Virus record (IMG/VR): IMGVR_UViG_3300020472_001862
Location: 1-64,000 of that record
Strand: one strand, 5' to 3'
Origin: a virus
DNA length: 64,000 nucleotides
Shown: one piece after another, positions 1 through 64,000 of the stretch
How positions within the stretch are numbered: position 1 is the first letter of the stretch
Layout: the number at the start of each line of letters is the position of its first letter
Position numbers and translations under genes: made by a program
The notes under the pieces: model-generated
The model's database searches: none
Seen by the model: only the letters and a program-made list of their open reading frames with translations
What the model was told of the DNA's origin: nothing

Positions 1-69
1 ATCGCCTTTGGCATCTAGATCTCTGAATCTGATTGTTTGGTTAGTGTCTAAGTTAAAGTATAATCTCAT
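1..69 (-). CDS. Hypothetical protein, N-terminal part only (runs off left edge)
   Basis: The minus strand reads ATG at 69-67 and stays open to the window edge, giving 23 residues that begin MRLYFNLDTNQTIRF. A strong ribosome binding site (GGAGG) lies 5-10 bases upstream of the ATG, and a sigma70-type promoter of the phage's recurrent early family lies just beyond it at 98-126. Promoter, ribosome site and open frame together make this a real gene although only its start is visible. No function can be assigned from this fragment. It is transcribed divergently from the gene at 202. Confidence 0.7.
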   Translation of the reverse strand, partial: MRLYFNLDTNQTIRFRDLDAKGD

Positions 70-97
70 ATTTCCTCCATTACTTTATTATGTCTTT

Positions 98-126
98 ATT
101 ATGCACTCTTTAGGACCATTTGTCAA
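98..126 (-). promoter_or_regulatory. Early-type sigma70 promoter (conserved-spacer family)
   Basis: On the minus strand, TTGACA (126-121) and CATAAT (103-98) are separated by exactly 17 bases. The spacer AATGGTCCTAAAGAGTG agrees at 15 of 17 positions with the spacer of the promoter at 25433-25461. It drives the partial gene at 1-69. Confidence 0.8.
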
Positions 127-139
127 CCTTTTTATTAGC

Positions 140-167
140 CCCTGAGCGACGATAATTGTCGCTAGGG
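140..167. promoter_or_regulatory. Hairpin or operator-like inverted repeat between divergent promoters
   Basis: CCCT-g-AGCGAC (140-150) pairs with GTCGCT-AGGG (158-167): ten pairs with one bulged G and a 7-base loop. No T run follows on either strand, so a factor-independent terminator is unlikely. It sits between the minus-strand promoter (98-126) and a TATAAT at 173-178 in front of the gene at 202. An operator or a 5' leader structure are both possible. Confidence 0.4.
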
Positions 168-201
168 TCTGTTATAATATACACATTAAATAGGAGAATA
201 T

Positions 202-579
202 ATGTTAGTTAATAAATGTGAAGGTAGAGGTGGAGTTAAACAAATAGAGATGACAACAGGAGAAGTGTTGCAGGAAATGATAGACAATTGGTGGCACGAC
301 GAGGACACATTAACAGGTGGTGTTGAAATGTTAGACGAAACTGTATGTGGAATAAACATACACGAACAATTACAATATGAGTTTAACATAGCAGATATAC
401 AGGGTAAGTACTTTATAGGACATGTTGATGATTGTTTTGCACAAACTACAAAAGAAGAATGGCATGAGGAACTTAAACAAAGAGACTATGACACATGTTG
501 GGAGATAACAGACGAAGGTATTATGAGATACATGTACGCAGACGGGTATATACTAATTTTTGTATATAACAAAAAGTAA
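202..579 (+). CDS. Hypothetical early protein, 125 aa
   Basis: An acidic 125-residue protein with no signal peptide or membrane segment; I do not recognise its family. The start is supported by AGGAG about 7 bases upstream, and a TATAAT box at 173-178 lies about 24 bases before the ATG, although no good -35 element accompanies it. Repeated Trp, Tyr and acidic residues suggest a small folded cytoplasmic protein. It heads a run of small genes (202-1504) with no recognisable domains, the usual appearance of T4-like early host-takeover genes. That role is inferred from context only. Confidence 0.6.
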   Translation: MLVNKCEGRGGVKQIEMTTGEVLQEMIDNWWHDEDTLTGGVEMLDETVCGINIHEQLQYEFNIADIQGKYFIGHVDDCFAQTTKEEWHEELKQRDYDTCWEITDEGIMRYMYADGYILIFVYNKK

Positions 580-613
580 TAACAGGCATGGCGACTATAT
601 AACAAATGATTAT

Positions 614-642
614 TTTACATTTAGTTATGTATTTAGTATAAT
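614..642 (+). promoter_or_regulatory. Sigma70-type promoter upstream of the gene at 676
   Basis: TTTACA (614-619) and TATAAT (637-642) are separated by 17 bases, a near-consensus arrangement. The start codon at 676 follows after about 27 bases of leader containing AAAGGA. The spacer does not match the TGGTCCTAAAGAGTG family seen elsewhere. Confidence 0.7.
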
Positions 643-675
643 GTGTATATTAATTAAATAAAAAAGGAAACAAAT

Positions 676-870
676 ATGTTAAATGAAATTGTAATTTACA
701 TGAAAGATGAACAAATTGAGATTAACGATACAAACTACAGATTGGAATTGTTAAACTTTATAGCAGAACATACACTTAACGACTTAGACAATACAAAGTA
801 TATTGACGAGGCAGTTAATATATTAAGATACGATACACATAGTGGTTTATATAATAGTGAGGAAGTGTAA
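676..870 (+). CDS. Hypothetical small protein, 64 aa
   Basis: A small acidic protein, probably helical, of unrecognised family. AAAGGA sits about 8 bases before the ATG and a near-consensus promoter lies at 614-642. Its stop codon overlaps the start of the next gene (TAATG), so the two are probably translationally coupled. No Cys clusters, membrane segments or nucleotide-binding motifs are visible. Its place in a row of tiny promoter-driven genes suggests an early protein; nothing more specific is justified. Confidence 0.55.
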   Translation: MLNEIVIYMKDEQIEINDTNYRLELLNFIAEHTLNDLDNTKYIDEAVNILRYDTHSGLYNSEEV

Positions 871-1046
871 TGAAAATAGTAAGTGGTGGCGAAAGTATTA
901 ACGAGAATAACGAAAAGGTGGCGAGAGTTACTTTAGAGAACGGAAGTGTATATACATTAACTGAATATATGTATGTAGACTGGGATGAGTTTACACACAC
1001 AACACACGAAGAACTAATAGAGTGTGGGTGGGAAAAAGAATTATAA
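870..1046 (+). CDS. Hypothetical small protein, 58 aa
   Basis: A 58-residue open frame beginning MKIVSGGESINE and ending GWEKEL. Its ATG shares the final A of the preceding stop codon (TAATG), and GAGGAAG lies 5-10 bases upstream, inside the end of the preceding gene. The protein is acidic and rich in Thr and Glu, with a short beta-like stretch (RVTLENGSVYTL). I recognise no family. The coupled start and the intact frame to a TAA make it a probable real gene of the early cluster. Confidence 0.5.
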   Translation: MKIVSGGESINENNEKVARVTLENGSVYTLTEYMYVDWDEFTHTTHEELIECGWEKEL

Positions 1047-1084
1047 CTTGTTGATTACTAAAGGAATTTAGTTAGTAAAAAAGG

Positions 1085-1113
1085 TTGCATTTTGGTTTAG
1101 TGTATAGTAATAT
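1085..1113 (+). promoter_or_regulatory. Sigma70-type promoter upstream of the gene at 1148
   Basis: TTGCAT (1085-1090), a 17-base spacer and TAATAT (1108-1113). It ends about 34 bases before the ATG at 1148. Because it supplies the -35 box, the TTG at 1085 should not be read as a start codon. Confidence 0.5.
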
Positions 1114-1147
1114 ACACAGTAACAGTAAACAAAAAGGGTTATACAAT

Positions 1148-1504
1148 ATGTTAAATTTACAAACTTTACAAAACAAACTAGCAGACGGATTTGAAACAAT
1201 GTATGTTTACATTGAGGAAAGCACGGATTTTGATACTATTACAGTTAACATACAAAAAATGTTACACATAGCAGAAGAAGAAGGAAAAGAGTATGAGGTA
1301 ATGGATTATTGTTTAAGTTTTGACGGCACACATTTTACACACGGTAGCACAGATAATATAGTATTTGGCGACGAAGAAGAGTGTATTAAGTTTTGCACAA
1401 ACTATTTGTGGGAGTTAAGAGATGAAGAAGACGAAACAATTAGTTTAAGTGAAGCACGAAAAGAAGTAGTTAATAGTAGCAATGGCAGTTTTAAATATAG
1501 TTAA
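1148..1504 (+). CDS. Hypothetical protein, 118 aa
   Basis: I place the start at the ATG at 1148 (MLNLQTLQNKLADGF) because AAAGGG lies 9-14 bases upstream. The longer frame would begin at a TTG that overlaps the apparent -35 box of the promoter at 1085-1113. The product is a strongly acidic cytoplasmic protein with no membrane segments or recognised motifs. It is the last gene of the left-hand cluster of small genes; a hairpin at 1519-1543 and about 390 bases of non-coding DNA follow. Confidence 0.6.
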   Translation: MLNLQTLQNKLADGFETMYVYIEESTDFDTITVNIQKMLHIAEEEGKEYEVMDYCLSFDGTHFTHGSTDNIVFGDEEECIKFCTNYLWELRDEEDETISLSEARKEVVNSSNGSFKYS

Positions 1505-1518
1505 CTAAAAACACAAAA

Positions 1519-1543
1519 AGGGGTTGACATTTAGTTAGCCCCT
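1519..1543 (-). terminator. Putative minus-strand intrinsic terminator
   Basis: AGGGGTTGAC pairs with GTTAGCCCCT (two G-T pairs) around a 5-base loop. Read on the minus strand, the hairpin is followed directly by TTTTTGTGTTTTT, as in a factor-independent terminator. On the plus strand no T run follows. It would stop leftward transcription entering from the minus-strand operon at 4787-9126, which has no terminator of its own. Confidence 0.55.
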
Positions 1544-1800
1544 GTGCGTGGTGAGAGAGGCTAGCTAGACGCTGGCCTTCGTGCTATCTAAATAATCAAA
1601 ATAATGCTTGACATCTGAGGTGAGCTATGGAATTCTGAGGCAGGGTAGGCCACTAGAGAGGTATATAGCCCTATCTTAATTTCTTACCAGATTTCTTGGG
1701 CAAAAAAACACGGGCAAAAAAGTAGTCAAAAATAGTTTATTTTGAAATCTGCGAAAAAACGATACCATATAAAGATTGGCCTGATTGGTCCTTTATACAC

Positions 1801-1829
1801 TTGTATTATTGTTATTAGTACCGTATAAT
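1801..1829 (+). promoter_or_regulatory. Sigma70-type promoter upstream of the gene at 1895
   Basis: TTGTAT (1801-1806), 17 bases, then a perfect TATAAT (1824-1829). It lies 65 bases before the ATG at 1895 and upstream of the late octamer at 1864, so this gene may have both early-type and late-type promoters. Confidence 0.45.
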
Positions 1830-1863
1830 AGACCATAGTATATAGAGTAATAGGCTCTACATG

Positions 1864-1871
1864 TATAAATA
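1864..1871 (+). promoter_or_regulatory. T4-type late promoter (TATAAATA)
   Basis: A perfect TATAAATA octamer. By T4 geometry transcription would begin near 1877, giving an 18-base leader that contains GGGAT before the ATG at 1895. Confidence 0.65.
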
Positions 1872-1894
1872 AATGTTACTTACAATGGGATATT

Positions 1895-2206
1895 ATGGCT
1901 AAGAAGAAATACAATATTATTAAGGACCTTAAGAGATTGGGGCTCGTACCTACTACAAAACAATATGAACAGTTAATGCTAGTAGGCACTATATGTTTAC
2001 TCGTGTTAATTACAGGCTTAGCGATGTATGGAGCATGGAAGTATCCTATTCCTCATCACTACTATGATAATATGAATTATCCAGCGAATCATTACTCTAA
2101 TCTAGCTATAACAGATGATATAATCTGCGAGTGCGGTAATGATCCTTCTTGTAAGGAGCCTTGGAATCTAACCAAGCAAACAATGAGATATCACAATTAT
2201 GTTTAA
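1895..2206 (+). CDS. Hypothetical single-pass membrane protein, 103 aa
   Basis: A lysine-rich N-terminus (MAKKKYNIIKD) is followed by one strong hydrophobic segment at about residues 27-49 and a 50-residue tail rich in His, Tyr and Asn with Cys pairs near residues 80-87. The positive N-terminus suggests the N-in orientation, with the Cys-containing tail in the periplasm. A late promoter octamer and a sigma70-like promoter both precede it, and the next gene overlaps its end. No family is recognised; a lysis, envelope or superinfection role is possible but not shown. Confidence 0.6.
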   Translation: MAKKKYNIIKDLKRLGLVPTTKQYEQLMLVGTICLLVLITGLAMYGAWKYPIPHHYYDNMNYPANHYSNLAITDDIICECGNDPSCKEPWNLTKQTMRYHNYV

Positions 2207-2333
2207 AAAACTTATAAACGATTATGGTATCGTTATTCTCCCTTTTCTATTATTAAGCAGTATTTTAGCCTATGAGGCCATCTATATGCTCTTGTTAGAG
2301 TTATGGTGTGTGGCCTATGGATTACTATACTAA
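2199..2333 (+). CDS. Small hydrophobic membrane protein, 44 aa
   Basis: The frame begins MFKKLINDYG inside the last codons of the preceding gene and is almost entirely hydrophobic, with one or two membrane segments at about residues 11-44. The overlap with the upstream gene and the TAATG overlap with an alternative start of the downstream frame fit a translationally coupled unit. Size and character resemble phage holin-like or membrane-accessory peptides, but nothing else supports a lysis role here. Confidence 0.45.
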   Translation: MFKKLINDYGIVILPFLLLSSILAYEAIYMLLLELWCVAYGLLY

Positions 2334-2401
2334 TGGGAGTTTATGGCGATATTCCAGGAGCAGGGCTAACTGCGTTGCTCCAAGACAGAAAGGAGAAACT
2401 A

Positions 2402-2743
2402 ATGTCTAAAGAAGAAGATACTAAACTAACTATTGATCTATCCAATTACGAGAATGGTATTAAAGAAACCGTAACCGTAGATTCCTTTAATGGTATCTCC
2501 GCTGACGATCTAGTAACCGTTACCTCTAGTGATATAAAACCTCTAGGAGGACAGGATAGACATTTAGATGATATATGGGCTATAGATAATGCACTAGTCT
2601 CTGGAGCATACAGTACTGATACAATAACTCTTAGAGAAGTAGAATTTGATTTTCAGAAAACGGATGTTAAACAGGGAGATTTGTTTAATGGTTGGCCTGA
2701 AGATGGACCGCCTGTAACGATTACTACATTAAAAGAAGACTAA
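2402..2743 (+). CDS. Hypothetical acidic protein, 113 aa
   Basis: The start at 2402 (MSKEEDTKLTIDLSNY) is chosen because AAAGGAG lies 6-12 bases upstream. An in-frame ATG at 2333, which overlaps the previous stop codon, would add 23 residues and cannot be excluded. The protein is acidic, soluble and predicted to be mainly beta (alternating Thr and Val: VTVDSFNGIS, LVTVTSSD). No family is recognised. It ends exactly at the base before the next start codon (TAA then ATG), indicating one operon with the genes at 1895-4821. Confidence 0.6.
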   Translation: MSKEEDTKLTIDLSNYENGIKETVTVDSFNGISADDLVTVTSSDIKPLGGQDRHLDDIWAIDNALVSGAYSTDTITLREVEFDFQKTDVKQGDLFNGWPEDGPPVTITTLKED

Positions 2744-3865
2744 ATGTTTTCATTAGATGATGAACGGTTCTTCGTTGAATATGCCGATGGTGATAACACA
2801 TTCACAATGTACTGGAATGTTAATAACAAGCATATATCAAAGTTCTGGAAGAAGACTTTATTATCTAATTACATAGGCGATAATAATCACACAAACTACG
2901 CACCTCTAGATAAAAGATATATGAATAGAGGGTTTCCTAATACAAAGGAACAGCAATGGAGTCGTAGTATACAGCATATATGTGATGAACTTAACGATGC
3001 TATTAATATACTTAATACACGACTCGTTGAGTATCCTCTTATAACACAACACTTTACACCCGAGCGTGTTTGGGACAAAGAGGTGTTTCGTGATGACTTT
3101 AACCAACTACATCATCATTTCGAGAAGCTTATAGGCCAAACCTGGAGTATGAGTGATTGGTATAAAGATCATATGGATAATCAAATGCGTTGGGCTACAC
3201 ATTGTCTTAATAACGCATGTCATGAAATAGAACTGTATGTAATAGGTGTAACATCTCCTGAAGAAAGCTTTGGTTGGACAGGACTTAGTTTCAATACTTT
3301 CTCTTGGGACGGTGTTCAACGCAAACAAAAGATAGTATATGATTACGAAGACAAACACATCAATGATTGGCAAAACCAAGGAATAAAGTGGGGCTCACTA
3401 GTGCCTTACTACTCTCAACTAGGTAAAACACTTAGAGAGGTGTTTGAAGATGGAGATGAATATATTGATGATGGTAATATATCACAACATTGTCTTATGA
3501 CAGGTGAGGTACAGATATGTCTTACAGGTCCAGGTACTGAATATAGTTTATATTCACATGATAAACAATCAGGCTTTGTTAAATGGTTAGAAGATAGAGG
3601 ACTAGACTACAACGATCCTAGAGTAGGTGCAGGTGATGCAATCATGGGTACACCTGCTTTAGAATTGTTTCCAGACGTCTCTTGGCAAGCACTAGATGAT
3701 ATAATTAAAAAATGTGATAATATAACAGCAATAGGATTTGCTGATAAGAATTTAAATGTAATACCAAGTAAATCTACACGATATGATTACACATGGCAAG
3801 AACAATATAAAGCAGAAAAGAAAATGTTTAGTATAGATCCTAATGCAAGGGGAATGAAATCATGA
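2744..3865 (+). CDS. Hypothetical protein, 373 aa
   Basis: A 373-residue soluble protein rich in Trp, His, Tyr and Asp, with no signal peptide or membrane segment. I see no catalytic signature. The His- and acid-rich segment near residues 100-165 and the many aromatic residues could suit a metal-dependent or glycan-related enzyme, but this is speculation. Its start abuts the preceding stop and its last four bases overlap the start of the next gene (ATGA), so it is probably co-translated with the GT-B-like protein at 3862. That coupling is the only hint of function. Confidence 0.6.
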   Translation: MFSLDDERFFVEYADGDNTFTMYWNVNNKHISKFWKKTLLSNYIGDNNHTNYAPLDKRYMNRGFPNTKEQQWSRSIQHICDELNDAINILNTRLVEYPLITQHFTPERVWDKEVFRDDFNQLHHHFEKLIGQTWSMSDWYKDHMDNQMRWATHCLNNACHEIELYVIGVTSPEESFGWTGLSFNTFSWDGVQRKQKIVYDYEDKHINDWQNQGIKWGSLVPYYSQLGKTLREVFEDGDEYIDDGNISQHCLMTGEVQICLTGPGTEYSLYSHDKQSGFVKWLEDRGLDYNDPRVGAGDAIMGTPALELFPDVSWQALDDIIKKCDNITAIGFADKNLNVIPSKSTRYDYTWQEQYKAEKKMFSIDPNARGMKS

Positions 3866-4821
3866 TATGCCATTTCAGCAGTCATTCTAAAGTTAATTAC
3901 AATAGTACATGGGCACCTATCATGAACATGATAGCAAAAGAGTTTTCTCGCCGAGGTTATATACTTACAAAAGATAATGAACTTATGTGGCGTGGTCCTG
4001 ATTTTGGTAATGGCATGGGACGAACACCTGATGTTGTTATCTATACTAATTGCAATAAATCAGTAACACCTCAGAGAGGATTGTATGTAGGACTACAAGG
4101 TCCAATACCAGGATATTTTTCTATAGACTCTGTTGGTGTGTGGCCTCATTTAGAGCAAACATATCAAGAACCTACATATCCTGATATTAGAGATACTGAT
4201 ATTGATAGTCTTGTTAATAACATTAAGAAGAGCAAGATTAATCACTACAATAATAAACATTTAAATAAAGGTAGTGATAGTGATGTTGTTATAGATTGTC
4301 CTAAGGATCATGTATTACTAATAATGAACGCAGGTGATATAAACTGGAGCAACACATGGACACGATTTGCCAACATAGTTAATAATCTATTAGCATACGA
4401 TCAAAAGGTTGTTGTTAAGTTTGAACCCGAGATAACTTTAGATAGTGATGGTAATGTGGATAAAACTAAAAAACAAAACATGGAAACATTATTTAAACAG
4501 TTCGAAGGCCATGTAAAGTGTTATTGGAATTCAGAATCACTACACGATATACTACCTAAAACAAAAGTCTGTATAATGGACGACTCTGTTTATAATCTAG
4601 AACCCTTTATGTATGATGTTCCCATTATTACACATATGGCTCCACCTTACAGACATTCTGTAAAACAAATATATCATGAACATGAACTTATACCAGCAAT
4701 AAATGATTTATCTTGGTTTGATGTTGAGAAACAAAGATCGTGGTTTAATTGGTATGTTACTAGTTATCTATGTAATGATGAAAGCTCTATTCGACGTCGT
4801 TTAGAGGATTTTCAAGTATAG
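3862..4821 (+). CDS. Putative GT-B-like glycosyltransferase or capsule-synthesis-like protein
   Basis: The 319-residue protein has a Rossmann-like pattern in two halves. The C-terminal half carries a segment (about residues 230-270) with the logic of UDP/CMP-sugar GT-B enzymes: a beta strand ending in LPKTKVCIMDDSV, then LEPFMYDVPIITH, resembling the 'Ser-x-x-x-E-x-x-x-x-x-x-PV-I' donor-binding loop of KpsS/KpsC-type proteins. This is an inference from the motif pattern only. It starts in an ATGA overlap with the preceding gene. Its last 35 bases overlap the 3' end of the convergent gene at 4787-5218, with no terminator between them. Confidence 0.45.
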   Translation: MICHFSSHSKVNYNSTWAPIMNMIAKEFSRRGYILTKDNELMWRGPDFGNGMGRTPDVVIYTNCNKSVTPQRGLYVGLQGPIPGYFSIDSVGVWPHLEQTYQEPTYPDIRDTDIDSLVNNIKKSKINHYNNKHLNKGSDSDVVIDCPKDHVLLIMNAGDINWSNTWTRFANIVNNLLAYDQKVVVKFEPEITLDSDGNVDKTKKQNMETLFKQFEGHVKCYWNSESLHDILPKTKVCIMDDSVYNLEPFMYDVPIITHMAPPYRHSVKQIYHEHELIPAINDLSWFDVEKQRSWFNWYVTSYLCNDESSIRRRLEDFQV

Positions 4822-5218
4822 TTTGGATCTTCTCTTCTAACTCATCTTTATTCTTTCTAATGTCAGCATCCATTTCTCTAAAACGCTTCTGCATTTCTCT
4901 TTCCATCTCATAGACATCGTTACGGATTTGCCTCTGTGTCTCAGCAGTAGTAGCATCTACTCTACGAGCCAAGTCTGCTGCGTCTGAGATTTCTCCTTGT
5001 AAGTTATCCTTAATAACATCAGTAAGTTCAGTTAGTCTTACTATTTCGTTTTCTATGGTTGCTGGATTAAGCGCTTGTAGCTTCTGTTCTGCTATCAATA
5101 GACGATTATAGAGTTCAAAACCTCCCCAAAGGCCTCCTATTAGAGTTCCTATTAAAGGAAGTATTAGTAGGAGTTTACTTCCGCCTACTTTAATACCTTT
5201 ATATTCTACTTCTGCCAT
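4787..5218 (-). CDS. Membrane-anchored coiled-coil protein, 143 aa
   Basis: A hydrophobic segment at about residues 15-36 (LLLILPLIGTLIGGLWGGF) is followed by roughly 100 residues of charged heptad-like sequence with no prolines after residue 53, predicted to form a long coiled coil. This is a membrane anchor with a soluble helical rod, the architecture of inner-membrane spanins and of some phage membrane-remodelling proteins. It starts 3 bases after the stop of the 891-residue secreted protein and is the last gene of a three-gene late operon, so it may partner those exported proteins. Spanin is one option; no lipoprotein partner lies beside it. Confidence 0.55.
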   Translation of the reverse strand: MAEVEYKGIKVGGSKLLLILPLIGTLIGGLWGGFELYNRLLIAEQKLQALNPATIENEIVRLTELTDVIKDNLQGEISDAADLARRVDATTAETQRQIRNDVYEMEREMQKRFREMDADIRKNKDELEEKIQTILENPLNDVE

Positions 5219-5221
5219 GTC

Positions 5222-7897
5222 TTACTCCTTATATTGTGATAATATCATTTCTTGCATTTTTAAATCTGATTTGCCAGCCATCATGTACATACTATACTTG
5301 TTATCGTCAATTTTAGCATTGGTGTATAATGCTTTTACTTGATACCAATCTGGTTGATCTGTTAATTGTTCCATTCCTGTATAAGCGCTAAATCCTGCCT
5401 TATAACCTATTACAGCAACAGCTATTGTTTGGTTGGGTGTTTCACCATCTTCACCTTGTTCTAATTGTGCTTGTAAATTTTCCATTGCTGCCTCTTCACC
5501 TAGTCTTTCTGCTAGATTCTCTACAGCTTTTGTTGTTCTTTGTTCTGATACTGTTGGAGGTGCTACATCAAACTTAGTAAAGTTAGGAGCCTCATTACTT
5601 AAAAACTGTCCTATACTTTGTCCTGTACCAATGGCATCGTTAAATGTATTCTCAAACTCTGCACTACCGCCTCCAAAAGAATCTCCACCTGCCTCGAATG
5701 TAAACTCCGATTGTGCTACTTGTTGATCTTGTTGTTGTTCTGCTACTTCAAAAGCGCTAACTGCAGGACCACCAACATCTGTTTGTCCTACATCTATACT
5801 TACTTGTCCTGTTGCTTGTTCTTGTTGATCTAATTGGAAACTATCTCCTGATGTATCACTACTTACAAGAGTCCCTGTACTGCCTTGACTACCACCGTTA
5901 TATGTAACACCTGAAGAACCTGAACTACTAGAGCCACTACCACTAGATACTTGTTGACTTACAACTGCTGCTGCCTCTTTACCTAGTTCGTTTCTTAGTT
6001 TAGCAATAACTCTACTAGCACGAGAAGGTTTTCTTTGTTCTGGTTCTGAGGCTTCTACTTCATCAGGTGTTATTTCATCCACTTCTCTATCTAACTCTAT
6101 TTCTTCTTCTTCTATCATTTCCTCTTCTTCAAATAACTCCTCAGGCTCTTCATTAAGTAGTTCTTCTAATTCTTCTGTGTCTATTAGTTCTTCGAATGCT
6201 TCATCGTCGATTAGTTCTTCTAATACTTCTAAATTTATCTCTTCTTCAAATATCTCTTCCATTTCCTCTACAAACTCTTCTAAATCCTCTCGCTCATAGT
6301 CTTCTAATGCTTCTATAAAGTCTTCTTCACTAAACTCTTCTATAAACTCATCTACTGGCATCCATTCTTCTTCACGCATTATTTCTAAACCACCTTCTTC
6401 TTCAAGAATGAATATTTCTTCCATTGCAAATATTTCTTCTTCCATCATATACTGTTCTTCTTCACGCATCATCTCTTCTAGATCATATTGTTCCATGTTA
6501 GCATCTAGCGCTACAAGAAATGCCTCTTCTGAACCTGGTTCTGAGAAATCTAAAAATCCACCTTCATCAAACTCTGGTTCTGCTCCATACCACTCATCTA
6601 CTTGCTCTTGTCCAAACTGTTCTACATCTAGTGCGTACCAATCGGCATCTGAAAAGTTCTCACAAGCGTTTTGATAACAAGGATCATTAGGATCTAAGTA
6701 TTCATCATATTCTGCATCGTACCACATATCGTCTTCTGTATAAGCGTTACCAAAGTCATCATATCCAAACATAGAGTCTTCGTCTTGTCCATATTCGTCT
6801 AAGCCATCATCATACCCATACATATCTCCTTGGCTATCTGTGTTCATCATATCTTCTAATGATTCTTGATATGCTAACTCCTCAAAGTAACCATCACATT
6901 GTCTATCATACAAAGGATCTCGTTGACACTCTAATAAGAAAGTAGCTGCTGCGTATCCTGTACAGTTCTCACTATATAATGGATCTAAGCCACATTGTTG
7001 AGTTTCATACGCTGCTGCGTATCCTGTACATTGATTATTGTATAAAGGATCAAGTCCACATTGTTGTGTAAAGTATGCATCTGCATAACCCGAACACTCT
7101 GTACTATACAAAGGATCTGCTGCACAATGTTGAGCTAATGTAAGTCCTTCACTATACAACGAACCTCCGTTTTCTATATCAGGCCCGCCATAGTTTGCTA
7201 GGAAAGCATCAAATGTATTGTAACCACTTTGGTTATCATTATAAAATAGATATGTTTTCTTTTGAGCCGAACCAAATCCTTGCTCACCTATTAATACATC
7301 ATGTTGAATAATGTCTAGTTCTCTATATCTAAATTCGTATGTATCGTTGTGATATAATATAGCCTCGAAACTATTACTAGATTGTCTATTGTATTCTCTC
7401 ATGTAATACCAACCAAAGACTACATAGTCATCAAAGGCTTTAAATAACATTTTAGATGTACACCAGGTATTATTACAACCTGATGAGCTAGATTGTCCTC
7501 TAATTAGATCTGTCCATAAAGGATACAATGTAAAGTTTCTATATGGTAATGCTTGTGGTGTGTAGTCTTGGCAGTTAGCAGAATTTTTACCATCGCTTCT
7601 ACCTGAGAAGTTTACACAACCATTGGTAGACATTCTTGCTTCTGTCCAATTATAACCCCAACGATCAAATGTAAATCCTAAATTTACTTTGGCAGACATT
7701 GAATCATCATTTGAATTTAGATTTGTTGTACCTGACATGTTATACAAATCTATAAGATCTTGACTGCCTTCGTAGATAAAAATATCTTCGTCGAAACAGT
7801 TTTGGCTGTTAGTGCAATTACTATTAAAACTATCTGCGAATACAGATGTGCTAAATAATAAACATAAACCTAGTATTAGCTGTTTAATTCTGCCCAT
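5222..7897 (-). CDS. Large Sec-exported acidic protein with NIDO-like domain and Cys repeats, 891 aa
   Basis: A clear Sec signal peptide (residues 1-21, cleavage after VFA) precedes a domain at about 25-245 with features of nidogen-like (NIDO) domains: FTFDRWGYNW, a conserved-looking 'STNGCVNF' and a terminal 'GEQGFG'. Next come four repeats of about 22 residues with the core DPLYxxxCxGY (about 253-345), then a very long Glu/Asp-rich tract (about 345-650) and a Ser/Gly/Gln-rich C-terminal part. Phage virion proteins rarely carry Sec signals, so it is probably delivered to the host periplasm or surface. The first 22 bases overlap the upstream gene. The NIDO assignment is by eye; an adhesin or superinfection role is inference. 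Confidence 0.65.
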   Translation of the reverse strand: MGRIKQLILGLCLLFSTSVFADSFNSNCTNSQNCFDEDIFIYEGSQDLIDLYNMSGTTNLNSNDDSMSAKVNLGFTFDRWGYNWTEARMSTNGCVNFSGRSDGKNSANCQDYTPQALPYRNFTLYPLWTDLIRGQSSSSGCNNTWCTSKMLFKAFDDYVVFGWYYMREYNRQSSNSFEAILYHNDTYEFRYRELDIIQHDVLIGEQGFGSAQKKTYLFYNDNQSGYNTFDAFLANYGGPDIENGGSLYSEGLTLAQHCAADPLYSTECSGYADAYFTQQCGLDPLYNNQCTGYAAAYETQQCGLDPLYSENCTGYAAATFLLECQRDPLYDRQCDGYFEELAYQESLEDMMNTDSQGDMYGYDDGLDEYGQDEDSMFGYDDFGNAYTEDDMWYDAEYDEYLDPNDPCYQNACENFSDADWYALDVEQFGQEQVDEWYGAEPEFDEGGFLDFSEPGSEEAFLVALDANMEQYDLEEMMREEEQYMMEEEIFAMEEIFILEEEGGLEIMREEEWMPVDEFIEEFSEEDFIEALEDYEREDLEEFVEEMEEIFEEEINLEVLEELIDDEAFEELIDTEELEELLNEEPEELFEEEEMIEEEEIELDREVDEITPDEVEASEPEQRKPSRASRVIAKLRNELGKEAAAVVSQQVSSGSGSSSSGSSGVTYNGGSQGSTGTLVSSDTSGDSFQLDQQEQATGQVSIDVGQTDVGGPAVSAFEVAEQQQDQQVAQSEFTFEAGGDSFGGGSAEFENTFNDAIGTGQSIGQFLSNEAPNFTKFDVAPPTVSEQRTTKAVENLAERLGEEAAMENLQAQLEQGEDGETPNQTIAVAVIGYKAGFSAYTGMEQLTDQPDWYQVKALYTNAKIDDNKYSMYMMAGKSDLKMQEMILSQYKE
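6862..7140 (-). repeat. Four tandem Cys repeats within the 891-aa secreted protein
   Basis: Four consecutive coding units of about 66 bases each encode the pattern C-x4-DPLY-x3-C-x-GY followed by Ala-rich residues. Each unit carries two Cys, which would suit one disulfide per repeat in an exported protein. The middle two units are nearly identical at protein level. Confidence 0.75.
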
Positions 7898-9126
7898 TCG
7901 TTCCTACAAGTCCTACCTGATTTGTGTACGCCTTTATGTTTGCCGTCTAAGTGCTTTGTCTTTTTACAGGCTTTGATAAAAGCGTCTATTTCATTTTGTT
8001 TAGCTCTCTCAACTTCCCTTTCTTCTGCTACTATAAGGGCTTGTCGATTTTCCATTTTCTTTTTGTAGTCATCGTAGTCTGGTCTTTCCTGTGAATGTGC
8101 GTCCCACTCTAGAGCTGCCTCTTGTCCAATTTTACCTTCGAACGGACAAGGTGTTCCTGCCATTTCCATCGCTGCAAATACTCTAGCATCTTGACACATT
8201 AAGGATACAGCTGCTACTTTCATTCCCATATCATATACAGTTTTAGAAAGTTTAATCCTTTCACAGTTTTCATCTCTAACAGACTTACCAGCTGCTACAC
8301 CAAATAATTGTGTTTGTACTGCTCCACTAACACCTGTGGTACATAGATCTTGTGAGAAACTTGCTCCAATACTAGGTGCTATGGCACTAGGAGGAGGGCT
8401 TTTAATCTCTTGTTTAATAGTTTGATCTGTCTTGTTAATATTTTCATTTCTATTATTGTTCTCATTCTTGTTCGTGTTATTTGTTGTAACATTAGAATCA
8501 CTTGTACTTTCGTTCTTATTAACATTCGTGTTATTAGATGTTGAATTATTATTGTTATTATTAGTGTTCGTATTATTAGAATTACTATTAACAGTTTGAT
8601 TAACAGTTGAATTATTTGTGTTCGTATTATTAGCAGTACTATTTACTGTGCTATTATTGGTATTCGTGTTGTTGTTAGTATTCGTTGAATTACCAGTATA
8701 ATTCGTGGTGTTGTTATTCGTATTATTATTGGTATTGGTTGAAGTACCTGTGTAATTCGTGGTGTTATTGTTATTATTAGTATTCGTTGAAGTACCTGTG
8801 TAAACCGTGGTGTTGTTATTGGTGTTCGTATTGTTGTTCGTATTCGTATTCGTCGCTGTAGAAGTGTTCGTGTTCACATTCGTATTTGCGTTGGTGTTCG
8901 TATTCGTTGAAGTGTTGGTGTTCGTCGAAGTGTTCGTATTCGTGTTCGTGTTCGTGTTGGTATTCGTATTTGTGTTCGTATTCGTTCCTGTGGTTGTAGT
9001 CGTGGTACTTACAGATTCACAAAACTCTGTGCCTTGTGTACAGTTACCTGTTTGATCTGCATGTGCAGGAGTCGATAAGCCTAAAGCTCCAAACATAACA
9101 AATAGAGCCATATATTTTTTGTTCAT
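7876..9126 (-). CDS. Sec-exported protein with Asn/Thr repeat tract, 416 aa
   Basis: A signal peptide (residues 1-23, ending PAHA) leads into a short Cys-containing segment, then an extraordinary tract of Asn-Thr dipeptides and close variants (about residues 41-232). The C-terminal 180 residues look folded, with several Cys (near LCTTGVSG, CERIKL, CQDARVF, CPFEG) and a charged helical end. The likely role is exported or surface-associated. It heads the minus-strand operon behind the late promoter at 9202-9209. Its ATG is preceded by a weak site (AGGAAAAAC) and its stop lies 22 bases inside the next gene. No function is recognised. Confidence 0.65.
   Translation of the reverse strand: MNKKYMALFVMFGALGLSTPAHADQTGNCTQGTEFCESVSTTTTTTGTNTNTNTNTNTNTNTNTNTSTNTNTSTNTNTNANTNVNTNTSTATNTNTNNNTNTNNNTTVYTGTSTNTNNNNNTTNYTGTSTNTNNNTNNNTTNYTGNSTNTNNNTNTNNSTVNSTANNTNTNNSTVNQTVNSNSNNTNTNNNNNNSTSNNTNVNKNESTSDSNVTTNNTNKNENNNRNENINKTDQTIKQEIKSPPPSAIAPSIGASFSQDLCTTGVSGAVQTQLFGVAAGKSVRDENCERIKLSKTVYDMGMKVAAVSLMCQDARVFAAMEMAGTPCPFEGKIGQEAALEWDAHSQERPDYDDYKKKMENRQALIVAEEREVERAKQNEIDAFIKACKKTKHLDGKHKGVHKSGRTCRNEWAELNS
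8430..9003 (-). repeat. Asn-Thr coding microsatellite tract
   Basis: About 190 codons alternate Asn and Thr, written as imperfect repeats of a 6-base unit (complement of ATTCGT, GTTCGT or ATTGGT) that decay into longer 30-45-base units towards the 3' end of the gene. Synonymous variation shows that the protein pattern is kept while the DNA is not perfectly repeated. The opposite strand is open as a Val/Phe-rich shadow frame. Confidence 0.85.
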
Positions 9127-9201
9127 TGATGTTTTTCCTCAAATAAATGTCAACTCAAAACAAAAAATAATTTAATCATAACCTCGGTTAGTGTTCCTAC
9201 T

Positions 9202-9209
9202 TATTTATA
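9202..9209 (-). promoter_or_regulatory. T4-type late promoter (minus strand)
   Basis: TATTTATA on the plus strand is TATAAATA on the minus strand. It would start transcription near 9196, about 70 bases before the ATG at 9126. It forms a divergent pair with the late promoter at 9308-9315. Confidence 0.7.
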
Positions 9210-9307
9210 AGATCTGGTCCTTTATAATACCAATATAACACACATATAAGCACCTGGCCTTATAAATCACTATGTGATGGATATTAAGGGCTACTCTAAA
9301 CAGCACT

Positions 9308-9315
9308 TATAAATA
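9308..9315 (+). promoter_or_regulatory. T4-type late promoter of the metabolic operon
   Basis: A perfect TATAAATA 22 bases before the GTG at 9337, with AGGA in the short leader. It is the only evident promoter for the sixteen overlapping genes up to 23967. A near match (TATAAATC) lies at 9261-9268. Confidence 0.7.
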
Positions 9316-9336
9316 TCTTAGTAATAGGAACAGAGA

Positions 9337-9642
9337 GTGAAAGGCAGAATAGCGTTAACCTTCTTTCTTATGGTGATATTTTTTTGGTCTTGGCCCGTTC
9401 GCCTCTTTACTAAAAAGAACAACTGTTATTTTTGGACATTAGAAAAACTAATAACAAAAGGCGGTCGTGCTAAGTGGTATCCTTCCAAACGATGGGCAGG
9501 GTATCATGTAATCTGGATCTCACCTGAGGGAGAGCAACTTGAATATACACTTCCCAGAATGAGGAGGGACACACCATGGTACAAAATGCTATTTTACAAT
9601 GGATCTGTTCGTAGATTTAGAACAACACGGAAAGATCAATGA
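9337..9642 (+). CDS. Hypothetical membrane-anchored protein, 101 aa
   Basis: The start is a GTG with AGGA six bases upstream. A hydrophobic N-terminal segment (about residues 5-20, IALTFFLMVIFFWSW) is followed by a basic, aromatic domain rich in Arg, Lys and Trp that would lie in the cytoplasm or periplasm. I recognise no family. It is the first gene behind the late promoter and shares ATGA with the desaturase that follows, so it may help place that membrane enzyme, though this is only contextual. Confidence 0.55.
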   Translation: MKGRIALTFFLMVIFFWSWPVRLFTKKNNCYFWTLEKLITKGGRAKWYPSKRWAGYHVIWISPEGEQLEYTLPRMRRDTPWYKMLFYNGSVRRFRTTRKDQ

Positions 9643-10382
9643 GGAAGGCAGTATTAAAACAAAATAAGTCTTGGGCGCCCATCACACTTCTAGCTGGACA
9701 GCTTATCGCTCAGGTTACTGCCATCCTCTCTTTATTTTTAATTGACTGGACGGCATCTACAATAGCAATATCCTTATTTGTCTATATAAGCATTATGTTA
9801 GGCATAACAATGGGTTATCATAGATATTATTCTCACAAAGCATTTAAGATGCCTAAATGGATTGAATACTATCTATTATTCTTTGCACACATTGCTATGT
9901 TTGGCCCAGCAATAACATGGGTAGCCAATCATAGAGAACATCACAAGTATGTAGACACAGAAAAAGATCCACATAGTCCTCACTACCGTGGTTGGTTAAT
10001 GGCATACGCAGGACAAGTTCTTATTGATATAGACTTTAAACTTGTCAGAGATTTATTAAAAGACAACCTACACAGAATGCAAGTTAAATATTATTGGCAT
10101 GTTATAATAGTATATGCAGCTATATTATTTAGTATAAATCCTATGTTACTAATATATGCCTGGTTAGTTCCAGCAGGCTTTGCTAAACTTATAGGTTCAC
10201 TAGTATTCACATATTCTCATAGAGGTAAGAAGGCAAATAGTGATACATGGGTAGGCATTATAACATTAGGTGAAGGTTTCCACGATAAACATCATGTCAA
10301 TGCTCGTACAGCATTATGGCATCCGTTAGATCTTGGTGGCCAACTTATTAGAATGATTGATTCAAATGCTAAAATACAATAA
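9639..10382 (+). CDS. Membrane fatty acid desaturase (acyl delta-9 type)
   Basis: All three histidine boxes of the membrane di-iron desaturase family are present: HRYYSH (residues 61-66), HREHH (98-102) and HDKHH (215-219), set among four or so hydrophobic segments. In family members these His residues bind the two irons that use O2 and ferredoxin- or cytochrome-supplied electrons to insert a cis double bond into an acyl chain. At 247 residues it is a short bacterial-type member without a fused electron carrier. It overlaps the upstream gene by 4 bases and the downstream gene by 26. A 7Fe ferredoxin is encoded three genes later. The substrate is unknown; host lipid remodelling or an acyl group on the operon's product are options. 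Confidence 0.9.
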   Translation: MRKAVLKQNKSWAPITLLAGQLIAQVTAILSLFLIDWTASTIAISLFVYISIMLGITMGYHRYYSHKAFKMPKWIEYYLLFFAHIAMFGPAITWVANHREHHKYVDTEKDPHSPHYRGWLMAYAGQVLIDIDFKLVRDLLKDNLHRMQVKYYWHVIIVYAAILFSINPMLLIYAWLVPAGFAKLIGSLVFTYSHRGKKANSDTWVGIITLGEGFHDKHHVNARTALWHPLDLGGQLIRMIDSNAKIQ

Positions 10383-11037
10383 ACGACATTATCCAGCAAT
10401 AGCAGAAATAGACGTCAAATTAGATTATAATTTAATAGAAGATTTTCTTTGGGAAAACTATGATCGCTGGCAAGATAATATAACAGCACATAAAGGGCTT
10501 GCCATTGCCTCTAATCACATTGCTAATGATACATACAAGGCAGTTCAACACTTTCATCTAACAGAATGTAATAAAAATGAACCGTTAGGAGAGGCACAAG
10601 AATACTCTACAAAAAACAAATTAAAAAGAAACATTCCTTATTCAATGGACGAACATAATTGGGACGAGCCTGTTGATTTCTACAAAGGAACAAAATTACA
10701 AACACATTTAAACTCTGCCTTTCAGGATAAACTAATACGAGTTAGATATTCTCGTATGTTTCCTGGAGGCGTAGTTCCTAAGCATATTGATTACAATACA
10801 ACTTATGCTATGAGATTTATTATTCCTATATCAGGTAACAAAGGAGTTACAAATACCTTTTGGTATAATGGAGAAGAAATAAAGGTTGAAATGAAGGAGA
10901 AAAGATGTTATTTTCTTAATATAGGATATGCACATATGGTTGAACACCAGGGTATGGGCATACGACATTATTTAATGGGGAGCGTTGCAGGACAACGAGA
11001 TTTTGAATGTATAAGATTTACAACCGAGAAGAATTAG
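10357..11037 (+). CDS. Putative 2-oxoglutarate/Fe(II)-dependent oxygenase
   Basis: The C-terminal half has the expected facial-triad layout: H143-x-D145 in PKHIDYN, a distal His (H193 or H197 in GYAHMVEH) and R203 as candidate 2-oxoglutarate anchor, on alternating beta strands (YAMRFIIPIS, KRCYFLNIG). This resembles aspartyl/asparaginyl hydroxylase-like and phage 2OG oxygenases, which hydroxylate or desaturate a substrate with O2. The first 120 residues match nothing I recognise. The start lies inside the desaturase gene; an ATG nine bases later is an alternative. It belongs to the overlapping operon, which points to a tailoring step in the same pathway. Confidence 0.65.
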   Translation: MIQMLKYNKRHYPAIAEIDVKLDYNLIEDFLWENYDRWQDNITAHKGLAIASNHIANDTYKAVQHFHLTECNKNEPLGEAQEYSTKNKLKRNIPYSMDEHNWDEPVDFYKGTKLQTHLNSAFQDKLIRVRYSRMFPGGVVPKHIDYNTTYAMRFIIPISGNKGVTNTFWYNGEEIKVEMKEKRCYFLNIGYAHMVEHQGMGIRHYLMGSVAGQRDFECIRFTTEKN

Positions 11038-11597
11038 AATCAAGAGGCATTCTAGGCGTCATTGATATAATTATTAATCAAGCATACGAAGAAGGTAACG
11101 GTGAAACCTTTGATAATAAGTATCACCCTTACGAATCTCCAGGAGAGACTTTTGTAGCATTGTGGGAAGGCAGGCCTGCTGGTTTAGTTTCATGTGAACC
11201 TAGTGTTTATACAGGAGATCCTGACATAGCTGCAAGAGCTTGTCGGTTACATGTATTAAAAGATTATAGAGCAAAACAAATAGGTTTTGGACTTCTAGAC
11301 ACATGTTATAACTATTGCATAGATAAATATAAGGTATTGTATATAACACATGATGTCAATTCTAAAGCAATGAATGCTATCTATCAAAAGAAAAAGATGT
11401 CGTTATTTAAAGGTGCCTCTAGAAATCCTTATGAGTTAGAGGCTTGGAAAAAATTAGAATGGAATAAAGAGTATTTGTTTAAAGTAGATCCTACAGCAGA
11501 GTTTTATCAGAACATATACCAAATCATTCTAGAGGAGGGGTTTCGTTGGAATCCTAAAACTAATGTGGTAGATTTTAATGACATTCGTAGTCGATGA
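11007..11597 (+). CDS. GNAT-family N-acetyltransferase
   Basis: The core GNAT signature is visible: a strand (CRLHVLKDY) followed by [11 protein letters not shown], the acetyl-CoA pyrophosphate loop (Arg-x-x-x-x-Gly-x-Gly with one substitution), then a strand ending in [12 protein letters not shown], typical of motif B. The enzyme would move an acetyl or other acyl group from acyl-CoA to an amine. At 196 residues it has normal GNAT length plus a C-terminal extension. It overlaps both neighbours (31 bases upstream, 20 downstream) and sits between a 2OG oxygenase and the ferredoxin, so amino-sugar or amino-acid acylation in the operon's pathway is plausible. Confidence 0.75.
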
Positions 11598-11910
11598 TAA
11601 ATGTGTAGATTGTAAACATACAACTTGCGTTACAGTATGTCCTGTAGATTGTTTCTATGAAGGACCTAACATGCTTGTTATTAATCCAGACGAATGTATA
11701 GACTGTGGATTATGTGAACCCGAATGTCCTGTTGATGCAATACTAAGTGAGGATGAGGCAGATCCTTATTGGACAGAAAAGAATGCAGAACTATGTTATA
11801 CAGAAGGTTGGGAAATGATAGACGAACAAAAGCCTCCAATGGAAGGACATGAAGAGGCAAGTAAAATAGAAGATAAAAAGGATAGGTTAATTACTCATGT
11901 TGCAATATGA
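11578..11910 (+). CDS. fdxA: Seven-iron ferredoxin ([3Fe-4S][4Fe-4S], FdxA-like)
   Basis: The N-terminal 60 residues follow the Azotobacter FdI/FdxA pattern closely. C9, C17 and C50 are placed to bind a [3Fe-4S] cluster and C21, C40, C43 and C46 a [4Fe-4S] cluster, with free C12 and C25 and the diagnostic [11 protein letters not shown] and PDECIDC segments. The long C-terminal tail also matches the 7Fe class in length (110 aa in total). Such ferredoxins are low-potential one-electron carriers. The gene lies immediately before a methyltransferase and five radical SAM genes, so it probably supplies the electron that cleaves SAM in those enzymes; the desaturase is a second possible client. It overlaps both neighbours. 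Confidence 0.92.
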
Positions 11911-12517
11911 CAATGAACAAATAATAGATTGGATGGAGGGTGTAAGAAAGCACCCTGATATGGTTAATGCTTTTTGGCCAAGTCAAATAAATTCTAAAAA
12001 CTGGTTATGTGACTGGGTTAAATCCTATTTGCCTAGCGCTAACAGAATAATAATTTTTGGATCTTGGTATGGTGTTTTAGCAGACATGTTAAAAATAAAA
12101 TTACCAAAATCTCAGATAATGTGTGTTGATAAAGACAAAGAACCTTTATTGTGGAGTGCGAGAAAACATGCTTATTGGCACGGTGATATGATTACATTTG
12201 AGTACGATACCCGTGTTGATTTAGTAATAAATACTAGTACAGAACATATGACACAATGGGAATATGATACCTGGTATAATAATATACCTGAAAATACATA
12301 TTTTATTGTACAAGGAAATAATCACTATGGTGAAAAAGATCATATAAGATCTTGTAGAAACTTAGATGAATTTAAAGAACTAAATAGAATTCAAAATTGT
12401 TTACATGGTGATGTTCTAGAGTATGAAGGTCCTTGGGACAAAATTAATAATGAGCCAACAGTATTACAAAGATACATGGCCATAGGTTTTAAAACACAAC
12501 ATGACAGAAAAGATTGA
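11897..12517 (+). CDS. Class I SAM-dependent methyltransferase-like protein
   Basis: A Rossmann pattern is visible: the strand [10 protein letters not shown], a variant of the glycine-rich motif I, then [13 protein letters not shown] with an acidic residue at the end of the second strand, as in SAM-binding methyltransferases, and [12 protein letters not shown] at the motif IV position. Family members transfer a methyl group from SAM. The glycine-rich loop is poorer than usual (GSWYG), so this could be a divergent or inactive member. It overlaps the ferredoxin gene by 14 bases and the first radical SAM gene by 17. The acceptor cannot be predicted. Confidence 0.65.
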
Positions 12518-13982
12518 AGTAGAAGATATAACAGATAAGAGAGAAAATGATGATAGTCCTCATGCACAACATAACTTAGATGTTCATGATCCTAATGCTT
12601 ATTTTGATTTTTTAAAGAAGACAAGAGATGACATAAACAAAGTCAGCCCTTCTTTCTGTGCAGCTAAATGGACACAATCAACAATACTATTATATAGTGG
12701 TGAAACACATTCCTGCCACCACCCTTCCCGACATAAAATACAATTATCAGATATAAAAGACAATCCTAAAGGCTTGCACAATACTGAACACAAGATGTTG
12801 GCAAGAGAGGAGATGTTACAGGGCATACAAACAAAAGAATGTGATTATTGTTGGAGAGTAGAAAATCAAAATAAAGAACATATTAGTGATAGAATATATA
12901 AGTCATCATACTCTTGGTCTTTGCCTCATTTAAATAAAATAGAACAATCAGGTAGAGGTGAGAACTTTGATCCTACTTATGTAGAAGTAGCATTTGATAG
13001 TACATGTAACTTTAAATGTATCTATTGTAGTCCAGAAGCAAGTTCTAGATGGGAAGACGAAATAAGAAGACATGGAGACATGAAACAAACAGAGTTTAAT
13101 CTAAACAACTTAGATTGGTTAAAGTCTGTAGGTAAACTTCCCATACACCACAAAGAATACAATCCATATAAAGAGGCATTTTGGGAATGGTGGCCTGAAC
13201 TATATCCTAAATTAGAAACTTTTAGAATAACAGGAGGAGAGCCATTACTAAGTAAAGACACATGGAAAGTATTTGATTACATAAAAGAAAATCCTAATCC
13301 AGATCTTATTTTAGCAGTTAATACAAATAACAATGTTCCAGACAAAATGGCAGACAGACTTATTACTAATATAAATGAGATGCAAGACAATATAAAATAT
13401 TTTGACATATACACTTCATTTGAGAACACAGGCAAACAAGCAGAGTATACAAGAGAAGGTATGGTATATGATGAGTTTATAGACAACTGTTACAAAATAT
13501 TAGACAACACACCTAACTCTACAAGAATACATTTTATGACAACAATTAATCTTACAAGTGCTCCTAGCTTGTTAGGATTTCTAGAAGAGATTAAAAAGAT
13601 GAGAGGAACAAAGGGTTCTGTTTATCAACCTACAAAGCATGTATTTAGAACTAGGTTAATGTTAAATTATTTAAGATGGCCTAGACCTTTAATGTTGTCT
13701 TTAATTAGTAAAGAAGATAAACAAAAATATGGTGACATATGGTTAGAATATATGCACGCAAACAAACTAACAGAAGCTAGAAAAGACGAAGAATGTTTTT
13801 ATTTAGAAGAGGTAGACCAAATGGAAAGGCTAGTAGAATTTATGCGCAATGATGAACAACCCGCCGTAGTATATGACGATATGCGCTTATATATAAAACA
13901 GTTGGATGAGAGACGCAACAAGAATTTCTGTGATACTTTTCCTGAATTAAGTTACTTAATGGACAGCGATTATTATGGATAA
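12501..13982 (+). CDS. Radical SAM enzyme 1 with N-terminal twitch-like Cys domain
   Basis: The radical SAM motif CxxxCxxC is C169-C173-C176 (CNFKCIYC), with GGEP at 245-248 as the SAM amino-group site. Before the barrel lies a Cys region (C53, C72, C114, C117, the last pair in CDYCW) that resembles the auxiliary-cluster ligands of twitch or SPASM domains, here at the N-terminus. Such enzymes make a 5'-deoxyadenosyl radical to modify peptides, sugars or cofactors. At 493 residues it is the longest of five adjacent family members and shares clear similarity along its length with the next gene, suggesting duplication. The substrate is unknown. Confidence 0.88.
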   Translation: MTEKIEVEDITDKRENDDSPHAQHNLDVHDPNAYFDFLKKTRDDINKVSPSFCAAKWTQSTILLYSGETHSCHHPSRHKIQLSDIKDNPKGLHNTEHKMLAREEMLQGIQTKECDYCWRVENQNKEHISDRIYKSSYSWSLPHLNKIEQSGRGENFDPTYVEVAFDSTCNFKCIYCSPEASSRWEDEIRRHGDMKQTEFNLNNLDWLKSVGKLPIHHKEYNPYKEAFWEWWPELYPKLETFRITGGEPLLSKDTWKVFDYIKENPNPDLILAVNTNNNVPDKMADRLITNINEMQDNIKYFDIYTSFENTGKQAEYTREGMVYDEFIDNCYKILDNTPNSTRIHFMTTINLTSAPSLLGFLEEIKKMRGTKGSVYQPTKHVFRTRLMLNYLRWPRPLMLSLISKEDKQKYGDIWLEYMHANKLTEARKDEECFYLEEVDQMERLVEFMRNDEQPAVVYDDMRLYIKQLDERRNKNFCDTFPELSYLMDSDYYG

Positions 13983-15345
13983 AACAGATCCTAAAAATTT
14001 AATTGAATATAGGGACATTACTCTAAACAGTAAGTCTCCGTCTTTCTGTGGAGCTAAGTGGGGTAACAGTACTATATGGTTACATAGTGGTAAAACTACA
14101 AGCTGTCATCACCCTAGACCACATGATATTAGCATAGAGGATATAGAAAAAGATCCTAGTATGTTACACAATACAAATTGGAAAATGGAACAGCGACGCT
14201 TAATGCAAGTAGGAGAAAGGCCTCGTGAATGTCAGTACTGTTGGAAAGTAGAAGACATGGGTCCTGATTTTGTTTCAGATAGAATATACAAGTCATTACA
14301 ATTTACACCTCAAGAAATGAGAAAGTGGGCAGAAGCACCTCATACAGAAAGAGTAGTGCCTCCTACTATTGAAGTTTCTTTTTCCAGAACATGTAACTTT
14401 GCCTGTAGTTATTGTAACGCAGACTTCAGTACAGAGTGGCGTAAAGACATTAAAAAGAATGGACGCTACGACATGGAAACAGAAGGAGGAAATGTATTTA
14501 GTATAGATGGCGACAAAAACAATCCTTACGAAAAATTAAAAGGAATGGAAAATCCTTATACAAAAGCCTGGTGGGAATGGTGGCCAGAACTTTCTAAAGG
14601 ATTAAGAACATTAAGAATAACCGGTGGTGAACCTTTAATGTCAGATGATGTTTGGAAACTTTTTGCTAGATGCAAAGAAGAAGGACATAAGTTTGAAGTA
14701 GGTTTAAATTCTAACTTAGGAGCAAAAGAAAAATTAATAGACAGACTTATAGAAGCATCATGGGGTATGCACAATCTTACTCTATTTACAAGTAATGAAA
14801 CAGTAGGTAAACAAGCAGAATATATTAGATGGGGATTAGACTACGACTATTGGTGTCACAACATGGAAAGAGTCTTCGAAGAATCTAATATCAGAAGAAC
14901 GGTTGTTATGATGACTATCAACGCATTGTGTTTGTTTGGAATTACAGACTTTTTAGATCAAATGATGGTGTGGAAAAATAAATACAAACATAAGAGTATT
15001 GGAATTAGTATTAACTTTTTAAGGTTCCCTGCATGTCAAGCTCTTATTACACTACCAGATGATATAAGAGAAAGATTGGCTAGTGAGATAGAAATGTGGT
15101 ACCACACAAATAAAACAGACAATATGTTAAACGCAATGGAAAAGGGAGACATAGAAAGATTAATTAACTATGTTAGGGTAGTTAAACAAGGACATGATTT
15201 TCATGATGATAACAAGGAAGCCAATGTAAGAGACTTCAAAAGATTTTATACACAATACGATATGAGAAGAGATAGAACAATAGAAGTATTCCCGGATTAT
15301 TTTTTAGATTGGTATAACGATATAGAGGCACCACATGTCGGATAA
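13975..15345 (+). CDS. Radical SAM enzyme 2 with N-terminal twitch-like Cys domain
   Basis: CNFACSYC places C140, C144 and C147 for the catalytic [4Fe-4S] cluster; GGEP is at 217-220. An N-terminal Cys set (C25, C44, C86, C89) aligns with that of the preceding enzyme, as do SPSFC, SCHHP, DRIYKS and WWEWWPEL-type segments. These two genes are therefore paralogues that have diverged considerably. It overlaps its neighbours by 8 and 11 bases. It is likely a partner of, or a successive step to, enzyme 1 in the same pathway; two related enzymes acting on related positions of one substrate would be typical. The product is unknown. Confidence 0.88.
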   Translation: MDKTDPKNLIEYRDITLNSKSPSFCGAKWGNSTIWLHSGKTTSCHHPRPHDISIEDIEKDPSMLHNTNWKMEQRRLMQVGERPRECQYCWKVEDMGPDFVSDRIYKSLQFTPQEMRKWAEAPHTERVVPPTIEVSFSRTCNFACSYCNADFSTEWRKDIKKNGRYDMETEGGNVFSIDGDKNNPYEKLKGMENPYTKAWWEWWPELSKGLRTLRITGGEPLMSDDVWKLFARCKEEGHKFEVGLNSNLGAKEKLIDRLIEASWGMHNLTLFTSNETVGKQAEYIRWGLDYDYWCHNMERVFEESNIRRTVVMMTINALCLFGITDFLDQMMVWKNKYKHKSIGISINFLRFPACQALITLPDDIRERLASEIEMWYHTNKTDNMLNAMEKGDIERLINYVRVVKQGHDFHDDNKEANVRDFKRFYTQYDMRRDRTIEVFPDYFLDWYNDIEAPHVG

Positions 15346-16576
15346 AATACCGACTAAAGATATAAGCGGTGTTTACTGCCCGTTACCATTCAATCATATG
15401 AACTTACACCCTAACGGCAATGTTGGACTATGTTGTGTCTCAGAAATGTTTCCTCCTAATGATGGTTTTTATAGAGATAGAAACCCTCCAAGAGATATGA
15501 TGAACTTATCTAGGAATAGTGTTTCCGAGATGTGGCTAGACAGCAGTGTTGTAGATGCTAGAAATGAAATGTTACAAGGCATAAAACCAGCCGCTTGTCA
15601 TAACTGTTATAAGATTGAAGAAAGAGGTGGTAAGTCAAGAAGAAAAACAGAAATAGAAAGGTGGGGCCAAAACATATACAAACCAAGACTAGAGTTTTTA
15701 GATTTAAGAATGTCTAACTTATGTAACTCTAAATGTATGATGTGTAATCCAGATTCAAGTTCATCACTAGCAAAAGAATATAAACAATGGGAAAACAAAT
15801 TAGACTTTGTACAAGCAGATCCTAAAACATATCAAGAGTATCAATGGTTCAACGATGACAAAATAGAAGAAATATTAGAACATAAAGATACATTGAAGTA
15901 TATGTATATTAATGGTGGCGAGCCTTTTATGATGCCATTTCATTGGAAGTTTTTAGAAAGATTAATAGAAGAAGGTGTAGCAGAGAATATTCATATTAGT
16001 TACAACACAAACTGCTCCATGTTTGAAACATGGTATGATGACATTTGGAAACATTTTAAATATGTATCATTGGGTATGTCTGTAGATGGTGTAGACAAAG
16101 TTAATGAATGGATTAGAAAACCTGTAAAAGGAAATACATGGGAACAAATAGATGAACATGTTAATAAATTATTTTTTGAATGTCCCTCTTTATACGCAGT
16201 TAATATTACTAATACAGTACAATTTTTAAATGCTCCTTACTTAGATGAGTATTATGACTGGGCACAACCTATTGTAGACAAAAGATGTGAAGATCCTAAG
16301 TTAGGTATAGCAACTATCAATCAAAACTTTCTTGTATTTCCTCATTACCTATCTTTAAATTGTGCCTCACAAGAATGGAAACAAAATTTAAAACAACACC
16401 TACAAAGTTCTAAATATGCGAAACAAATATTAACACCCACAATGATTAGTTACTTAGACGCTAAAGATGAAAACGAACTTCTTTGGAATCAGGGTATGAA
16501 GTTCTTAGATACTGTAGAAGGAACAAGAAAATTAGGTCCTTGGAGAGACATATTCGATTATGACTACAAATTTTAA
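15335..16576 (+). CDS. Radical SAM enzyme 3 with N-terminal twitch-like Cys domain
   Basis: CNSKCMMC gives C130, C134 and C137, and GGEP is at 194-197. The N-terminal region carries C15, the CC pair C33-C34 and C88-x-x-C91, in the order 'CPLPF ... G-x-V-G-L-CC ... AACHNCY ... GGKSRR'. This is the characteristic layout of radical SAM proteins whose twitch-type auxiliary cluster domain precedes the barrel, a group common in phages and in glycan or natural-product clusters. Overlaps are 11 and 17 bases. It differs more from enzymes 1 and 2 than they do from each other, so a distinct reaction is likely. Confidence 0.88.
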   Translation: MSDKIPTKDISGVYCPLPFNHMNLHPNGNVGLCCVSEMFPPNDGFYRDRNPPRDMMNLSRNSVSEMWLDSSVVDARNEMLQGIKPAACHNCYKIEERGGKSRRKTEIERWGQNIYKPRLEFLDLRMSNLCNSKCMMCNPDSSSSLAKEYKQWENKLDFVQADPKTYQEYQWFNDDKIEEILEHKDTLKYMYINGGEPFMMPFHWKFLERLIEEGVAENIHISYNTNCSMFETWYDDIWKHFKYVSLGMSVDGVDKVNEWIRKPVKGNTWEQIDEHVNKLFFECPSLYAVNITNTVQFLNAPYLDEYYDWAQPIVDKRCEDPKLGIATINQNFLVFPHYLSLNCASQEWKQNLKQHLQSSKYAKQILTPTMISYLDAKDENELLWNQGMKFLDTVEGTRKLGPWRDIFDYDYKF

Positions 16577-17960
16577 GAACAATAAATCCTTATGTATTTT
16601 TCCTTGGATAGAAAACTACCAAGGAAGTCGTTACGAAAGAAAATATTGTTGTATATCAGATGATTTAAAGGGATTAGAAAAAACAACAGAAGAAGAGTTT
16701 TTTAATTCTGTTTATATGAAAGAAACTCGATTAGATATGTTGGCAGGAACAAAGCGCCCTGAATGTCATGCTTGTTATCAAAACGAAGATAATAATATTT
16801 TGTCTCTAAGAGAGGAAGCAACATTTGAACAAGACGGTTCACTAAAAAACAATTTTGAGGAATTAGTGCAACATACAAAAGAAGATGGTTCTGTTGATAT
16901 GAAACCTAGTTACTACGATTCAAGAACAATACATTGTAATCTACAATGTGTTTCATGTGGTATAGTATATAGTTCACGACATATAGATTTATTTTTAGAA
17001 ATGTTTGGTAAGGATACTTTAGACAATGCCAGAGGTAATGGCGGTACACCAGGCAATCCTTTTAAAGTAGATAAGAAACATGAAGCACAAACTGCTAAAG
17101 AAATGGAAGCAGGATTAGAAGAAAAAAGAATAACAGGTTTCTATTGGGCAGGAGGAGAGCCGTTTATGTCTCCTGTACATTGGACAGTAATGGAAAAAAT
17201 CTTAGAATTAAAAGAGAAACCTGGTTATAAAGATTATATTGATAATTTAAGAATACATTATAATACAAACTTAACTAGAAGAGAGTGGAAAAGAAAACCT
17301 ATATCTCAAATATTAAACAAATACAAACATCTTAGAATAGAAGCAAGTTTAGATGGTACACATGAAACATTAGAGTATACAAGAGATGGTGCCATATGGA
17401 ATGAAATAGAAAACAACTGGCGAGAGTTTGCTGAAGCAGGTATTACAATGGAGGTTGCAAGTGTTTTAACAGCCCCTGTTATATTTGATGTAGATAGATA
17501 TATAGATTTCTTTGAGCAGTGGCCAGGTATGAGAATTGCAAATCATTTGTATATGATAAATCAACGAGATATAGGCATGCAAAGTACTTTAGATATATGT
17601 TTCTGGCCAGATCATATATTTTATCCCGCTATGGATAAAGCAGTAAATGCTTTTAAAAGGTCTTCTTTCTTTAACAAAGAAAAAACAATAGATATATTAA
17701 ATTACTATTATAAACAAAAAGAAGAACTAAAGGGCATATTTAATACCCCTAAGGTTTTAAGTGCTATAAAATCTAAAACAGTTTATAGAGATGAATATCA
17801 AAAAACAATATCTTTACCTGACTTGTTAGCAATAACACACCCCGAGGCAAGAGAGTGGTATCTTAATCTACCTTATAATATGGAAGATTATTTTGGCTAT
17901 CATGTAGACCTAGTAAGAGATAATATTAAATTAAAGAGCATACCCGTGAGGCAGATATAA
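16560..17960 (+). CDS. Radical SAM enzyme 4 with N-terminal twitch-like Cys domain
   Basis: The cluster motif is CNLQCVSC (C126, C130, C133) and the GGEP motif is at 198-201 (WAGGEPF). The N-terminal Cys residues C12, C30-C31, C69 and C72 follow the same order as in enzyme 3, marking an auxiliary-cluster region. The long insert after the cluster motif (about residues 145-190, with HEAQ and KKRI-like charged stretches) is a peculiarity of this member. Its TAA overlaps the next ATG by one base. It lies in the same tight operon as four other radical SAM enzymes; the substrate is unknown. Confidence 0.88.
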   Translation: MTTNFKNNKSLCIFPWIENYQGSRYERKYCCISDDLKGLEKTTEEEFFNSVYMKETRLDMLAGTKRPECHACYQNEDNNILSLREEATFEQDGSLKNNFEELVQHTKEDGSVDMKPSYYDSRTIHCNLQCVSCGIVYSSRHIDLFLEMFGKDTLDNARGNGGTPGNPFKVDKKHEAQTAKEMEAGLEEKRITGFYWAGGEPFMSPVHWTVMEKILELKEKPGYKDYIDNLRIHYNTNLTRREWKRKPISQILNKYKHLRIEASLDGTHETLEYTRDGAIWNEIENNWREFAEAGITMEVASVLTAPVIFDVDRYIDFFEQWPGMRIANHLYMINQRDIGMQSTLDICFWPDHIFYPAMDKAVNAFKRSSFFNKEKTIDILNYYYKQKEELKGIFNTPKVLSAIKSKTVYRDEYQKTISLPDLLAITHPEAREWYLNLPYNMEDYFGYHVDLVRDNIKLKSIPVRQI

Positions 17961-19231
17961 TGCAAAGGAATAAGTCTTATTGGGATAGCGGATATTTTAG
18001 ATTTGAAACATTAAATAAAATGCACATAGAACTTTCTAGTCTATGTAATTCTATATGTCCTAACTGCCCTCGATATTTTCAAAATAGCCCTAACGAAATA
18101 CCAGAGTTAATACCCCAATCTATATCAATTGAAAACTTTAAAAAATGGTTTCCACCTGAGACCTTAAAACAAATAACATATATGAATTTTTGTGGTAATC
18201 ATGGAGACCCGGTTACATGTAAAGATCTACTTCCTATATTAGAGTATTGTTTTACGTCTTTGCCTAAAAATGGTGGATTACAGATGCACACAAACGGAGG
18301 AATGAAGTCTGCTAAAGTGTGGAATAGAATAGGAGAATTGTTTGCACAAAGACCTGGATGGAAAATGATATTTAGTGTTGATGGTTTAGAAGATACAAAT
18401 CATATATACAGAAGGAATGTTAATTGGAAAAAATTAATAGAAAACATTAAGGAATATACTCAACATGGAGGGGACTCAGATTGGGAGTATTTAATCTTCA
18501 GACACAATGAACATCAAATAGACGAAGCAAAAAGAATGTCTAAAGAATTAGGAATAAAACAATTTGTCCAAAAAATTGCACATGGTTTGGATAACGGTGT
18601 AAATTATGCTACTATGCCTGCAATAGATAAGTCAGGAAAGACTGATTATCAAATTTATCCTCCAAGAGAAAAGAAGAACAAAGTTAATTATATAAAAGGC
18701 TCAGACGATAAAATTATAATAAAGGATAAATCGTTTGAGAAAGTAACTACCCCAAATAAAGATAATGAATTAGCATTTATAGCAGGCACAAGTGGCCTAG
18801 ATAGAATGTCCGCTCAGGAATTAGAGGAACTAGATAATACAGTTATACGACCTAGGTGTCATAGAGAAGTATTTGTATCAGCTGCTGGGTTTGTTACACC
18901 ATGTTGTTGGATTGGTTTGCTTGTTCCTTATATAGACCATGAAGATAAAACTTCTTTGTTCTTTGAGTGGCACCAGTTAAAAGAAAAGATGTTGGAGATA
19001 GGTTTAGATTTATTTAGTTTATATAACGATACATTAGAAAATATTTTAACTGAAAATAGATTAAATAAAGTTTATTCAGATGATTGGAATAAAACTACAG
19101 CATGTGGAAAATTACAAGCATGTACTAAGGTATGTGGAGCACCAAATGTTTTAGACGACACAATGTCTCACGAAGAAAACCCATACAAAAAGACAAGAAA
19201 GAGTACAGATCATAGGGAACACCTTGCATGA
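17960..19231 (+). CDS. Radical SAM enzyme 5 with C-terminal SPASM/twitch-like region
   Basis: The motif CNSICPNC (C29, C33, C36) lies close to the N-terminus, unlike the other four enzymes. A later Cys group (C300, C315-C316, then C382, C388 and C392 in a CGKLQACTKVC segment) suits a C-terminal SPASM-type domain that binds auxiliary clusters. The usual GGEP loop is replaced by FCGNHGDP near 78-84, a variant seen in SPASM enzymes. This is the classic order of SPASM proteins that modify peptides or sugars, so this enzyme probably comes from a different lineage from its four neighbours. It ends in a 4-base ATGA overlap with the 2OG oxygenase gene. Confidence 0.87.
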   Translation: MQRNKSYWDSGYFRFETLNKMHIELSSLCNSICPNCPRYFQNSPNEIPELIPQSISIENFKKWFPPETLKQITYMNFCGNHGDPVTCKDLLPILEYCFTSLPKNGGLQMHTNGGMKSAKVWNRIGELFAQRPGWKMIFSVDGLEDTNHIYRRNVNWKKLIENIKEYTQHGGDSDWEYLIFRHNEHQIDEAKRMSKELGIKQFVQKIAHGLDNGVNYATMPAIDKSGKTDYQIYPPREKKNKVNYIKGSDDKIIIKDKSFEKVTTPNKDNELAFIAGTSGLDRMSAQELEELDNTVIRPRCHREVFVSAAGFVTPCCWIGLLVPYIDHEDKTSLFFEWHQLKEKMLEIGLDLFSLYNDTLENILTENRLNKVYSDDWNKTTACGKLQACTKVCGAPNVLDDTMSHEENPYKKTRKSTDHREHLA

Positions 19232-19791
19232 AGTTACAGCTTATAAATCCAAACTATCCTGTCTGGGAAGTTACTAATTTTAATCTACCTGAAATAGAAT
19301 TATCAGGCATTAAAACTTATGATCAACAATATACTTCTCAAACCTCACACTTAAGACAACAATGTAAGCCTGACACTAGACTTCACAACGCATTTTCTAC
19401 TGTTTGGAACGATCATACTAAAATTTTAGAAAAGTTTATTAGAAAGGAGATGAATGATATAGAAGAAGTTAGACAAATGTGGATGAAAACTTTATCTAAC
19501 TTTACTTACCCACCTTTCTCTGTGTCAGGAGAGTTTATACAAGACGAAGAAGGTTTTAATATGGCACCTCATGTAGATAACAGGGGTGTATTTGGTGTTT
19601 TAATTATTAACTTAAAAGACAACCCTTTATTATCCGGAACACACTTTACTACAATGAAATGGATGGGTCCTACAAAGAAACATACAGGTGTCTTTATGTT
19701 AAACAACTGGAATACCCAACATGGAATAAATAATCCAGGACCAGGTAATAGATTAATAGCTTATCAGAACTTACACATAGATTCAATATGA
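19228..19791 (+). CDS. 2-oxoglutarate/Fe(II)-dependent oxygenase
   Basis: The facial triad is clear: H115-x-D117 (APHVDNRG), H165 (NTQHGINNP) and R175 (GNRLIAYQ), on a double-stranded beta-helix pattern (VFGVLIINL, GVFMLNN). The spacing is what the 2OG oxygenase superfamily uses to bind Fe(II) and 2-oxoglutarate for hydroxylation or related oxidations. At 187 residues it is nearly a minimal catalytic core. It shares ATGA overlaps with radical SAM enzyme 5 and the unknown protein at 19788, and is the second such oxygenase of the operon. The substrate is not predictable. Confidence 0.8.
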   Translation: MKLQLINPNYPVWEVTNFNLPEIELSGIKTYDQQYTSQTSHLRQQCKPDTRLHNAFSTVWNDHTKILEKFIRKEMNDIEEVRQMWMKTLSNFTYPPFSVSGEFIQDEEGFNMAPHVDNRGVFGVLIINLKDNPLLSGTHFTTMKWMGPTKKHTGVFMLNNWNTQHGINNPGPGNRLIAYQNLHIDSI

Positions 19792-20921
19792 AAATAGAAG
19801 TCGTAATAAAACCTAGTATAATGAAGAATGCTTCAATTATATGGGAACCTTCATTAAATTCCTTTGCAGATTGGTGGTGTTCAATGTATGTTGGTAGAGA
19901 GATGTATAAACAAAAATCTTTTACAGTTTTAGATAGTTATAAAAAACTTTATAATCATTGGGGCTCAATGGATGGCCACGAAGAATTAAAAAAACAAACA
20001 CAAAAAATTAGAAGAATAATTACAGAGATAAATGAATATATTGAGGACCCTAAAGATTATTTTCCTTTAAATCCTAAAGAGGTAAATATAAAATTAAATA
20101 ATAAAGGTAGACAACAACTTAATGAACTTCATCGTTACTTTGTTAGAATAGCCTATCCTACAACGGCATTTAATAAATCAAATATGTCGTATGCAGGCCC
20201 AAGACAAAAAGACAATAAAGGAATGGAGTGGTCGTTTAATTGGCACATGGATCGTCCAGATTATGTATTAGAAGAACCATTCAAAAAATACCCTGGAGAT
20301 TTTTACATAAATAGATTTGTTGCTAGAGATTTTATTGATAAAGTAGGAGAGTTAAATTATGGTTGTCATGATATAGAACCTTTCTTTTATGAAAAATCTA
20401 AGATAGCAAGAAACATGATACATCAACCAGGTCTTGTTGTACAACCTATTGTATCTCAAAAATGGAGAGAAAGGTGGTATAAAGTTCCTGAGGAATATTA
20501 TTCAGCAACGCGTGAGGATACAAAAAAAGATATGATCTTTTATGCTAAGAAAAGAGCAGACCTTAAGGACATACCTCCTTACTTTGAACACTTTCAGTCT
20601 TCTGATAAGCAATTTGATGTTTGGACACCACAAAATTGTGTATTAGGTAAAAGCACTTCAATAGCATATTGTGATGAAGACGACCCTACATCTTTTGATG
20701 TTAATAATGGACACCAAGTCAATTTTGCCTTTGAGTTTTCTGACAGAGAAGATAGAGACTATTTAAGAAAGATAGGGTATGGTGGCAAAAACCCTTATGG
20801 TTGGCCTTTAGGAAGAATAGTATCTGGAAGAGAACTGTTTGAAGAAATAAGGAGTAAGTATTTGTCTAGAGAAATTATGCACAACAAACAATTAGTAAAA
20901 GAGATAAAAGTATGGAAATAA
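19788..20921 (+). CDS. Hypothetical protein of the metabolic operon, 377 aa
   Basis: A soluble, basic and aromatic-rich protein without signal peptide or membrane segments. A segment with NWHMDRPDYV (about residues 150-160) and a later GHQVNFAFEFSDRED look like pieces of an oxygen- or metal-dependent fold, but I cannot place a full motif. It starts in an ATGA overlap with the 2OG oxygenase and ends 10 bases inside the next gene, so it is an integral member of the pathway. It could be an enzyme of an unrecognised family or a scaffold. Function unassigned. Confidence 0.6.
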   Translation: MKIEVVIKPSIMKNASIIWEPSLNSFADWWCSMYVGREMYKQKSFTVLDSYKKLYNHWGSMDGHEELKKQTQKIRRIITEINEYIEDPKDYFPLNPKEVNIKLNNKGRQQLNELHRYFVRIAYPTTAFNKSNMSYAGPRQKDNKGMEWSFNWHMDRPDYVLEEPFKKYPGDFYINRFVARDFIDKVGELNYGCHDIEPFFYEKSKIARNMIHQPGLVVQPIVSQKWRERWYKVPEEYYSATREDTKKDMIFYAKKRADLKDIPPYFEHFQSSDKQFDVWTPQNCVLGKSTSIAYCDEDDPTSFDVNNGHQVNFAFEFSDREDRDYLRKIGYGGKNPYGWPLGRIVSGRELFEEIRSKYLSREIMHNKQLVKEIKVWK

Positions 20922-21664
20922 AAACAGAACATTTTCAAGGCATGAGATCCTTGGAACCAACTGAAAATTTTAAACGAGCATTAGTTACAGGCTGTGGTAG
21001 TAAATTTGGAAAAGTTTTATTAGAACAATTAGCACCAAAATATGATGCAATAGATTTAATATCTTCTAAACAACAACACCAAGTAGAATTGCCCGAGAAT
21101 GTAAGAGTTCATCCTATAAATTGGCACGAAAGTATGGAATATTTTATACAGTATAAAATGCCAGACTATCATAAAGATGCTTATGATTTAATATTCTTTA
21201 ATCACAATAACAAACCTCACGGTTTTGGAATAGAGTCCTATTATAAAGATGTTTTATGGACACAAGAGATTGTTAATAAAGTAAAGAAAAATGCTAATAC
21301 AAAAATAGGTTGGATGATTACAGCAGGAATTGTTTCACCTCCCGATTGGTTCGAGTACTCTCCTTATTTCCACCAAAAACATTCTCGATTATATTTAATG
21401 TACTTTCTACAATATATGAATAACTGTAAATTCTTTGCAATAGATCCAGGAGAACCAGACGCTTTAACACCAGACGAAACATGGGAACAAGCAAGACACA
21501 TGGTTAAATTTATGGCGCATAAAAATGATATGGAACCTGCAACCTTATATAAAGCAATATATCATAACGGCAAAGTACAAGAGCCAGAATTTAATTGGAA
21601 GTTAGATTGGATAAGGCAAGAGGAACAAGATTATTATCCTGAGGACCCTTTTATATATGATTAA
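20912..21664 (+). CDS. SDR-like NAD(P)-binding protein
   Basis: The N-terminal Rossmann signature TGCGSKFGK (about residues 25-33) follows the TGxxxxxG logic of short-chain dehydrogenases, and the strands YDLIFFNHN and KIGWMITAGI sit where the NAD(P)-binding core continues. The usual catalytic Tyr-x-x-x-Lys is not clear: FHQKHSRLYLMYF lies near that position with an altered pattern. It could be an atypical SDR reductase or epimerase, or a non-catalytic relative. It overlaps its neighbours by 10 and 8 bases and immediately precedes the carbamoyltransferase, so a sugar or keto substrate would make sense. Confidence 0.55.
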   Translation: MEIKTEHFQGMRSLEPTENFKRALVTGCGSKFGKVLLEQLAPKYDAIDLISSKQQHQVELPENVRVHPINWHESMEYFIQYKMPDYHKDAYDLIFFNHNNKPHGFGIESYYKDVLWTQEIVNKVKKNANTKIGWMITAGIVSPPDWFEYSPYFHQKHSRLYLMYFLQYMNNCKFFAIDPGEPDALTPDETWEQARHMVKFMAHKNDMEPATLYKAIYHNGKVQEPEFNWKLDWIRQEEQDYYPEDPFIYD

Positions 21665-23060
21665 GTGGGGCATATCAGCATACAACCATAACGCAGCAAT
21701 ATCTGTTGTTAAAGATGATCAAATTCTTTTTGCATCTGAGTCTGAAAGATATAGTGGTATAAAGAACGATTCTAATATACCTGAGAATATGATTAAAGAA
21801 GTATTAGAGTATGGAGAGCCAGATCAAATACATTGGTATGAGAATCAACTATTAAAAAATATAAGAAGATTATACGCAGGACAAAAGTGGAAAAAACTAG
21901 ACATACATCCTTGGATAAAAAGAAAAAGGATTAGATATCATGGCCATCACGAAACACATGCAAGGGCAGGATTTTACACTAGCCCTTTTGATTCTGCTAC
22001 TGTTCTTGTTGTAGATGCTATAGGAGAGTTTAATACAACTTCTATATGGCACGCAACAAACAAACATCTTACTAAATTTTGGACAGAAAATTATCCTAAC
22101 TCTTTAGGTTTATTTTATAGTGCTATTACACATAGGGTTGGATTAAAACCTAACGAAGAAGAATATATTCTTATGGGTATGGCAGCATATGGAGACCCTT
22201 ACAAGTATTATAGTCATATGAAACCTTTATTGAAACAAAACTTACATAGAGGTTGCAGGAATTGGTTACCAGGAGTACAAGGACAACAAGACTCTTTTGA
22301 TATAGCAGCTTCGGCTCAATTAATTTATACAGAAGAGTTTGAAAAACTTGTTAGCTTGGCAAGCGCAACAAGCCCTAACAAAAATCTTGTTTTGATGGGA
22401 GGGTGTGCTTTAAATTGTGTTGCTAATTATATTGCACTAAAATATTTTGATAATGTTTGGATTATGCCAGCTCCTGGAGATGCTGGTTCATCATTAGGCG
22501 CAGCATTAGACAAAAAAGTAGAATGGAAAGGTCCTTATTTAGGACATAATATAGAAGGTGATTATCCTGTAACAGACATTATAAAAGAATTAAAGAAAGA
22601 CAGATTAATAGGAGTAGCAAATGGAAGAGCAGAGTTTGGCCCAAGGGCTTTTGGAAATAGAAGCTTGCTTGCAGACCCTCGAGGCTTACAAGTAAAAGAC
22701 AAAGTAAATGAAATAAAACGAAGGCAAAAGTTTAGACCTTTTGCTCCTGTTGTAATGGAGGAACATGCACATGAATTATTTGACATGCTTGTATCCTCAT
22801 CTCCTTATATGCAGTATGTTATTAGATGTAAAGAACCAACCAAGTATCCTGCAATAGTGCACAAAGATGGCACATCTAGGGTTCAAACTGTAAATAAGAA
22901 ACAACATTTAGGCCTTTATACGCTCTTATCTGAGTGGTATAAAGAAACAGGGTGTCCTATGTTACTTAATACAAGTCTAAACATCAAAGGCAAGCCTATG
23001 GTTAATACAATGGCAGATGCTAAAGAATTTGAAAGGACATACAATGTACGAGTGGCCTGA
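21657..23060 (+). CDS. NodU/CmcH/TobZ-type O-carbamoyltransferase
   Basis: The family's landmarks are in order: an ASKHA-like start (GISAYNHNAAISVV), a His-rich segment (H95, H97, H98, H101 in YHGHHETHA), D120 in VVDAIGE, LVLMGGCALNC, the nucleotide-binding APGDAGSSLGAA and the C-terminal EFGPRAFGNRSLLADPR and KFRPFAPVV hallmarks. Such enzymes use carbamoyl phosphate and ATP to make carbamoyl-AMP and carbamoylate a hydroxyl, usually on a sugar (Nod factors, tobramycin) or cephem. At 467 residues it is shorter than the 550-600 usual for the family but has both domains. Its position late in the operon suggests a finishing step on a glycosidic or hydroxylated product. It overlaps the genes on both sides. 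Confidence 0.9.
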   Translation: MIKWGISAYNHNAAISVVKDDQILFASESERYSGIKNDSNIPENMIKEVLEYGEPDQIHWYENQLLKNIRRLYAGQKWKKLDIHPWIKRKRIRYHGHHETHARAGFYTSPFDSATVLVVDAIGEFNTTSIWHATNKHLTKFWTENYPNSLGLFYSAITHRVGLKPNEEEYILMGMAAYGDPYKYYSHMKPLLKQNLHRGCRNWLPGVQGQQDSFDIAASAQLIYTEEFEKLVSLASATSPNKNLVLMGGCALNCVANYIALKYFDNVWIMPAPGDAGSSLGAALDKKVEWKGPYLGHNIEGDYPVTDIIKELKKDRLIGVANGRAEFGPRAFGNRSLLADPRGLQVKDKVNEIKRRQKFRPFAPVVMEEHAHELFDMLVSSSPYMQYVIRCKEPTKYPAIVHKDGTSRVQTVNKKQHLGLYTLLSEWYKETGCPMLLNTSLNIKGKPMVNTMADAKEFERTYNVRVA

Positions 23061-23967
23061 TTTGCCTGATGGGTATTATAGTTTTTGGGGAACAGAACCT
23101 CAAAGGCCTGATAGAATTTTAAAAGATCTAGAACAAAGAAGAAGGGTTATATTAAATCCTCAAAAGCCCAGGGTTTGGTTTTTTGGAGATAGCTTCGTAC
23201 AATGTCCAGATGATAATATATGGGAGCCTATATCAAAAGAATTTAATCCGGTACATAGGGGTGTAGGTGGTACAGGTGTAGAAGCAGTATGGGCACAATT
23301 ATCAATATGTAAAGATCATATACAGGCTGAAGATAGAGTAGTCATAGCATTTTCTCATCATGACAGAGAACTACTTAGAGATGGTATTAGAGGACAACCT
23401 CAATTTAGATATCGTTCAGATACACCACCTAAGGTTACAAATACTAGACAATACGCTCCTGTGGGTATACCTTATCGCTCTGATGAATATACAGATTTTG
23501 TAGATGATAAAATATGGACAGAGTATTTAGAAAATGTAAGATGGGAGTTATCCAATTTATTAAAAGTTCTGGCCATGGTAAATAATATTGTACATGATAT
23601 TATACCTTCGTTAAAAACACCTCATGTTGCACATTTTGCTTGTTTTGGATTACATGACCCACAAATACATTTACTAAGAAAATATAATTTTTCAGAAAAA
23701 AGAATAAGAGAATTAACACAACATTTACAGAATACTCCCCCTTTATGGGGTTTTGCACTAGAAAGATCTGGGTATCGTTGGGTAAGCGGAGAGGGTTGGG
23801 TTCATTTTAACCCGGAGGAATCAAAGAAACCTTGGGGAGAGCGAAAGGTGTCAACACATAGACACCCTTCTCCTAATCATTACTTAGATGAAGATGTAGT
23901 ACCCTTTTGGAATACCTATAAAGGTACTCTAGAAAAGCTATGTCTAGAACAACCTCTGTATAAATAA
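23044..23967 (+). CDS. SGNH/GDSL-like hydrolase or acyltransferase
   Basis: I take the ATG at 23044 (MYEWPDLPDGYYSF) as start because GAAAGGAC precedes it by a few bases; an upstream in-frame ATG at 23017 lies deeper in the carbamoyltransferase gene. WFFGDSFVQ (about residues 46-54) is the block I nucleophile motif GDS, and RGVGGTGVEAVWAQL supplies the glycine of block II. A convincing C-terminal D-x-x-H is harder to see; HPSPNHYLDEDV near the end is a candidate. Family members are esterases or O-acyltransferases on glycans and lipids. It closes the overlapping operon, only 4 bases before the next gene. Confidence 0.65.
   Translation: MYEWPDLPDGYYSFWGTEPQRPDRILKDLEQRRRVILNPQKPRVWFFGDSFVQCPDDNIWEPISKEFNPVHRGVGGTGVEAVWAQLSICKDHIQAEDRVVIAFSHHDRELLRDGIRGQPQFRYRSDTPPKVTNTRQYAPVGIPYRSDEYTDFVDDKIWTEYLENVRWELSNLLKVLAMVNNIVHDIIPSLKTPHVAHFACFGLHDPQIHLLRKYNFSEKRIRELTQHLQNTPPLWGFALERSGYRWVSGEGWVHFNPEESKKPWGERKVSTHRHPSPNHYLDEDVVPFWNTYKGTLEKLCLEQPLYK
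23959..23966 (+). promoter_or_regulatory. T4-type late promoter abutting the start of the gene at 23972
   Basis: A perfect TATAAATA ending 6 bases before the ATG, inside the final codons of the SGNH gene. T4 geometry would put +1 on the A of the ATG at 23972. The AT-rich setting makes a chance match possible. Confidence 0.5.
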
Positions 23968-23971
23968 AAAT

Positions 23972-24265
23972 ATGAAGGGTAAGGTTATTAAGTTTCCGAG
24001 AAAAGAACCAAAACCTAAAATCATTAAAGGTTATAGGATGGCGTTCTATACTGAAGATGAAATAGATCTAGCTGTTCTATGCTTAAATACTTACGGTTGG
24101 AAAAGAATAGGCTACACAAGAGAGACATTAACTAAAGTAGACCCTTTGTACATAAAAGATTGCTTAATACGAGGTTATGGTTCAGATTTATTATCTTTCC
24201 CTGCCAGAAAACTTATAAATAAAATTATAGACGGAATGGAAGAAATAGCAGTGAGTGTAAAATAA
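23972..24265 (+). CDS. Hypothetical protein, 97 aa
   Basis: A small basic protein beginning MKGKVIKFPRKEPKPK, with a mixed charged body. No ribosome binding site precedes the ATG; instead a late promoter octamer ends 6 bases upstream, so the transcript may be leaderless. No family is recognised. The N-terminal basic, proline-containing stretch could contact nucleic acid, but this is a guess. The next gene starts 2 bases after its stop codon, making a likely two-gene unit. Confidence 0.6.
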   Translation: MKGKVIKFPRKEPKPKIIKGYRMAFYTEDEIDLAVLCLNTYGWKRIGYTRETLTKVDPLYIKDCLIRGYGSDLLSFPARKLINKIIDGMEEIAVSVK

Positions 24266-24267
24266 AT

Positions 24268-24606
24268 ATGCCAATATATAGTTTCGAGAATGACAAAGGT
24301 GAAACTTGGGACGAAATGATGTCCTGGGACGATCGCTGTATATACCTAAAAGAAAACCCCACAATCAAACAAATTATTACAGGTGCTCCTAATATTAACA
24401 AGGGTGGCACAGGTGATAGAACAAAACCTGATGGTGGATTCAAAGATGTATTATCTAGAGTAGCAGAAGCTAATCCTTATTCACCTATGGCAGATGACTT
24501 TGGAAAGAAAGATTCTAAATCTGTTAAACTTAGAAATACAGTTAAAGATGTTAAAAAACGAGTCGGCGGTTTAATGTCTGAATCTAAACCCGACAATTTA
24601 AAGTAA
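24268..24606 (+). CDS. Hypothetical FmdB-start-like phage protein, 112 aa
   Basis: The first 30 residues (MPIYSFENDKGETWDEMM) resemble the start of the FmdB-type zinc-ribbon family and of a small protein widespread in T4-like marine phages, but the Cys pairs that bind zinc in FmdB are absent. The rest is a flexible, charged tail with Gly- and Lys-rich stretches. No function is known to me. It begins 2 bases after the previous stop codon and precedes the phoH gene by about 80 bases of non-coding DNA. Confidence 0.6.
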   Translation: MPIYSFENDKGETWDEMMSWDDRCIYLKENPTIKQIITGAPNINKGGTGDRTKPDGGFKDVLSRVAEANPYSPMADDFGKKDSKSVKLRNTVKDVKKRVGGLMSESKPDNLK

Positions 24607-24686
24607 GGAGGTCTCATAGAAAATATTATATCATGTTAGGGTAACAATTCAGTTGCATAGACTTATAACTAACAGGAGAACAATTA

Positions 24687-25427
24687 ATGACTAGAAGAAA
24701 TCTTCAACTAGTTCAAGACAAAAAAATAAACGGCAGGAGATCAACTCCACTCAAAATACAACCACAGGATCTCGCAAGATTCGATCCAATCACTAATACA
24801 CAAAATTTATTCTGGCAAATGTACAAACGCAAAGATGCTTTGTTGTTGCATGGCTCTGCCGGAACAGGTAAAACTTTTATTGCATTATATAAGGCAATGG
24901 AAGATGTGATTAATAGAGGTGGTCCGTATAATAAATTAATCATAATTCGTTCAGCAGTTCCTTCAAGGGAAATAGGACACTTGCCGGGTGACTATGGAGA
25001 AAAGATAGATGTTTACTCCATACCTTATCAGAACATGATGGACGAACTATATCCACACAAGGAAAAACCTTATGACAGACTTATGGAACAAAAGAAATTA
25101 TACTTCATGTGCACCTCGTTCGTTAGAGGTATCACATTGGATAATTCTATCATCGTGGTAGACGAATGTCAGAATATGAATGACATGGAAATTAACAGTA
25201 TTATGACAAGAGTAGGCCACAATTCTAAGATCATCTTTTGTGGAGATTTTAGGCAAACAGACTTATATAAGAATAATGATAAATCTGGAATGAAGAAGTT
25301 CATACAAATAGCAGAGGATATGCCCTCATTTGGAACAGTAGAATTTGGTCCTGAGGACATTGTTCGTTCAGAACTCGTAAAAGAGTACATATTAGCAAGG
25401 GTAGATTACGAAGAAAAGAACGAATAA
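24687..25427 (+). CDS. phoH: PhoH-like P-loop ATPase
   Basis: A Walker A motif GSAGTGKT at residues 56-63 and a Walker B region (SIIVVDECQN, about 149-158) flank the signature PhoH segments IIRSAVPSREIGHLPG and TSFVRGITL. PhoH proteins are RecA-fold ATPases related to the N-terminal domain of superfamily 1 helicases, and occur very widely in marine phages with an unsettled role in RNA or phosphate metabolism. At 246 residues this is a normal phage-type single-domain member. The ribosome site CAGGAGAA lies about 6 bases before the ATG. It stands between unknown small genes and the HD hydrolase with its own promoter. Confidence 0.92.
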   Translation: MTRRNLQLVQDKKINGRRSTPLKIQPQDLARFDPITNTQNLFWQMYKRKDALLLHGSAGTGKTFIALYKAMEDVINRGGPYNKLIIIRSAVPSREIGHLPGDYGEKIDVYSIPYQNMMDELYPHKEKPYDRLMEQKKLYFMCTSFVRGITLDNSIIVVDECQNMNDMEINSIMTRVGHNSKIIFCGDFRQTDLYKNNDKSGMKKFIQIAEDMPSFGTVEFGPEDIVRSELVKEYILARVDYEEKNE

Positions 25428-25432
25428 AGTGC

Positions 25433-25461
25433 TTGACTTTTGGTCCTAAAGAGTGCATAAT
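25433..25461 (+). promoter_or_regulatory. Early-type sigma70 promoter abutting the HD hydrolase gene
   Basis: TTGACT (25433-25438), 17-base spacer, CATAAT (25456-25461). Six bases separate the -10 box from the ATG at 25468, so the predicted +1 falls on the start codon. The spacer is nearly identical to that at 98-126. Confidence 0.8.
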
Positions 25462-25467
25462 GTACGC

Positions 25468-25974
25468 ATGAAACAATTAGATAAAGCCATAAAATTCGCT
25501 ACAAAAGCACATGAAGGACAAACCAGAAAATACACTGGTGAGCCTTACATTGTACACCCTTTGGCAGTAATGGAAATCGTTAAAACTGTAGAACATACAG
25601 AAGAAATGCTTATGGCAGCAGTTTTACATGATACAGTCGAGGATTGTGATGTAACTTTAGATCAAATAGCATTCCATTTTGGACATGTTGTGGCTGATTT
25701 AGTAGAAGAATTAACTGATGTATCCAAACCTGAAGATGGCAACAGAGCTTTCAGAAAGGGGTTAGATAGAGAACACTCAGCACAAGCTTCTAGATCAGGA
25801 CAGACTATAAAAATAGCCGATTTATTGGATAACACTAAGTCTATAACCGAGCATGATGAACATTTTGCTAAGGTTTACATGAAAGAAAAGGCTTTATTGT
25901 TACAAATCCTTGATAAGGCTGATAAAATTCTTTTGAAAAAAGCACAGAAAAAGGTTGACAAATGGTTCAGTTGA
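25468..25974 (+). CDS. HD-domain hydrolase, MESH1/SpoT-hydrolase-like
   Basis: The ATG at 25468 begins MKQLDKAIKFATKAH; an upstream GTG-type start would overlap the -10 box. The order of motifs follows SpoT/MESH1 alarmone hydrolases: AHEGQTRKYTGEPYIVHP with H30, then the metal-binding H54-D55 and E58-D59 in LHDTVEDC. Members hydrolyse (p)ppGpp to GDP or GTP with Mn2+. No synthetase domain is attached (168 residues), so if active it would lower host alarmone levels and block the stringent response. No ribosome binding site is present and the promoter abuts the ATG, so translation may be leaderless. Nucleotide phosphohydrolases of other specificity are the alternative. Confidence 0.8.
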   Translation: MKQLDKAIKFATKAHEGQTRKYTGEPYIVHPLAVMEIVKTVEHTEEMLMAAVLHDTVEDCDVTLDQIAFHFGHVVADLVEELTDVSKPEDGNRAFRKGLDREHSAQASRSGQTIKIADLLDNTKSITEHDEHFAKVYMKEKALLLQILDKADKILLKKAQKKVDKWFS

Positions 25975-25983
25975 GTGCATAAT
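25955..25983 (+). promoter_or_regulatory. Early-type sigma70 promoter for the gene at 26020
   Basis: TTGACA (25955-25960), 17-base spacer, CATAAT (25978-25983), placed inside the end of the HD hydrolase gene. From 25973 to 26012 the sequence is identical to 63747-63786, so promoter, leader and ribosome site were duplicated as a unit. Confidence 0.8.
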
Positions 25984-26012
25984 GTATGTATATTAAATAA
26001 AAAGTGAGGACT
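25973..26012 (+). repeat. 40-bp promoter/leader repeat, copy 1
   Basis: Forty bases covering the end of the spacer, the -10 box, the leader and the GTGAGGA ribosome site recur without a mismatch at 63747-63786. Confidence 0.9.
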
Positions 26013-26019
26013 AAATAAT

Positions 26020-26382
26020 ATGAACGAAGAACTAAAAAACAAAATCCAAGGATTATGTAACGCTATTGAAGCACAACACTTCAAAGCATTCCCAAGTCTT
26101 AAAGACTATGGTGTAACCTTTAAAGCAGGTCGTAAATTTTGTAAAATTATTATTACTGACGGCAACGGCGGTAACAGATCTGTATGGGGTTTCATTAACT
26201 TAACACATGAAAAGTTCAACGAAGGCGATGTACTTAAAGCAGCCGGTTGGGCAGCTCCAGCTCTTAACAAAGCTAGAGGAAATGTTTTAAACGGTTACAG
26301 AGTAGGAGCTAGAGAACAATATGGTCCTGGTTACTTGTCTGGTTACTCAGCAGGTGGAACTAGAGACGGAGGTCTAGTTTAA
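26020..26382 (+). CDS. Hypothetical early protein, 120 aa
   Basis: A glycine-, lysine- and aromatic-rich protein of 120 residues with a positively charged middle and a C-terminal GYLSGYSAGGTRDGG tail. Nothing in it matches a family I know. It has a strong early promoter at 25955-25983 and a GTGAGGA ribosome site in a leader shared base for base with the gene at 63789, implying co-regulation and strong expression. Its stop codon overlaps the next start codon (TAATG). Abundance and basic character would suit a DNA- or ribosome-associated protein, but this is not shown. Confidence 0.65.
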   Translation: MNEELKNKIQGLCNAIEAQHFKAFPSLKDYGVTFKAGRKFCKIIITDGNGGNRSVWGFINLTHEKFNEGDVLKAAGWAAPALNKARGNVLNGYRVGAREQYGPGYLSGYSAGGTRDGGLV

Positions 26383-26564
26383 TGGAAGATAGGGAACACG
26401 AATATCTAATGAGCGTCCAGGATGAACTGAGCGCTCATAATGACGCAGCCCAAGAAGCACATCACATGGAACAAGAAGAAGCCCAAGCAAAAGCAGAGGG
26501 TTTCTGTATCCATTGTGGTTCCGATTTAGATAACTGTACAGGATATAAATGCTGGATTAGATAA
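26382..26564 (+). CDS. Hypothetical zinc-ribbon-like small protein, 60 aa
   Basis: Acidic and His-rich for the first 35 residues, then FCIHCGSD and a later C-x5-C (CTGYKCW), a Cys arrangement that could bind one zinc ion. It starts and ends in one-base stop/start overlaps (TAATG) with its neighbours, so it is co-translated between an unknown early protein and the exonuclease. It may be a small adaptor for the nuclease; no family is recognised. Confidence 0.55.
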   Translation: MEDREHEYLMSVQDELSAHNDAAQEAHHMEQEEAQAKAEGFCIHCGSDLDNCTGYKCWIR

Positions 26565-27235
26565 TGTTCAAACACATACCGGTTGAAATAGATCAACTGA
26601 AAAGAAAAAATACAGAAAAAGGCAGGCGTTATCAAACGCCTTCCGGTGTTCTATATCCTTCTGTTACTACAATTCTATCTCATAAATCTAAGCCCTATAT
26701 TGATGCTTGGAAGAAAAAGATAGGTGAGGCAGAAGCCAATAAAATTTCATCTAGGGCTGCTAAGCGTGGCACTTCAATGCACAAATTAGTAGAGTATCAC
26801 TTATTAAATGAAACAAATCTACATGAGGAAGGTGTTCAATCTTTAGACATGTTAGATAAAGAAATGTATATGAATAATATGAAGCCTTTGTTATCTGATA
26901 TAGACAACATTAGAGCTTTAGAAGCAACTATGTATTCAGATCATTTACGCCTAGGAGGCCAAGCAGATTGTATTGCAGAATACAAAGGTAGACTTTCTGT
27001 TATAGATTTTAAGACATCCAACAAAAGAAAAACAAGATCTCAATGCTATAATTATTTCATACAATGTTCTGCCTATGCCATTATGTTTGAGGAAAGAACA
27101 GGTATTCCTGTAGATCAAACAGTAATATTAATGGCACAACAAGATGATGGTCCTGCTGTATTCACAGCAACAAGAGATGAGTTTGTACCCAAACTTCTTG
27201 ACGCAAGAGACGATTACGAAGTCTCACAACTCTAA
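26564..27235 (+). CDS. PD-(D/E)XK exonuclease, MGME1-like
   Basis: The sequence shows YPSVTTILS near residue 31, RGTSMHKLVEYHL near 69-81 and the catalytic core GGQADC (D135) followed after a strand by VIDFKTS (D148, K150), matching D-xn-(D/E)xK nucleases of the Cas4/RecB/MGME1 group. T4-like marine phages commonly encode such an exonuclease of about 220 residues, thought to act in DNA recombination or replication processing. No Cys of a Cas4-type iron-sulfur cluster is evident. It is coupled to the two small early genes upstream, which suggests early expression. A late octamer follows its stop codon. Confidence 0.85.
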   Translation: MFKHIPVEIDQLKRKNTEKGRRYQTPSGVLYPSVTTILSHKSKPYIDAWKKKIGEAEANKISSRAAKRGTSMHKLVEYHLLNETNLHEEGVQSLDMLDKEMYMNNMKPLLSDIDNIRALEATMYSDHLRLGGQADCIAEYKGRLSVIDFKTSNKRKTRSQCYNYFIQCSAYAIMFEERTGIPVDQTVILMAQQDDGPAVFTATRDEFVPKLLDARDDYEVSQL

Positions 27236-27240
27236 ATCCT

Positions 27241-27248
27241 TATAAATA
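27241..27248 (+). promoter_or_regulatory. T4-type late promoter for the lipoprotein gene
   Basis: A perfect TATAAATA between the exonuclease stop codon and the ATG at 27297, with GAGGAG shortly before the start codon. Confidence 0.65.
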
Positions 27249-27296
27249 AAACGGTGACGATAAAAGTATAATAATAAATGTCATCGAGGAGTAAAG

Positions 27297-27587
27297 ATGA
27301 AAAGGATAATAGCTATCCTTCCTTTTCTTTTTATAGTAGGATGCGCTTCAGTAGCAACCGGTATTGATACAGCTAGAAATGTAGTAGCAACCACTGTCCA
27401 AACAGGCATGCAGGCAGGAGCCGACATGGTTGGGGCAGTAGCAGAAGATGTTTCTGATGTTGTTTCTACAACTGCAGAAGTTGCAGCTGGTGTAGTTGAT
27501 ACAGTTAGCGATGAAGTTAAGGAACAAGCTCAAGAGCTTGAAGTTAAAGAACCTGACTTCCCTACAAGCGAACTTAAAGAAGACTAA
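27297..27587 (+). CDS. Phage lipoprotein, 96 aa
   Basis: A signal peptide with two N-terminal basic residues and a hydrophobic core ends in the lipobox IVGC (Cys at residue 16), so the mature protein would be lipid-anchored, most likely in the host outer membrane or periplasmic face. The rest is an Ala/Val/Thr/Asp-rich helical repeat without Cys or Trp. GAGGAG is placed well before the ATG, and the gene follows a late promoter. Its position upstream of small membrane proteins and a cell-wall hydrolase is compatible with an outer-membrane spanin or another lysis or exclusion role. Confidence 0.7.
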   Translation: MKRIIAILPFLFIVGCASVATGIDTARNVVATTVQTGMQAGADMVGAVAEDVSDVVSTTAEVAAGVVDTVSDEVKEQAQELEVKEPDFPTSELKED

Positions 27588-27650
27588 GGAAGACGATCAA
27601 TGAGGGGTGACTGTAAAAGGCGCCCTTTGTTGCCTTTGCACTATTTAGAT

Positions 27651-27708
27651 TATAAATACCAATTCTTTACAGAAACATTTCCATAAATAGAGTCACTCTG
27701 TATAAATA
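27651..27708 (+). promoter_or_regulatory. Tandem T4-type late promoters
   Basis: TATAAATA occurs at 27651-27658 and again at 27701-27708, with a CATAAATA variant between them (27682-27689). Both precede the gene at 27774. Confidence 0.6.
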
Positions 27709-27714
27709 TAAGTG

Positions 27715-27739
27715 ATTATATAAGATTCGCTTATATAAT
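27715..27739 (+). promoter_or_regulatory. Leader hairpin, 10-bp perfect stem
   Basis: ATTATATAAG pairs perfectly with CTTATATAAT around a 5-base loop (ATTCG). It begins just after the predicted start site of the promoter at 27701-27708, so it would sit at or near the 5' end of the transcript, where it could protect the message from decay. Confidence 0.5.
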
Positions 27740-27773
27740 TGTATTAACGAAATTAATAATAGGAGATGGTGTT

Positions 27774-27953
27774 ATGACCACAGCTACTTTCGGCGAGGTA
27801 GCGAAGCTCATAGGAACCAATGTTGATAGACTAAGAGAGAATGACAAGGTTTGTCTAATCTGCGATGCGATTCAATTAGTAGCGATAATGATAGCTCCGT
27901 TACTTTTGCCAATAGGAATAATTTATGCCTCAATGCACGGAGGTCTTTACTGA
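27774..27953 (+). CDS. Small membrane protein, 59 aa
   Basis: Starts MTTATFGEVAKLIG with AGGAGATGG upstream, then a soluble amphipathic region with a Cys pair (CLIC) and a strong hydrophobic segment at about residues 32-52 (AIQLVAIMIAPLLLPIGIIY). It is preceded by two late promoters and a leader hairpin and shares TGATG with the next gene, another tiny membrane protein. Together with the nearby lipoproteins and the SleB hydrolase they resemble a lysis cassette in which one of these would be the holin. The function is inferred from context only. Confidence 0.6.
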   Translation: MTTATFGEVAKLIGTNVDRLRENDKVCLICDAIQLVAIMIAPLLLPIGIIYASMHGGLY

Positions 27954-28060
27954 TGAAGACTTTTAAGCGAGGACTTTTTTATGGAAAGCATATTGTTATG
28001 TTAATGCCTTTGATCGGCATCACATACATAATTATATCTTTCTATAATTATACCAGTTAA
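27953..28060 (+). CDS. Small membrane protein, 35 aa
   Basis: A 35-residue peptide starting MKTFKRGLFYGKH with one hydrophobic segment (about residues 14-31, IVMLMPLIGITYIIISFY). The ATG overlaps the stop codon of the preceding gene (TGATG), a coupling arrangement typical of paired phage membrane proteins such as holin and antiholin. A strong intrinsic terminator follows about 20 bases after the stop codon, closing this transcription unit. Confidence 0.5.
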   Translation: MKTFKRGLFYGKHIVMLMPLIGITYIIISFYNYTS

Positions 28061-28078
28061 TCTAACTCATAGATCGGA

Positions 28079-28106
28079 AAAGGGTGTCTTATAGGCACCC
28101 TTTTTT
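28079..28106 (+). terminator. Rho-independent terminator
   Basis: AGGGTG (28081-28086, extendable by two A-T pairs) pairs with CACCCT (28096-28101), followed by a run of T to 28106. It ends the unit holding the two small membrane proteins. Confidence 0.85.
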
Positions 28107-28149
28107 GTGCCTGAGCTTATATATAGTTATGTATTTAATGGAGATGGAG

Positions 28150-28290
28150 ATGAAGCAGATCGTTGCTTTATTAATTGTAACAGGGTTCCTAGCAGGTTGT
28201 GGGGCTCAAGTCTCACTAACAGCTTCTGTACCAGAAGGCAAAGACTTAGATGTTACAATTAAAACCTCAGAAACACCGGGAAACGAATAA
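28150..28290 (+). CDS. Small lipoprotein, 46 aa
   Basis: I choose the ATG at 28150 (MKQIVALLIVTG) since GGAGATGGAG precedes it; the longer frame begins inside the terminator. The signal sequence ends in the lipobox LAGC (Cys at residue 16), leaving a mature peptide of about 30 residues (GAQVSLTASVPEGKDLDV). Tiny outer-membrane lipoproteins of this kind are typical of o-spanins and of some superinfection-exclusion factors. It lies between a terminator and a hairpin in the lysis-like region. Confidence 0.6.
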   Translation: MKQIVALLIVTGFLAGCGAQVSLTASVPEGKDLDVTIKTSETPGNE

Positions 28291-28318
28291 CTCAACGGCA
28301 AGGCCCTTATGTTGAGTT
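28289..28318 (+). terminator. Possible weak terminator or mRNA hairpin
   Basis: AACTCAAC (28289-28296) pairs perfectly with GTTGAGTT (28311-28318) around a 14-base loop. Only a short T run follows, so it may stabilise the 3' end of the lipoprotein message rather than terminate. Confidence 0.45.
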
Positions 28319-28400
28319 TCCTACCGGGCAGTTAAAGTAATATAATGGTCCTATGGACTCTTGTAATATACTCCCTACGAAAGTATAATAAATAACTATT

Positions 28401-28535
28401 ATGCGTAAAAAGAAACTTAAAATCAGAAATCCCGTAGCCCGTTATGCAAGACTGTTTAACAAGGCTACTGTCGTGCCTGATAAAACTAAGTACAATAGGA
28501 AGAAGGATAAGAAAGTTTCTGAAGATGTAGATTAA
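28401..28535 (+). CDS. Small basic phage protein, 44 aa
   Basis: A 44-residue, very basic protein (MRKKKLKIRNPVARYARLFNK, with a KYNRKKDKK tail). The core 'NPVA-x-x-x-x-x-FN-A-x-VVPD' recurs in a tiny conserved protein of T4-like marine phages, of unknown role, from what I recall of the family. No ribosome site precedes it; a TATAATAAATAACTATT element resembling the extended T4 late promoter lies directly upstream. The charge suggests nucleic-acid or ribosome contact. It is followed closely by the SleB hydrolase gene. Confidence 0.6.
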   Translation: MRKKKLKIRNPVARYARLFNKATVVPDKTKYNRKKDKKVSEDVD

Positions 28536-28550
28536 TAAAGGAGGAACCAT

Positions 28551-29033
28551 ATGCGTAAGTTATGGATAACATTACCAATATTATTATTTTTTGTAATGTA
28601 CGCTGAGAGTATAAATGCTAAAGAACATGAAATTGAATGTTTAGCACAAAATATATACCACGAAGCGAGAAGTGAATCAACAGCAGGAAGAATGGCTGTT
28701 GCACTAGTAACACTCAATAGAGTAAAGGATGAAAGATTTCCTAATACTATATGTGATGTTGTAAAACAAACTAAATATTATCCTAGTGGAAGAATAGATC
28801 TTCACTCTTGCCAATTCAGTTGGTATTGTGATGGGAAACCTGACACAATAAAAGATCAAAACTGCTACAAGGATATTCTATTAATTGCAGAAGTTATGTA
28901 CACATACGAAACAGAAGATTTTACAGAAGGTTCGTTGTGGTATCATAGCCCTAAAGTAAAACCTAAATGGTCTATGGTATACACCAAAACCGTAAGGATA
29001 GATAACCATATCTTCTATAAAGATGTTGACTAA
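28551..29033 (+). CDS. Exported SleB-type cell-wall hydrolase (endolysin candidate)
   Basis: A Sec signal peptide (residues 1-23) precedes the Hydrolase_2/SleB signature: ECLAQNIYHEARSE with the catalytic Glu, GRMAVALVTLNRV, then a Cys-containing segment SCQFSWYCDG. The family cleaves peptidoglycan glycan strands. Two Cys pairs would suit the oxidising periplasm. At 160 residues it is a single catalytic domain. AAGGAGG lies close upstream of the ATG. With its own export signal it would not need a holin to reach the wall. A separate T4-type lysozyme gene at 34365 gives the phage a second muralytic enzyme. Confidence 0.88.
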   Translation: MRKLWITLPILLFFVMYAESINAKEHEIECLAQNIYHEARSESTAGRMAVALVTLNRVKDERFPNTICDVVKQTKYYPSGRIDLHSCQFSWYCDGKPDTIKDQNCYKDILLIAEVMYTYETEDFTEGSLWYHSPKVKPKWSMVYTKTVRIDNHIFYKDVD

Positions 29034-29054
29034 AGCAATCAACGGTCGTATAAT
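29026..29054 (+). promoter_or_regulatory. Sigma70-type promoter abutting the epimerase gene
   Basis: TTGACT (29026-29031), 17 bases, TATAAT (29049-29054); the ATG at 29061 begins seven bases after the -10 box, the same geometry as at 25433-25468. No ribosome binding site follows. It overlaps the end of the SleB gene. Confidence 0.75.
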
Positions 29055-29060
29055 TAGCAC

Positions 29061-29936
29061 ATGTTAACGGATTTACCTCATGTAATAGTAACAGGCGGTT
29101 GTGGCTTTATAGGCTCACACCTTACAAGGCAATTATTAAATAATGGCTTTTGTGTAACGGTAGTTGATGATAACAGAACAGGCAAGGTATTCTTAGATCA
29201 TAACAGCGTGGAATATCATAAATGTGATGTGATGGATTTTAATCCTCATTTGAATTCTATAGAGCCACCAACCGCCATTTTTCATCTGGCAAATAGTCCT
29301 AGAGTTCGTAGAGCATTAGAGTATCCTACGGAGACTATTACTAATAACATTAATACAACTTGTGCAGTTGCAGACTGGGCTAGAATATTTAACTGTAAGT
29401 TATTCTTTTCTACATCTTCAAGTACACAATATGTTGAATCACAAGGCAATCCCTATACATTTAGCAAGGTTGTTTGTGAATCTATTTTAGAAATGTACAG
29501 AAGACTGTATGCTTTAGATTATGTTTTAATGTTTTATTATAATGTATATGGACCAGGTGAGGCAGACTATGGTGAGTATAGCACAGTCGTAAGAAAATTT
29601 AAGATGGATTATTTAGAAGGTAAACCATTAACAATTTTTGGAACAGGTAAAAAGGAAAGAGACTTCACCCATGTAGATGATGTCATACAAGGCATTTTAC
29701 AATTAATGGCAGATCCTTCTCTTCCTTCTGTAGCACATTTTGGAAGTGGTGATCCTAAATCAATCTCATCTATAGCAGATTGTTTTAAGCACCCTATTGT
29801 ACATTCTTTTGATAGAAAGGGAGAGGCAGAAAGAACATATTGCCAAAATCCTTATATAGAAGCCACGCATAATGTACATGATTATATTAAAGCGTGGGTT
29901 CAGGAGAATAAAAGTGGAACCAAGAGTAGTAATTGA
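29061..29936 (+). CDS. NAD-dependent nucleotide-sugar epimerase/dehydratase
   Basis: The extended SDR signature is complete: TGGCGFIGSH at residues 11-20, a D-x-D-like end of strand 2 (VVDDNRTG), FSTSSS leading to Y132-x-x-x-K136 (YTFSK) and the YGPGEADYGEYSTVV substrate loop. Enzymes of this type interconvert UDP- or GDP-sugars, for example UDP-glucose and UDP-galactose, in the cytoplasm. At 291 residues it is slightly shorter than GalE. The gene has an apparently leaderless start at a near-consensus promoter, so it may be expressed early. It probably supplies an activated sugar to the phage's own glycosyltransferases (30210 and 62287). Confidence 0.88.
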   Translation: MLTDLPHVIVTGGCGFIGSHLTRQLLNNGFCVTVVDDNRTGKVFLDHNSVEYHKCDVMDFNPHLNSIEPPTAIFHLANSPRVRRALEYPTETITNNINTTCAVADWARIFNCKLFFSTSSSTQYVESQGNPYTFSKVVCESILEMYRRLYALDYVLMFYYNVYGPGEADYGEYSTVVRKFKMDYLEGKPLTIFGTGKKERDFTHVDDVIQGILQLMADPSLPSVAHFGSGDPKSISSIADCFKHPIVHSFDRKGEAERTYCQNPYIEATHNVHDYIKAWVQENKSGTKSSN

Positions 29937-30213
29937 TAACACGATAGAGATGACAAAAGAAAAAGTAAGCGACATATTCCTAGTAACAAAAGAATTCCAT
30001 ACTTCAACGGAATTTTCACAGTTTATAGAGAAAATGGCCTTTAATACTTCTTCGCAATGTATGGACATCGTATGTGATTATTGTATTAAAAAAGAGATAG
30101 AAATAGAAAGTGTTTCTAAGTTTTTAACAGCATCTTTAAAAGCAAAAATTAAAGAAGAAGCATTAGATTTAAATTTATTAAAAGAAAAAAGAAAGAGTAA
30201 GTTACCCCTGTGA
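29914..30213 (+). CDS. 33: Late-transcription coactivator, T4 gp33-like
   Basis: The GTG at 29914 is favoured because CAGGAG lies about 8 bases upstream; an ATG at 29950 is an alternative. The segment FIEKM...MDIVCDYC...IEIESVSKFL...LKAKIKEEALDLNLL matches T4 gp33 in pattern (IEKM, KF, KI-x-x-EA-x-D-x-NLL). In T4, gp33 binds the RNA polymerase flap and the sliding clamp gp45 and, with sigma-like gp55, activates promoters with TATAAATA. That octamer recurs through this window, so the assignment fits. It overlaps the epimerase gene by 23 bases and the glycosyltransferase by 4. Confidence 0.82.
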   Translation: MEPRVVIDNTIEMTKEKVSDIFLVTKEFHTSTEFSQFIEKMAFNTSSQCMDIVCDYCIKKEIEIESVSKFLTASLKAKIKEEALDLNLLKEKRKSKLPL

Positions 30214-31199
30214 AAATATTTTGTTCTATTGCATCTTACCAAGATCCAATACTACCATATACAATAGAATCTATAATAGAAAATGCTAGGTATAAAAAAG
30301 ACTTAGTACTAGGTATTTTTGATCAATCCTTACAGCATTTAGATGTTGTAAGAGAATGGGGTAAATATGGCCCAGAAATAAGATACAAGACATGTGATCC
30401 TGCAGAGTCTAAAGGTGTATGTTGGGCAAGAGGTACAATACAAGACGAATTATTTGATGGAGAGGATATCTTTATGCAGATAGATTCTCATACATTATTT
30501 GAAAAGGAATGGGACGCAGACTTATTAGAAAAATATTCTAATTGTTTTAATTGGTTTGAGAAGCCTATTATAACAGGATACCCTAAAGCATTTGATGTTC
30601 TAACATCTAAAGGTGGTTGGCTTAATACAGACAAAGAATATATATTTAGAATTACACAGGACGATCCAGATCAAACTCATGTATTACAATACCACATACC
30701 TTGGATGAAAGGATATAACCCCGGACAAATGTCCCATGTTATAGACGGTAAAAAATATTATAGAGGATTTGCCATGGCAGGCGGAGGAATATTTACAGAA
30801 GGTAAGTGGGTAGAAGATGTTCCTTATGATAAAGAGATATATTTTAATGGTGAGGAAGGAACATTGGCTCTAAGATCCTTTACACATGGTTATGATATGG
30901 TACATGTACCTAACTTACCTTTCTATCATTGGTATAATGTAGAAGGTTTAGAGTTAAAAAGAACTTTACATTGGGACAGAGATGAAGATATGGATTTAAT
31001 ACATAAAGCATCTCATGCAAAAGTAGATAGAGTATTACAAGGCAAAGTTACAGACAAATATGGTATAGGTAACAAAAGAACATTAAAAGAATATGCTGAT
31101 TTAAGTGGCATAGATTATGAGAACAAACTAGTACATATAGGCAAGTCAACATTTAAAGATTATATTGATAAAGGATTTGTTTTAGAGGATTTTGAATAG
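30210..31199 (+). CDS. GlcNAc-type (GT60-like) glycosyltransferase
   Basis: Starts at GTG (VKIFCSIASYQDP) in a GTGA overlap with gp33. The pattern FCSIASYQDPILPYTIESI, followed by GVCWARGTIQ and FMQIDSHTLF with its Asp-x-His metal site, is characteristic of the UDP-GlcNAc:polypeptide/GlcNAc transferase family (GT60, Skp1-type) that phages and bacteria also carry. It would transfer a sugar, probably GlcNAc, to a hydroxyl of a protein or glycan acceptor. The 329 residues hold the complete GT-A fold. The acceptor could be a virion protein or a host envelope component. The epimerase two genes upstream may make the donor. Confidence 0.82.
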   Translation: MKIFCSIASYQDPILPYTIESIIENARYKKDLVLGIFDQSLQHLDVVREWGKYGPEIRYKTCDPAESKGVCWARGTIQDELFDGEDIFMQIDSHTLFEKEWDADLLEKYSNCFNWFEKPIITGYPKAFDVLTSKGGWLNTDKEYIFRITQDDPDQTHVLQYHIPWMKGYNPGQMSHVIDGKKYYRGFAMAGGGIFTEGKWVEDVPYDKEIYFNGEEGTLALRSFTHGYDMVHVPNLPFYHWYNVEGLELKRTLHWDRDEDMDLIHKASHAKVDRVLQGKVTDKYGIGNKRTLKEYADLSGIDYENKLVHIGKSTFKDYIDKGFVLEDFE

Positions 31200-31813
31200 T
31201 GGAGCCATACAAGGCATATAAAATACATGTTGCAATAAAAGAACATTTTTGGAGCAAGTATGATATGCAAAAATGGCCTTATGCCTTTAAAGACAAATAC
31301 AAATATGGTACGGCAATTAATATACCATACAAAGTGTTTGAATCTAAACAAGGACTGCCTGGTATGTTTGAAATGGTATGCGATAAATTTAAACAACCAG
31401 AATTTGTAGCATTGTCTGTTGCCAATGCTGTAGATGGTGATAGAAGATGTGGCATGCCATATGGAATTACTGCCCAACAAATATTCAAAGAATGGATAGT
31501 TAGGCGAGACAAAATTAGTTACACATTTGGACAAGATCTAGAAGCAATAGTTAACGCAGATCAAAGACTAATGAGTACTGATAACGATCATCCTGTAGAA
31601 ATAAGGTTGTTGTTAGGTAAGCATATAACAATAGAAAGCGTGGTTATACTGCACCAAATACAACCGTTCTTAGATGATTACGCTAACGATTTAATTATAG
31701 GAGATACATGTTTGTTAATTAAAAGGTATGCGCCTTTCCTAAAAGGTATCGTGAATACCAAAAAGTTACATCTAAAACATGAAACTCTTATAAATAAAAT
31801 TGCTAGTGGTTAG
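31199..31813 (+). CDS. 59: gp59-like helicase loader
   Basis: Starts at GTG overlapping the preceding TAG by one base. The N-terminal pattern Y-x-x-Y-x-x-x-x-x-IK-x-H-x-x-x-KYD-x-x-K corresponds to the T4 gp59 start, and a mainly helical, basic protein of 204 residues fits gp59 (217 in T4). T4 gp59 loads helicase gp41 onto gp32-coated forks. The gene lies directly upstream of gp32, its partner in T4. The assignment is a pattern match over a divergent family and could be wrong. Confidence 0.6.
   Translation: MEPYKAYKIHVAIKEHFWSKYDMQKWPYAFKDKYKYGTAINIPYKVFESKQGLPGMFEMVCDKFKQPEFVALSVANAVDGDRRCGMPYGITAQQIFKEWIVRRDKISYTFGQDLEAIVNADQRLMSTDNDHPVEIRLLLGKHITIESVVILHQIQPFLDDYANDLIIGDTCLLIKRYAPFLKGIVNTKKLHLKHETLINKIASG
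31789..31796 (+). promoter_or_regulatory. T4-type late promoter upstream of gp32
   Basis: A perfect TATAAATA in the last codons of the gp59-like gene, about 140 bases before the gp32 ATG. It would make the structured leader at 31814-31935 part of a late gp32 transcript. Confidence 0.5.
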
Positions 31814-31935
31814 TTCCGTAAGGAATCAAGTCTTTTGGCTGTAACCACCGGAAATCCATATCCCCCTTGTGGGGATATGGGTCACTTAATACAACGCTAA
31901 TATAACGCTATACAACGCAAATACGGAGAAAAAAT
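31814..31935 (+). promoter_or_regulatory. Structured gp32 leader: hairpins plus AACGC repeats
   Basis: The leader holds a small TTCC-gtaa-GGAA hairpin (31814-31825), a perfect 10-bp stem CCATATCCCC/GGGGATATGG (31856-31880) with no T run, and then an A/U-rich unpaired stretch with AACGC three times (31893, 31904, 31914) just before the ribosome site GGAG. In T4, gp32 represses its own translation by binding an unstructured leader next to a folded element. The layout suggests a similar autogenous operator. Confidence 0.5.
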
Positions 31936-32877
31936 ATGTCGTTTAATACACTTTCAGACCTCAGAAAACAAAGAGGCAACTTCGACAACTTAATGAAGGA
32001 AGTCGAAAAAATCTCAAACCCTAAATCAAATTTTAAGAAAGGCGATGACAGGGAATGGAAACCCACAGTAGATAAAGCAGGTAACGGATACGCAGTTATT
32101 CGATTCTTACCTTTGTCTCAAGGTGCTACAGATACTGGTGTACCCTGGGTTAGAATTTTCAATCATGGCTTTCAAGGCCCTGGTGGGAAATGGTATATTG
32201 AGAATTCTCTCACAACTCTTAACAAGCAAGATCCAGTTTCAGAACTTAATACTGAACTATGGAATTCTGGTGTAGAGGCAAACAAAGAGATTGCTCGTAA
32301 ACAAAAAAGACGCCTAAATTATTGGGCTAATATTTTGGTAGTGGAAGATCCATCTAATCCTGAGAGTGAAGGCAAAGTCTTCATTTACAAGTTTGGTAAA
32401 AAGATCTTTGACAAAATCCAAGATGTTTTGAAACCAGAGTTTCAAGATGAGAAACCAGTTAACCCTTTCGACTTTTGGGAAGGTGCTAACTTTAAACTAA
32501 AAATTCGACAAGTAGAAGGCTATCGTAATTATGATAAAAGTGAATTTGATTCGCCTTCTTCTATTGCAGAAGATGATGCTAAAATTGAAGCAATATGGAA
32601 TACACAATATGACTTAGGTACTCTTGTGTCTCCAGATCAATTTAAATCTTATGATGAGTTGAAGTCTAAACTAGACATGGTTCTAGGAACAAAGACTGTC
32701 CCTACAGCAGAGTCCATTTCAGCACAAACTAATGATGCTGAGGATGATCACTTTGTACAAAAGGCAACCTCTGTAGAAGCTTCAGCTCCTGCACCAGTAT
32801 CCACTCCTGAACCAGCAATTGCTGATGATGAAGATGATACTTTAAGTTACTTTAAACAGCTTGCTGATGAAAAGTAA
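31936..32877 (+). CDS. 32: gp32-like single-stranded DNA-binding protein
   Basis: The N-terminal basic segment, a central domain with VIRFLPLS, WVRIFNHGF and NYWANILVVEDP (OB-fold strands rich in aromatics) and a Ser/Ala/Pro linker ending in an acidic tail (ADDEDDTLSYFKQLADE) reproduce the three-part plan of T4 gp32 (301 residues in T4, 313 here). gp32 coats single-stranded DNA at forks, and its acidic tail recruits the replication and recombination proteins. The T4 zinc-binding Cys residues are not evident; marine T4-like versions often lack them. It is followed by a clear terminator and preceded by a structured leader and a gp59-like gene. Confidence 0.9.
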   Translation: MSFNTLSDLRKQRGNFDNLMKEVEKISNPKSNFKKGDDREWKPTVDKAGNGYAVIRFLPLSQGATDTGVPWVRIFNHGFQGPGGKWYIENSLTTLNKQDPVSELNTELWNSGVEANKEIARKQKRRLNYWANILVVEDPSNPESEGKVFIYKFGKKIFDKIQDVLKPEFQDEKPVNPFDFWEGANFKLKIRQVEGYRNYDKSEFDSPSSIAEDDAKIEAIWNTQYDLGTLVSPDQFKSYDELKSKLDMVLGTKTVPTAESISAQTNDAEDDHFVQKATSVEASAPAPVSTPEPAIADDEDDTLSYFKQLADEK

Positions 32878-32896
32878 ATAAAACCTAGAGTTTTGG

Positions 32897-32921
32897 GGGC
32901 TCCTAACGGAGCCTTCTTTTT
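32897..32921 (+). terminator. Rho-independent terminator after gp32
   Basis: GGCTCC (32898-32903) pairs with GGAGCC (32908-32913) around TAAC, followed by TTCTTTTT. It isolates gp32 from the desaturase gene. Confidence 0.85.
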
Positions 32922-32938
32922 GACTAATAAATAGTATT

Positions 32939-33655
32939 ATGAAGTACACAACCAAGACAGCAATTAAATTAGCTATATTGTTTTCAGTAGCAATAGGTGG
33001 GTTAGCATATTGGTTCATACAAGGTGCAACAATATGGCAATTTATTTTTGCCTTTATAATGTTGTCATTAGTTTCTCGAATAGCAAATGCAGGTTATCAT
33101 AGGTGGTTAACACATAATCAATTTCAACCTACATGGTTGGGTAAAAATATAATGTTGTATTTTATGGTTCTTACAGGCGAGGCACCACCTGGACATTATG
33201 TAATAGCACATTTAAATCATCACAAGTATACAGACGAAGAAGGCGATCCTCATGGTCCTAAACAAATAGGATTTTGGAATCTTACATTAGGAAGATATGG
33301 AGAAACAAAACCTGTATTCATGCGAAACTATGCTAGAAATAAAGACGCACAATGGGTAACAGAACATTATTGGAGTTTATATCTTGCTAATTGGATATTA
33401 TTTGCATTAATAAATCCTTATTTAAATGTATGGTTAGCATGTATGTTTTGTTGGAGTTGGCTACAGATGATTAATTTAAATTGGCGAGGACATGGTGGCA
33501 CAAAAGGAACACCTACAAACTTAGGTAGAATATCTAATTTGTTTATGGGCGGAGAAGACTATCACAAAAATCACCATGAGAATCCAGGCAAACTTGTTAT
33601 GGGCAAATGGGACACAACAGGAAAATATTTAGTTCCTTGGTTATTAGCAAAATGA
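32939..33655 (+). CDS. Second membrane fatty acid desaturase
   Basis: Histidine boxes HRWLTH (about residues 54-59), HLNHH (about 90-94) and HKNHH (about 204-208) with four hydrophobic segments define a membrane di-iron acyl desaturase. It differs strongly from the enzyme at 9639, so the two are not recent duplicates, and it may act at a different position or on a different lipid. A TAATAAATA element close to the late octamer lies 5 bases before the ATG, with no ribosome site, suggesting a leaderless late message. The next gene, a 2OG oxygenase, overlaps its stop codon by four bases. Confidence 0.9.
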   Translation: MKYTTKTAIKLAILFSVAIGGLAYWFIQGATIWQFIFAFIMLSLVSRIANAGYHRWLTHNQFQPTWLGKNIMLYFMVLTGEAPPGHYVIAHLNHHKYTDEEGDPHGPKQIGFWNLTLGRYGETKPVFMRNYARNKDAQWVTEHYWSLYLANWILFALINPYLNVWLACMFCWSWLQMINLNWRGHGGTKGTPTNLGRISNLFMGGEDYHKNHHENPGKLVMGKWDTTGKYLVPWLLAK

Positions 33656-34362
33656 AAAATATATTAGGGTTGCCATTATATCATGTAAGTAATGTAGGCA
33701 TGGATCTTATTCCTGACTTACAAGATTCTATAGAAAAACTACAAACAGAAAAACAACATTGGGATAGACAGAAGAGTAAACTTTCTATATACACAGAAGA
33801 GGGTGAGCATAAATTTAAATTAAAAATAGATCCTATGGAAGGCGTAAAGGGCTGGGAAGAATTACGGAAAAGAATAAAGGACCATGTAATGAATTATTAC
33901 TATTTTACACAGCCCATAGATGATGATTTCCAAGAAGGTCCTGATTCCAAATTAAGAGATTCGTTAAAAAACTTTTGGCACAATTATGCTTGGTATACTT
34001 ATTTTGATGAAACAGATTCTTATGGTTGGCATGCACACACGCAATACTATCTAATTGTTACTTATTATGTAAGAGCAGACGAAGAGCATGCTCCCATACA
34101 ATTTAAGTCCCCCGTATCTGACATGTACACATCTTGGACATTAGGAACAAAGAAAGCAGAACTAAAAGAAACAATACAACCTAAGACAGGAGATATAATG
34201 ATATGGCCTGCTTGGTTAGAACATCAAGTTCCTTCAATACAAGAAAAAATACTAGATCATAGCACTATTGAAGAAAACTATAAATATACAAACAAGAGGA
34301 TTAGCATAACAAATTGTTTCGTTAAACCTCATCAACAATTTTTACATACACAAAGGAAGTAA
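33652..34362 (+). CDS. 2OG-Fe(II) oxygenase-like protein, cyanophage type
   Basis: The ATG at 33652 is used because it overlaps the desaturase stop codon (ATGA); the longer frame would run into that gene. The segment YGWHAHTQYYLIVTYYV, then GDIMIWPAWLEHQVPS and a final RISITNCFV are typical of the phage-borne 2OG oxygenases found throughout T4-like cyanophages (two His near H127/H129, distal H191, R216 for 2-oxoglutarate). The substrate in phages is unknown. At 236 residues it is of usual length. It is coupled to a desaturase, another O2-dependent non-haem iron enzyme. Confidence 0.75.
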   Translation: MKNILGLPLYHVSNVGMDLIPDLQDSIEKLQTEKQHWDRQKSKLSIYTEEGEHKFKLKIDPMEGVKGWEELRKRIKDHVMNYYYFTQPIDDDFQEGPDSKLRDSLKNFWHNYAWYTYFDETDSYGWHAHTQYYLIVTYYVRADEEHAPIQFKSPVSDMYTSWTLGTKKAELKETIQPKTGDIMIWPAWLEHQVPSIQEKILDHSTIEENYKYTNKRISITNCFVKPHQQFLHTQRK

Positions 34363-34364
34363 TT

Positions 34365-34808
34365 ATGAACAGGACTAATGTCTATGAACAACTAAAAATA
34401 GACGAGGGAGTAGTATATGAAATTTACAAAGACCACTTGGGCTACCCGACATTTGGAGTCGGACACTTGGTTAAAGCATCCGATCCTGAGCAAGGACAAG
34501 AAGTCGGAACGCCTATTTCAGAAGAGAGAGTTAAAGCTTGTTTCGAGAAAGACTTGGATATCTCAATAGACGAATGTAAGGCACTATTTAAAGATAATTG
34601 GGAAAGTTATCCTGGCGAACTACAAGAGGTTCTTGTTAATATGATGTTTAATTTAGGACGACCTAGACTAGGAAAGTTTAAAAAGTTTATTGGTGCTATC
34701 AACGAAAGTGATTGGGATAAAGCAGCTATTGAAATGATGGACAGTCGTTGGGCTGTACAAGTAGGACCTAGAGCTAATAGACTCCGTGATAGAGTTCAAT
34801 CGCTTTAA
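34365..34808 (+). CDS. e: T4-type lysozyme (endolysin)
   Basis: The active-site residues of T4 lysozyme are all in place: E14 (for T4 E11), D23 (D20) and T29 (T26), within LKIDEGVVYEIYKDHLGYPTFGVGH. The C-terminal helical domain (LVNMMFNLGRPRLGKFKKF ... SRWAVQVGPRANRL) also matches. It hydrolyses peptidoglycan between MurNAc and GlcNAc. No signal peptide is present, so it needs a holin or acts within a virion. In T4 a homologous domain is fused inside gp5; here gp5 lacks it, so this free enzyme may serve lysis or tail entry. Its stop overlaps the convergent tape-measure gene by 4 bases. Confidence 0.9.
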   Translation: MNRTNVYEQLKIDEGVVYEIYKDHLGYPTFGVGHLVKASDPEQGQEVGTPISEERVKACFEKDLDISIDECKALFKDNWESYPGELQEVLVNMMFNLGRPRLGKFKKFIGAINESDWDKAAIEMMDSRWAVQVGPRANRLRDRVQSL

Positions 34809-37800
34809 GTAAATCTTCGGTCCATTGCTCTGTGAATGGTACTATCATTGTTTCTAATTCCTGGGCTACCCATAACACCTATAAGTTTATCATCTGATTT
34901 GCCACTTGCTGGTGCACTAGTAGAGTTATTGTTTACTACAACTGGTTGGGGTTGAGCACTGGCCATATCGGCAGCTTCACCACTTAATCGTCCCATGTTT
35001 TCAACTGCTAATGCTGTTTTGTTACCTTCAGCATTAATACCTGCCTCATTCATTGATGCCTGATCTAATGTTCCTGATTCTAGTTTTTGTACCATCTCAG
35101 CTTTAGCATTTCTTTTCTCTTCTAAAGTATCCTTAACTAGTTGCATATCTTCACCTGTTAAATCATCATCTTTTATGATAGCCTTAAGTTGACTTATAGA
35201 TGCGTCTTTAAGTTTTTCTTTATCTATTGTAGACTCACCAAATAATTTTTCGTCATACAAGCCACTTTCTTTAGCTTGATCCATACCTGCTTCTAAGTCT
35301 GTGGTTGTAGTAGCATCTGTAATTGCATTCTTTATCATTCCAAAAGGACTAGCATCAAATGCTTTACCAAAGAATCCTCTATCGTCTACACCCGCTTCCT
35401 TAATGTTAGCTTGTTCGTCATTAATAACATCATCTAAATTTTCACCCTGTGCAACTCTCTTTTCTATTCTAGCTGCTAGTTCTGGATCTTTTTCTTTAAG
35501 TGCTTCTAATGTTTGAGCGCCTGTCTTACCATATATACCTTTAGAAATAGTATCTGCATCTGCGAGTCCTAATGTTAGTGCTGATAAAGCTCCACCTGCT
35601 GCACTGGCAGCTTTCATACCGCCTGTTGCGTCTTTACCCTCTACACCAAACTCATCTGTTTTTCCAAACTGATTAAATGCTCCATAAGCAGCTGTACCTA
35701 CAGCAGCTATTCCTGCTAGTGGACCGGCAAACCTTGCTGCTCCTTTTAATAGTCCGCCTGCTTTACCTGCCAGCCTACCTAACTTGCCTAACTTACCGCC
35801 TCTCTTTTTACCACCTCTCTTACCGCCTCTTTTACCGCCTTTTTTCTTACCGCGATTCATAATCATATCCATCATGCCACCACCACTATCTTCTCCACCG
35901 CCACCGCCTAGGCCACCGGCTTCAATGTTTTGTAGTGACTCTAACATCTGTTCTAGTGTGTCTAATTGTCTTTCTGCAAATGACTCTGTGTCTTGTCCTG
36001 TTCTTTCATCTTTGCCTTTGATAGCGTCTGCAAGTTCATCAAATTTTTCTTCTAAGTGCGTATCATGTGTAAAGATAGATCCTTCTGTTGTAGCTTCTTT
36101 TGTTAAAGTAGCAATGTCTTCTGCTGTAGCTTCTGTGTTCTCTGCTGTAGCTTCTAGATCAGCTATGTTTTCTTCTGAGGCTTTTCGTACAGATCCGTCT
36201 CGGTTTTCTTCTGGAATATTTTTATCTCTCCATTCATCTTTCTTACTAGGATCAAATATAGGCTGTCCAGTCTTTGAATCAACATTTCCAGGTTGATTTA
36301 ATATGCCAAGACCTGTATCACTACTCATCATTCTAGCTTGAGCTTCACCTTGACTCTCTACTTCTAAATCTCTTTGTGCTGCCTCTTTAAACTGAAGATC
36401 TCCTTGAAGGCTTTCAAAGTTAGAAAGTTTACCTGTGTTAGCATCTCCAAAAATACGAGAACTATCAAATACTTGACTCATGGCATTCTTAGATAAATTC
36501 ATTCTACCTATTGTTTGGTTTAGAGTTCTATTGAATACTCCTCCACCTATTGCTTTTGCTTTGGCAAATCCTGTTTTACCTTCAGCATCTTTGCCTATGT
36601 TACCTTTATCAAATATACCTTTAAAGCCTTTGCTATCCGGTGTACCAAATAATCTATCTTTTGATTCTTGTGCTTGAAGAGGATCTCCCTGATTAACTCC
36701 AAAGAAAGCTTTAGTTATGGATGAAACTTTTCCTTCTTTACCTGCAGATGCTTTGTTAACACCTTCCAAGTTTAACATTTTTGCTAAATCTTCTCCACCT
36801 GTAACTTTAAGTCTTTCTATATTCTTAGTTACCTGGCCTCTTAATTCGTTTTGTTTCTTAGGATCTTTATTTTCTTGCATTGCTCCCAATGCTTTTATGA
36901 CGTCTCCTAAGTCTGCCTTGGCATCCTCATTTGCATCTAATGCCTTTTGTACAGCAGCTGCGTTAGCTCCTATATTTTTATTTAATTCTGCTGCTCCTTG
37001 TGAGCCTTGATTTTGTAATCTGTTTCTTGTTGTTCCTACAACACCCTGAGATATTCTTACATCTTCTGCCAATGCTTTAATAGGATCTGTAACTGCAAAT
37101 TTACCGGTATCTACATTTTGAAATTTAGCAGTACCTGTTGTCTTATAATCGCCTGCTCTTTTATAATTAGTTTGACCTACTCTTATTTGTTCGTCTTCTC
37201 TAAACACAAGATTCTGTGTTCTATCAAACATGTCTTGGTTAGGTGATAATTCCTGTCCAGATATTTTTCTTTTATTTAAACTCTTGCCTGTCGTTTTAAC
37301 ATCGCCGGAAAGAGAGCCTATATCCTTTACTCTACTTTCTCTTTTTAAAGCAGCCTGATCTCTTTCAAATTGTCTGGCATAGTCTTCATCGTCCATGCCA
37401 TAGCCTTTACGCTTTTTCTCTGTATCTAATTTCTCCCCTGTGCCTGCTGCACCTTCACCTTGGCCTACGGTTGTTTGTTCTGCAATCTTTCTATCTTTTG
37501 CAGATATTGTTTTCTTCTTTCTTTCCTTTTTAATCTTCTCATCTCTAGCATCTGCTACCTCGTCTTGACCGGCAAACAAATCTCCTTGTGCGCTTTCTTT
37601 TTTCTTTCGTTTTTCAGTAGACTCTTTTGTATTCTTAGCTGCTTGATCTAGGTCTTTTTCTGCTTGTGTTTTTTGACTATCCGGTTTATTAGGTCCAGGA
37701 CCAGGCTTGCCACCCAATCCAGCTCCGCCAATTCCACCTTGTTTACTAATAAGAGCTAAAGTTTTTTCAATTCTATTCAACCCTTCTAGAGTCATTTTGT

Positions 37801-38131
37801 TTTGTTCTAGAATAATTTCTCTGGCTGCTTTACCGCCCTTATCTCTTTTTAATTGGCTAGCTTTTTCTTCCTTTAGTTCTGCTAGATTCTTATCTGCTGT
37901 TTCTTGCGCCTTCTTATTTGACGCCATTTCTTTTATCTTACCTGCAATATCAACAGCTAACTGTATTTTATTAAGTTTATCGTTACCTTGTGCGATACCC
38001 TTAAGGACCGTGGTTTCTTCTTTTATGGCAGCTTCAAGATTTTTAAGCTCATCTGATGAAGCCATATCTTTACCAGCATCACCAACTGCTTTAACCTCAT
38101 CTATTAAACCTTTTAACTTCTTGTCATCCAT
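34805..38131 (-). CDS. Tail tape-measure-like protein, 1108 aa
   Basis: A very long protein dominated by charged, coiled-coil-like sequence, with Gly/Lys-rich linkers (GGKRGGKRGGKKRGG near 790) and one Gly/Ala-rich hydrophobic segment (AARFAGPLAGIAAVGTAAYGAF, about 815-840), the usual hallmarks of tape-measure proteins. It follows gp26 and a gp51-like gene on the same strand, the position held by the hub and tape-measure genes (T4 gene 29 order). In such proteins the length sets the tail length and the hydrophobic segment is thought to enter the host membrane at injection. The T4 equivalent has 590 residues, so homology is uncertain and the call rests on position and character. Confidence 0.65.
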   Translation of the reverse strand: MDDKKLKGLIDEVKAVGDAGKDMASSDELKNLEAAIKEETTVLKGIAQGNDKLNKIQLAVDIAGKIKEMASNKKAQETADKNLAELKEEKASQLKRDKGGKAAREIILEQNKMTLEGLNRIEKTLALISKQGGIGGAGLGGKPGPGPNKPDSQKTQAEKDLDQAAKNTKESTEKRKKKESAQGDLFAGQDEVADARDEKIKKERKKKTISAKDRKIAEQTTVGQGEGAAGTGEKLDTEKKRKGYGMDDEDYARQFERDQAALKRESRVKDIGSLSGDVKTTGKSLNKRKISGQELSPNQDMFDRTQNLVFREDEQIRVGQTNYKRAGDYKTTGTAKFQNVDTGKFAVTDPIKALAEDVRISQGVVGTTRNRLQNQGSQGAAELNKNIGANAAAVQKALDANEDAKADLGDVIKALGAMQENKDPKKQNELRGQVTKNIERLKVTGGEDLAKMLNLEGVNKASAGKEGKVSSITKAFFGVNQGDPLQAQESKDRLFGTPDSKGFKGIFDKGNIGKDAEGKTGFAKAKAIGGGVFNRTLNQTIGRMNLSKNAMSQVFDSSRIFGDANTGKLSNFESLQGDLQFKEAAQRDLEVESQGEAQARMMSSDTGLGILNQPGNVDSKTGQPIFDPSKKDEWRDKNIPEENRDGSVRKASEENIADLEATAENTEATAEDIATLTKEATTEGSIFTHDTHLEEKFDELADAIKGKDERTGQDTESFAERQLDTLEQMLESLQNIEAGGLGGGGGEDSGGGMMDMIMNRGKKKGGKRGGKRGGKKRGGKLGKLGRLAGKAGGLLKGAARFAGPLAGIAAVGTAAYGAFNQFGKTDEFGVEGKDATGGMKAASAAGGALSALTLGLADADTISKGIYGKTGAQTLEALKEKDPELAARIEKRVAQGENLDDVINDEQANIKEAGVDDRGFFGKAFDASPFGMIKNAITDATTTTDLEAGMDQAKESGLYDEKLFGESTIDKEKLKDASISQLKAIIKDDDLTGEDMQLVKDTLEEKRNAKAEMVQKLESGTLDQASMNEAGINAEGNKTALAVENMGRLSGEAADMASAQPQPVVVNNNSTSAPASGKSDDKLIGVMGSPGIRNNDSTIHRAMDRRFT

Positions 38132-38136
38132 TTATT

Positions 38137-38280
38137 TTACCAACCTTTATTTCTTTGAGCCTTTTCTTTAGCCTTTTCGGCTTTGTTTTTTAAATGTACT
38201 ATAAGCATTCCTACATACACTTCCCTTTCCCAGGGCATCATATTTTCTAATTCTGTTAGACTATAATGATGTTCCTGCAT
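38137..38280 (-). CDS. 51: gp51-like small hub assembly protein; also the distal part of a -1 frameshift product
   Basis: From the ATG at 38280 the frame encodes 47 residues (MQEHHYSLTELENMMPWERE ... KNKGW), resembling the tiny proteins downstream of gene 26 in marine T4-like phages. The same frame is open further upstream to 38337, where it meets a slippery heptamer at the end of gene 26. Ribosomes slipping back one base would add 66 residues to gp26, giving a 294-residue fusion. Whether the free 47-residue form is also made is uncertain, since no strong ribosome site precedes its ATG. By position it acts in baseplate-hub or tail assembly, as T4 gp51 does. Confidence 0.6.
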   Translation of the reverse strand: MQEHHYSLTELENMMPWEREVYVGMLIVHLKNKAEKAKEKAQRNKGW

Positions 38281-38314
38281 TAACAAAAAATTAGTCCTGT
38301 AATAATTATCAAGA

Positions 38315-38343
38315 CTTTCCTGAGAAAGGCTTAGGCGAAAAAA
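38315..38343 (-). other. Programmed -1 ribosomal frameshift site (slippery heptamer plus hairpin)
   Basis: On the minus strand, gene 26 ends CA-T_TTT_TTC-GCC-TAA. T_TTT_TTC (38343-38337) is a canonical X-XXY-YYZ heptamer in frame, two codons before the stop. After an 8-base spacer a hairpin follows: CTTTC-TCAG-GAAAG (38328-38315). The -1 frame then stays open for 66 codons to 38137. Confidence 0.72.
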
Positions 38344-39020
38344 TGTTCGTATCCATTAATGTTAACTGCTTGGTCTTCACCACAATGTGGACACTCATAT
38401 TCAATCAACTTCTGTAATACAGGCATTGATCTAATAAACTCTCTCATTTTTTCAAACACATCAATAGGAAGATCATTAATAAATTCATCAACTTCCTCTC
38501 TTTTAACATCTTCAATAAATTGTTCCTCTTCTTCAGTAACAATAGATTCTATACAATGTATAATAGTATCGATGTCTGTTTGCCCTTCTTCCTGTGTAAC
38601 TTTCACTGCACTCGGAAATTTCATTTTTATCATAAATTCATCATTAACTTTTATTTCTCTATCTGCGACTCCACTAAGATCGCCTACACCCATCTCATTT
38701 AGATCTAAAGTATAGTTTATAGTGCCTTGGCAATTACCACATACAAGATTAAAATCCTGACTCTCACCAACTGAGGCCATTCTTATTTTTACAAACAAGT
38801 CTTGTAATTGAAACATTGGCATATTCTCGACATTTAATTTCTCGAATGTGCAATTGTCTACAACTTGAGCACAAGCCTGTACCATCTCTTTGTAGTCATC
38901 ACCTTCACTCGCTAGCATTAGAATCTTTTCTTCCTTAACTAGAAAGGGTCTGTATTTAACAGTCTCTCCAGATAACGCAAGAGTAGTATCATATACTGGC
39001 GTATCTATTTTAGGTAACAT
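38331..39020 (-). CDS. 26: Baseplate hub protein gp26-like
   Basis: A 229-residue acidic protein with two Cys pairs, CGNCQG at about 134-138 and CPHCGED at about 212-218, that could bind zinc, and a region (EEKILMLASEGDDYKEMV) typical of T4 gp26-type baseplate hub proteins and of their relatives, the tail assembly chaperones. GGAGAAATAAA precedes the ATG. It stands directly upstream of the gp51-like and tape-measure genes, as in T4 (26-51-...-29). Its end carries a slippery sequence, so part of the product is probably extended by frameshifting. Confidence 0.78.
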   Translation of the reverse strand: MLPKIDTPVYDTTLALSGETVKYRPFLVKEEKILMLASEGDDYKEMVQACAQVVDNCTFEKLNVENMPMFQLQDLFVKIRMASVGESQDFNLVCGNCQGTINYTLDLNEMGVGDLSGVADREIKVNDEFMIKMKFPSAVKVTQEEGQTDIDTIIHCIESIVTEEEEQFIEDVKREEVDEFINDLPIDVFEKMREFIRSMPVLQKLIEYECPHCGEDQAVNINGYEHFFA

Positions 39021-39042
39021 AATTTTATTTCTCCATTATTAA

Positions 39043-39675
39043 TTATTTGTCCCATTGGTTTGATATAGAAGATCTATTAGAAGGACTTGTTCCAAAAGAT
39101 TCTATACCATCTCCTTTCTTGGAATCACTAGATTCCCAATACGCTGCTGAGACAATTAGCGTATTTCTAATTGGCGCTACTGTACCACTAGACATAGGTA
39201 CTAAGTTTAAAACCTTTGGCATACATTCATACAAGCGCCATTTCTTTGTAATATTGTCTTGTAAATCTAAAGTAGCAATATCAACAGTACAAGTTACATC
39301 ATCTATATAACCTAGTTCTTGGCTATTAGTATCTGCACAAGCTGATATCCATTCTTCAAAAAATGATCTTAATTCCCAATCATTTGTTGTTAGAAATGTA
39401 AAGTTAATTTCGTTTCCTAAGAATCCTACTTTAGTGTTTCTAAAGAAAGTCCAAGGACCTATGTTAAATTCTTTGTTACTTAATATCATACCTGGGATTT
39501 GTACTTCTTCACAATACAACTGACCTGTTTTAATAGGATCTTTCCTATCACCTTTCCCTACATTTTTGTCTTTTATTTCCCCTAGATTAAAAGTAACCTC
39601 AAACCTATCTGCTCTAGCAAAGGTTCTTTTTTTAATATCTTCTATGTAATTATTAAGTTTATGATTTGCTGGCAT
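39043..39675 (-). CDS. Tail-tube-fold baseplate protein (gp54/gp19 family)
   Basis: The N-terminal FARADRFEVTFNLG, the CEEVQIPGMILS strand and a late NTLIVSAAYWES give the beta-rich layout of contractile-tail tube proteins. T4 has three such folds: gp19 (tube), gp48 and gp54 (tube initiation at the baseplate). Since this gene lies beside gp26 and the divergent gp48 gene rather than with sheath and portal genes, gp54 or a hub-associated tube protein is favoured over the main tube protein. At 210 residues it is shorter than T4 gp54 (320). It overlaps the neighbouring gene by one base. Confidence 0.6.
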   Translation of the reverse strand: MPANHKLNNYIEDIKKRTFARADRFEVTFNLGEIKDKNVGKGDRKDPIKTGQLYCEEVQIPGMILSNKEFNIGPWTFFRNTKVGFLGNEINFTFLTTNDWELRSFFEEWISACADTNSQELGYIDDVTCTVDIATLDLQDNITKKWRLYECMPKVLNLVPMSSGTVAPIRNTLIVSAAYWESSDSKKGDGIESFGTSPSNRSSISNQWDK

Positions 39676-40286
39676 TATACTTTCCCTACATTAATAGACT
39701 GACGTCTTTTTCTTTCTGGTTTTTCCATTGTTGTTCTATATACTGTTCTATCTGATGCACCAACAAAGTTTTGTACAGGTAAAAATATAGCTGCTTTCCA
39801 ATTTTTAGGATGTACTTCTATCATTTTGCCTGTTATGTTAACAGACAAATATTTTTTAACAGAGCCTCTTACTTCTGGAAATCTACTAAAGTTACTTAAA
39901 TAACTCCAATTAGCTTTTAATTCACTTTCATCTGTTAAGTTTCTATTTGAAGGCATTATCTTATCAATAAGATTTGCTCTTAGTGTAGGAGCTAAATAAT
40001 GTAGGTTAATACCACTAAATCCAGATGGCATTGGTTCTGTAATTATAACCAATGGAACAGTATCATAATATGGTAAGTCTGCTTTCCATTTAGGGTCATA
40101 AGAAAACATATACATTTTTCCTACTGCTAAAGTTCTTGCTTCTTTACCTAAATCTGTTTGGCTAGCCTCTTGAAAAGTATTAACTCCTCTAGCATATTCA
40201 CGAACAGCACGAACATACCATTGGACTGACTTGTCTTGGTGTCTATTGCCTGCCGCTTGCTGTATATCTTTGAATGGTGTAGCCAT
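39675..40286 (-). CDS. Virion protein, possibly DNA end protector gp2-like
   Basis: The centre reads KMYMFSYDPKWKADLPYYD...PLVIITEP...GFSGINLHYLAP, a motif I associate with a virion protein common in T4-like marine phages and often labelled gp2 (DNA end protector). In T4, gene 2 neighbours gene 4, and here too the gene lies next to gp4. The name is tentative. A late promoter (40299-40292, minus) ends 6 bases before the ATG and no ribosome site is present, so the message may be leaderless. The last base is shared with the tube-fold gene's start. Confidence 0.5.
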   Translation of the reverse strand: MATPFKDIQQAAGNRHQDKSVQWYVRAVREYARGVNTFQEASQTDLGKEARTLAVGKMYMFSYDPKWKADLPYYDTVPLVIITEPMPSGFSGINLHYLAPTLRANLIDKIMPSNRNLTDESELKANWSYLSNFSRFPEVRGSVKKYLSVNITGKMIEVHPKNWKAAIFLPVQNFVGASDRTVYRTTMEKPERKRRQSINVGKV

Positions 40287-40291
40287 GTAAG

Positions 40292-40299
40292 TATTTATA
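40292..40299 (-). promoter_or_regulatory. T4-type late promoter abutting the gp2-like gene
   Basis: TATAAATA on the minus strand, continuing CTTAC and then the ATG. T4 geometry places +1 at the A of the start codon. It lies in the 13-base gap between gp4 and this gene. Confidence 0.65.
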
Positions 40300-40746
40300 C
40301 TAGATACCGAGTTCTTTCTCCGTAACTATTTTAAATTCCATGCCTTGAGACTTACAAAAATCCTTAGCAGCTATCCATTTAGCTTCGTTAACTCCGTATT
40401 GTGCTATTTCTTGTAAGTATCTTTTAGTTTTTCTTTTGCCTGGCTGTGGAGCTTTTGTAAATCTTTCAGGTTTAACCTCTATTAAATACTTCTTTATACT
40501 ATCTTTCTCTTGTACTTCTATATAGAAATCAACCATATACCTGCGTATCTTATTGTCTAATGGATTGCGATAGGGTATAGCAATCTCTTCTGATACCCAA
40601 CCTTTAATAGAGTTACTACGATCACACCAGTTCATAAACTTTAATTCGTAACTTGATCTATAGGTTATTGAGTTGAAGTCGCCGAGATACTTCGTTGGGT
40701 TCTTAGGAATAAACTTTCCTTTATAAATTTCTTTGGCATAAACCAT
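40300..40746 (-). CDS. 4: Head completion nuclease gp4-like
   Basis: The 148-residue protein starts MVYAKEIYKGKFIPKNPTKY and contains FNSITYRSSYELKFMNWCD, then YMVDFYIEVQE and YLIEVKPERF, an E...D-xn-E-x-K arrangement (E in SYELK, D in VDFY, ExK in IEVKP) of TnsA/PD-(D/E)XK-type endonucleases. This matches T4 gp4 (also called gp50/65), which acts in head completion before tail joining. It starts in the divergent late-promoter region at 40746-40781. The ATG has no strong ribosome site, but a late promoter (40781-40774) gives it a short leader. Confidence 0.85.
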   Translation of the reverse strand: MVYAKEIYKGKFIPKNPTKYLGDFNSITYRSSYELKFMNWCDRSNSIKGWVSEEIAIPYRNPLDNKIRRYMVDFYIEVQEKDSIKKYLIEVKPERFTKAPQPGKRKTKRYLQEIAQYGVNEAKWIAAKDFCKSQGMEFKIVTEKELGI

Positions 40747-40781
40747 ATAAATAAGACTATAATGTTAAATAACTATTTATA
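40746..40781. promoter_or_regulatory. Facing pair of T4-type late promoters between gp4 and gp48
   Basis: TATAAATA on the plus strand at 40746-40753 drives the gp48 gene (ATG 40795, AGGAG in the leader). TATAAATA on the minus strand at 40781-40774 drives gp4 (ATG at 40746). Because each promoter lies on the far side, the two transcripts would overlap by about ten bases at their 5' ends. Confidence 0.65.
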
Positions 40782-40794
40782 GGAGAATATTTAC

Positions 40795-41901
40795 ATGCCG
40801 ATCAAGAGTTTAATAGGATCAGCTGCTGGAGCGCTTGGACTAGGCCGCAAGAAAAATAGCCCTCAAGTATATCTATATCCCCAAGAACTGGGAGATAAAA
40901 GATTTCCTAACATGGTTAAGTTCAACATCTTTGCTAAAAAGATTACAGCAGCTAAAGGACAAAGAGACTACGGCGATTTATCTGCTTCGGATATACAAAG
41001 TCGAGCTAATGAAAATAGATCCAAAGCAGAAAACTATGAGAAGATAACAAAAAGAGCAACCTTAATAGCAGGTACAGTAGGCAGTTATTATGCTGGGAAG
41101 GCCACTTCAGGAGATAATGTTAGTAAGTTTATGGAGATGGGTAAAGGTTTATTAGGCGGAGTAGTTGCTACAGGTGTTATGGCTGCTGTAGATGAAAATC
41201 AGGAAACAGTAAAATTAAAAGAATCAATATCTCTTTATGTACCTCAATCTATTATAGCAGCTTATACGGCGAATTGGGACGAAACAGATTTGGGTCCTTT
41301 CGCAGGTCAAATAGGAGCAGGTTCAGGTGGAATTACAGATATAATGAATACAGACGCAATGGAGCTTGGAGGAAGGGGAGCTATAGCAGCAGCTGCCAAT
41401 GTACCCTCAGCAGTAGGTGTAGGAGATTTTGATTTAGGTAATTTGTTTGAAGCGACAAGCAAAAAGATTGGTAACCCATACAAAGAACAATTATTTAAAT
41501 CAATGGGCTTTAGGCAGTTTTCATTTCAATATCAATTTTCTCCTAAAAACGAGAAAGAAGCAACAGAGGTTCAAGAGATTATTAGTTTATTTAAAGAAAA
41601 TATGCACCCAGATGTTAGTGAGGATGGCATGATGTTAATTTATCCTTCAGAGTTTTCTATAGAGTTTCATCATAGAACAAGTGATACTTCATCTGCAATA
41701 AACAAAAACTTACCTAAAATATCTTCATGTGCATTAAAAAATTGTAAGGTAACTTATGGCCCAGATGGAATGTTAAACACATTTAAAAATTCAGAAGGCA
41801 TGCCAACAGAAACAACTATGGAACTACAATTTGTAGAACTAGAAACTCTTACAAGTAAACGAATAAGAGAAGCCAGAGAAGAAGGCAAGGGAGAATTTTA
41901 A
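40795..41901 (+). CDS. 48: Baseplate tail-tube cap protein gp48-like
   Basis: A 368-residue protein (T4 gp48: 364) with a Gly/Ala-rich hydrophobic stretch at about 92-130 (ATLIAGTVGSYYAGKATS, LLGGVVATGVMAAV) and a C-terminal half (FRQFSFQYQFSPKNEKEATEVQEII ... TTMELQFVELETL) resembling the tube-like domain of T4 gp48, which caps the hub and starts the tail tube. AGGAGAAT lies 7-14 bases before the ATG, behind the late promoter at 40746. It is the first of an unbroken run of baseplate genes to 61760. Confidence 0.78.
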   Translation: MPIKSLIGSAAGALGLGRKKNSPQVYLYPQELGDKRFPNMVKFNIFAKKITAAKGQRDYGDLSASDIQSRANENRSKAENYEKITKRATLIAGTVGSYYAGKATSGDNVSKFMEMGKGLLGGVVATGVMAAVDENQETVKLKESISLYVPQSIIAAYTANWDETDLGPFAGQIGAGSGGITDIMNTDAMELGGRGAIAAAANVPSAVGVGDFDLGNLFEATSKKIGNPYKEQLFKSMGFRQFSFQYQFSPKNEKEATEVQEIISLFKENMHPDVSEDGMMLIYPSEFSIEFHHRTSDTSSAINKNLPKISSCALKNCKVTYGPDGMLNTFKNSEGMPTETTMELQFVELETLTSKRIREAREEGKGEF

Positions 41902-42416
41902 TGTATTTCAAAGCACTACCCAGAATGGTTTATCCCTGGAAAGATAACGAAGGACAATTTAAAGGAGCCGTTGTACCTGATATTTTTCGTCGAGTACAAC
42001 TAGATAAATTTTTTAAGAATAGACAACTATTACTTAGTGACTGGGTAGAAGATGGGGACATGCCAGAACATGTAGCACACAAATACTATGGCTCTGTAGA
42101 GTATCATTGGATTGTATTATTATCTAATAATATTACTGATGTTAGAAAAGAATGGCCACTATCTCACAGAAGTTTAGTAGACTATGTTGAAGATAAGTAT
42201 GGCACAGGTAACGCATCGGCAGTACATCATTATATAGACAATACAACTAAATTAATCGTTGACTGGGATCAAGCAAAATTAAATGCAGGTACAATTTCAG
42301 GAGTTTCCAATTATGATTATGAAACAGAAGTTAATGATACCAAGAGGCAAATTACATTATTAAATAAAAAGTTTTTAAAGGACATCGTAACACAGTATAA
42401 AAAATTGGTGAAATAA
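41901..42416 (+). CDS. 53: Baseplate wedge protein gp53-like
   Basis: The segment DIFRRVQLDKFFKNRQLLLSDW, then PEHVAHKYYGSVEYHWIVLLSNNI reproduces the T4 gp53 pattern (DIFRNY ... PEELANAIYGNPQLYWVLLMCND). In T4, gp53 joins neighbouring wedges around the hub. At 171 residues it is slightly shorter than T4 gp53 (196). It starts in a one-base stop/start overlap (TAATG) with gp48. The gp27-like gene begins 4 bases downstream. Confidence 0.85.
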   Translation: MYFKALPRMVYPWKDNEGQFKGAVVPDIFRRVQLDKFFKNRQLLLSDWVEDGDMPEHVAHKYYGSVEYHWIVLLSNNITDVRKEWPLSHRSLVDYVEDKYGTGNASAVHHYIDNTTKLIVDWDQAKLNAGTISGVSNYDYETEVNDTKRQITLLNKKFLKDIVTQYKKLVK

Positions 42417-42420
42417 TATT

Positions 42421-43812
42421 ATGGCCGAGGAAGTTTTAATAAAGCCCGGTGATGTAACAATAGACGAACTGTTCATTACAGCACACGATGGCACAAACTA
42501 CAATCTTAAAGACGAAGGAATGTTCGCAGAAATTAACATATATGAGGATATATGGAATAAGTTTTTGACAGGAAACATTGCTCTTAAAGATGCTACCAAC
42601 TTTATAACAAACGCCCCTATAATGGGAGGCGAGTTAATAACAATAAAATTAAGAACTAATACCTTCGAGGATACACCAGATACAATTATAGATAAATCAT
42701 TTCAAATTTATTCAATTAAGAATAGAGCATTAAATAATGATAGGGAACAATTATACATGTTAAACTTTTGTTCTATAGAAATGATGTCAGATCAAACACA
42801 TACATTATCTCAAAGATATAAAGGCAATACTGAGGATATTATAAAAAACATATATGATAATTTTATAGTAGAAGCAAGACGTCCAATGGAAGGAACAGAC
42901 CCAACAGGTATTCTTATAGGAGATACACCTCATGTTTCCAATATAAACTTTATTGCAAACAACTGGACACCAGTACAAACTTTTGATTTTATGTCTAAAT
43001 ATATTAGAGGCAATAAACATGTAGGGGCAGATTTTATATTCTATGAGTCATCCAAACGATTTTATTTTACCTCATTACAAGCATTAATAAATGATGGTAA
43101 AGATAATGTTTTTGAGGAATATGTTTATTCTCCTTCGAATTTAAAAGTAGAACACAGGAGTTCAGGAGATAAGTTTATTGGTACTCCTTTGCCTTTACCC
43201 TGGTGTAAAATTGATGCTATGAAAATACCTAGAACTATAGACATTATAGATGGACAAGACTCAGGATACTATGCCCAAAGTGTAAGAGCATATGATATAT
43301 TTACAAAAGAAACTATAGCAGCTGAAATTGATGTTAGAAAAGATTTTAGTAAATTTGTTCATACTGATGATGGAACACCTGTACCTGAAGGAATAAAAAG
43401 AAATCCTAACTCAATGACAACATTAAAGGTATTGAATAGTGTAAACAATATGACACAAACAGCAAATATACCTGGCTCAAAATCAGGCAATTCTGATAGT
43501 GAAAATATTATAGGAGCAAGTTTATTTAGAGACAATTATTTTAATTCTTTCAAAGACTTTCAATTTGAAATAGATGTGCCTGGTAGGACAGATATAGAAT
43601 GTGGTAATATAATTTACATACAATATCCATCACCTAGATCTAAAACAGCAGATTTAAGTTTTGATGATATATACGATAAACAATTATCAGGCAAGTATAT
43701 TATTACAGCAATAAGACATAAAATAGATACAGTAGCTCATGTTATGAAAATGGAAATTATGAAAAATGGATTGCCTGAATCAATGGGTGAGCCGGAGAGT
43801 AGAGATGAGTAA
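42421..43812 (+). CDS. 27: Baseplate hub protein, gp27-like
   Basis: A 463-residue beta-rich protein whose first 120 residues (FAEINIYEDIWNKFLTGNIALKD, GGELITIKLRTN) have the features of gp27-type hub domains. Its place immediately before gp5, its structural partner in the T4 hub trimer, supports this. T4 gp27 has 391 residues. It is followed by gp5, which starts inside its last eight bases. The identity rests on gene order plus limited sequence pattern. Confidence 0.68.
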   Translation: MAEEVLIKPGDVTIDELFITAHDGTNYNLKDEGMFAEINIYEDIWNKFLTGNIALKDATNFITNAPIMGGELITIKLRTNTFEDTPDTIIDKSFQIYSIKNRALNNDREQLYMLNFCSIEMMSDQTHTLSQRYKGNTEDIIKNIYDNFIVEARRPMEGTDPTGILIGDTPHVSNINFIANNWTPVQTFDFMSKYIRGNKHVGADFIFYESSKRFYFTSLQALINDGKDNVFEEYVYSPSNLKVEHRSSGDKFIGTPLPLPWCKIDAMKIPRTIDIIDGQDSGYYAQSVRAYDIFTKETIAAEIDVRKDFSKFVHTDDGTPVPEGIKRNPNSMTTLKVLNSVNNMTQTANIPGSKSGNSDSENIIGASLFRDNYFNSFKDFQFEIDVPGRTDIECGNIIYIQYPSPRSKTADLSFDDIYDKQLSGKYIITAIRHKIDTVAHVMKMEIMKNGLPESMGEPESRDE

Positions 43813-45361
43813 ATTAAAAAATTATGGTAGATTAAATGTTCCAGATTTTGTCTGGTGGATAGGTGTTGTAGAATCAAGAGCTGATATTACAAAAACAGGA
43901 AGATACAGAGTTAGAATTATGGGGTATCATACTTCTGATACAGAAATACTTCCTACTAAAGACTTGCCTTATGCGCCTGTTATAAACGATCCTACAAATG
44001 CAAGTACATCTGGAATTATGGAAAACCCTAATCTATTACCTGGCTCAACAGTAATAGGATTTTTCTCTGATGGTGATGAAGCACAAATGCCTGTTATATT
44101 AGGTTCCATATCAGGACTCCCTGCAAAGAAAAACGAAGATATTTATGTAGAAGAAGGATTTAAAGACCCTACTAAAACATATCCTAGAGGAGGTTTTGAT
44201 GAGCCTCTTCAAGACGGATTAGCAGGAGCAGGAGAACCTGACATATCTAGACTTGCTAGAGATGAAGCAGCAGAAACACATTACACACTACAAACAAAAA
44301 GAGCTGAACGAGAAGTAGATATAAGAACAGCATCAGCTCCTTCAGTAGAAACAGATCAAATATTAGATGATAAAGAAGGCATAGATTACGAAGGACAAAA
44401 ATGGGAAGAACCTTATGCCAGAGGTAAAGGCCCATATAAAACATTTGAAATGGAAGAATTTACTCCTAAATATTGGGACGCTCTATCAGATCTAAAATCA
44501 GGAGGGACAGGTATTCCTAAAGAGCCAGGAACATATACTTCCATGTATCCTTATAATCAAGTTAGAGAAACAGAATCAGGATTTACTACAGAAATTGATA
44601 ACACAGCAGGCAACGAAAGATATGCTTGGTATCACCCTGTAGGAAATTTTGAGGAAGTACAAGCAGACGGAACAAGAGTAAATAAAATTAAAGGCTCTGA
44701 CTATGAGATTGTAGCAAAAGATAAAAATGTTCTTATAAGAGGTTCTTGCAATGTAACTATATTAGGCGATGCCAAAATGTTAGTATCAGGAAACAAATAT
44801 GAGGAAGTCGAAGGAGATTATTTCTTAACAGTTTTAGGAGACAGAGTTACAAAAATTAATGGTAACGATATTAAATCTGTTATAACAGATGAAAACACAT
44901 CTATAAAAGGAAACAGAACAGTTCGTGTAGCATTGGATGATACACAAACAATAGTAGGAAAACAAGAAGAAACGGTTGCTAAATCTAAGAGTGAGAAAGT
45001 AGGAGGCAATGTAACAGAAACATTTGCTGGAACACATAATACAGTGGTTTCTAAAACTAGATTTAATCAAATAGGAAGTCATAGCAATGTACAAGTAGGT
45101 GGCAACTTATCATTAGGAGCAGGTGGAACAAGCACATTGGCATCTCAAGGAGATCAAACAATAAGAACATTTGCAAACTTAGATATGGATGCAGATGTTT
45201 CAATGACTATTGATTCACCTACAATGTCTATAGATGGACCTGCAGGAAATATTACATCTAATAATGTAACATTACATACACATACACATGGACAAACAGG
45301 TGGTACCAACCCAGATTCAGATAAAGATGTAGATACAAAAGCACCTACATCAGGAACATAA
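43805..45361 (+). CDS. 5: Central spike protein gp5-like, without lysozyme domain
   Basis: I take the ATG at 43805 (MSKLKNYGRLNVPDFVWW). Residues about 10-110 form the N-terminal OB-fold (WWIGVVESR...GRYRVRIMGYH...VIGFFSDGDEAQMPVILG), followed by a linker and a C-terminal region of repeating VxGN and VEGD-type strands (about 310-480), the three-stranded beta helix of the needle. The end carries HTHTHG, the metal-binding tip motif of VgrG/gp5 spikes. T4 gp5 has a lysozyme domain between these parts; here it is missing, and the separate lysozyme at 34365 may replace it. It pierces the outer membrane during infection. Confidence 0.88.
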   Translation: MSKLKNYGRLNVPDFVWWIGVVESRADITKTGRYRVRIMGYHTSDTEILPTKDLPYAPVINDPTNASTSGIMENPNLLPGSTVIGFFSDGDEAQMPVILGSISGLPAKKNEDIYVEEGFKDPTKTYPRGGFDEPLQDGLAGAGEPDISRLARDEAAETHYTLQTKRAEREVDIRTASAPSVETDQILDDKEGIDYEGQKWEEPYARGKGPYKTFEMEEFTPKYWDALSDLKSGGTGIPKEPGTYTSMYPYNQVRETESGFTTEIDNTAGNERYAWYHPVGNFEEVQADGTRVNKIKGSDYEIVAKDKNVLIRGSCNVTILGDAKMLVSGNKYEEVEGDYFLTVLGDRVTKINGNDIKSVITDENTSIKGNRTVRVALDDTQTIVGKQEETVAKSKSEKVGGNVTETFAGTHNTVVSKTRFNQIGSHSNVQVGGNLSLGAGGTSTLASQGDQTIRTFANLDMDADVSMTIDSPTMSIDGPAGNITSNNVTLHTHTHGQTGGTNPDSDKDVDTKAPTSGT

Positions 45362-45373
45362 TAGGAGGATAAA

Positions 45374-45979
45374 ATGAGTTGCGGATTATCAGAAGCAATG
45401 AAGGGAGCAGCAGATCAAGTAGATGCTTTAAACGAAAAATTTGATGCTGCAGTTATGAATTCACCAATAGGAGAATTAGGAAATATAGCAGAGAAGGCAG
45501 AGGCAGCAGCACAAGGTGTTATGGATAAATTAAATGATGCCATACCATCAATTAAACTTCCTAACTTGCCTTTTGATCAACTACCATTACAAGATCAATT
45601 TAAAGAGTTGGCAGCATTAACAGCATTGGGTATATTACAAGCGCCAAAAATAGCTCAACAACTTGAATTAATGAAAAGAAAGTATAAAGGTACTGATATA
45701 GACATAGATAATTTAGCACAACTATTAAGAAGCGGTGCAATGGATATAGATAAAATATGTAAACTAGTACCTAATGTAGACATGCAAGGTGTTAATGTAG
45801 AAGTCAAAGGTGTACCTACATCATTTCCAGACATCGATCCTGTGGCACTAATTAGAAAAGGTAAGTTACCAGACTCTCCTATTATAGACAAAGACTTTAT
45901 TCATTTAGATACACGGGTTGTTAGCAAAAAACAAGCTGATGATTTTTTAACTATAGAGCTACCATCCTTTGACTTTTAA
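45374..45979 (+). CDS. Hypothetical baseplate-region protein, 201 aa
   Basis: An Ala/Asp-rich protein with helical N-terminal two thirds and a beta/proline-containing end (VEVKGVPTSFPDIDPV). TAGGAGGATAAA precedes the ATG. A protein of this character lies between gp5 and gp25 in many marine T4-like phages; its role is unknown to me. Position and co-orientation suggest a virion or baseplate-assembly protein. A late promoter lies between its end and gp25. Confidence 0.6.
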   Translation: MSCGLSEAMKGAADQVDALNEKFDAAVMNSPIGELGNIAEKAEAAAQGVMDKLNDAIPSIKLPNLPFDQLPLQDQFKELAALTALGILQAPKIAQQLELMKRKYKGTDIDIDNLAQLLRSGAMDIDKICKLVPNVDMQGVNVEVKGVPTSFPDIDPVALIRKGKLPDSPIIDKDFIHLDTRVVSKKQADDFLTIELPSFDF

Positions 45980-45980
45980 G

Positions 45981-45988
45981 TATAAATA
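45981..45988 (+). promoter_or_regulatory. T4-type late promoter abutting gp25
   Basis: TATAAATACTAAT followed directly by the ATG at 45994, an extended match to the T4 late consensus. Predicted +1 is the A of the start codon, and no ribosome site is present. Confidence 0.7.
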
Positions 45989-45993
45989 CTAAT

Positions 45994-46398
45994 ATGGCCG
46001 TTCAAAGACAAAAAATAACTAGACTATATAAAGATTTCGATCTAGCCTTCGGTAAAAATGCAATAACGGGTGATATTAATAAAAAGCTAGATGTAAATGC
46101 TGTTAAACAGTCAATGAAGAATTTAATATTAACTGAGCTTATGGAAAGACCTTTCCAACCAGACTTGGGTTCTGCTTTAGCTGGTTTGTTATTTGAAAAT
46201 GCTACAATGTTTACAACAGAAAGAATCAAAGTAACAATAGAAACATTATTAGAAAACTTTGAAAGACGTGCAAAAATTAATAGTATAGATGTAGAACCTA
46301 ATATTGATAATAATAGGTATGATGTATCAATTAATTTTTATGTTATAGGTATTAACGAGCCACAAGAATTAGAAGTCAAACTAGAGAGAATACGATAA
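45994..46398 (+). CDS. 25: Baseplate wedge protein gp25-like
   Basis: The 134-residue sequence matches the gp25/GpW family: KDFDLAF near the start, ERPFQPDLGSALAGLLFEN (the conserved Glu-x-x-F-x-P-x-x-G loop) and TIETLLENFERRAKINSIDV. T4 gp25 (132 residues) links the baseplate wedge to the sheath and is among the most conserved contractile-tail proteins. It has a late promoter whose predicted start coincides with its ATG. The gp6 gene begins at the last base of its stop codon. Confidence 0.92.
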   Translation: MAVQRQKITRLYKDFDLAFGKNAITGDINKKLDVNAVKQSMKNLILTELMERPFQPDLGSALAGLLFENATMFTTERIKVTIETLLENFERRAKINSIDVEPNIDNNRYDVSINFYVIGINEPQELEVKLERIR

Positions 46399-48302
46399 TG
46401 GCACAATTAAATTTAACAGAATTAGACTTTGAAGATATAAAAACTAATCTAAAAGCTTATCTGAAATCACAAAGTGAATTTTCAGACTATAACTTTGAAG
46501 GGTCAGGCTTAGCAACACTAATAGATTTGTTAGCATACAATACACATTATAATGGTATGTTAGCACACATGGTTTCAAATGAAAACTTTATTGATACTGC
46601 TGTAAAAAGAGAATCAGTAGTATCTATTGCAAAGGCACTAGGATATACCCCGAGATCATATTTAGGAGCAACTGCAACAGTAACAGCTACAGTAACACCA
46701 CCCACATCTTTTACAGATACAACCTTAGAACTTAGTAGAGATACTGCTTTTACATCTGCTATAGGAGGCGTAACATATAATTTTTATCCTTTAGAAAGTG
46801 TAACAGCCTCAGCACAAGTTATGGACGGTGTAACAAAATTTGTTTTTACAGACTTATTATTAAAAGAGGGTGTAAGAACATCAAACTCATTCACAGTAGA
46901 GGCAGCAAATCCTCAAGGTCCTTATATTATTCCTAATAGAAGTGTTGATGCTTCTACAATAAGAGCTAGAGTACAAACATCTTTAGGAGACACTTCACTA
47001 ACTACATGGAATAAATCTACAACAATATTAGATGTTAAAAAAGATAGTAGAGTATATTGGTTAGAAGAAGGAATAGATGGATTAACACAATTAAGATTTG
47101 GAGATGGTGTGCTAGGAACAAAACTTGCTGTGGACAATATTCTTTCAGTAGATTATATTGCAAGTTCAGGCACAACACCCAATGGAGCCAAAACATTTAA
47201 TGTAGCTGGGATAGTATCATCATCAGGCGAAACTGTTTCTGTTGCTACTTCTAGTCCAGCATCAGGAGGCAACATCCAGGAAACAGTAGATGAGATTAGA
47301 TTTAACGCACCAAGATTAAATGCTACAAGAGATAGAGCAGTTACAGAATCAGATTACAAATCATTAATATTACAAAGTAACTCTAATATACAATCGGTAG
47401 CAGTTTGGGGAGGAGAGAAAAACGATCCTCCTATATATGGTAAAGTATTCATTTCATTAAATCCTGTCGAAGGACAAATTATAACAGACCAGGATAAAGA
47501 TAATATTAAGAATAGTATTATTGATCCTAAAACACCTGTAGCTATTACACCTGAATTTGTAGATCCAGAATACACATACTTACAACTAGAAGTTATATCT
47601 ACATATGATCCTAAGATTACAGGATTAACAAAGGGTGAAATAGAAACAGCAATTAAATTACAAATAGACAACTATTTTACAAACTACTTAAACAAGTTAA
47701 ATAAAAGTTTTTATTATAGTAGACTACACGATTTAATTAATGCACAAACACCTGCTATTATATCTACAAACATACAAATAGGATTACAAAAAAGAGTTAA
47801 GGTTACATTAAATAGTGACTTTAACTATACGGTTAAGTTTAATCAAAAACTTAATCCTAGAGAATTATCAAGTACATTTTTTAACTTGGAAACATCGGGC
47901 TCAATTACCAAAGTATCTTTATCCGATGTTCCAGCATCAACAGTAGTTGCACCATTATATAGTGGAACAGGAGTAGTTAACGCAGTAGGAATAGACGGTT
48001 CAATTATTAAGGCAGTAGGAACAATTAACTACGATACAGGAACAGTAGAATTGCCTGCAATGAAGATTACAAGTTTATTAGGAACAGAAACAAATTTAAG
48101 AATTAATGTAAAACCTCATGACAGTATTAAAGACATTACAACACAAGCTCTAATTAGAACATCTGATACAAGTACAGCAGCAGTAATTGCAAAACCTTCT
48201 CGTAATACAGTTTTATCTAAAGATGATAGTGTTTTAAATTCTACAATTAATACAACATCAGGTATAAAAATAACAGCTACTAAAGAAGTCGAAGAAGTTT
48301 AA
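46398..48302 (+). CDS. 6: Baseplate wedge protein gp6-like
   Basis: The start ([23 protein letters not shown]), [25 protein letters not shown] and [20 protein letters not shown]-type segments correspond to T4 gp6, the dimeric clamp that forms the inner baseplate ring (660 residues in T4, 634 here), related to gpJ of P2. The C-terminal domain is beta-rich. It overlaps gp25 and the next gene by single bases (TAATG), so wedge proteins are translated as a coupled set. Confidence 0.9.
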
Positions 48303-51169
48303 TGGCAGATTATATTCCATCATATTATAGATATGTATCATCTATAACAGTTACAGCCGGAGGTACGGGGTATAATAATGCTCCTACAGTTACCTTAACC
48401 GGCGGTGATGGAACGGGCGCAACAGCAACTGCAACAATATTCAGTGGATCAATAACAGGCTTTGTTATTACAAACAAAGGCACCGGCTATAATACTGCAC
48501 CCACAGTTACAATAACACCTCACGCTAGCGATACAACAGCAACAGGAGCAGCAGGTACAGCAGTATTAGACGCAGCTCAAGGAGCTTCTAGTTTAGAAAT
48601 AACAAATAACAGTTTTTTAATTAAGGAACAGGTACCTCAATATATTAGAACAGAGTATCCTGTATTCGTTACATTCCTAGAAAAGTATTATGCTTTTATG
48701 GACGCCAATTATGGTGAGCCTAATAATTATGTTTCAGATATAGATTATGCCCAGGAAGCATTCTTAGATAAATGGCGCGGAGCATTAGTATCAGATTTTC
48801 CTAAACTATTAAGCGCAGATAAATCCTTCTTTTATAAAAGAGCAAAAGATTTTTATGAATCTAAAGGCAGTAAAAGATCTATAGAAGCTTGGTTTAGAGT
48901 ATTATTTAATGAAAATGTAGAAGTATTATATCCTTATCAATATGTACTTAAACCTTCAGACGGCATCTATAATGTAGAAACAGCCGTTAAGATTCAAGAA
49001 GCAGAACATGGTGGAGGCAGTTTAGAACCACTTACATTAGAAGGTAAAAAGATTGATCTTAGATATAAAGAAACAACAGGTACAGTTTCAATCACAAAAA
49101 CTGTTAATGCTAGTGTAAGAAGAGTAGAAAAGAACACATACCAAACAAATGGATTAACCTTACAAAGATTTGAATTAATCTTAGCATTCGATGATGCCGG
49201 CGTAACAACTATTGAAGGACCAGGAGCAGGAGCAACTTTTACTGCTGCAGTTTCAGGAGGAGCAATAACAGGCATTACAGTTGATACTGCAGGATCAGGT
49301 TATAACGCAGCACCTCCCGTACAAATTTTCCCAGCTTCAGGAGATACAATAACAACACAAGCAACAGCACATGCTTTAGTAGCTGATGGAAAAATTACAA
49401 GTATTGTTATAGACAATGCAGGAGCAGGATATACAAGTGCTCCAACAATAGAATTAGATTTAGAATCTATTAAATCCTATGTTGTAGATGACGGTGCAGC
49501 AAACAACGACTCAGATATATATGGTTATATTGTTAGAGTATTAACAGGTGTATCATTTAAATCTTACACAGGCTCAGCAGCTAACGCAGGATTTAAAGTA
49601 GGACAGATATTTGCTATAAACGAAACAGGAGATGACGGAAAAGCATACGCCATCTCAGGTTATTTTGCTGAGGACTATACATTTATAGGTGGCTCTAATG
49701 ATGCCTATATAAGAGTAACAGCTGTAACAACATCAGGCCTTCCATCAGCATTTACCGTTGTAAATCCAGGATCAACATTCCTTAAAGATACAGCGGACAT
49801 ACAAATTACCTCTCCCTCAGGAGAGACATGTACTATTACATTAACAACAGGATATCTATTTTCATACGAAGGTAAATATAAAAACGACCAAGGTAAATTA
49901 TCCGATGTTAATGTACTGGCAGACAACAAACGATACCAACCATTCTCTTATGTAATTAAATCGGGTATTGCACAAACAACTTGGAATAGAGCTTTACGAG
50001 ATACAGTTCACCCTTCAGGTATGGAAGTGTTTGGAGATTTAATTGTTAAAAGTGAGATAGACTTTAATGTAGAATTTAGTGTTGAATCTACAGGATACAC
50101 ATTCTACATATTTGATGCCGATGATCTAGTAACGACAGTTGAAACTGTTGGTATATTAGTAGAGAAAGCGTTATCAGAAACACCAACAGTAACAGAAAAT
50201 CATGGAATACATTTTGTTCCTGCAGGTAAGACAGATACTACACTTGCTACAGACCAAGGATCTAATCCTTATGTTGTAAGTGGGTATTGGAATGATGATA
50301 GTGATGGTATATCATCAGACAATTATAATATTGGAGACGAACAATTTATTCTAGATGTTTCTAAAGCGTTCGTGGAGACACTAACTGTTTCTGATAGTGT
50401 TGCAGAAGATGCAATAGATATTAGTTTTGTTAGAGCATTTACTGATTCAACAACATCAGTTTTAGATACTCCAGCCAAACACTTTACTAAATCATTCTTA
50501 GAAGCATTTAATAATACATATTGGACACCAGCAAATGGCACAAATGCCTATACAAACGATTTGGCTGATAATGGTGACAATCAATATTATGTGGCAACAA
50601 GTTTAGGATCAGTAACAGTTACAGAATCTATTGATGTAGAAAGAATATTAGGTATTCCAGGACTAGATGAGACAGTATCAGTAACCGAGGTTGCCCAAAT
50701 AAATACATCATTTAATAGAGCTCTAAGTGATACTGGTACAGCACAAGATCCTACTTTTGTAGTAGATCTAAGTGTTTCTTATACTGATACAACATCTAAC
50801 ACAGATACAAGTGTAGTATCAGTATCCAAAGTATTAGCTAATTCAATAACAGTTACAGAAGCTGTGGTATTAGCATACTTCAACAATGTAACAGAGTCCA
50901 TAACAGTAAGTGATTCTGATACATTACAAATAAATAAACCAGTTTCTGAATCTTTAACAGGATCGGAAGCGATAAACAGTATAAATACAAGTAAAGGTAT
51001 AACAGAAAACACCTCAGGTGTTGCAGAATCCTTAGCTAATGCACTTAACAAACCAGCAGTAGCTGATAGTGCAGGAGCTACAGACACAGGTATAGGATCA
51101 ATGCAAGATTATGCAGATCCCTCATATCTTTCAGAGGATTATGTAGGAACCGGTTGGAACTTTACATAA
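48302..51169 (+). CDS. Large baseplate protein at the gp7 position, 955 aa
   Basis: It stands where gene 7 lies in T4. Residues about 12-72 and 297-382 carry GGxGY-x-x-x-P-x-V modules, between which lies a domain ([46 protein letters not shown]) seen in baseplate proteins of marine T4-like phages. The last 350 residues repeat segments of the type ESITVSDS and SESLTGSEA, suggesting strand-rich stalk repeats. It is likely a wedge or fibre-bearing component. T4 gp7 has 1032 residues, but I cannot claim homology beyond position and size. Confidence 0.65.
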
Positions 51170-51192
51170 GATAAACATATTAGGAGAAGAAA

Positions 51193-51636
51193 ATGTTTAA
51201 AAATGATAAATCAGAAGCTACAGGTAAGCTTACTATTGAAATCAAAAACCCTCAGGGTAAAGTAGTCGAAACAAGGGAAGTAAAAAACCTTGTTGTTGAC
51301 GACGGCCTTGAATTTATTGCGTCCAGAATGAAGGACACAACATCAACAGCTATGTCTCATATGGCTATTGGAACAGGATCTACAGCAGCAGCTGCTGCTG
51401 ATACAGCTCTTGGAACAGAAGCAGCTAGACAAGGACTAACATCTACAACTGTTACAGCAAACGCTGTAGCGTATGTTGCATCTTTTGCAGCAGGAACAGG
51501 TACAGGCGCTATAACAGAAGCAGGTATTTTAAATGCCAGTTCTGGTGGATCTCTACTTTGTAGAACAGTCTTTAGTGTTGTCAATAAAGGGGCTTCAGAC
51601 TCAATGACAATTACTTGGACAGTAACAATATCGTAA
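51193..51636 (+). CDS. Small virion protein, 147 aa
   Basis: Begins with a beta-rich part (LTIEIKNPQGKVVETREVKNLVVDDGLEFIASRM) and continues with SHMAIGTGSTAA and a Thr/Ala-rich beta half (AVAYVASFAAGTG). This layout is common in small virion proteins of unknown fold in tailed phages. TAGGAGAAG lies 6-14 bases upstream of the ATG. It separates the gp7-position protein and gp8, suggesting a baseplate accessory or decoration role. Confidence 0.6.
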   Translation: MFKNDKSEATGKLTIEIKNPQGKVVETREVKNLVVDDGLEFIASRMKDTTSTAMSHMAIGTGSTAAAAADTALGTEAARQGLTSTTVTANAVAYVASFAAGTGTGAITEAGILNASSGGSLLCRTVFSVVNKGASDSMTITWTVTIS

Positions 51637-51645
51637 GGTAAATAG

Positions 51646-53232
51646 ATGGCTCTAGTACTTCGAAGACTAGGTAGGGTTGAATTAGCAAGGACATTCCATA
51701 GAGATGTTCGTAATAACAACGACTACTTTCATTTTGCAGTAGGCAGAACAGAGGCTTGGACAGATGAGACAAGCCCTGAATTGCCTATTGACAATGATTC
51801 TTATGTCTCGAATTTTAGAAGGAGCATGATGTTTACACAACGGATTGATTCTGCAGATGTTTGTTTACTAGCTAAACGAACAAATTGGCAAACCGGCACC
51901 GTATATGATGAGTATGATGATGCTTATACATCAACTAACCAATCATATTCTGGTGCCTCCAATTTAGCAGATGCTAACTTCTTTATAATGACTGATGAAT
52001 TTAAAGTATATAAATGTATTAGTAATAATAAAAATGGAGCTAGCACAGTTAAGCCTACAAGTACAGGAACATCTGTATTTGAACTATCCGATAACTACAA
52101 TTGGAAATTTATGTTCCAAATCTCAGCATCAGATCAAAATAAATTCTTAGATGCAGATTATATTCCTGTAAGAAAACTAACAGGTAATCCTACACATGAT
52201 GTTACAGGAGAAGTAGACAGTATTACAATAACAGCAGGTGGAACAGGTTATACCAGTGTTCCTACAGTAGTAATACAAGGCGATGGAGATGGCTTAGCAT
52301 CTGGTACAGCAACTATATCAGGCGGAGCAGTAACAGGAGTTACAATAACAGCTTCTGGCTCAGGTTATAGTTTTGCTTTTGTAACTTTCACAGGCGGTGG
52401 CGGTTCTAACGCAGCAGGTACAGTTAATTTAGGAGACGCAGACGCTCTACCTACATTACAAAGTGCTGTAGAAGGAGCAGCAGTTAGCGGAACTTTAGAT
52501 AGAGTTATTGTAACAGCAGCAGGACAGGACTATGCAGCAAGTGATGTTCAAGTTACAGTAGAGGGGGACGGAACAGGAGCAGAAGCAAGTGCTTATGTTA
52601 ACGCAGCAACAGGTTCCCTTACGAAAATAAGAGTAACAAATCCTGGTTCAGGTTATTCTTATGCAGACATAAAAATTACAAACACAGCAGCACCAGGAAC
52701 AGGAGCAACAGCTAGGGCTATTGTATCACCTCAAGGTGGACATGGTTCAAATGCAGTCAGAGAATTATTTGCTCATAATGTAGGCGTAACAGTTTCATTC
52801 TCAGACAACGATAATAGAGATTTAATATTAGGCAATGACTTTAGACAGATTGCTTTAATAAAAAATGTTAAAACACCAGCGGGTGTAACATATACAACAA
52901 ATACAGCTACAACATGTCATATAATTAATGTGGCGACAGTAGCAGATTATGCAGTAGATGATATCATCACCACAGATGATGGTGGCTCATTTACTGTTAT
53001 ACAAATAGATACAACAAACAAAAACATATATTTAACATCTACAAATCCGGCAATCACAGTTAATTCAACATTAACAAATACCACTCAAAGTAAGAGTAGT
53101 TTGAGTATAAATAGTTTAACAGATCCAGAAGTTGATAACGCTACAGGAGAGGTTATTTACTTAGATAATAGATCGCCAATTATTAGATCGGCGGACCAAG
53201 TAGAACAAATAAAGGCATTGATTAGGTTTTAA
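51646..53232 (+). CDS. 8: Baseplate wedge protein gp8-like with inserted GGxGY modules
   Basis: The N-terminus (ELARTFHRDVRNNNDYFHFAVGRTEAW) and C-terminus (GEVIYLDNRSPIIRSADQVEQIK) match the ends of T4 gp8 (GEMIYMENRPPIIMAMDQTEEI in T4). At 528 residues it is about 200 longer than T4 gp8 (334). The extra length is a block at about residues 189-352 of repeated GGxGY-x-S-V-P-T-V-type units like those of its neighbours. gp8 is a dimeric wedge subunit in T4. The insert probably forms an outward beta structure. It lies 9 bases after the previous stop codon. Confidence 0.85.
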   Translation: MALVLRRLGRVELARTFHRDVRNNNDYFHFAVGRTEAWTDETSPELPIDNDSYVSNFRRSMMFTQRIDSADVCLLAKRTNWQTGTVYDEYDDAYTSTNQSYSGASNLADANFFIMTDEFKVYKCISNNKNGASTVKPTSTGTSVFELSDNYNWKFMFQISASDQNKFLDADYIPVRKLTGNPTHDVTGEVDSITITAGGTGYTSVPTVVIQGDGDGLASGTATISGGAVTGVTITASGSGYSFAFVTFTGGGGSNAAGTVNLGDADALPTLQSAVEGAAVSGTLDRVIVTAAGQDYAASDVQVTVEGDGTGAEASAYVNAATGSLTKIRVTNPGSGYSYADIKITNTAAPGTGATARAIVSPQGGHGSNAVRELFAHNVGVTVSFSDNDNRDLILGNDFRQIALIKNVKTPAGVTYTTNTATTCHIINVATVADYAVDDIITTDDGGSFTVIQIDTTNKNIYLTSTNPAITVNSTLTNTTQSKSSLSINSLTDPEVDNATGEVIYLDNRSPIIRSADQVEQIKALIRF

Positions 53233-53235
53233 CAA

Positions 53236-56200
53236 ATGGCATTAAATTTAAATACATCACCATACTACGACGATTTTAGCGACGACAAAAGATTTCATCG
53301 CGTTTTGTTTAAGCCTGGCGTAGCGGTACAAGCTCGAGAGCTAACTCAACTACAAACAATCTTACAAGATCAATTAGATAAAGGATTTGGTTTTGTAATA
53401 CAAGAAGGCGCAGTTATAACAGGTTGCGCAGAATCTACAGAGTCTGTTAATTGGATTAAAGTCAACGATACAGACGCAGCAGCAGCGGCAATAGACAATA
53501 CAACACTTGTTAATTATGTAGGAAAGGAAATTGTAGGTGGTACATCAGGATTGCAAGCAAGAATTATTGGTACAGAAACAGGAACAGTAGGAGCAGCACC
53601 TAATCTAAAAACACTTTATCTTAAATATTTAAATACAGATTCAACTTATAGTAATTTTACATCAGGCGAAACCTTAAGTGTTTATACAGCTAATGAAGGT
53701 CCTGGTAATTCAGCAACAGACTTAAACGGTTTTACTTTTGTTGTAAACAATCTAACAGGTAATAATTTTACAGCCAAATATTACGGAGCAACAAACAAAG
53801 TTACATTACAGCCTGGCATTATATATGCTCGAGGCTCTTTTATTAAAACAGATAAAATATCTTGTTTGGTAGATAAGTATAATGAACTACTACCGAAAAA
53901 TGTAGGATTTGTTGTTGAAGAATCTGTTGCAGGAGCAGCCACAGATTCCTCTTTATTAGATCCTGCACAAGGCTCATTTAACTATAATGCACCTGGTTCA
54001 GACAGACTTAAATTTACAGTAACATTAAAAGCTTTTGGTACAGCAGAAACAAAACCAGAAAACTTTTATACATACGCACACTTTGAAGAAGGAGCTATAC
54101 AAAGAATAAGTCTTAAAGACAGTCCATTACATGGCGTAGGTAATATATTAGCAAATAGAACTTATGACGAATCTGGAAACTATCTTGTTAAAGGTAATAC
54201 TGTTTCGTTAAGAGAACATTTAAACGAAAATAATAACGGTGGTATATACACAGCAGGCAACGGTGGTTCTAAAGATGCGTTAATGATACAAGTAGATCCT
54301 GGTGTATCTTATGTAGGCGGACACAAAAGAGAATTATTAAGCTCTAAGCGTATTCCTTTTATGAAACCTTCATTGTCTATTACAAAAGAATCACAACCAA
54401 TATCAACATCTTATGGCAATTATGTTTTAATAGATAATTTAACAGGCACATTTGATGTAGATGGTGGTGAGAAAATAGATCTATATAACAACACAGCAGG
54501 AGCCGGCGGAGCAGGTAGTAAAATTGGAGAGGCAAAAGTAAGGCAATTAGTTTACGAAAGTGGAACTATTGGAGCTACAGCAGCGCAATACAGATTATAT
54601 CTATACGATATCCAAATGCTTAGTGGAGATTTTACAGCAATTAAAAGTGTAGATTTTAATAACGGAGAAACTTGGGGCGGTGTAGGTAATACAGTTCTTG
54701 AAAGTAGTGTAACTGTATTGAAAGAAAGTAAGGTAAACAAACTAGTTTATAGATTGCCATTTAAAAATATTAAAACATTAAAAGCAGAGGCAGGCGATAC
54801 ATACGATTACACATTCCAATACCAAAAAGAATTTAATGTTGAATTAGATGCTTCATCTGGTGCTGCAAGTATAACACTTTCAGGCAATGAAACTTTCCCT
54901 TATTCAGGAACACTAACAGATACACAAAAACGAGATTTTATAGCAGTAGCAAAAGTAGGATTTACACAAAACTCTGCTGCCGTAGCAGCAGGGGAGTATA
55001 TAGATTTAACATCAGCAAATAGTAACGCAACAGTTACAGTTACAAACTCACAATCTATAGAAATAGATTTAGGAGGAGCAGTTACAGGAACAGGTACAAT
55101 AAGAGTATATGCACCCGTCCAAGTAGCAGATGCTAATCCAATTGCTAAGACGCTTAACACATCACAATATGTTAAAATAGATACAGGTACACATGTTGCA
55201 GGAACAACAGGTGAATATAATTTAGGTGTAGTAGATTTATATAAAATAGAATCAATTACAGCCGGAACAAATTCAGACTATTCAACAGGCCAAGTAAATG
55301 TAACATCAGACTTTAGATCTATTACAGGCCAAGAAGATAGTTATTACGGACAAGCAAAAATATTCCAAAAATCTACAAGCACTTTAAATCTTACAACAAA
55401 TAGATATATTGTTGTTAAATTTTCTGTATTTTCAAATACTGTTTCAGGACCTTCATTTGCTTGTTTAGATAGTTATCCAGTAGATGATACTGCAAGTCCA
55501 GCATCAGGAACAATTAGAACAGAGAATGTTCCGTTATATAATTCTCAAAAATACGGAGAATTTAATTTAAGAGATTGTGTAGACTTCCGTCCTTATGTAA
55601 CTAATACAGCAACACTTACAGGAACATTAGGAAGTGCTACAGTTAATCCAACAAACGATAAATTAATCAATAAGCCAGGACAAGGATTAAGTAATCCTCT
55701 TCCAACAAAAACATTTAGCACAGATTTAAAATATTATCAAGGCAAAAAACTTAGATTAGTATTAGACTTTGATGGCGAATATAGAATAGTAGAAGGCACA
55801 TATTCAGATAATCCTACTATGCCAGCAGAGCCATCCAAAGCAATGACAATGGCACTAATTGATTTACCACCTTATCCAAGTTTATCTCCTCAATCAGGTA
55901 AACTAGCAGGAAGACTAGACTATACAGCTAGCATTAAAAATGTATCTCAGAAACGATTTACAATGAAAGAGATTGGTGGTTTAGAACAAAGAATTAAAAA
56001 TTTAGAATACTATGCCTCACTTAATTTATTAGAAACTTTTGCTAAAGATCAAACTATTGTAAACAGTAGTGGTGTTGATAGATTTAAAAATGGTATCCTA
56101 GTAGATCCTTTTACGGGACATAATGTAGGTTCAGTATTAGATCCCAATTATAGAATTTCAATTGATCCTAAATTAAAACATGCTAGGCCGTTCTTTGTAC

Positions 56201-59200
56201 TTGAAAATATTAGAACTCAATTGTTCCAAAATATTTCAAATACAGCAACATACTCAGGCACAGCTTTAAGACTAACAGGTAGCACAATAACTGCCCCTTA
56301 CAATACAAGAATTTTAACAGAACAACAACAAGCATCTCAGACTGAGAACTTAGTTAAAGAACTTACATTCCACTGGAGTGGAGACATGGTCCTTACACCA
56401 GATGTAGACAACTTTGTAGACACATCAGTACAACCAGCAGTTAATAGAAACTTTGACGGTAACTATGACGCTTGGGAAAACATGGCAAATGCTTGGGGAA
56501 CACAATGGGGCTCTTGGGAAGACTCAGGTGCAGCAAATGTAACTAGTTCTACAGAATCTATAAATGGTTTTGGAACAAATGGAACAGGAGGCGCACTTGC
56601 TACATTTACAACAACCACAACAGAACAAACACAAGTAAGACAAGGCATCGGCTTAGATGTTTCAGCAGGAACAGAAACACAATCATTAGGAAACAAAATC
56701 GTTGATGTGGCATTCGCTCCATTTATGAAAAGCCAATTAATTATTGCAGAAGCTAGCAGACTGAAACCTAATACAAGAGTTTATCCATTCTTTGATGGAG
56801 AAGATGTATCAACAAATTGTACATTGCAAGATGGCTCAACTACAAATTTAACAACAGACAATAATGGTGGTATTGTAGTTAGATTTACATTGCCTACAGA
56901 AAGATTTAAAACAGGACAAAGAGTATTTAAACTTATAGACGATGTAAATAACCAAGATAAAACAGCTAAAACTTCTGCTAATGCTATATTTGAATCCTCA
57001 GGTTTCATACAACAGAAACAAGACACTATATTAGGATTTAAAACAGCTAACATATCATCTACAGCATTTTCAGATAGTCGGGTAGTAACAGATACTAGTT
57101 TGGAATATACTATAGGAACAGGAGCACCTTTACCACCTCCACCGGCACCAGTTATTATTAACAATCCTCCGGTAGAGATTATAACAATACAACCTGTTCC
57201 AGTACCCGTACCACAGGTTGTATTAACTAATCCACCTGATCCTAGTTTACCAGCTGGTTGGCCTCCAACTTCGTCTTTAACGACAACAGCGGCGCCAGTA
57301 ACAACAACTGTATCACCACCAGTAACAACAACAGTTAGAGTGACACCGGTGGTAACAGATCCACCTATACCAGACTGGCCACCTTCAACACCACCCCCAT
57401 TTGATCCACCGATATTAACTCCAGTGGTTACACAGGCACCGGCACCGAATACTGTTCCGTGGAATCCTGGTTTCCCTATAAGAGGATTAGGAACAGGAGG
57501 TTGGCCAAGTTTTGTTGTTGATATAGGAGCATCAGTTAACGCTCTTATATTACCAGACATACAAATACCAGCAACTCCACCTCCACCAGAGCCAGAACCA
57601 ATAGTAATGGATTTTGAAACACCTGAATTAGACTTTGGTGAGAACTTTGGATGGCGAGGACGAGGAAGAGGTTTCATGAACTTTGGCCGTGATCCTTTAG
57701 CACAAACATTTACAGTTACCGGTATGCCTGGAGGCGTCTTTGTTACAGATATAGATCTTTATTTTAAAACCAAACCAGCATCAGGAGCTAATGGTGTGGT
57801 AATGGAAGTTAGAGAAGTTATTAACGGCGTACCAGGACCTCGTATTGTACCTAATGGACAGAAAAAAGTTTTAAGAACTCGTATTAATACTTCAACAGAA
57901 TCTGGTGGAGTGACATCATTTGTTCCTACTAAATTCTTATTCGATAATCCAGTATATTTACAAAATGACACAGAGTATTGTTTTGTTCCTAAACCAGAAA
58001 ATGACGAAGAAGGTTATGATTTATTTATTTCTCAACTCGGAGAGAACCAAATTGGAACAACAGAAAGAATTACTAAACAACCACACGGTGGTATGATGTT
58101 TAGTTCTGCTAATGACAGAACATGGTCGCCTAATCAGTCACAGGATTTAATGTTTAGAATTAATAGAGCAAACTTTAAGTTAGGAACAACAACAGGAAAA
58201 CTGGCAAACGAAAACTTAGATTGGATTAAATTTAGTTCTACAAGCACAGGCGAAGATATTACATGGGCACCAGGTAACTTTATACACGGATTCCACACAA
58301 CATCAGTAACAGCAGGAGCAGGATATACAAGTGCACCAACAGTAAGTGTAAGCAACACAGGTACAAATGGAACAGGTTTTGCTGCTACAGCTACAATTAG
58401 TGGTGGAGCAGTAACAGGTATTACAGTTACAAATCCTGGAACAGGATATACAACTGCACCAACTCTTACATTAACAGGCGGAGGGTTTAGTACACAGGGA
58501 GCAGTAACAATACAACTTAAAAAAGGATTAATAGAAAACTATAATGCTTTAGATAAGCAGTTAACAGTAAACAGACAAGGAGACATAGCTCCATTCTTAG
58601 TAGGAGATGTTATAGGTAATGCAGATGGTTATGCAACTATAGGTTCATTTACAGATAAAATAGTTAATGAAGTAGCATTAAACGGAGCCAATATTTTACC
58701 TTCAGTTAACACAACACTATTATCTAGAATAGCAATTAACGAAACAAGTGCAGCCTCAGCAGTAGGTGCAGATGGTGTAGCAGAAGTATATACAGATATA
58801 GATTTTAATGTTACAACAAAATTAGAAAAAGAACATACGCTTTACAGTAGATCAAATGAATTGCAATCAACAGCAGCAGGCGGTTATGCTAATAATAAAA
58901 CAGCATTAGTTGATTTACAATTTACTACACAGCAAGAAAATGTTAGTCCAGTTATAACAATGGAACAAATGGATTTATTGTGTATCGCTAATAGCGTAAA
59001 CAACGATGCTACAAATGAAGATACACGATATAAAGGAAACGCTTCTTCTCGGTATATTACAAGAAGGGTTGTGTTGGAAGACGGCCAGGATGCAGAAGAT
59101 CTAGAAGTATATCTAGATGCCGCTATTCCAACAGAAGGAAGTTTAAAAGTTTACGGTAAAATGATGAATTCCGCAGACGAATCTAACTTCCAAGATGATT

Positions 59201-59679
59201 TAGGTTGGGTAGAGTTATCATCACAAGTTAGCCCATTTGAATCAACAGAAGATTTTGCAGAATATAAATTTAAAATACCAGCTAAAGGTTCTAACGCAGC
59301 AGGACTAAATGGTAGTATATTTGAATATGATGTGAAATCAGTGGCAAGTATTGCTGCTACTGCAGGATCAGGATATACAAGTGTTCCTACAGTTACTATA
59401 ACAGGTGGCGGTGGTTATGGAGCAACAGCAGTTGCATCCATTAACGGAAGTAACCAAATTTCCGCAATAACGGTTACAAATCCTGGAAGAGAATATACTT
59501 CCACACCAACAGTTACTATATCGGGTGGCGGTGGTACAGGTGGCGGTGGTACGCCAACTATAGGTACTGTTACACATTCAGGCTTTAAAACCTTTGCGGT
59601 TAAGGTTGTGCCTTTAAGTACTACAACATCTAAAGTTCCGTTCTTTAAGGACTTAAGAGCAATAGCGTTGCAGGCGTAA
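53236..59679 (+). CDS. Giant DUF4815-type baseplate/fibre protein, 2147 aa
   Basis: The first 1000 residues start with [35 protein letters not shown], the mark of the DUF4815 domain found in large tail proteins of T4-like marine phages. Around 1297-1412 runs a Pro/Thr/Val-rich linker with PPP and [10 protein letters not shown] stretches, followed by a beta domain ([18 protein letters not shown]). Further on are GGxGY modules at about 1687-1755 and 2034-2111. By position it replaces T4 gp9/gp10, the fibre-anchoring wedge parts. It is one of the largest proteins in such phages and likely extends from the baseplate rim. Confidence 0.75.
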
Positions 59680-59691
59680 GGAGTTAGAACG

Positions 59692-59922
59692 ATGACAAAC
59701 TTACCCAACGGACTTATAAATATAGAGGGAGAACGAGATTTAGTTAGAGATCGTAATTCCAAAGCCTTACTCAATACAAACAATGAAAGTCTTAAAGCAT
59801 ATAAAATCAAAAGAAATGCAAATCTTAAGATCCTAGAGTATGAAAATGATATAAATACTTTAAAGACAGAAATTGTTGAGATAAGAAAAACATTAGAAAT
59901 TTTAGTCAACAAAATTACATAG
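59692..59922 (+). CDS. Small coiled-coil protein, 76 aa
   Basis: A charged, largely helical 76-residue protein; the second half (ILEYENDINTLKTEIVEIRKTLEILV) has heptad-like hydrophobic spacing suggesting a coiled coil. GGAG lies about 9-12 bases before the ATG. It stands between the giant baseplate protein and the fibre genes, so it may help assemble or trimerise fibre proteins. I recognise no family. A TATAAATA within it (59715-59722) may serve the following genes or be chance. Confidence 0.6.
   Translation: MTNLPNGLINIEGERDLVRDRNSKALLNTNNESLKAYKIKRNANLKILEYENDINTLKTEIVEIRKTLEILVNKIT
59715..59722 (+). promoter_or_regulatory. Possible internal late promoter
   Basis: TATAAATA inside the gene at 59692, about 210 bases before the fibre gene at 59931. 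Its intragenic position in AT-rich DNA makes this uncertain. Confidence 0.25.
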
Positions 59923-59930
59923 GAAGATAA

Positions 59931-60461
59931 ATGGCAACTTTAACATTAAGATCAGCAAAAGGTAGTCCTCTTACGAATAATGAGGTTGACGCTAACTTTA
60001 CCAATCTTAATACTGACAAATACGAATCAGGAAACAATGCCGTATTCGGTACAGTTTCAGGTACGACGATTAGTGCTACAAGTGTTGCAACAACTGGCGC
60101 ATTAAGTGTAGGAGGTTCTTCTACATTAAGTGCAACAACAGCAGTCTCAGCAGCAGGTAGTGATTTGGCAGGAGCTACAGCCTTAACGAAATCATATAAT
60201 ATAGTTACAACAGCTACAGCTAACCAAGGAGTTTCACTTCCTGATTGTGCAGCTGGTTTAGAAACATTTATATTAAATGATACCGCAGTAAATTTAAAAG
60301 TATACCCTATATCAGGAGAAACTATTGATGGTGGTGGCAGTGGCGTAGCAGTAGATTTGGCACCAGGGCATTCATTGAAACTGGTGGGAGTAAGCGCAAC
60401 AAAATGGAACAGGTTAAGCCCTGTTATCATTTACAATTCATCAGGAACAAGAGTAAACTAA
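59931..60461 (+). CDS. Tail-fibre-like virion protein, 176 aa
   Basis: The start (TLRSAKGSPLTNNEVDANFTNLN) is a motif that opens many tail-fibre and fibre-adaptor proteins of marine phages. It is followed by Ser/Thr-rich beta repeats (SGTTISATSVATTGALSV) and a compact C-terminal domain (LKLVGVSATKWNRL). It is likely a short fibre or fibre tip/adaptor. AGGAAGAT precedes the ATG, and the next fibre gene begins 12 bases after its stop codon. Confidence 0.65.
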   Translation: MATLTLRSAKGSPLTNNEVDANFTNLNTDKYESGNNAVFGTVSGTTISATSVATTGALSVGGSSTLSATTAVSAAGSDLAGATALTKSYNIVTTATANQGVSLPDCAAGLETFILNDTAVNLKVYPISGETIDGGGSGVAVDLAPGHSLKLVGVSATKWNRLSPVIIYNSSGTRVN

Positions 60462-60473
60462 GGAAACGGGATA

Positions 60474-61760
60474 ATGAGACCACTAAGAATTAAAGCATCA
60501 GGTAGTCCTGTTAGTTCCAGTAACATTCAAGGGTTACAGGAAATGACAGATACTGAGATAGAGCAGTATTATAGTGCAATACTTACAAAAGATTTCGCAG
60601 ATAATCATGACGGCACAAATACTGGGGAAATTAATATTGGTGGCTCAGGAACAACTATTGGCACAGCAACAGATACAAAAAGAGATGACGCAGTAGGAAC
60701 ACACCCTACAGACGGAGCATCTTCTACAGTTACTACTTACACAGCTAAACAAGTAGAAACAACAGTATCTGAAAGTATTACTAACAGACCTATAGGTTAT
60801 GTATCATCTGGTACAGTAGGTGTACACGAGTTCGATGATACAGAATTAGACTCAGATATTCTAGATAAAGTAGCTGATGATTTTGTTGCACAAGGAAACT
60901 ATACAATAGGACAGTATTCATTAAACGCATCTACACCTGCAGGTGGTACATGGACATCTAGATATACATTAACAGATACACAGGTAGATGGCACAACTGC
61001 TAACATGTACATTTGGCAAAAAACAACTGCTACAACAGCAGCTGCAACAGATTACAAACCTCTTAAAGTTAAAGATAGTGGCGCAGGTATACAGGAAATG
61101 ACTGTTGCAGAGATTGAACAACAAATGCCTAACTTTAGAAACTATATTATTTCTAGTGGTAAAGGTAAATATGTTTTACAGGCATCAGCACCTGGTTCAG
61201 GTACTTGGGTTCAACAAGGAGACACAGGCGGGTTTACAGACACTAAGAAAGATGTAGCATCACAAAACTACACAGGCGCTTATTCAGGAAGTTATACAGG
61301 TGGCTATACTGGTGGTTATACTGGAGCTAAAAATTACGCAGGAAACTACACAGGCGCTAAAAATTACGCAGGAAGTTATGTAGGAACCTCAGGTTATTCA
61401 GGTACATACACAGGAACATCTGGATATTCAGGCACTTACTCGGGCGCTTATACAGGTACTTACGCAGCAGATTACTCAGGTTACGCAGGAACATCTTACT
61501 CAGGAGATTACACAGGTTCATATACAGGATCATATACAGGCGCTAAAAACTACACAGGATATTATACAGGCGCTAAAACATATGGTGGAACCTATACAGG
61601 TACATCTGCTTACGCAGGTACATACACAGGAACATCTGCTTACTCAGGTACATATTCAGGTACATACACAGGTTATTATTCCGGTACATACGCAGGTGAT
61701 ACAATACAAAGTTCAAGCTCAACGGCCAGTACGGTAAAATTGTGGTTAAGAACTGCTTAA
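60474..61760 (+). CDS. Tail fibre protein with Tyr-x-Gly repeat tail, 428 aa
   Basis: The N-terminal 260 residues look like a fibre shaft with two IQEMT-containing units (GLQEMTDTEIEQYY and GIQEMTVAEIEQQM), suggesting internal duplication. From about residue 265 to 408 the chain is nearly all short Gly/Tyr/Thr/Ser repeats of the type YTG, YSG, YAG with AKN and TSG spacers, ending in a small Ser-rich cap. Repeats of this kind form elongated stacks that could bind receptors. It is the last gene of the baseplate-fibre run, followed by a late promoter. Confidence 0.72.
   Translation: MRPLRIKASGSPVSSSNIQGLQEMTDTEIEQYYSAILTKDFADNHDGTNTGEINIGGSGTTIGTATDTKRDDAVGTHPTDGASSTVTTYTAKQVETTVSESITNRPIGYVSSGTVGVHEFDDTELDSDILDKVADDFVAQGNYTIGQYSLNASTPAGGTWTSRYTLTDTQVDGTTANMYIWQKTTATTAAATDYKPLKVKDSGAGIQEMTVAEIEQQMPNFRNYIISSGKGKYVLQASAPGSGTWVQQGDTGGFTDTKKDVASQNYTGAYSGSYTGGYTGGYTGAKNYAGNYTGAKNYAGSYVGTSGYSGTYTGTSGYSGTYSGAYTGTYAADYSGYAGTSYSGDYTGSYTGSYTGAKNYTGYYTGAKTYGGTYTGTSAYAGTYTGTSAYSGTYSGTYTGYYSGTYAGDTIQSSSSTASTVKLWLRTA
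61268..61697 (+). repeat. Tyr-x-Gly coding repeat
   Basis: About 140 codons of 9-15-base units coding Tyr-Thr/Ser/Ala-Gly with recurring GGAACATCTG and GGCGCTAAAA blocks. Both DNA and protein repeats are evident, so unit-number change by recombination is likely. Confidence 0.85.
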
Positions 61761-61767
61761 TTAGCAG

Positions 61768-61775
61768 TATAAATA
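61768..61775 (+). promoter_or_regulatory. T4-type late promoter for 61797-63680
   Basis: A perfect TATAAATA; predicted start near 61781 with TGGAGAT in a 16-base leader before the ATG at 61797. Confidence 0.65.
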
Positions 61776-61796
61776 AACTTACATTATGGAGATATT

Positions 61797-62306
61797 ATGG
61801 CAAAGAAGAAGGCTACACCTTTAAAACTTGAAATTGATCCTACAGAAGTTACAACTGTAGAAGAAACCCCCAAAGAAAAGAAATTTAAATATGTTGCTCC
61901 TTATTGGTCTAATAAAGAGCGTAAGCATATCGTTGTTACTTTAGAATATACTGACGGTAGAAGAGCAACAGCATCTGTCCAAGACATGGACGGAACAAAT
62001 CCAGACTACAAAGCAATATTAGAAGAATTTGGTGAAGAGCAACTCGATAAAAATACAGAAGAAGGTGTTAGACGAAGAGACGAAAATATTAAAAAGAGAC
62101 TTCAAAGAAAAGAAACAGAGGCAGTTCGTGCCAAACAAGAACAATTATTCGGTGCTAAGCTACAAGCATTTGAAATAGAGGCAGTTAAAGACTCTTCTAA
62201 TATAGAATTAAAAAGACTAATTCGTAAAGCTAAATCTCCAATGGAAGTTACAGCCTATACAACTATATTATTAATGGAGTCATTGGATGAACAAAATAAA
62301 TCCTGA
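61797..62306 (+). CDS. Hypothetical coiled-coil protein, 169 aa
   Basis: Lys-rich start (MAKKKATPLKLEIDP), a small beta region (KHIVVTLEYTDGRRATASV) and then a long charged helical half (about 80-150). The short beta part with YTDGR-like sequence is found in tail-associated small proteins of T4-like marine phages, and a tail-fibre assembly chaperone is a reasonable guess from its place after the fibre genes. The function is not established. It has its own late promoter and overlaps the glycosyltransferase by 20 bases. Confidence 0.6.
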   Translation: MAKKKATPLKLEIDPTEVTTVEETPKEKKFKYVAPYWSNKERKHIVVTLEYTDGRRATASVQDMDGTNPDYKAILEEFGEEQLDKNTEEGVRRRDENIKKRLQRKETEAVRAKQEQLFGAKLQAFEIEAVKDSSNIELKRLIRKAKSPMEVTAYTTILLMESLDEQNKS

Positions 62307-63036
62307 AGAATTTCCTGAGAACGGTTTTGTAATTGTAGCATCCAAACATGAAAGGTTCTATAAAGCAGCTTTAGAGTGTGCAGAGTCAGTAAAATTATTT
62401 TATCCTGAAGCACACATTACACTATTTACAGATCATGAAGAATGGGTTAAACCCACTGATTGGAATATAGCAGACTATATTATAACATGGGAAGTGCCTA
62501 AACATATAAGAGCTAAACTATGGGCTCTGTCGCAAACACCATACAAAGGCAAAACATGTTATTTAGATGCCGATATGTTATGTCAACATGAAGATATAGA
62601 ATTTGTATTTGATCAACTAACAGATGATTTAGATTTAATTTTTACAAAAATTAGGCCATACAATGCTAAAGTAACAAAGTTATCTAACACAGAAGAAATG
62701 ACAATGCACTGTGGAATGTTTGTCTATAGAAATAATCCTCAGACTATTAAGTTAATGGAATCTTGGTATGGAGAATATTTAAAACAAACAGAGCAAACAG
62801 TAGATGCAAAATATGTACATGACATAGGTGGTTATCCTGATGATGTTAGACAATGGGACACTTTTACAATGTGGAAACTTTTAACATATTCAGATCACGG
62901 TGTTAAGTGGGGAGAAGATATGCCTGTTCGTTGGAACTTTATTAATGGCCACATGTATGAAGAACTAGAAGGAGATGAGATTGTTATGTGGCATTACTCT
63001 ATCCCATCTCACGAAATATATTTAAAGAAAAAATGA
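62287..63036 (+). CDS. GT-A glycosyltransferase, glycogenin/GT8-like
   Basis: The pattern GFVIVASKHERFYKAALECAESV...THITLFTDH-type strands, then CYLDADMLC with the DxD metal site (about residues 96-98) and later HCGMFVYRNN and a final MWHYS, is that of the GT8-like GT-A fold that uses nucleotide sugars with Mn2+. It is of usual size (249). It directly follows tail-fibre genes and a possible assembly protein, so glycosylation of a fibre is a possibility. It starts within the preceding gene and ends in an ATGA overlap with an oxygenase-like gene. Confidence 0.72.
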   Translation: MNKINPEEFPENGFVIVASKHERFYKAALECAESVKLFYPEAHITLFTDHEEWVKPTDWNIADYIITWEVPKHIRAKLWALSQTPYKGKTCYLDADMLCQHEDIEFVFDQLTDDLDLIFTKIRPYNAKVTKLSNTEEMTMHCGMFVYRNNPQTIKLMESWYGEYLKQTEQTVDAKYVHDIGGYPDDVRQWDTFTMWKLLTYSDHGVKWGEDMPVRWNFINGHMYEELEGDEIVMWHYSIPSHEIYLKKK

Positions 63037-63680
63037 TTTGGACTGAAATATCAGATGAAGTAAAAGAAATGTTGGAGCCGTATTCAGAGTGGTTCTTTAG
63101 ACAAGATTTGGCTCCATTAAATAAATTAGCAGAAGACAATCCTAAAAATACAGATACAATGGAAAACGCTTGTTCCAGAGCGTACCTAGATGAAATAGTT
63201 TTAGCAGACGGGCGACATGAAGGCTACCCAGAAATTTCATATAGTTATGATTTAAAAGCAGGCAATATACCTGGTGAGTTTCAAGAAAAATATCAGACAC
63301 TATCTACAGAACTATGTACATGGTTGGGAGCTCGCAACGAGGCTGTCCATGTATACTATCCTAAGAATGGATTCATGAGTTGGCATAATAATTGGAATGC
63401 ACATGGATACAACATACTATTATCCTATACAGAAAACGGCGGTGGGTTCTTTAAATATAGAGATCCATTAACACATGAAGTCGTTGAAATGCTAGATCCA
63501 GGTGGCTGGTCTTGTAAGGTAGGATACTATGGCAGGGGTAGAGAACCAGATAAAGTATACTATCATTGTGCTGGAACACACGAACCTCGCCTCACATTAG
63601 GGTTCGTTATCCCTAATATTGACCTGTGGAGATGTATGATTGAAGATATCTCAGGAAAAGATGCTTCACATCTTTCCTAA
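63033..63680 (+). CDS. 2OG oxygenase-like protein, 215 aa
   Basis: The ATG at 63033 overlaps the preceding stop codon (ATGA). The C-terminal half has a jelly-roll pattern with FMSWHNNWNAHGYNILLSY, GGGFFKYRDP, a distal H178 or H183 and R186 (THEPRLTLGFVIP), matching the layout of 2OG-Fe(II) oxygenases except that the first motif reads H118-N-N120 rather than His-x-Asp. The missing acid could mean a His-only iron site or a dead relative. It is co-transcribed with a glycosyltransferase, so hydroxylation of a sugar acceptor or of a fibre residue are both possible. Confidence 0.55.
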   Translation: MIWTEISDEVKEMLEPYSEWFFRQDLAPLNKLAEDNPKNTDTMENACSRAYLDEIVLADGRHEGYPEISYSYDLKAGNIPGEFQEKYQTLSTELCTWLGARNEAVHVYYPKNGFMSWHNNWNAHGYNILLSYTENGGGFFKYRDPLTHEVVEMLDPGGWSCKVGYYGRGREPDKVYYHCAGTHEPRLTLGFVIPNIDLWRCMIEDISGKDASHLS

Positions 63681-63728
63681 ACCCTTGTTCTTACAGTAAA
63701 AAAGATTTCAAAAAACCCTAAAAAATGC

Positions 63729-63757
63729 TTGATTTATGGTTCGTAAGAGTGCATAAT
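63729..63757 (+). promoter_or_regulatory. Early-type sigma70 promoter, copy of the repeat family
   Basis: TTGATT (63729-63734), 17 bases, CATAAT (63752-63757), spacer TATGGTTCGTAAGAGTG. The downstream 40 bases copy those at 25973-26012. Confidence 0.8.
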
Positions 63758-63786
63758 GTATGTATATTAAATAAAAAGTGAGGACT
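63747..63786 (+). repeat. 40-bp promoter/leader repeat, copy 2
   Basis: Identical over 40 bases to 25973-26012, covering the -10 box, leader and ribosome site, here in front of the gene at 63789. Confidence 0.9.
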
Positions 63787-63788
63787 TT

Positions 63789-64000
63789 ATGATACTAGAT
63801 AACACAGTAATAATAGCAGGCGAGACGGTTAACAAAGAAAGATGGGGCATGGCAGCACATCACGATGAGAACAAAACTTTTACAGGTGATGTTTTATACA
63901 AAAACCAAATAAGAACAGCACCAAGTGGTTATTCTTATGATAATTCCATTGAAACAAAATTCCAAGATACAGCTCAAGTAGATGGGCTTACAGTTTGGAA
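63789..64000 (+). CDS. Hypothetical early protein (runs off right edge)
   Basis: ATG at 63789 with GAGGA 6-10 bases upstream; the frame is open to the window end for 70 codons (MILDNTVIIAGETVNKERWG). The visible part is soluble and polar with no recognised motif. Its promoter, leader and ribosome site are duplicated from those of the gene at 26020, so the two are probably expressed together early in infection. The rest lies outside the window. Confidence 0.7.
   Translation, partial: MILDNTVIIAGETVNKERWGMAAHHDENKTFTGDVLYKNQIRTAPSGYSYDNSIETKFQDTAQVDGLTVW

What the first reader, a model, noticed from the sequence alone, without database searches (positions are those of the whole stretch)
38137..39020. 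Programmed -1 frameshift predicted between gene 26 and the gp51-like frame
Gene 26 ends with an in-frame T_TTT_TTC heptamer two codons before TAA, then an 8-base spacer, a CTTTC/GAAAG hairpin and a -1 frame open for 66 codons that includes the gp51-like sequence. The arrangement sits directly upstream of the tape-measure gene, exactly where lambda-like and P2-like phages make their frameshifted tail assembly chaperones. It would give a 294-residue gp26-51 fusion, implying that the T4-type hub proteins gp26/gp51 work as tail chaperones.
Basis: partly seen in the sequence, partly recalled or inferred. Interest (0 to 1): 0.78.

Follow-up and report, generated by a model that had tools for sequence, protein, structure and literature searches.

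The report
Frameshifted tail chaperone in T4-like phage
A marine T4-like virus very probably makes two versions of one tail-building helper protein by having some ribosomes slip back one letter at the end of a gene; the signal is real and conserved across many relatives, but the underlying idea has already been published.

Summary
On the minus strand, gene 26 (38331-39020) ends CAT TTT TTC GCC TAA. The heptamer T_TTT_TTC (38343-38337) is followed by a -1 frame open for 66 codons, giving a 294-residue fusion. It is the only in-frame T_TTT_TTY among 19,622 codons of ATG-started ORFs of at least 120 aa in this 35% GC window. Comparative evidence is strong: all 79 readable IMG/VR homologues and named phages from at least eight lineages keep the heptamer and the -1 frame. 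The stretch between slip site and first start codon evolves as -1-frame protein (pN/pS 0.14-0.16; other frames at least 1.06), and 49 of 51 non-redundant loci have no -1-frame start upstream. gp26 lies between a tail-tube gene and a long gene in the tape-measure position. T4 gp51 is the in-frame long form (gp26 domain plus extension), encoded separately from gp26. The chaperone reading is therefore well supported, but Vladimirov, Gautam and Davidson (2022) already identified the T4-like tail chaperone genes, and a citing paper credits them with poly-T slip sites. This is a new member of a known kind. Frameshifting and chaperone activity were not measured.

The parts
38331..39020 (-). gp26 homologue, 229 aa: predicted short tail assembly chaperone form (TAC-N)
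   Evidence: PF12322 E 6e-54; phrog_150 E 1e-55; AlphaFold2 model mean pLDDT 87.5
38337..38343 (-). slippery heptamer T_TTT_TTC
   Evidence: read directly; invariant T_TTT_TTY in 88 gp26 loci; unique in frame in the window
38137..38337 (-). -1 frame extension, 66 codons plus TAA (38139-38137): gp51-like C-terminal part of the long form (TAC-NC)
   Evidence: phrog_634 E 3e-26; conserved in all relatives
38287..38328 (-). 14 -1-frame codons between gp26 stop and first possible start codon (TTG 38286, ATG 38280): conserved as protein although no start codon precedes them
   Evidence: pN/pS 0.14 in -1 frame, 1.06 and 3.5 in the other frames, 20 sequences of the window's clade
38284..38322 (-). conserved RNA stem-loop CAGGAAAGUCUUG...CAGGACUAAUUUUUUG (arms 38322-38310 and 38299-38284), 14 nt after the heptamer: candidate frameshift stimulator
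   Evidence: 97.7% of cells paired, A-U to C-G in 3 sequences; alignment fold energy reached by at most 1 of 300 protein- and pattern-preserving randomisations, z -4.9 to -7.0
   Evidence: no both-sided change, pairing equal to shuffles
34805..38131 (-). 1108-aa gene directly downstream, in the tape-measure position
   Evidence: no family hit for the window protein; the gene at this place in HTVC008M hits tape-measure PHROGs
39043..39675 (-). tail tube protein gene directly upstream
   Evidence: phrog_45 tail tube E 1e-20
39675..40286 (-). gp2-like DNA end protector, part of the conserved neighbourhood
   Evidence: phrog_429 E 1.5e-46

Best explanation
This is a tail assembly chaperone locus of a T4-type (Kyanoviridae-like) marine phage. 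Most ribosomes stop at the gp26 TAA and make the short 229-residue form (TAC-N). A minority slip back one base on T_TTT_TTC, the P-site and A-site tRNAs re-pairing TTT TTC to TTT TTT, and read 66 further codons to make the 294-residue long form (TAC-NC). By analogy with lambda gpG/gpGT, the short form would coat the tape measure protein encoded next door, and the extension would recruit the tail tube protein. Shown by sequence: the heptamer, the open and protein-conserved -1 frame, and the gene order. Inferred: that slippage happens, its rate, the stimulating role of the downstream stem-loop, and the chaperone activity. In T4 and its close relatives the two products come from separate genes: gp26 without the heptamer, and gp51, an in-frame gp26-domain-plus-extension protein.
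For: T_TTT_TTY and the open -1 frame in 79/79 readable IMG/VR homologues and in HTVC008M, S-PM2, Aeromonas AsFcp_2, Vibrio phi-ST2 and D482, Sinorhizobium phiM19, Stenotrophomonas Marzo, Rhizobium LG08 and Pseudomonas pf16, plus nine more cyanophages and DSL-LC02. Third-base invariance with varying amino acid. No upstream -1 start codon in 49/51 non-redundant loci. pN/pS 0.14 and 0.16 in the ATG-less segment. Conserved downstream stem in the window's clade. Tail tube - gp26 - extension - large gene order. T4 gp51 matches the gp26 family over its length and the extension family at its C-terminus, while T4 gp26 ends GAG TTC TTT GAG, without the heptamer. T4 gp26 and gp51 are listed as hub assembly chaperones in the T4 tail review (PMC3004832).
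Against: No expression, proteomic or reporter data. No significant fold match of the gp26 model to a solved tail chaperone: RBSTP2171 (3FGX), called a tail chaperone in PMC9603447, appears only at E 4.7, though with TM 0.45 on the target over 57 columns. The window's 1108-aa gene has no family hit, so 'tape measure' rests on position. The downstream stem is absent from the other large IMG/VR group. Some T4-like lineages have TAATG at the junction, allowing ordinary restart.
Confidence: 0.92

Rival explanations
1. The extension is a separate small protein (gp51, 47-49 residues from ATG 38280 or TTG 38286), made by reinitiation or independent initiation after gp26 stops; the heptamer is incidental. 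This is how most databases annotate it.
For: S-PM2, S-RSM4, HTVC008M and others are annotated with a separate gp51. Several other lineages have TAATG or TGATG at the gp26 stop, in the extension frame (phi-ST2, D482, Marzo, K469). In the window AGGA lies 8 bases before TTG 38286.
Against: 17-19 codons upstream of the first start codon are conserved as protein in the -1 frame. Some loci have no ATG at the usual place (L066 first ATG at extension codon 32). The heptamer's third-base T is invariant where synonymous codons are free to change. T4 gp51 is a covalent fusion of the same two parts.
Confidence: 0.05
2. Both happen: a frameshift fusion and, in some lineages, a free extension made by restart at the overlapping ATG.
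For: Heptamer and TAATG/TGATG occur together in phi-ST2, D482 and Marzo.
Against: No overlapping ATG in the window or its clade (listing); no functional data for a free form.
Confidence: 0.15
3. The -1 frame is open by chance in AT-rich DNA and the T-run is ordinary.
For: The window is 35% GC and T-runs are easy to find in such DNA.
Against: Single in-frame occurrence in 19,622 codons; conservation across lineages; pN/pS.
Confidence: 0.005

Closest known systems
Tail assembly chaperones of T4-like phages (gp26/gp51; Vladimirov, Gautam, Davidson 2022, Virology 566:9-15; paper not held here, known through its title and citing papers PMC10885494 and PMC12846349)
   Same: T4-like tail chaperones with a short form and a longer form that is a fusion of the short form and a downstream part (as PMC10885494 describes that work); the identification with gp26 and gp51 follows from the T4 family matches here (PF12322/phrog_150 and phrog_634); a citing paper credits that work with poly-T slip sequences in T4-like TAC-N genes.
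   Different: T4 and close relatives use two separate genes instead of frameshifting; the window phage keeps one gene with a heptamer. Whether that paper covers this marine lineage could not be checked.
Lambda gpG/gpGT frameshifted tail assembly chaperones (from general knowledge; Xu, Hendrix, Duda 2004)
   Same: Two overlapping frames upstream of the tape measure gene, -1 slippage near the end of the first, long form = short form plus extension.
   Different: Heptamer T_TTT_TTC rather than G_GGA_AAG; no sequence relation found by the family searches run here; the chaperone domain is larger (about 230 aa) with conserved cysteine pairs.
Pakpunavirus/Vandenendeviridae TAC locus of Pseudomonas phage Adele (PMC12846349)
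   Same: Conserved -1 frameshift at a T-run (GTTTTT), uninterrupted -1 frame across the family, annotated elsewhere as a separate hypothetical gene.
   Different: Different phage family and slip sequence.

Membership tests
-1 programmed ribosomal frameshift site | X_XXY_YYZ heptamer in frame near the end of the upstream gene | tested here: met
   T_TTT_TTC 38343-38337; conserved
-1 programmed ribosomal frameshift site | -1 frame open from the heptamer and conserved as protein before any start codon | tested here: met
-1 programmed ribosomal frameshift site | downstream stimulatory RNA structure | tested here: inconclusive
-1 programmed ribosomal frameshift site | measured fusion product at a set ratio | not testable with these tools
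   needs reporter or mass spectrometry
Phage tail assembly chaperone (G/GT type) | short and long forms sharing the N-terminal domain | tested here: met
   frames shown by sequence; T4 gp51 is the fixed long form
Phage tail assembly chaperone (G/GT type) | located between tail tube and tape measure genes | tested here: met
   tail tube upstream; a large gene downstream in syntenic relatives, tape-measure PHROG hits in HTVC008M and weaker ones in phi-ST2; the window's own tape measure assigned by position only
Phage tail assembly chaperone (G/GT type) | fold related to solved chaperones (HK97 gp13, 3FGX) | tested here: inconclusive
   3FGX found at E 4.7, TM(target) 0.45, rmsd 1.9 over 57 columns; no significant match
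Phage tail assembly chaperone (G/GT type) | binds the tape measure protein and is absent from the virion | not testable with these tools
   PMC3004832 says T4 gp51 is required for assembly but absent from the final particle
T4 gp26 family (PF12322) | profile match above the curated cut-off | tested here: met
   183.5 bits against a cut-off of 24.5

The most novel reading that the evidence does not exclude
The window's clade carries a lineage-specific stem-loop 14-20 nt after a T_TTT_TTC heptamer that sets the short:long chaperone ratio, while other T4-type lineages use different hairpins, weaker N_NTT_TTY sites with or without a restart ATG (Ackermannviridae-like), or gene duplication (T4). 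One chaperone family would then show several interchangeable ways of making the same two products.
Probability: 0.4. Interest if true: 0.5.

Novelty: new member of a known kind. Interest (0 to 1): 0.4.

Why it matters
It explains why gp51 of marine T4-like phages is a stump, or not annotated at all: it is the tail end of gp26, reached by frameshifting. It supports a chaperone role for T4's poorly understood hub genes 26 and 51, and suggests that a recoded gene was replaced by two separate genes in the T4 lineage. Hundreds of public records probably need a joined annotation. The general idea is already in print, so the gain is breadth and detail.

Tried and rejected
Sequence search of the PDB with the gp26 profile: no match at E<=1. 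Foldseek against the PDB: nothing significant. Family search for the window's 1108-aa protein: nothing in Pfam, PHROGs or NCBIfam; blastp of tape-measure candidates linked only HTVC008M and pf16. T4 gp28 as a third member of the family: a weak PHROG cross-hit (T4 gp26 to phrog_1140, E 9e-4) was not confirmed by Pfam or hhalign. Downstream RNA structure as a universal feature: not found in the cyanophage-like IMG/VR group. The Vladimirov 2022 paper could not be read.

Full report
What is there. The window is bases 1-64000 of a 170,236-base virus record with T4-type genes in the neighbourhood: head closure (gp4-like), DNA end protector (gp2-like), tail tube, gp26. On the minus strand gp26 (38331-39020) ends GAA CAT TTT TTC GCC TAA. 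The heptamer T_TTT_TTC is 38343-38337. The -1 frame then reads CGC CTA AGC ... and stays open to the TAA at 38139-38137, 66 residues: RLSLSQESLDNYYRTNFLLMQEHHYSLTELENMMPWEREVYVGMLIVHLKNKAEKAKEKAQRNKGW. The next gene (1108 aa) starts a few bases later. The extension is the gp51 family (phrog_634, E 3e-26).

More than chance. In 57 ATG ORFs of at least 120 aa (19,622 codons) T_TTT_TTY occurs in frame once, here, and it is the only one whose -1 frame runs past its own stop. In 80 IMG/VR loci, all 79 in which the gp26 stop could be read have T_TTT_TTY zero or one codon before the stop, and a homologous -1 extension wherever the contig continues. Named phages agree: Kyanoviridae (HTVC008M, S-PM2, nine others, DSL-LC02), Vibrio phi-ST2 and D482, Aeromonas AsFcp_2, Sinorhizobium phiM19, Stenotrophomonas Marzo, Rhizobium LG08, Pseudomonas pf16; Rhizobium RHph_I9 has T_TTT_TTG. 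In 51 non-redundant loci the codon before TTT encodes H, N, D or S but always ends in T. The probabilities quoted from that call ignore relatedness, so they are illustrative.

Why frameshifting and not a separate small gene. Between the slip site and the first possible start codon lie about 17-19 codons, in most loci, that no ordinary initiation can reach: 49 of 51 loci have no -1-frame ATG/GTG/TTG upstream of the slip site before a stop, and several have a stop directly before it. Fourteen of these codons, all beyond the gp26 stop (38328-38287 in the window), evolve as protein in the -1 frame: pN/pS 0.14 in the window's clade (20 sequences) and 0.16 in the cyanophage-like group (21 sequences), against 1.06-3.5 in the other frames. 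The gp51 ATG itself is not universal. In some named phages (S-PM2, S-SSM7, S-CAM7, S-RIM44, phiM19) an ATG does occur within the first ten extension codons or so (one search gives the offset in bases), so for those the argument leans on the heptamer and on homology.

RNA structure. RNAalifold instead proposes CAGGARAGUCUUG...CARGACU-AAU-UUYUUG: 97.7% of cells pair against at most 53.5% when slid, and an A-U to C-G change on both sides occurs in three sequences. A null that keeps every protein sequence and the pattern of changes between sequences gave energies as low in 0 of 300 trials (one of 300 for the longest segment), z -4.9 to -7.0. The window sequence alone folds unremarkably (z about -1). 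The stem is missing from the cyanophage-like IMG/VR group, while S-PM2 has its own strong hairpin (z -3.8). So a stimulator is plausible here but lineage-specific; its 14-nt distance from the heptamer is long for a classical stimulator (general knowledge).

What it does. T4 gp51 matches PF12322 over its first 201 residues and the extension family at its C-terminus, while T4 gp26 matches only the first part. T4 gp26 and gp51 are adjacent divergent genes, and T4 gp26 ends GAG TTC TTT GAG TTA CTA TAA without the heptamer. Full-length gp51 relatives are found in over 1,300 phage records, mostly T4 and its relatives in enterobacteria and Acinetobacter. So T4 holds the two products of the frameshifting gene as two genes. 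Both T4 proteins are listed as hub assembly chaperones in PMC3004832, which also states that gp51 is needed for assembly but absent from the particle. The position between tail tube and a large gene is that of tail assembly chaperones; the HTVC008M downstream protein hits several tape-measure PHROGs, that of phi-ST2 one more weakly, and the window's none. The gp26 model (pLDDT 87.5) has no significant PDB match. The tail chaperone 3FGX is in the list at E 4.7, which is at most a lead.

What is already known. [quoted passage not shown] PRFect (PMC10885494) and the phage Adele paper (PMC12846349) describe that work, the latter crediting it with poly-T slip sequences in T4-like TAC-N genes. The paper itself is not held, so its coverage of cyanophages and this marine group is unverified. 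I therefore call this a new member of a known kind.

Edges of the pattern. In Ackermannviridae-type relatives and some others the extension is still in the -1 frame but the junction is N_NTT_TTY: 2050H1 GTT TTC, CBA120 ATT TTC, SUMAE CTT TTC, K469 CTT TTT, Cygsa01 ATT TTC. 2050H1's G_GTT_TTC equals, from memory, the T7 gene 10 slip site. K469 and Cygsa01 also have TAATG at the stop. These lineages may slip less, or restart.

Noticed in passing
Ackermannviridae-like and other junctions: L088:4729-4744, L091:4651-4666, L105:3211-3226, L108:2163-2178, L109:2241-2256: gp26 homologues keep the -1-frame extension but replace T_TTT_TTY by N_NTT_TTY (ATT TTC, GTT TTC, CTT TTC, CTT TTT), some with a TAATG restart.
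   Followed up: partly
L083:5000-5070 (S-PM2): A 14-bp hairpin starts about 9 nt after the heptamer, z about -3.8, different from the stem in the window's clade.
   Followed up: partly
L085, L087, L092 gp26 stop codons: Heptamer and overlapping start (TAATG or TGATG) occur together, so fusion and free extension could both be made.
   Followed up: no
Public records, e.g. L084 (AsFcp_2) and L098 (ACG-2014j): The extension is not annotated at all, or begins at an internal ATG, in many cyanophage and Aeromonas phage records.
   Followed up: partly
window 34365-34808 (+): Phage lysozyme-like gene (PF00959, E 1e-10) convergent with and overlapping the tape-measure-position gene by 4 bases.
   Followed up: partly
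window 33607-34362 (+): 2OG-Fe(II) oxygenase-like gene (PF13759, E 2e-10).
   Followed up: partly
L081:5806-6429 (T4 gp26): Weak PHROG cross-hit to the gp28 hub family (phrog_1140, E 9e-4); not confirmed by Pfam or hhalign.
   Followed up: yes
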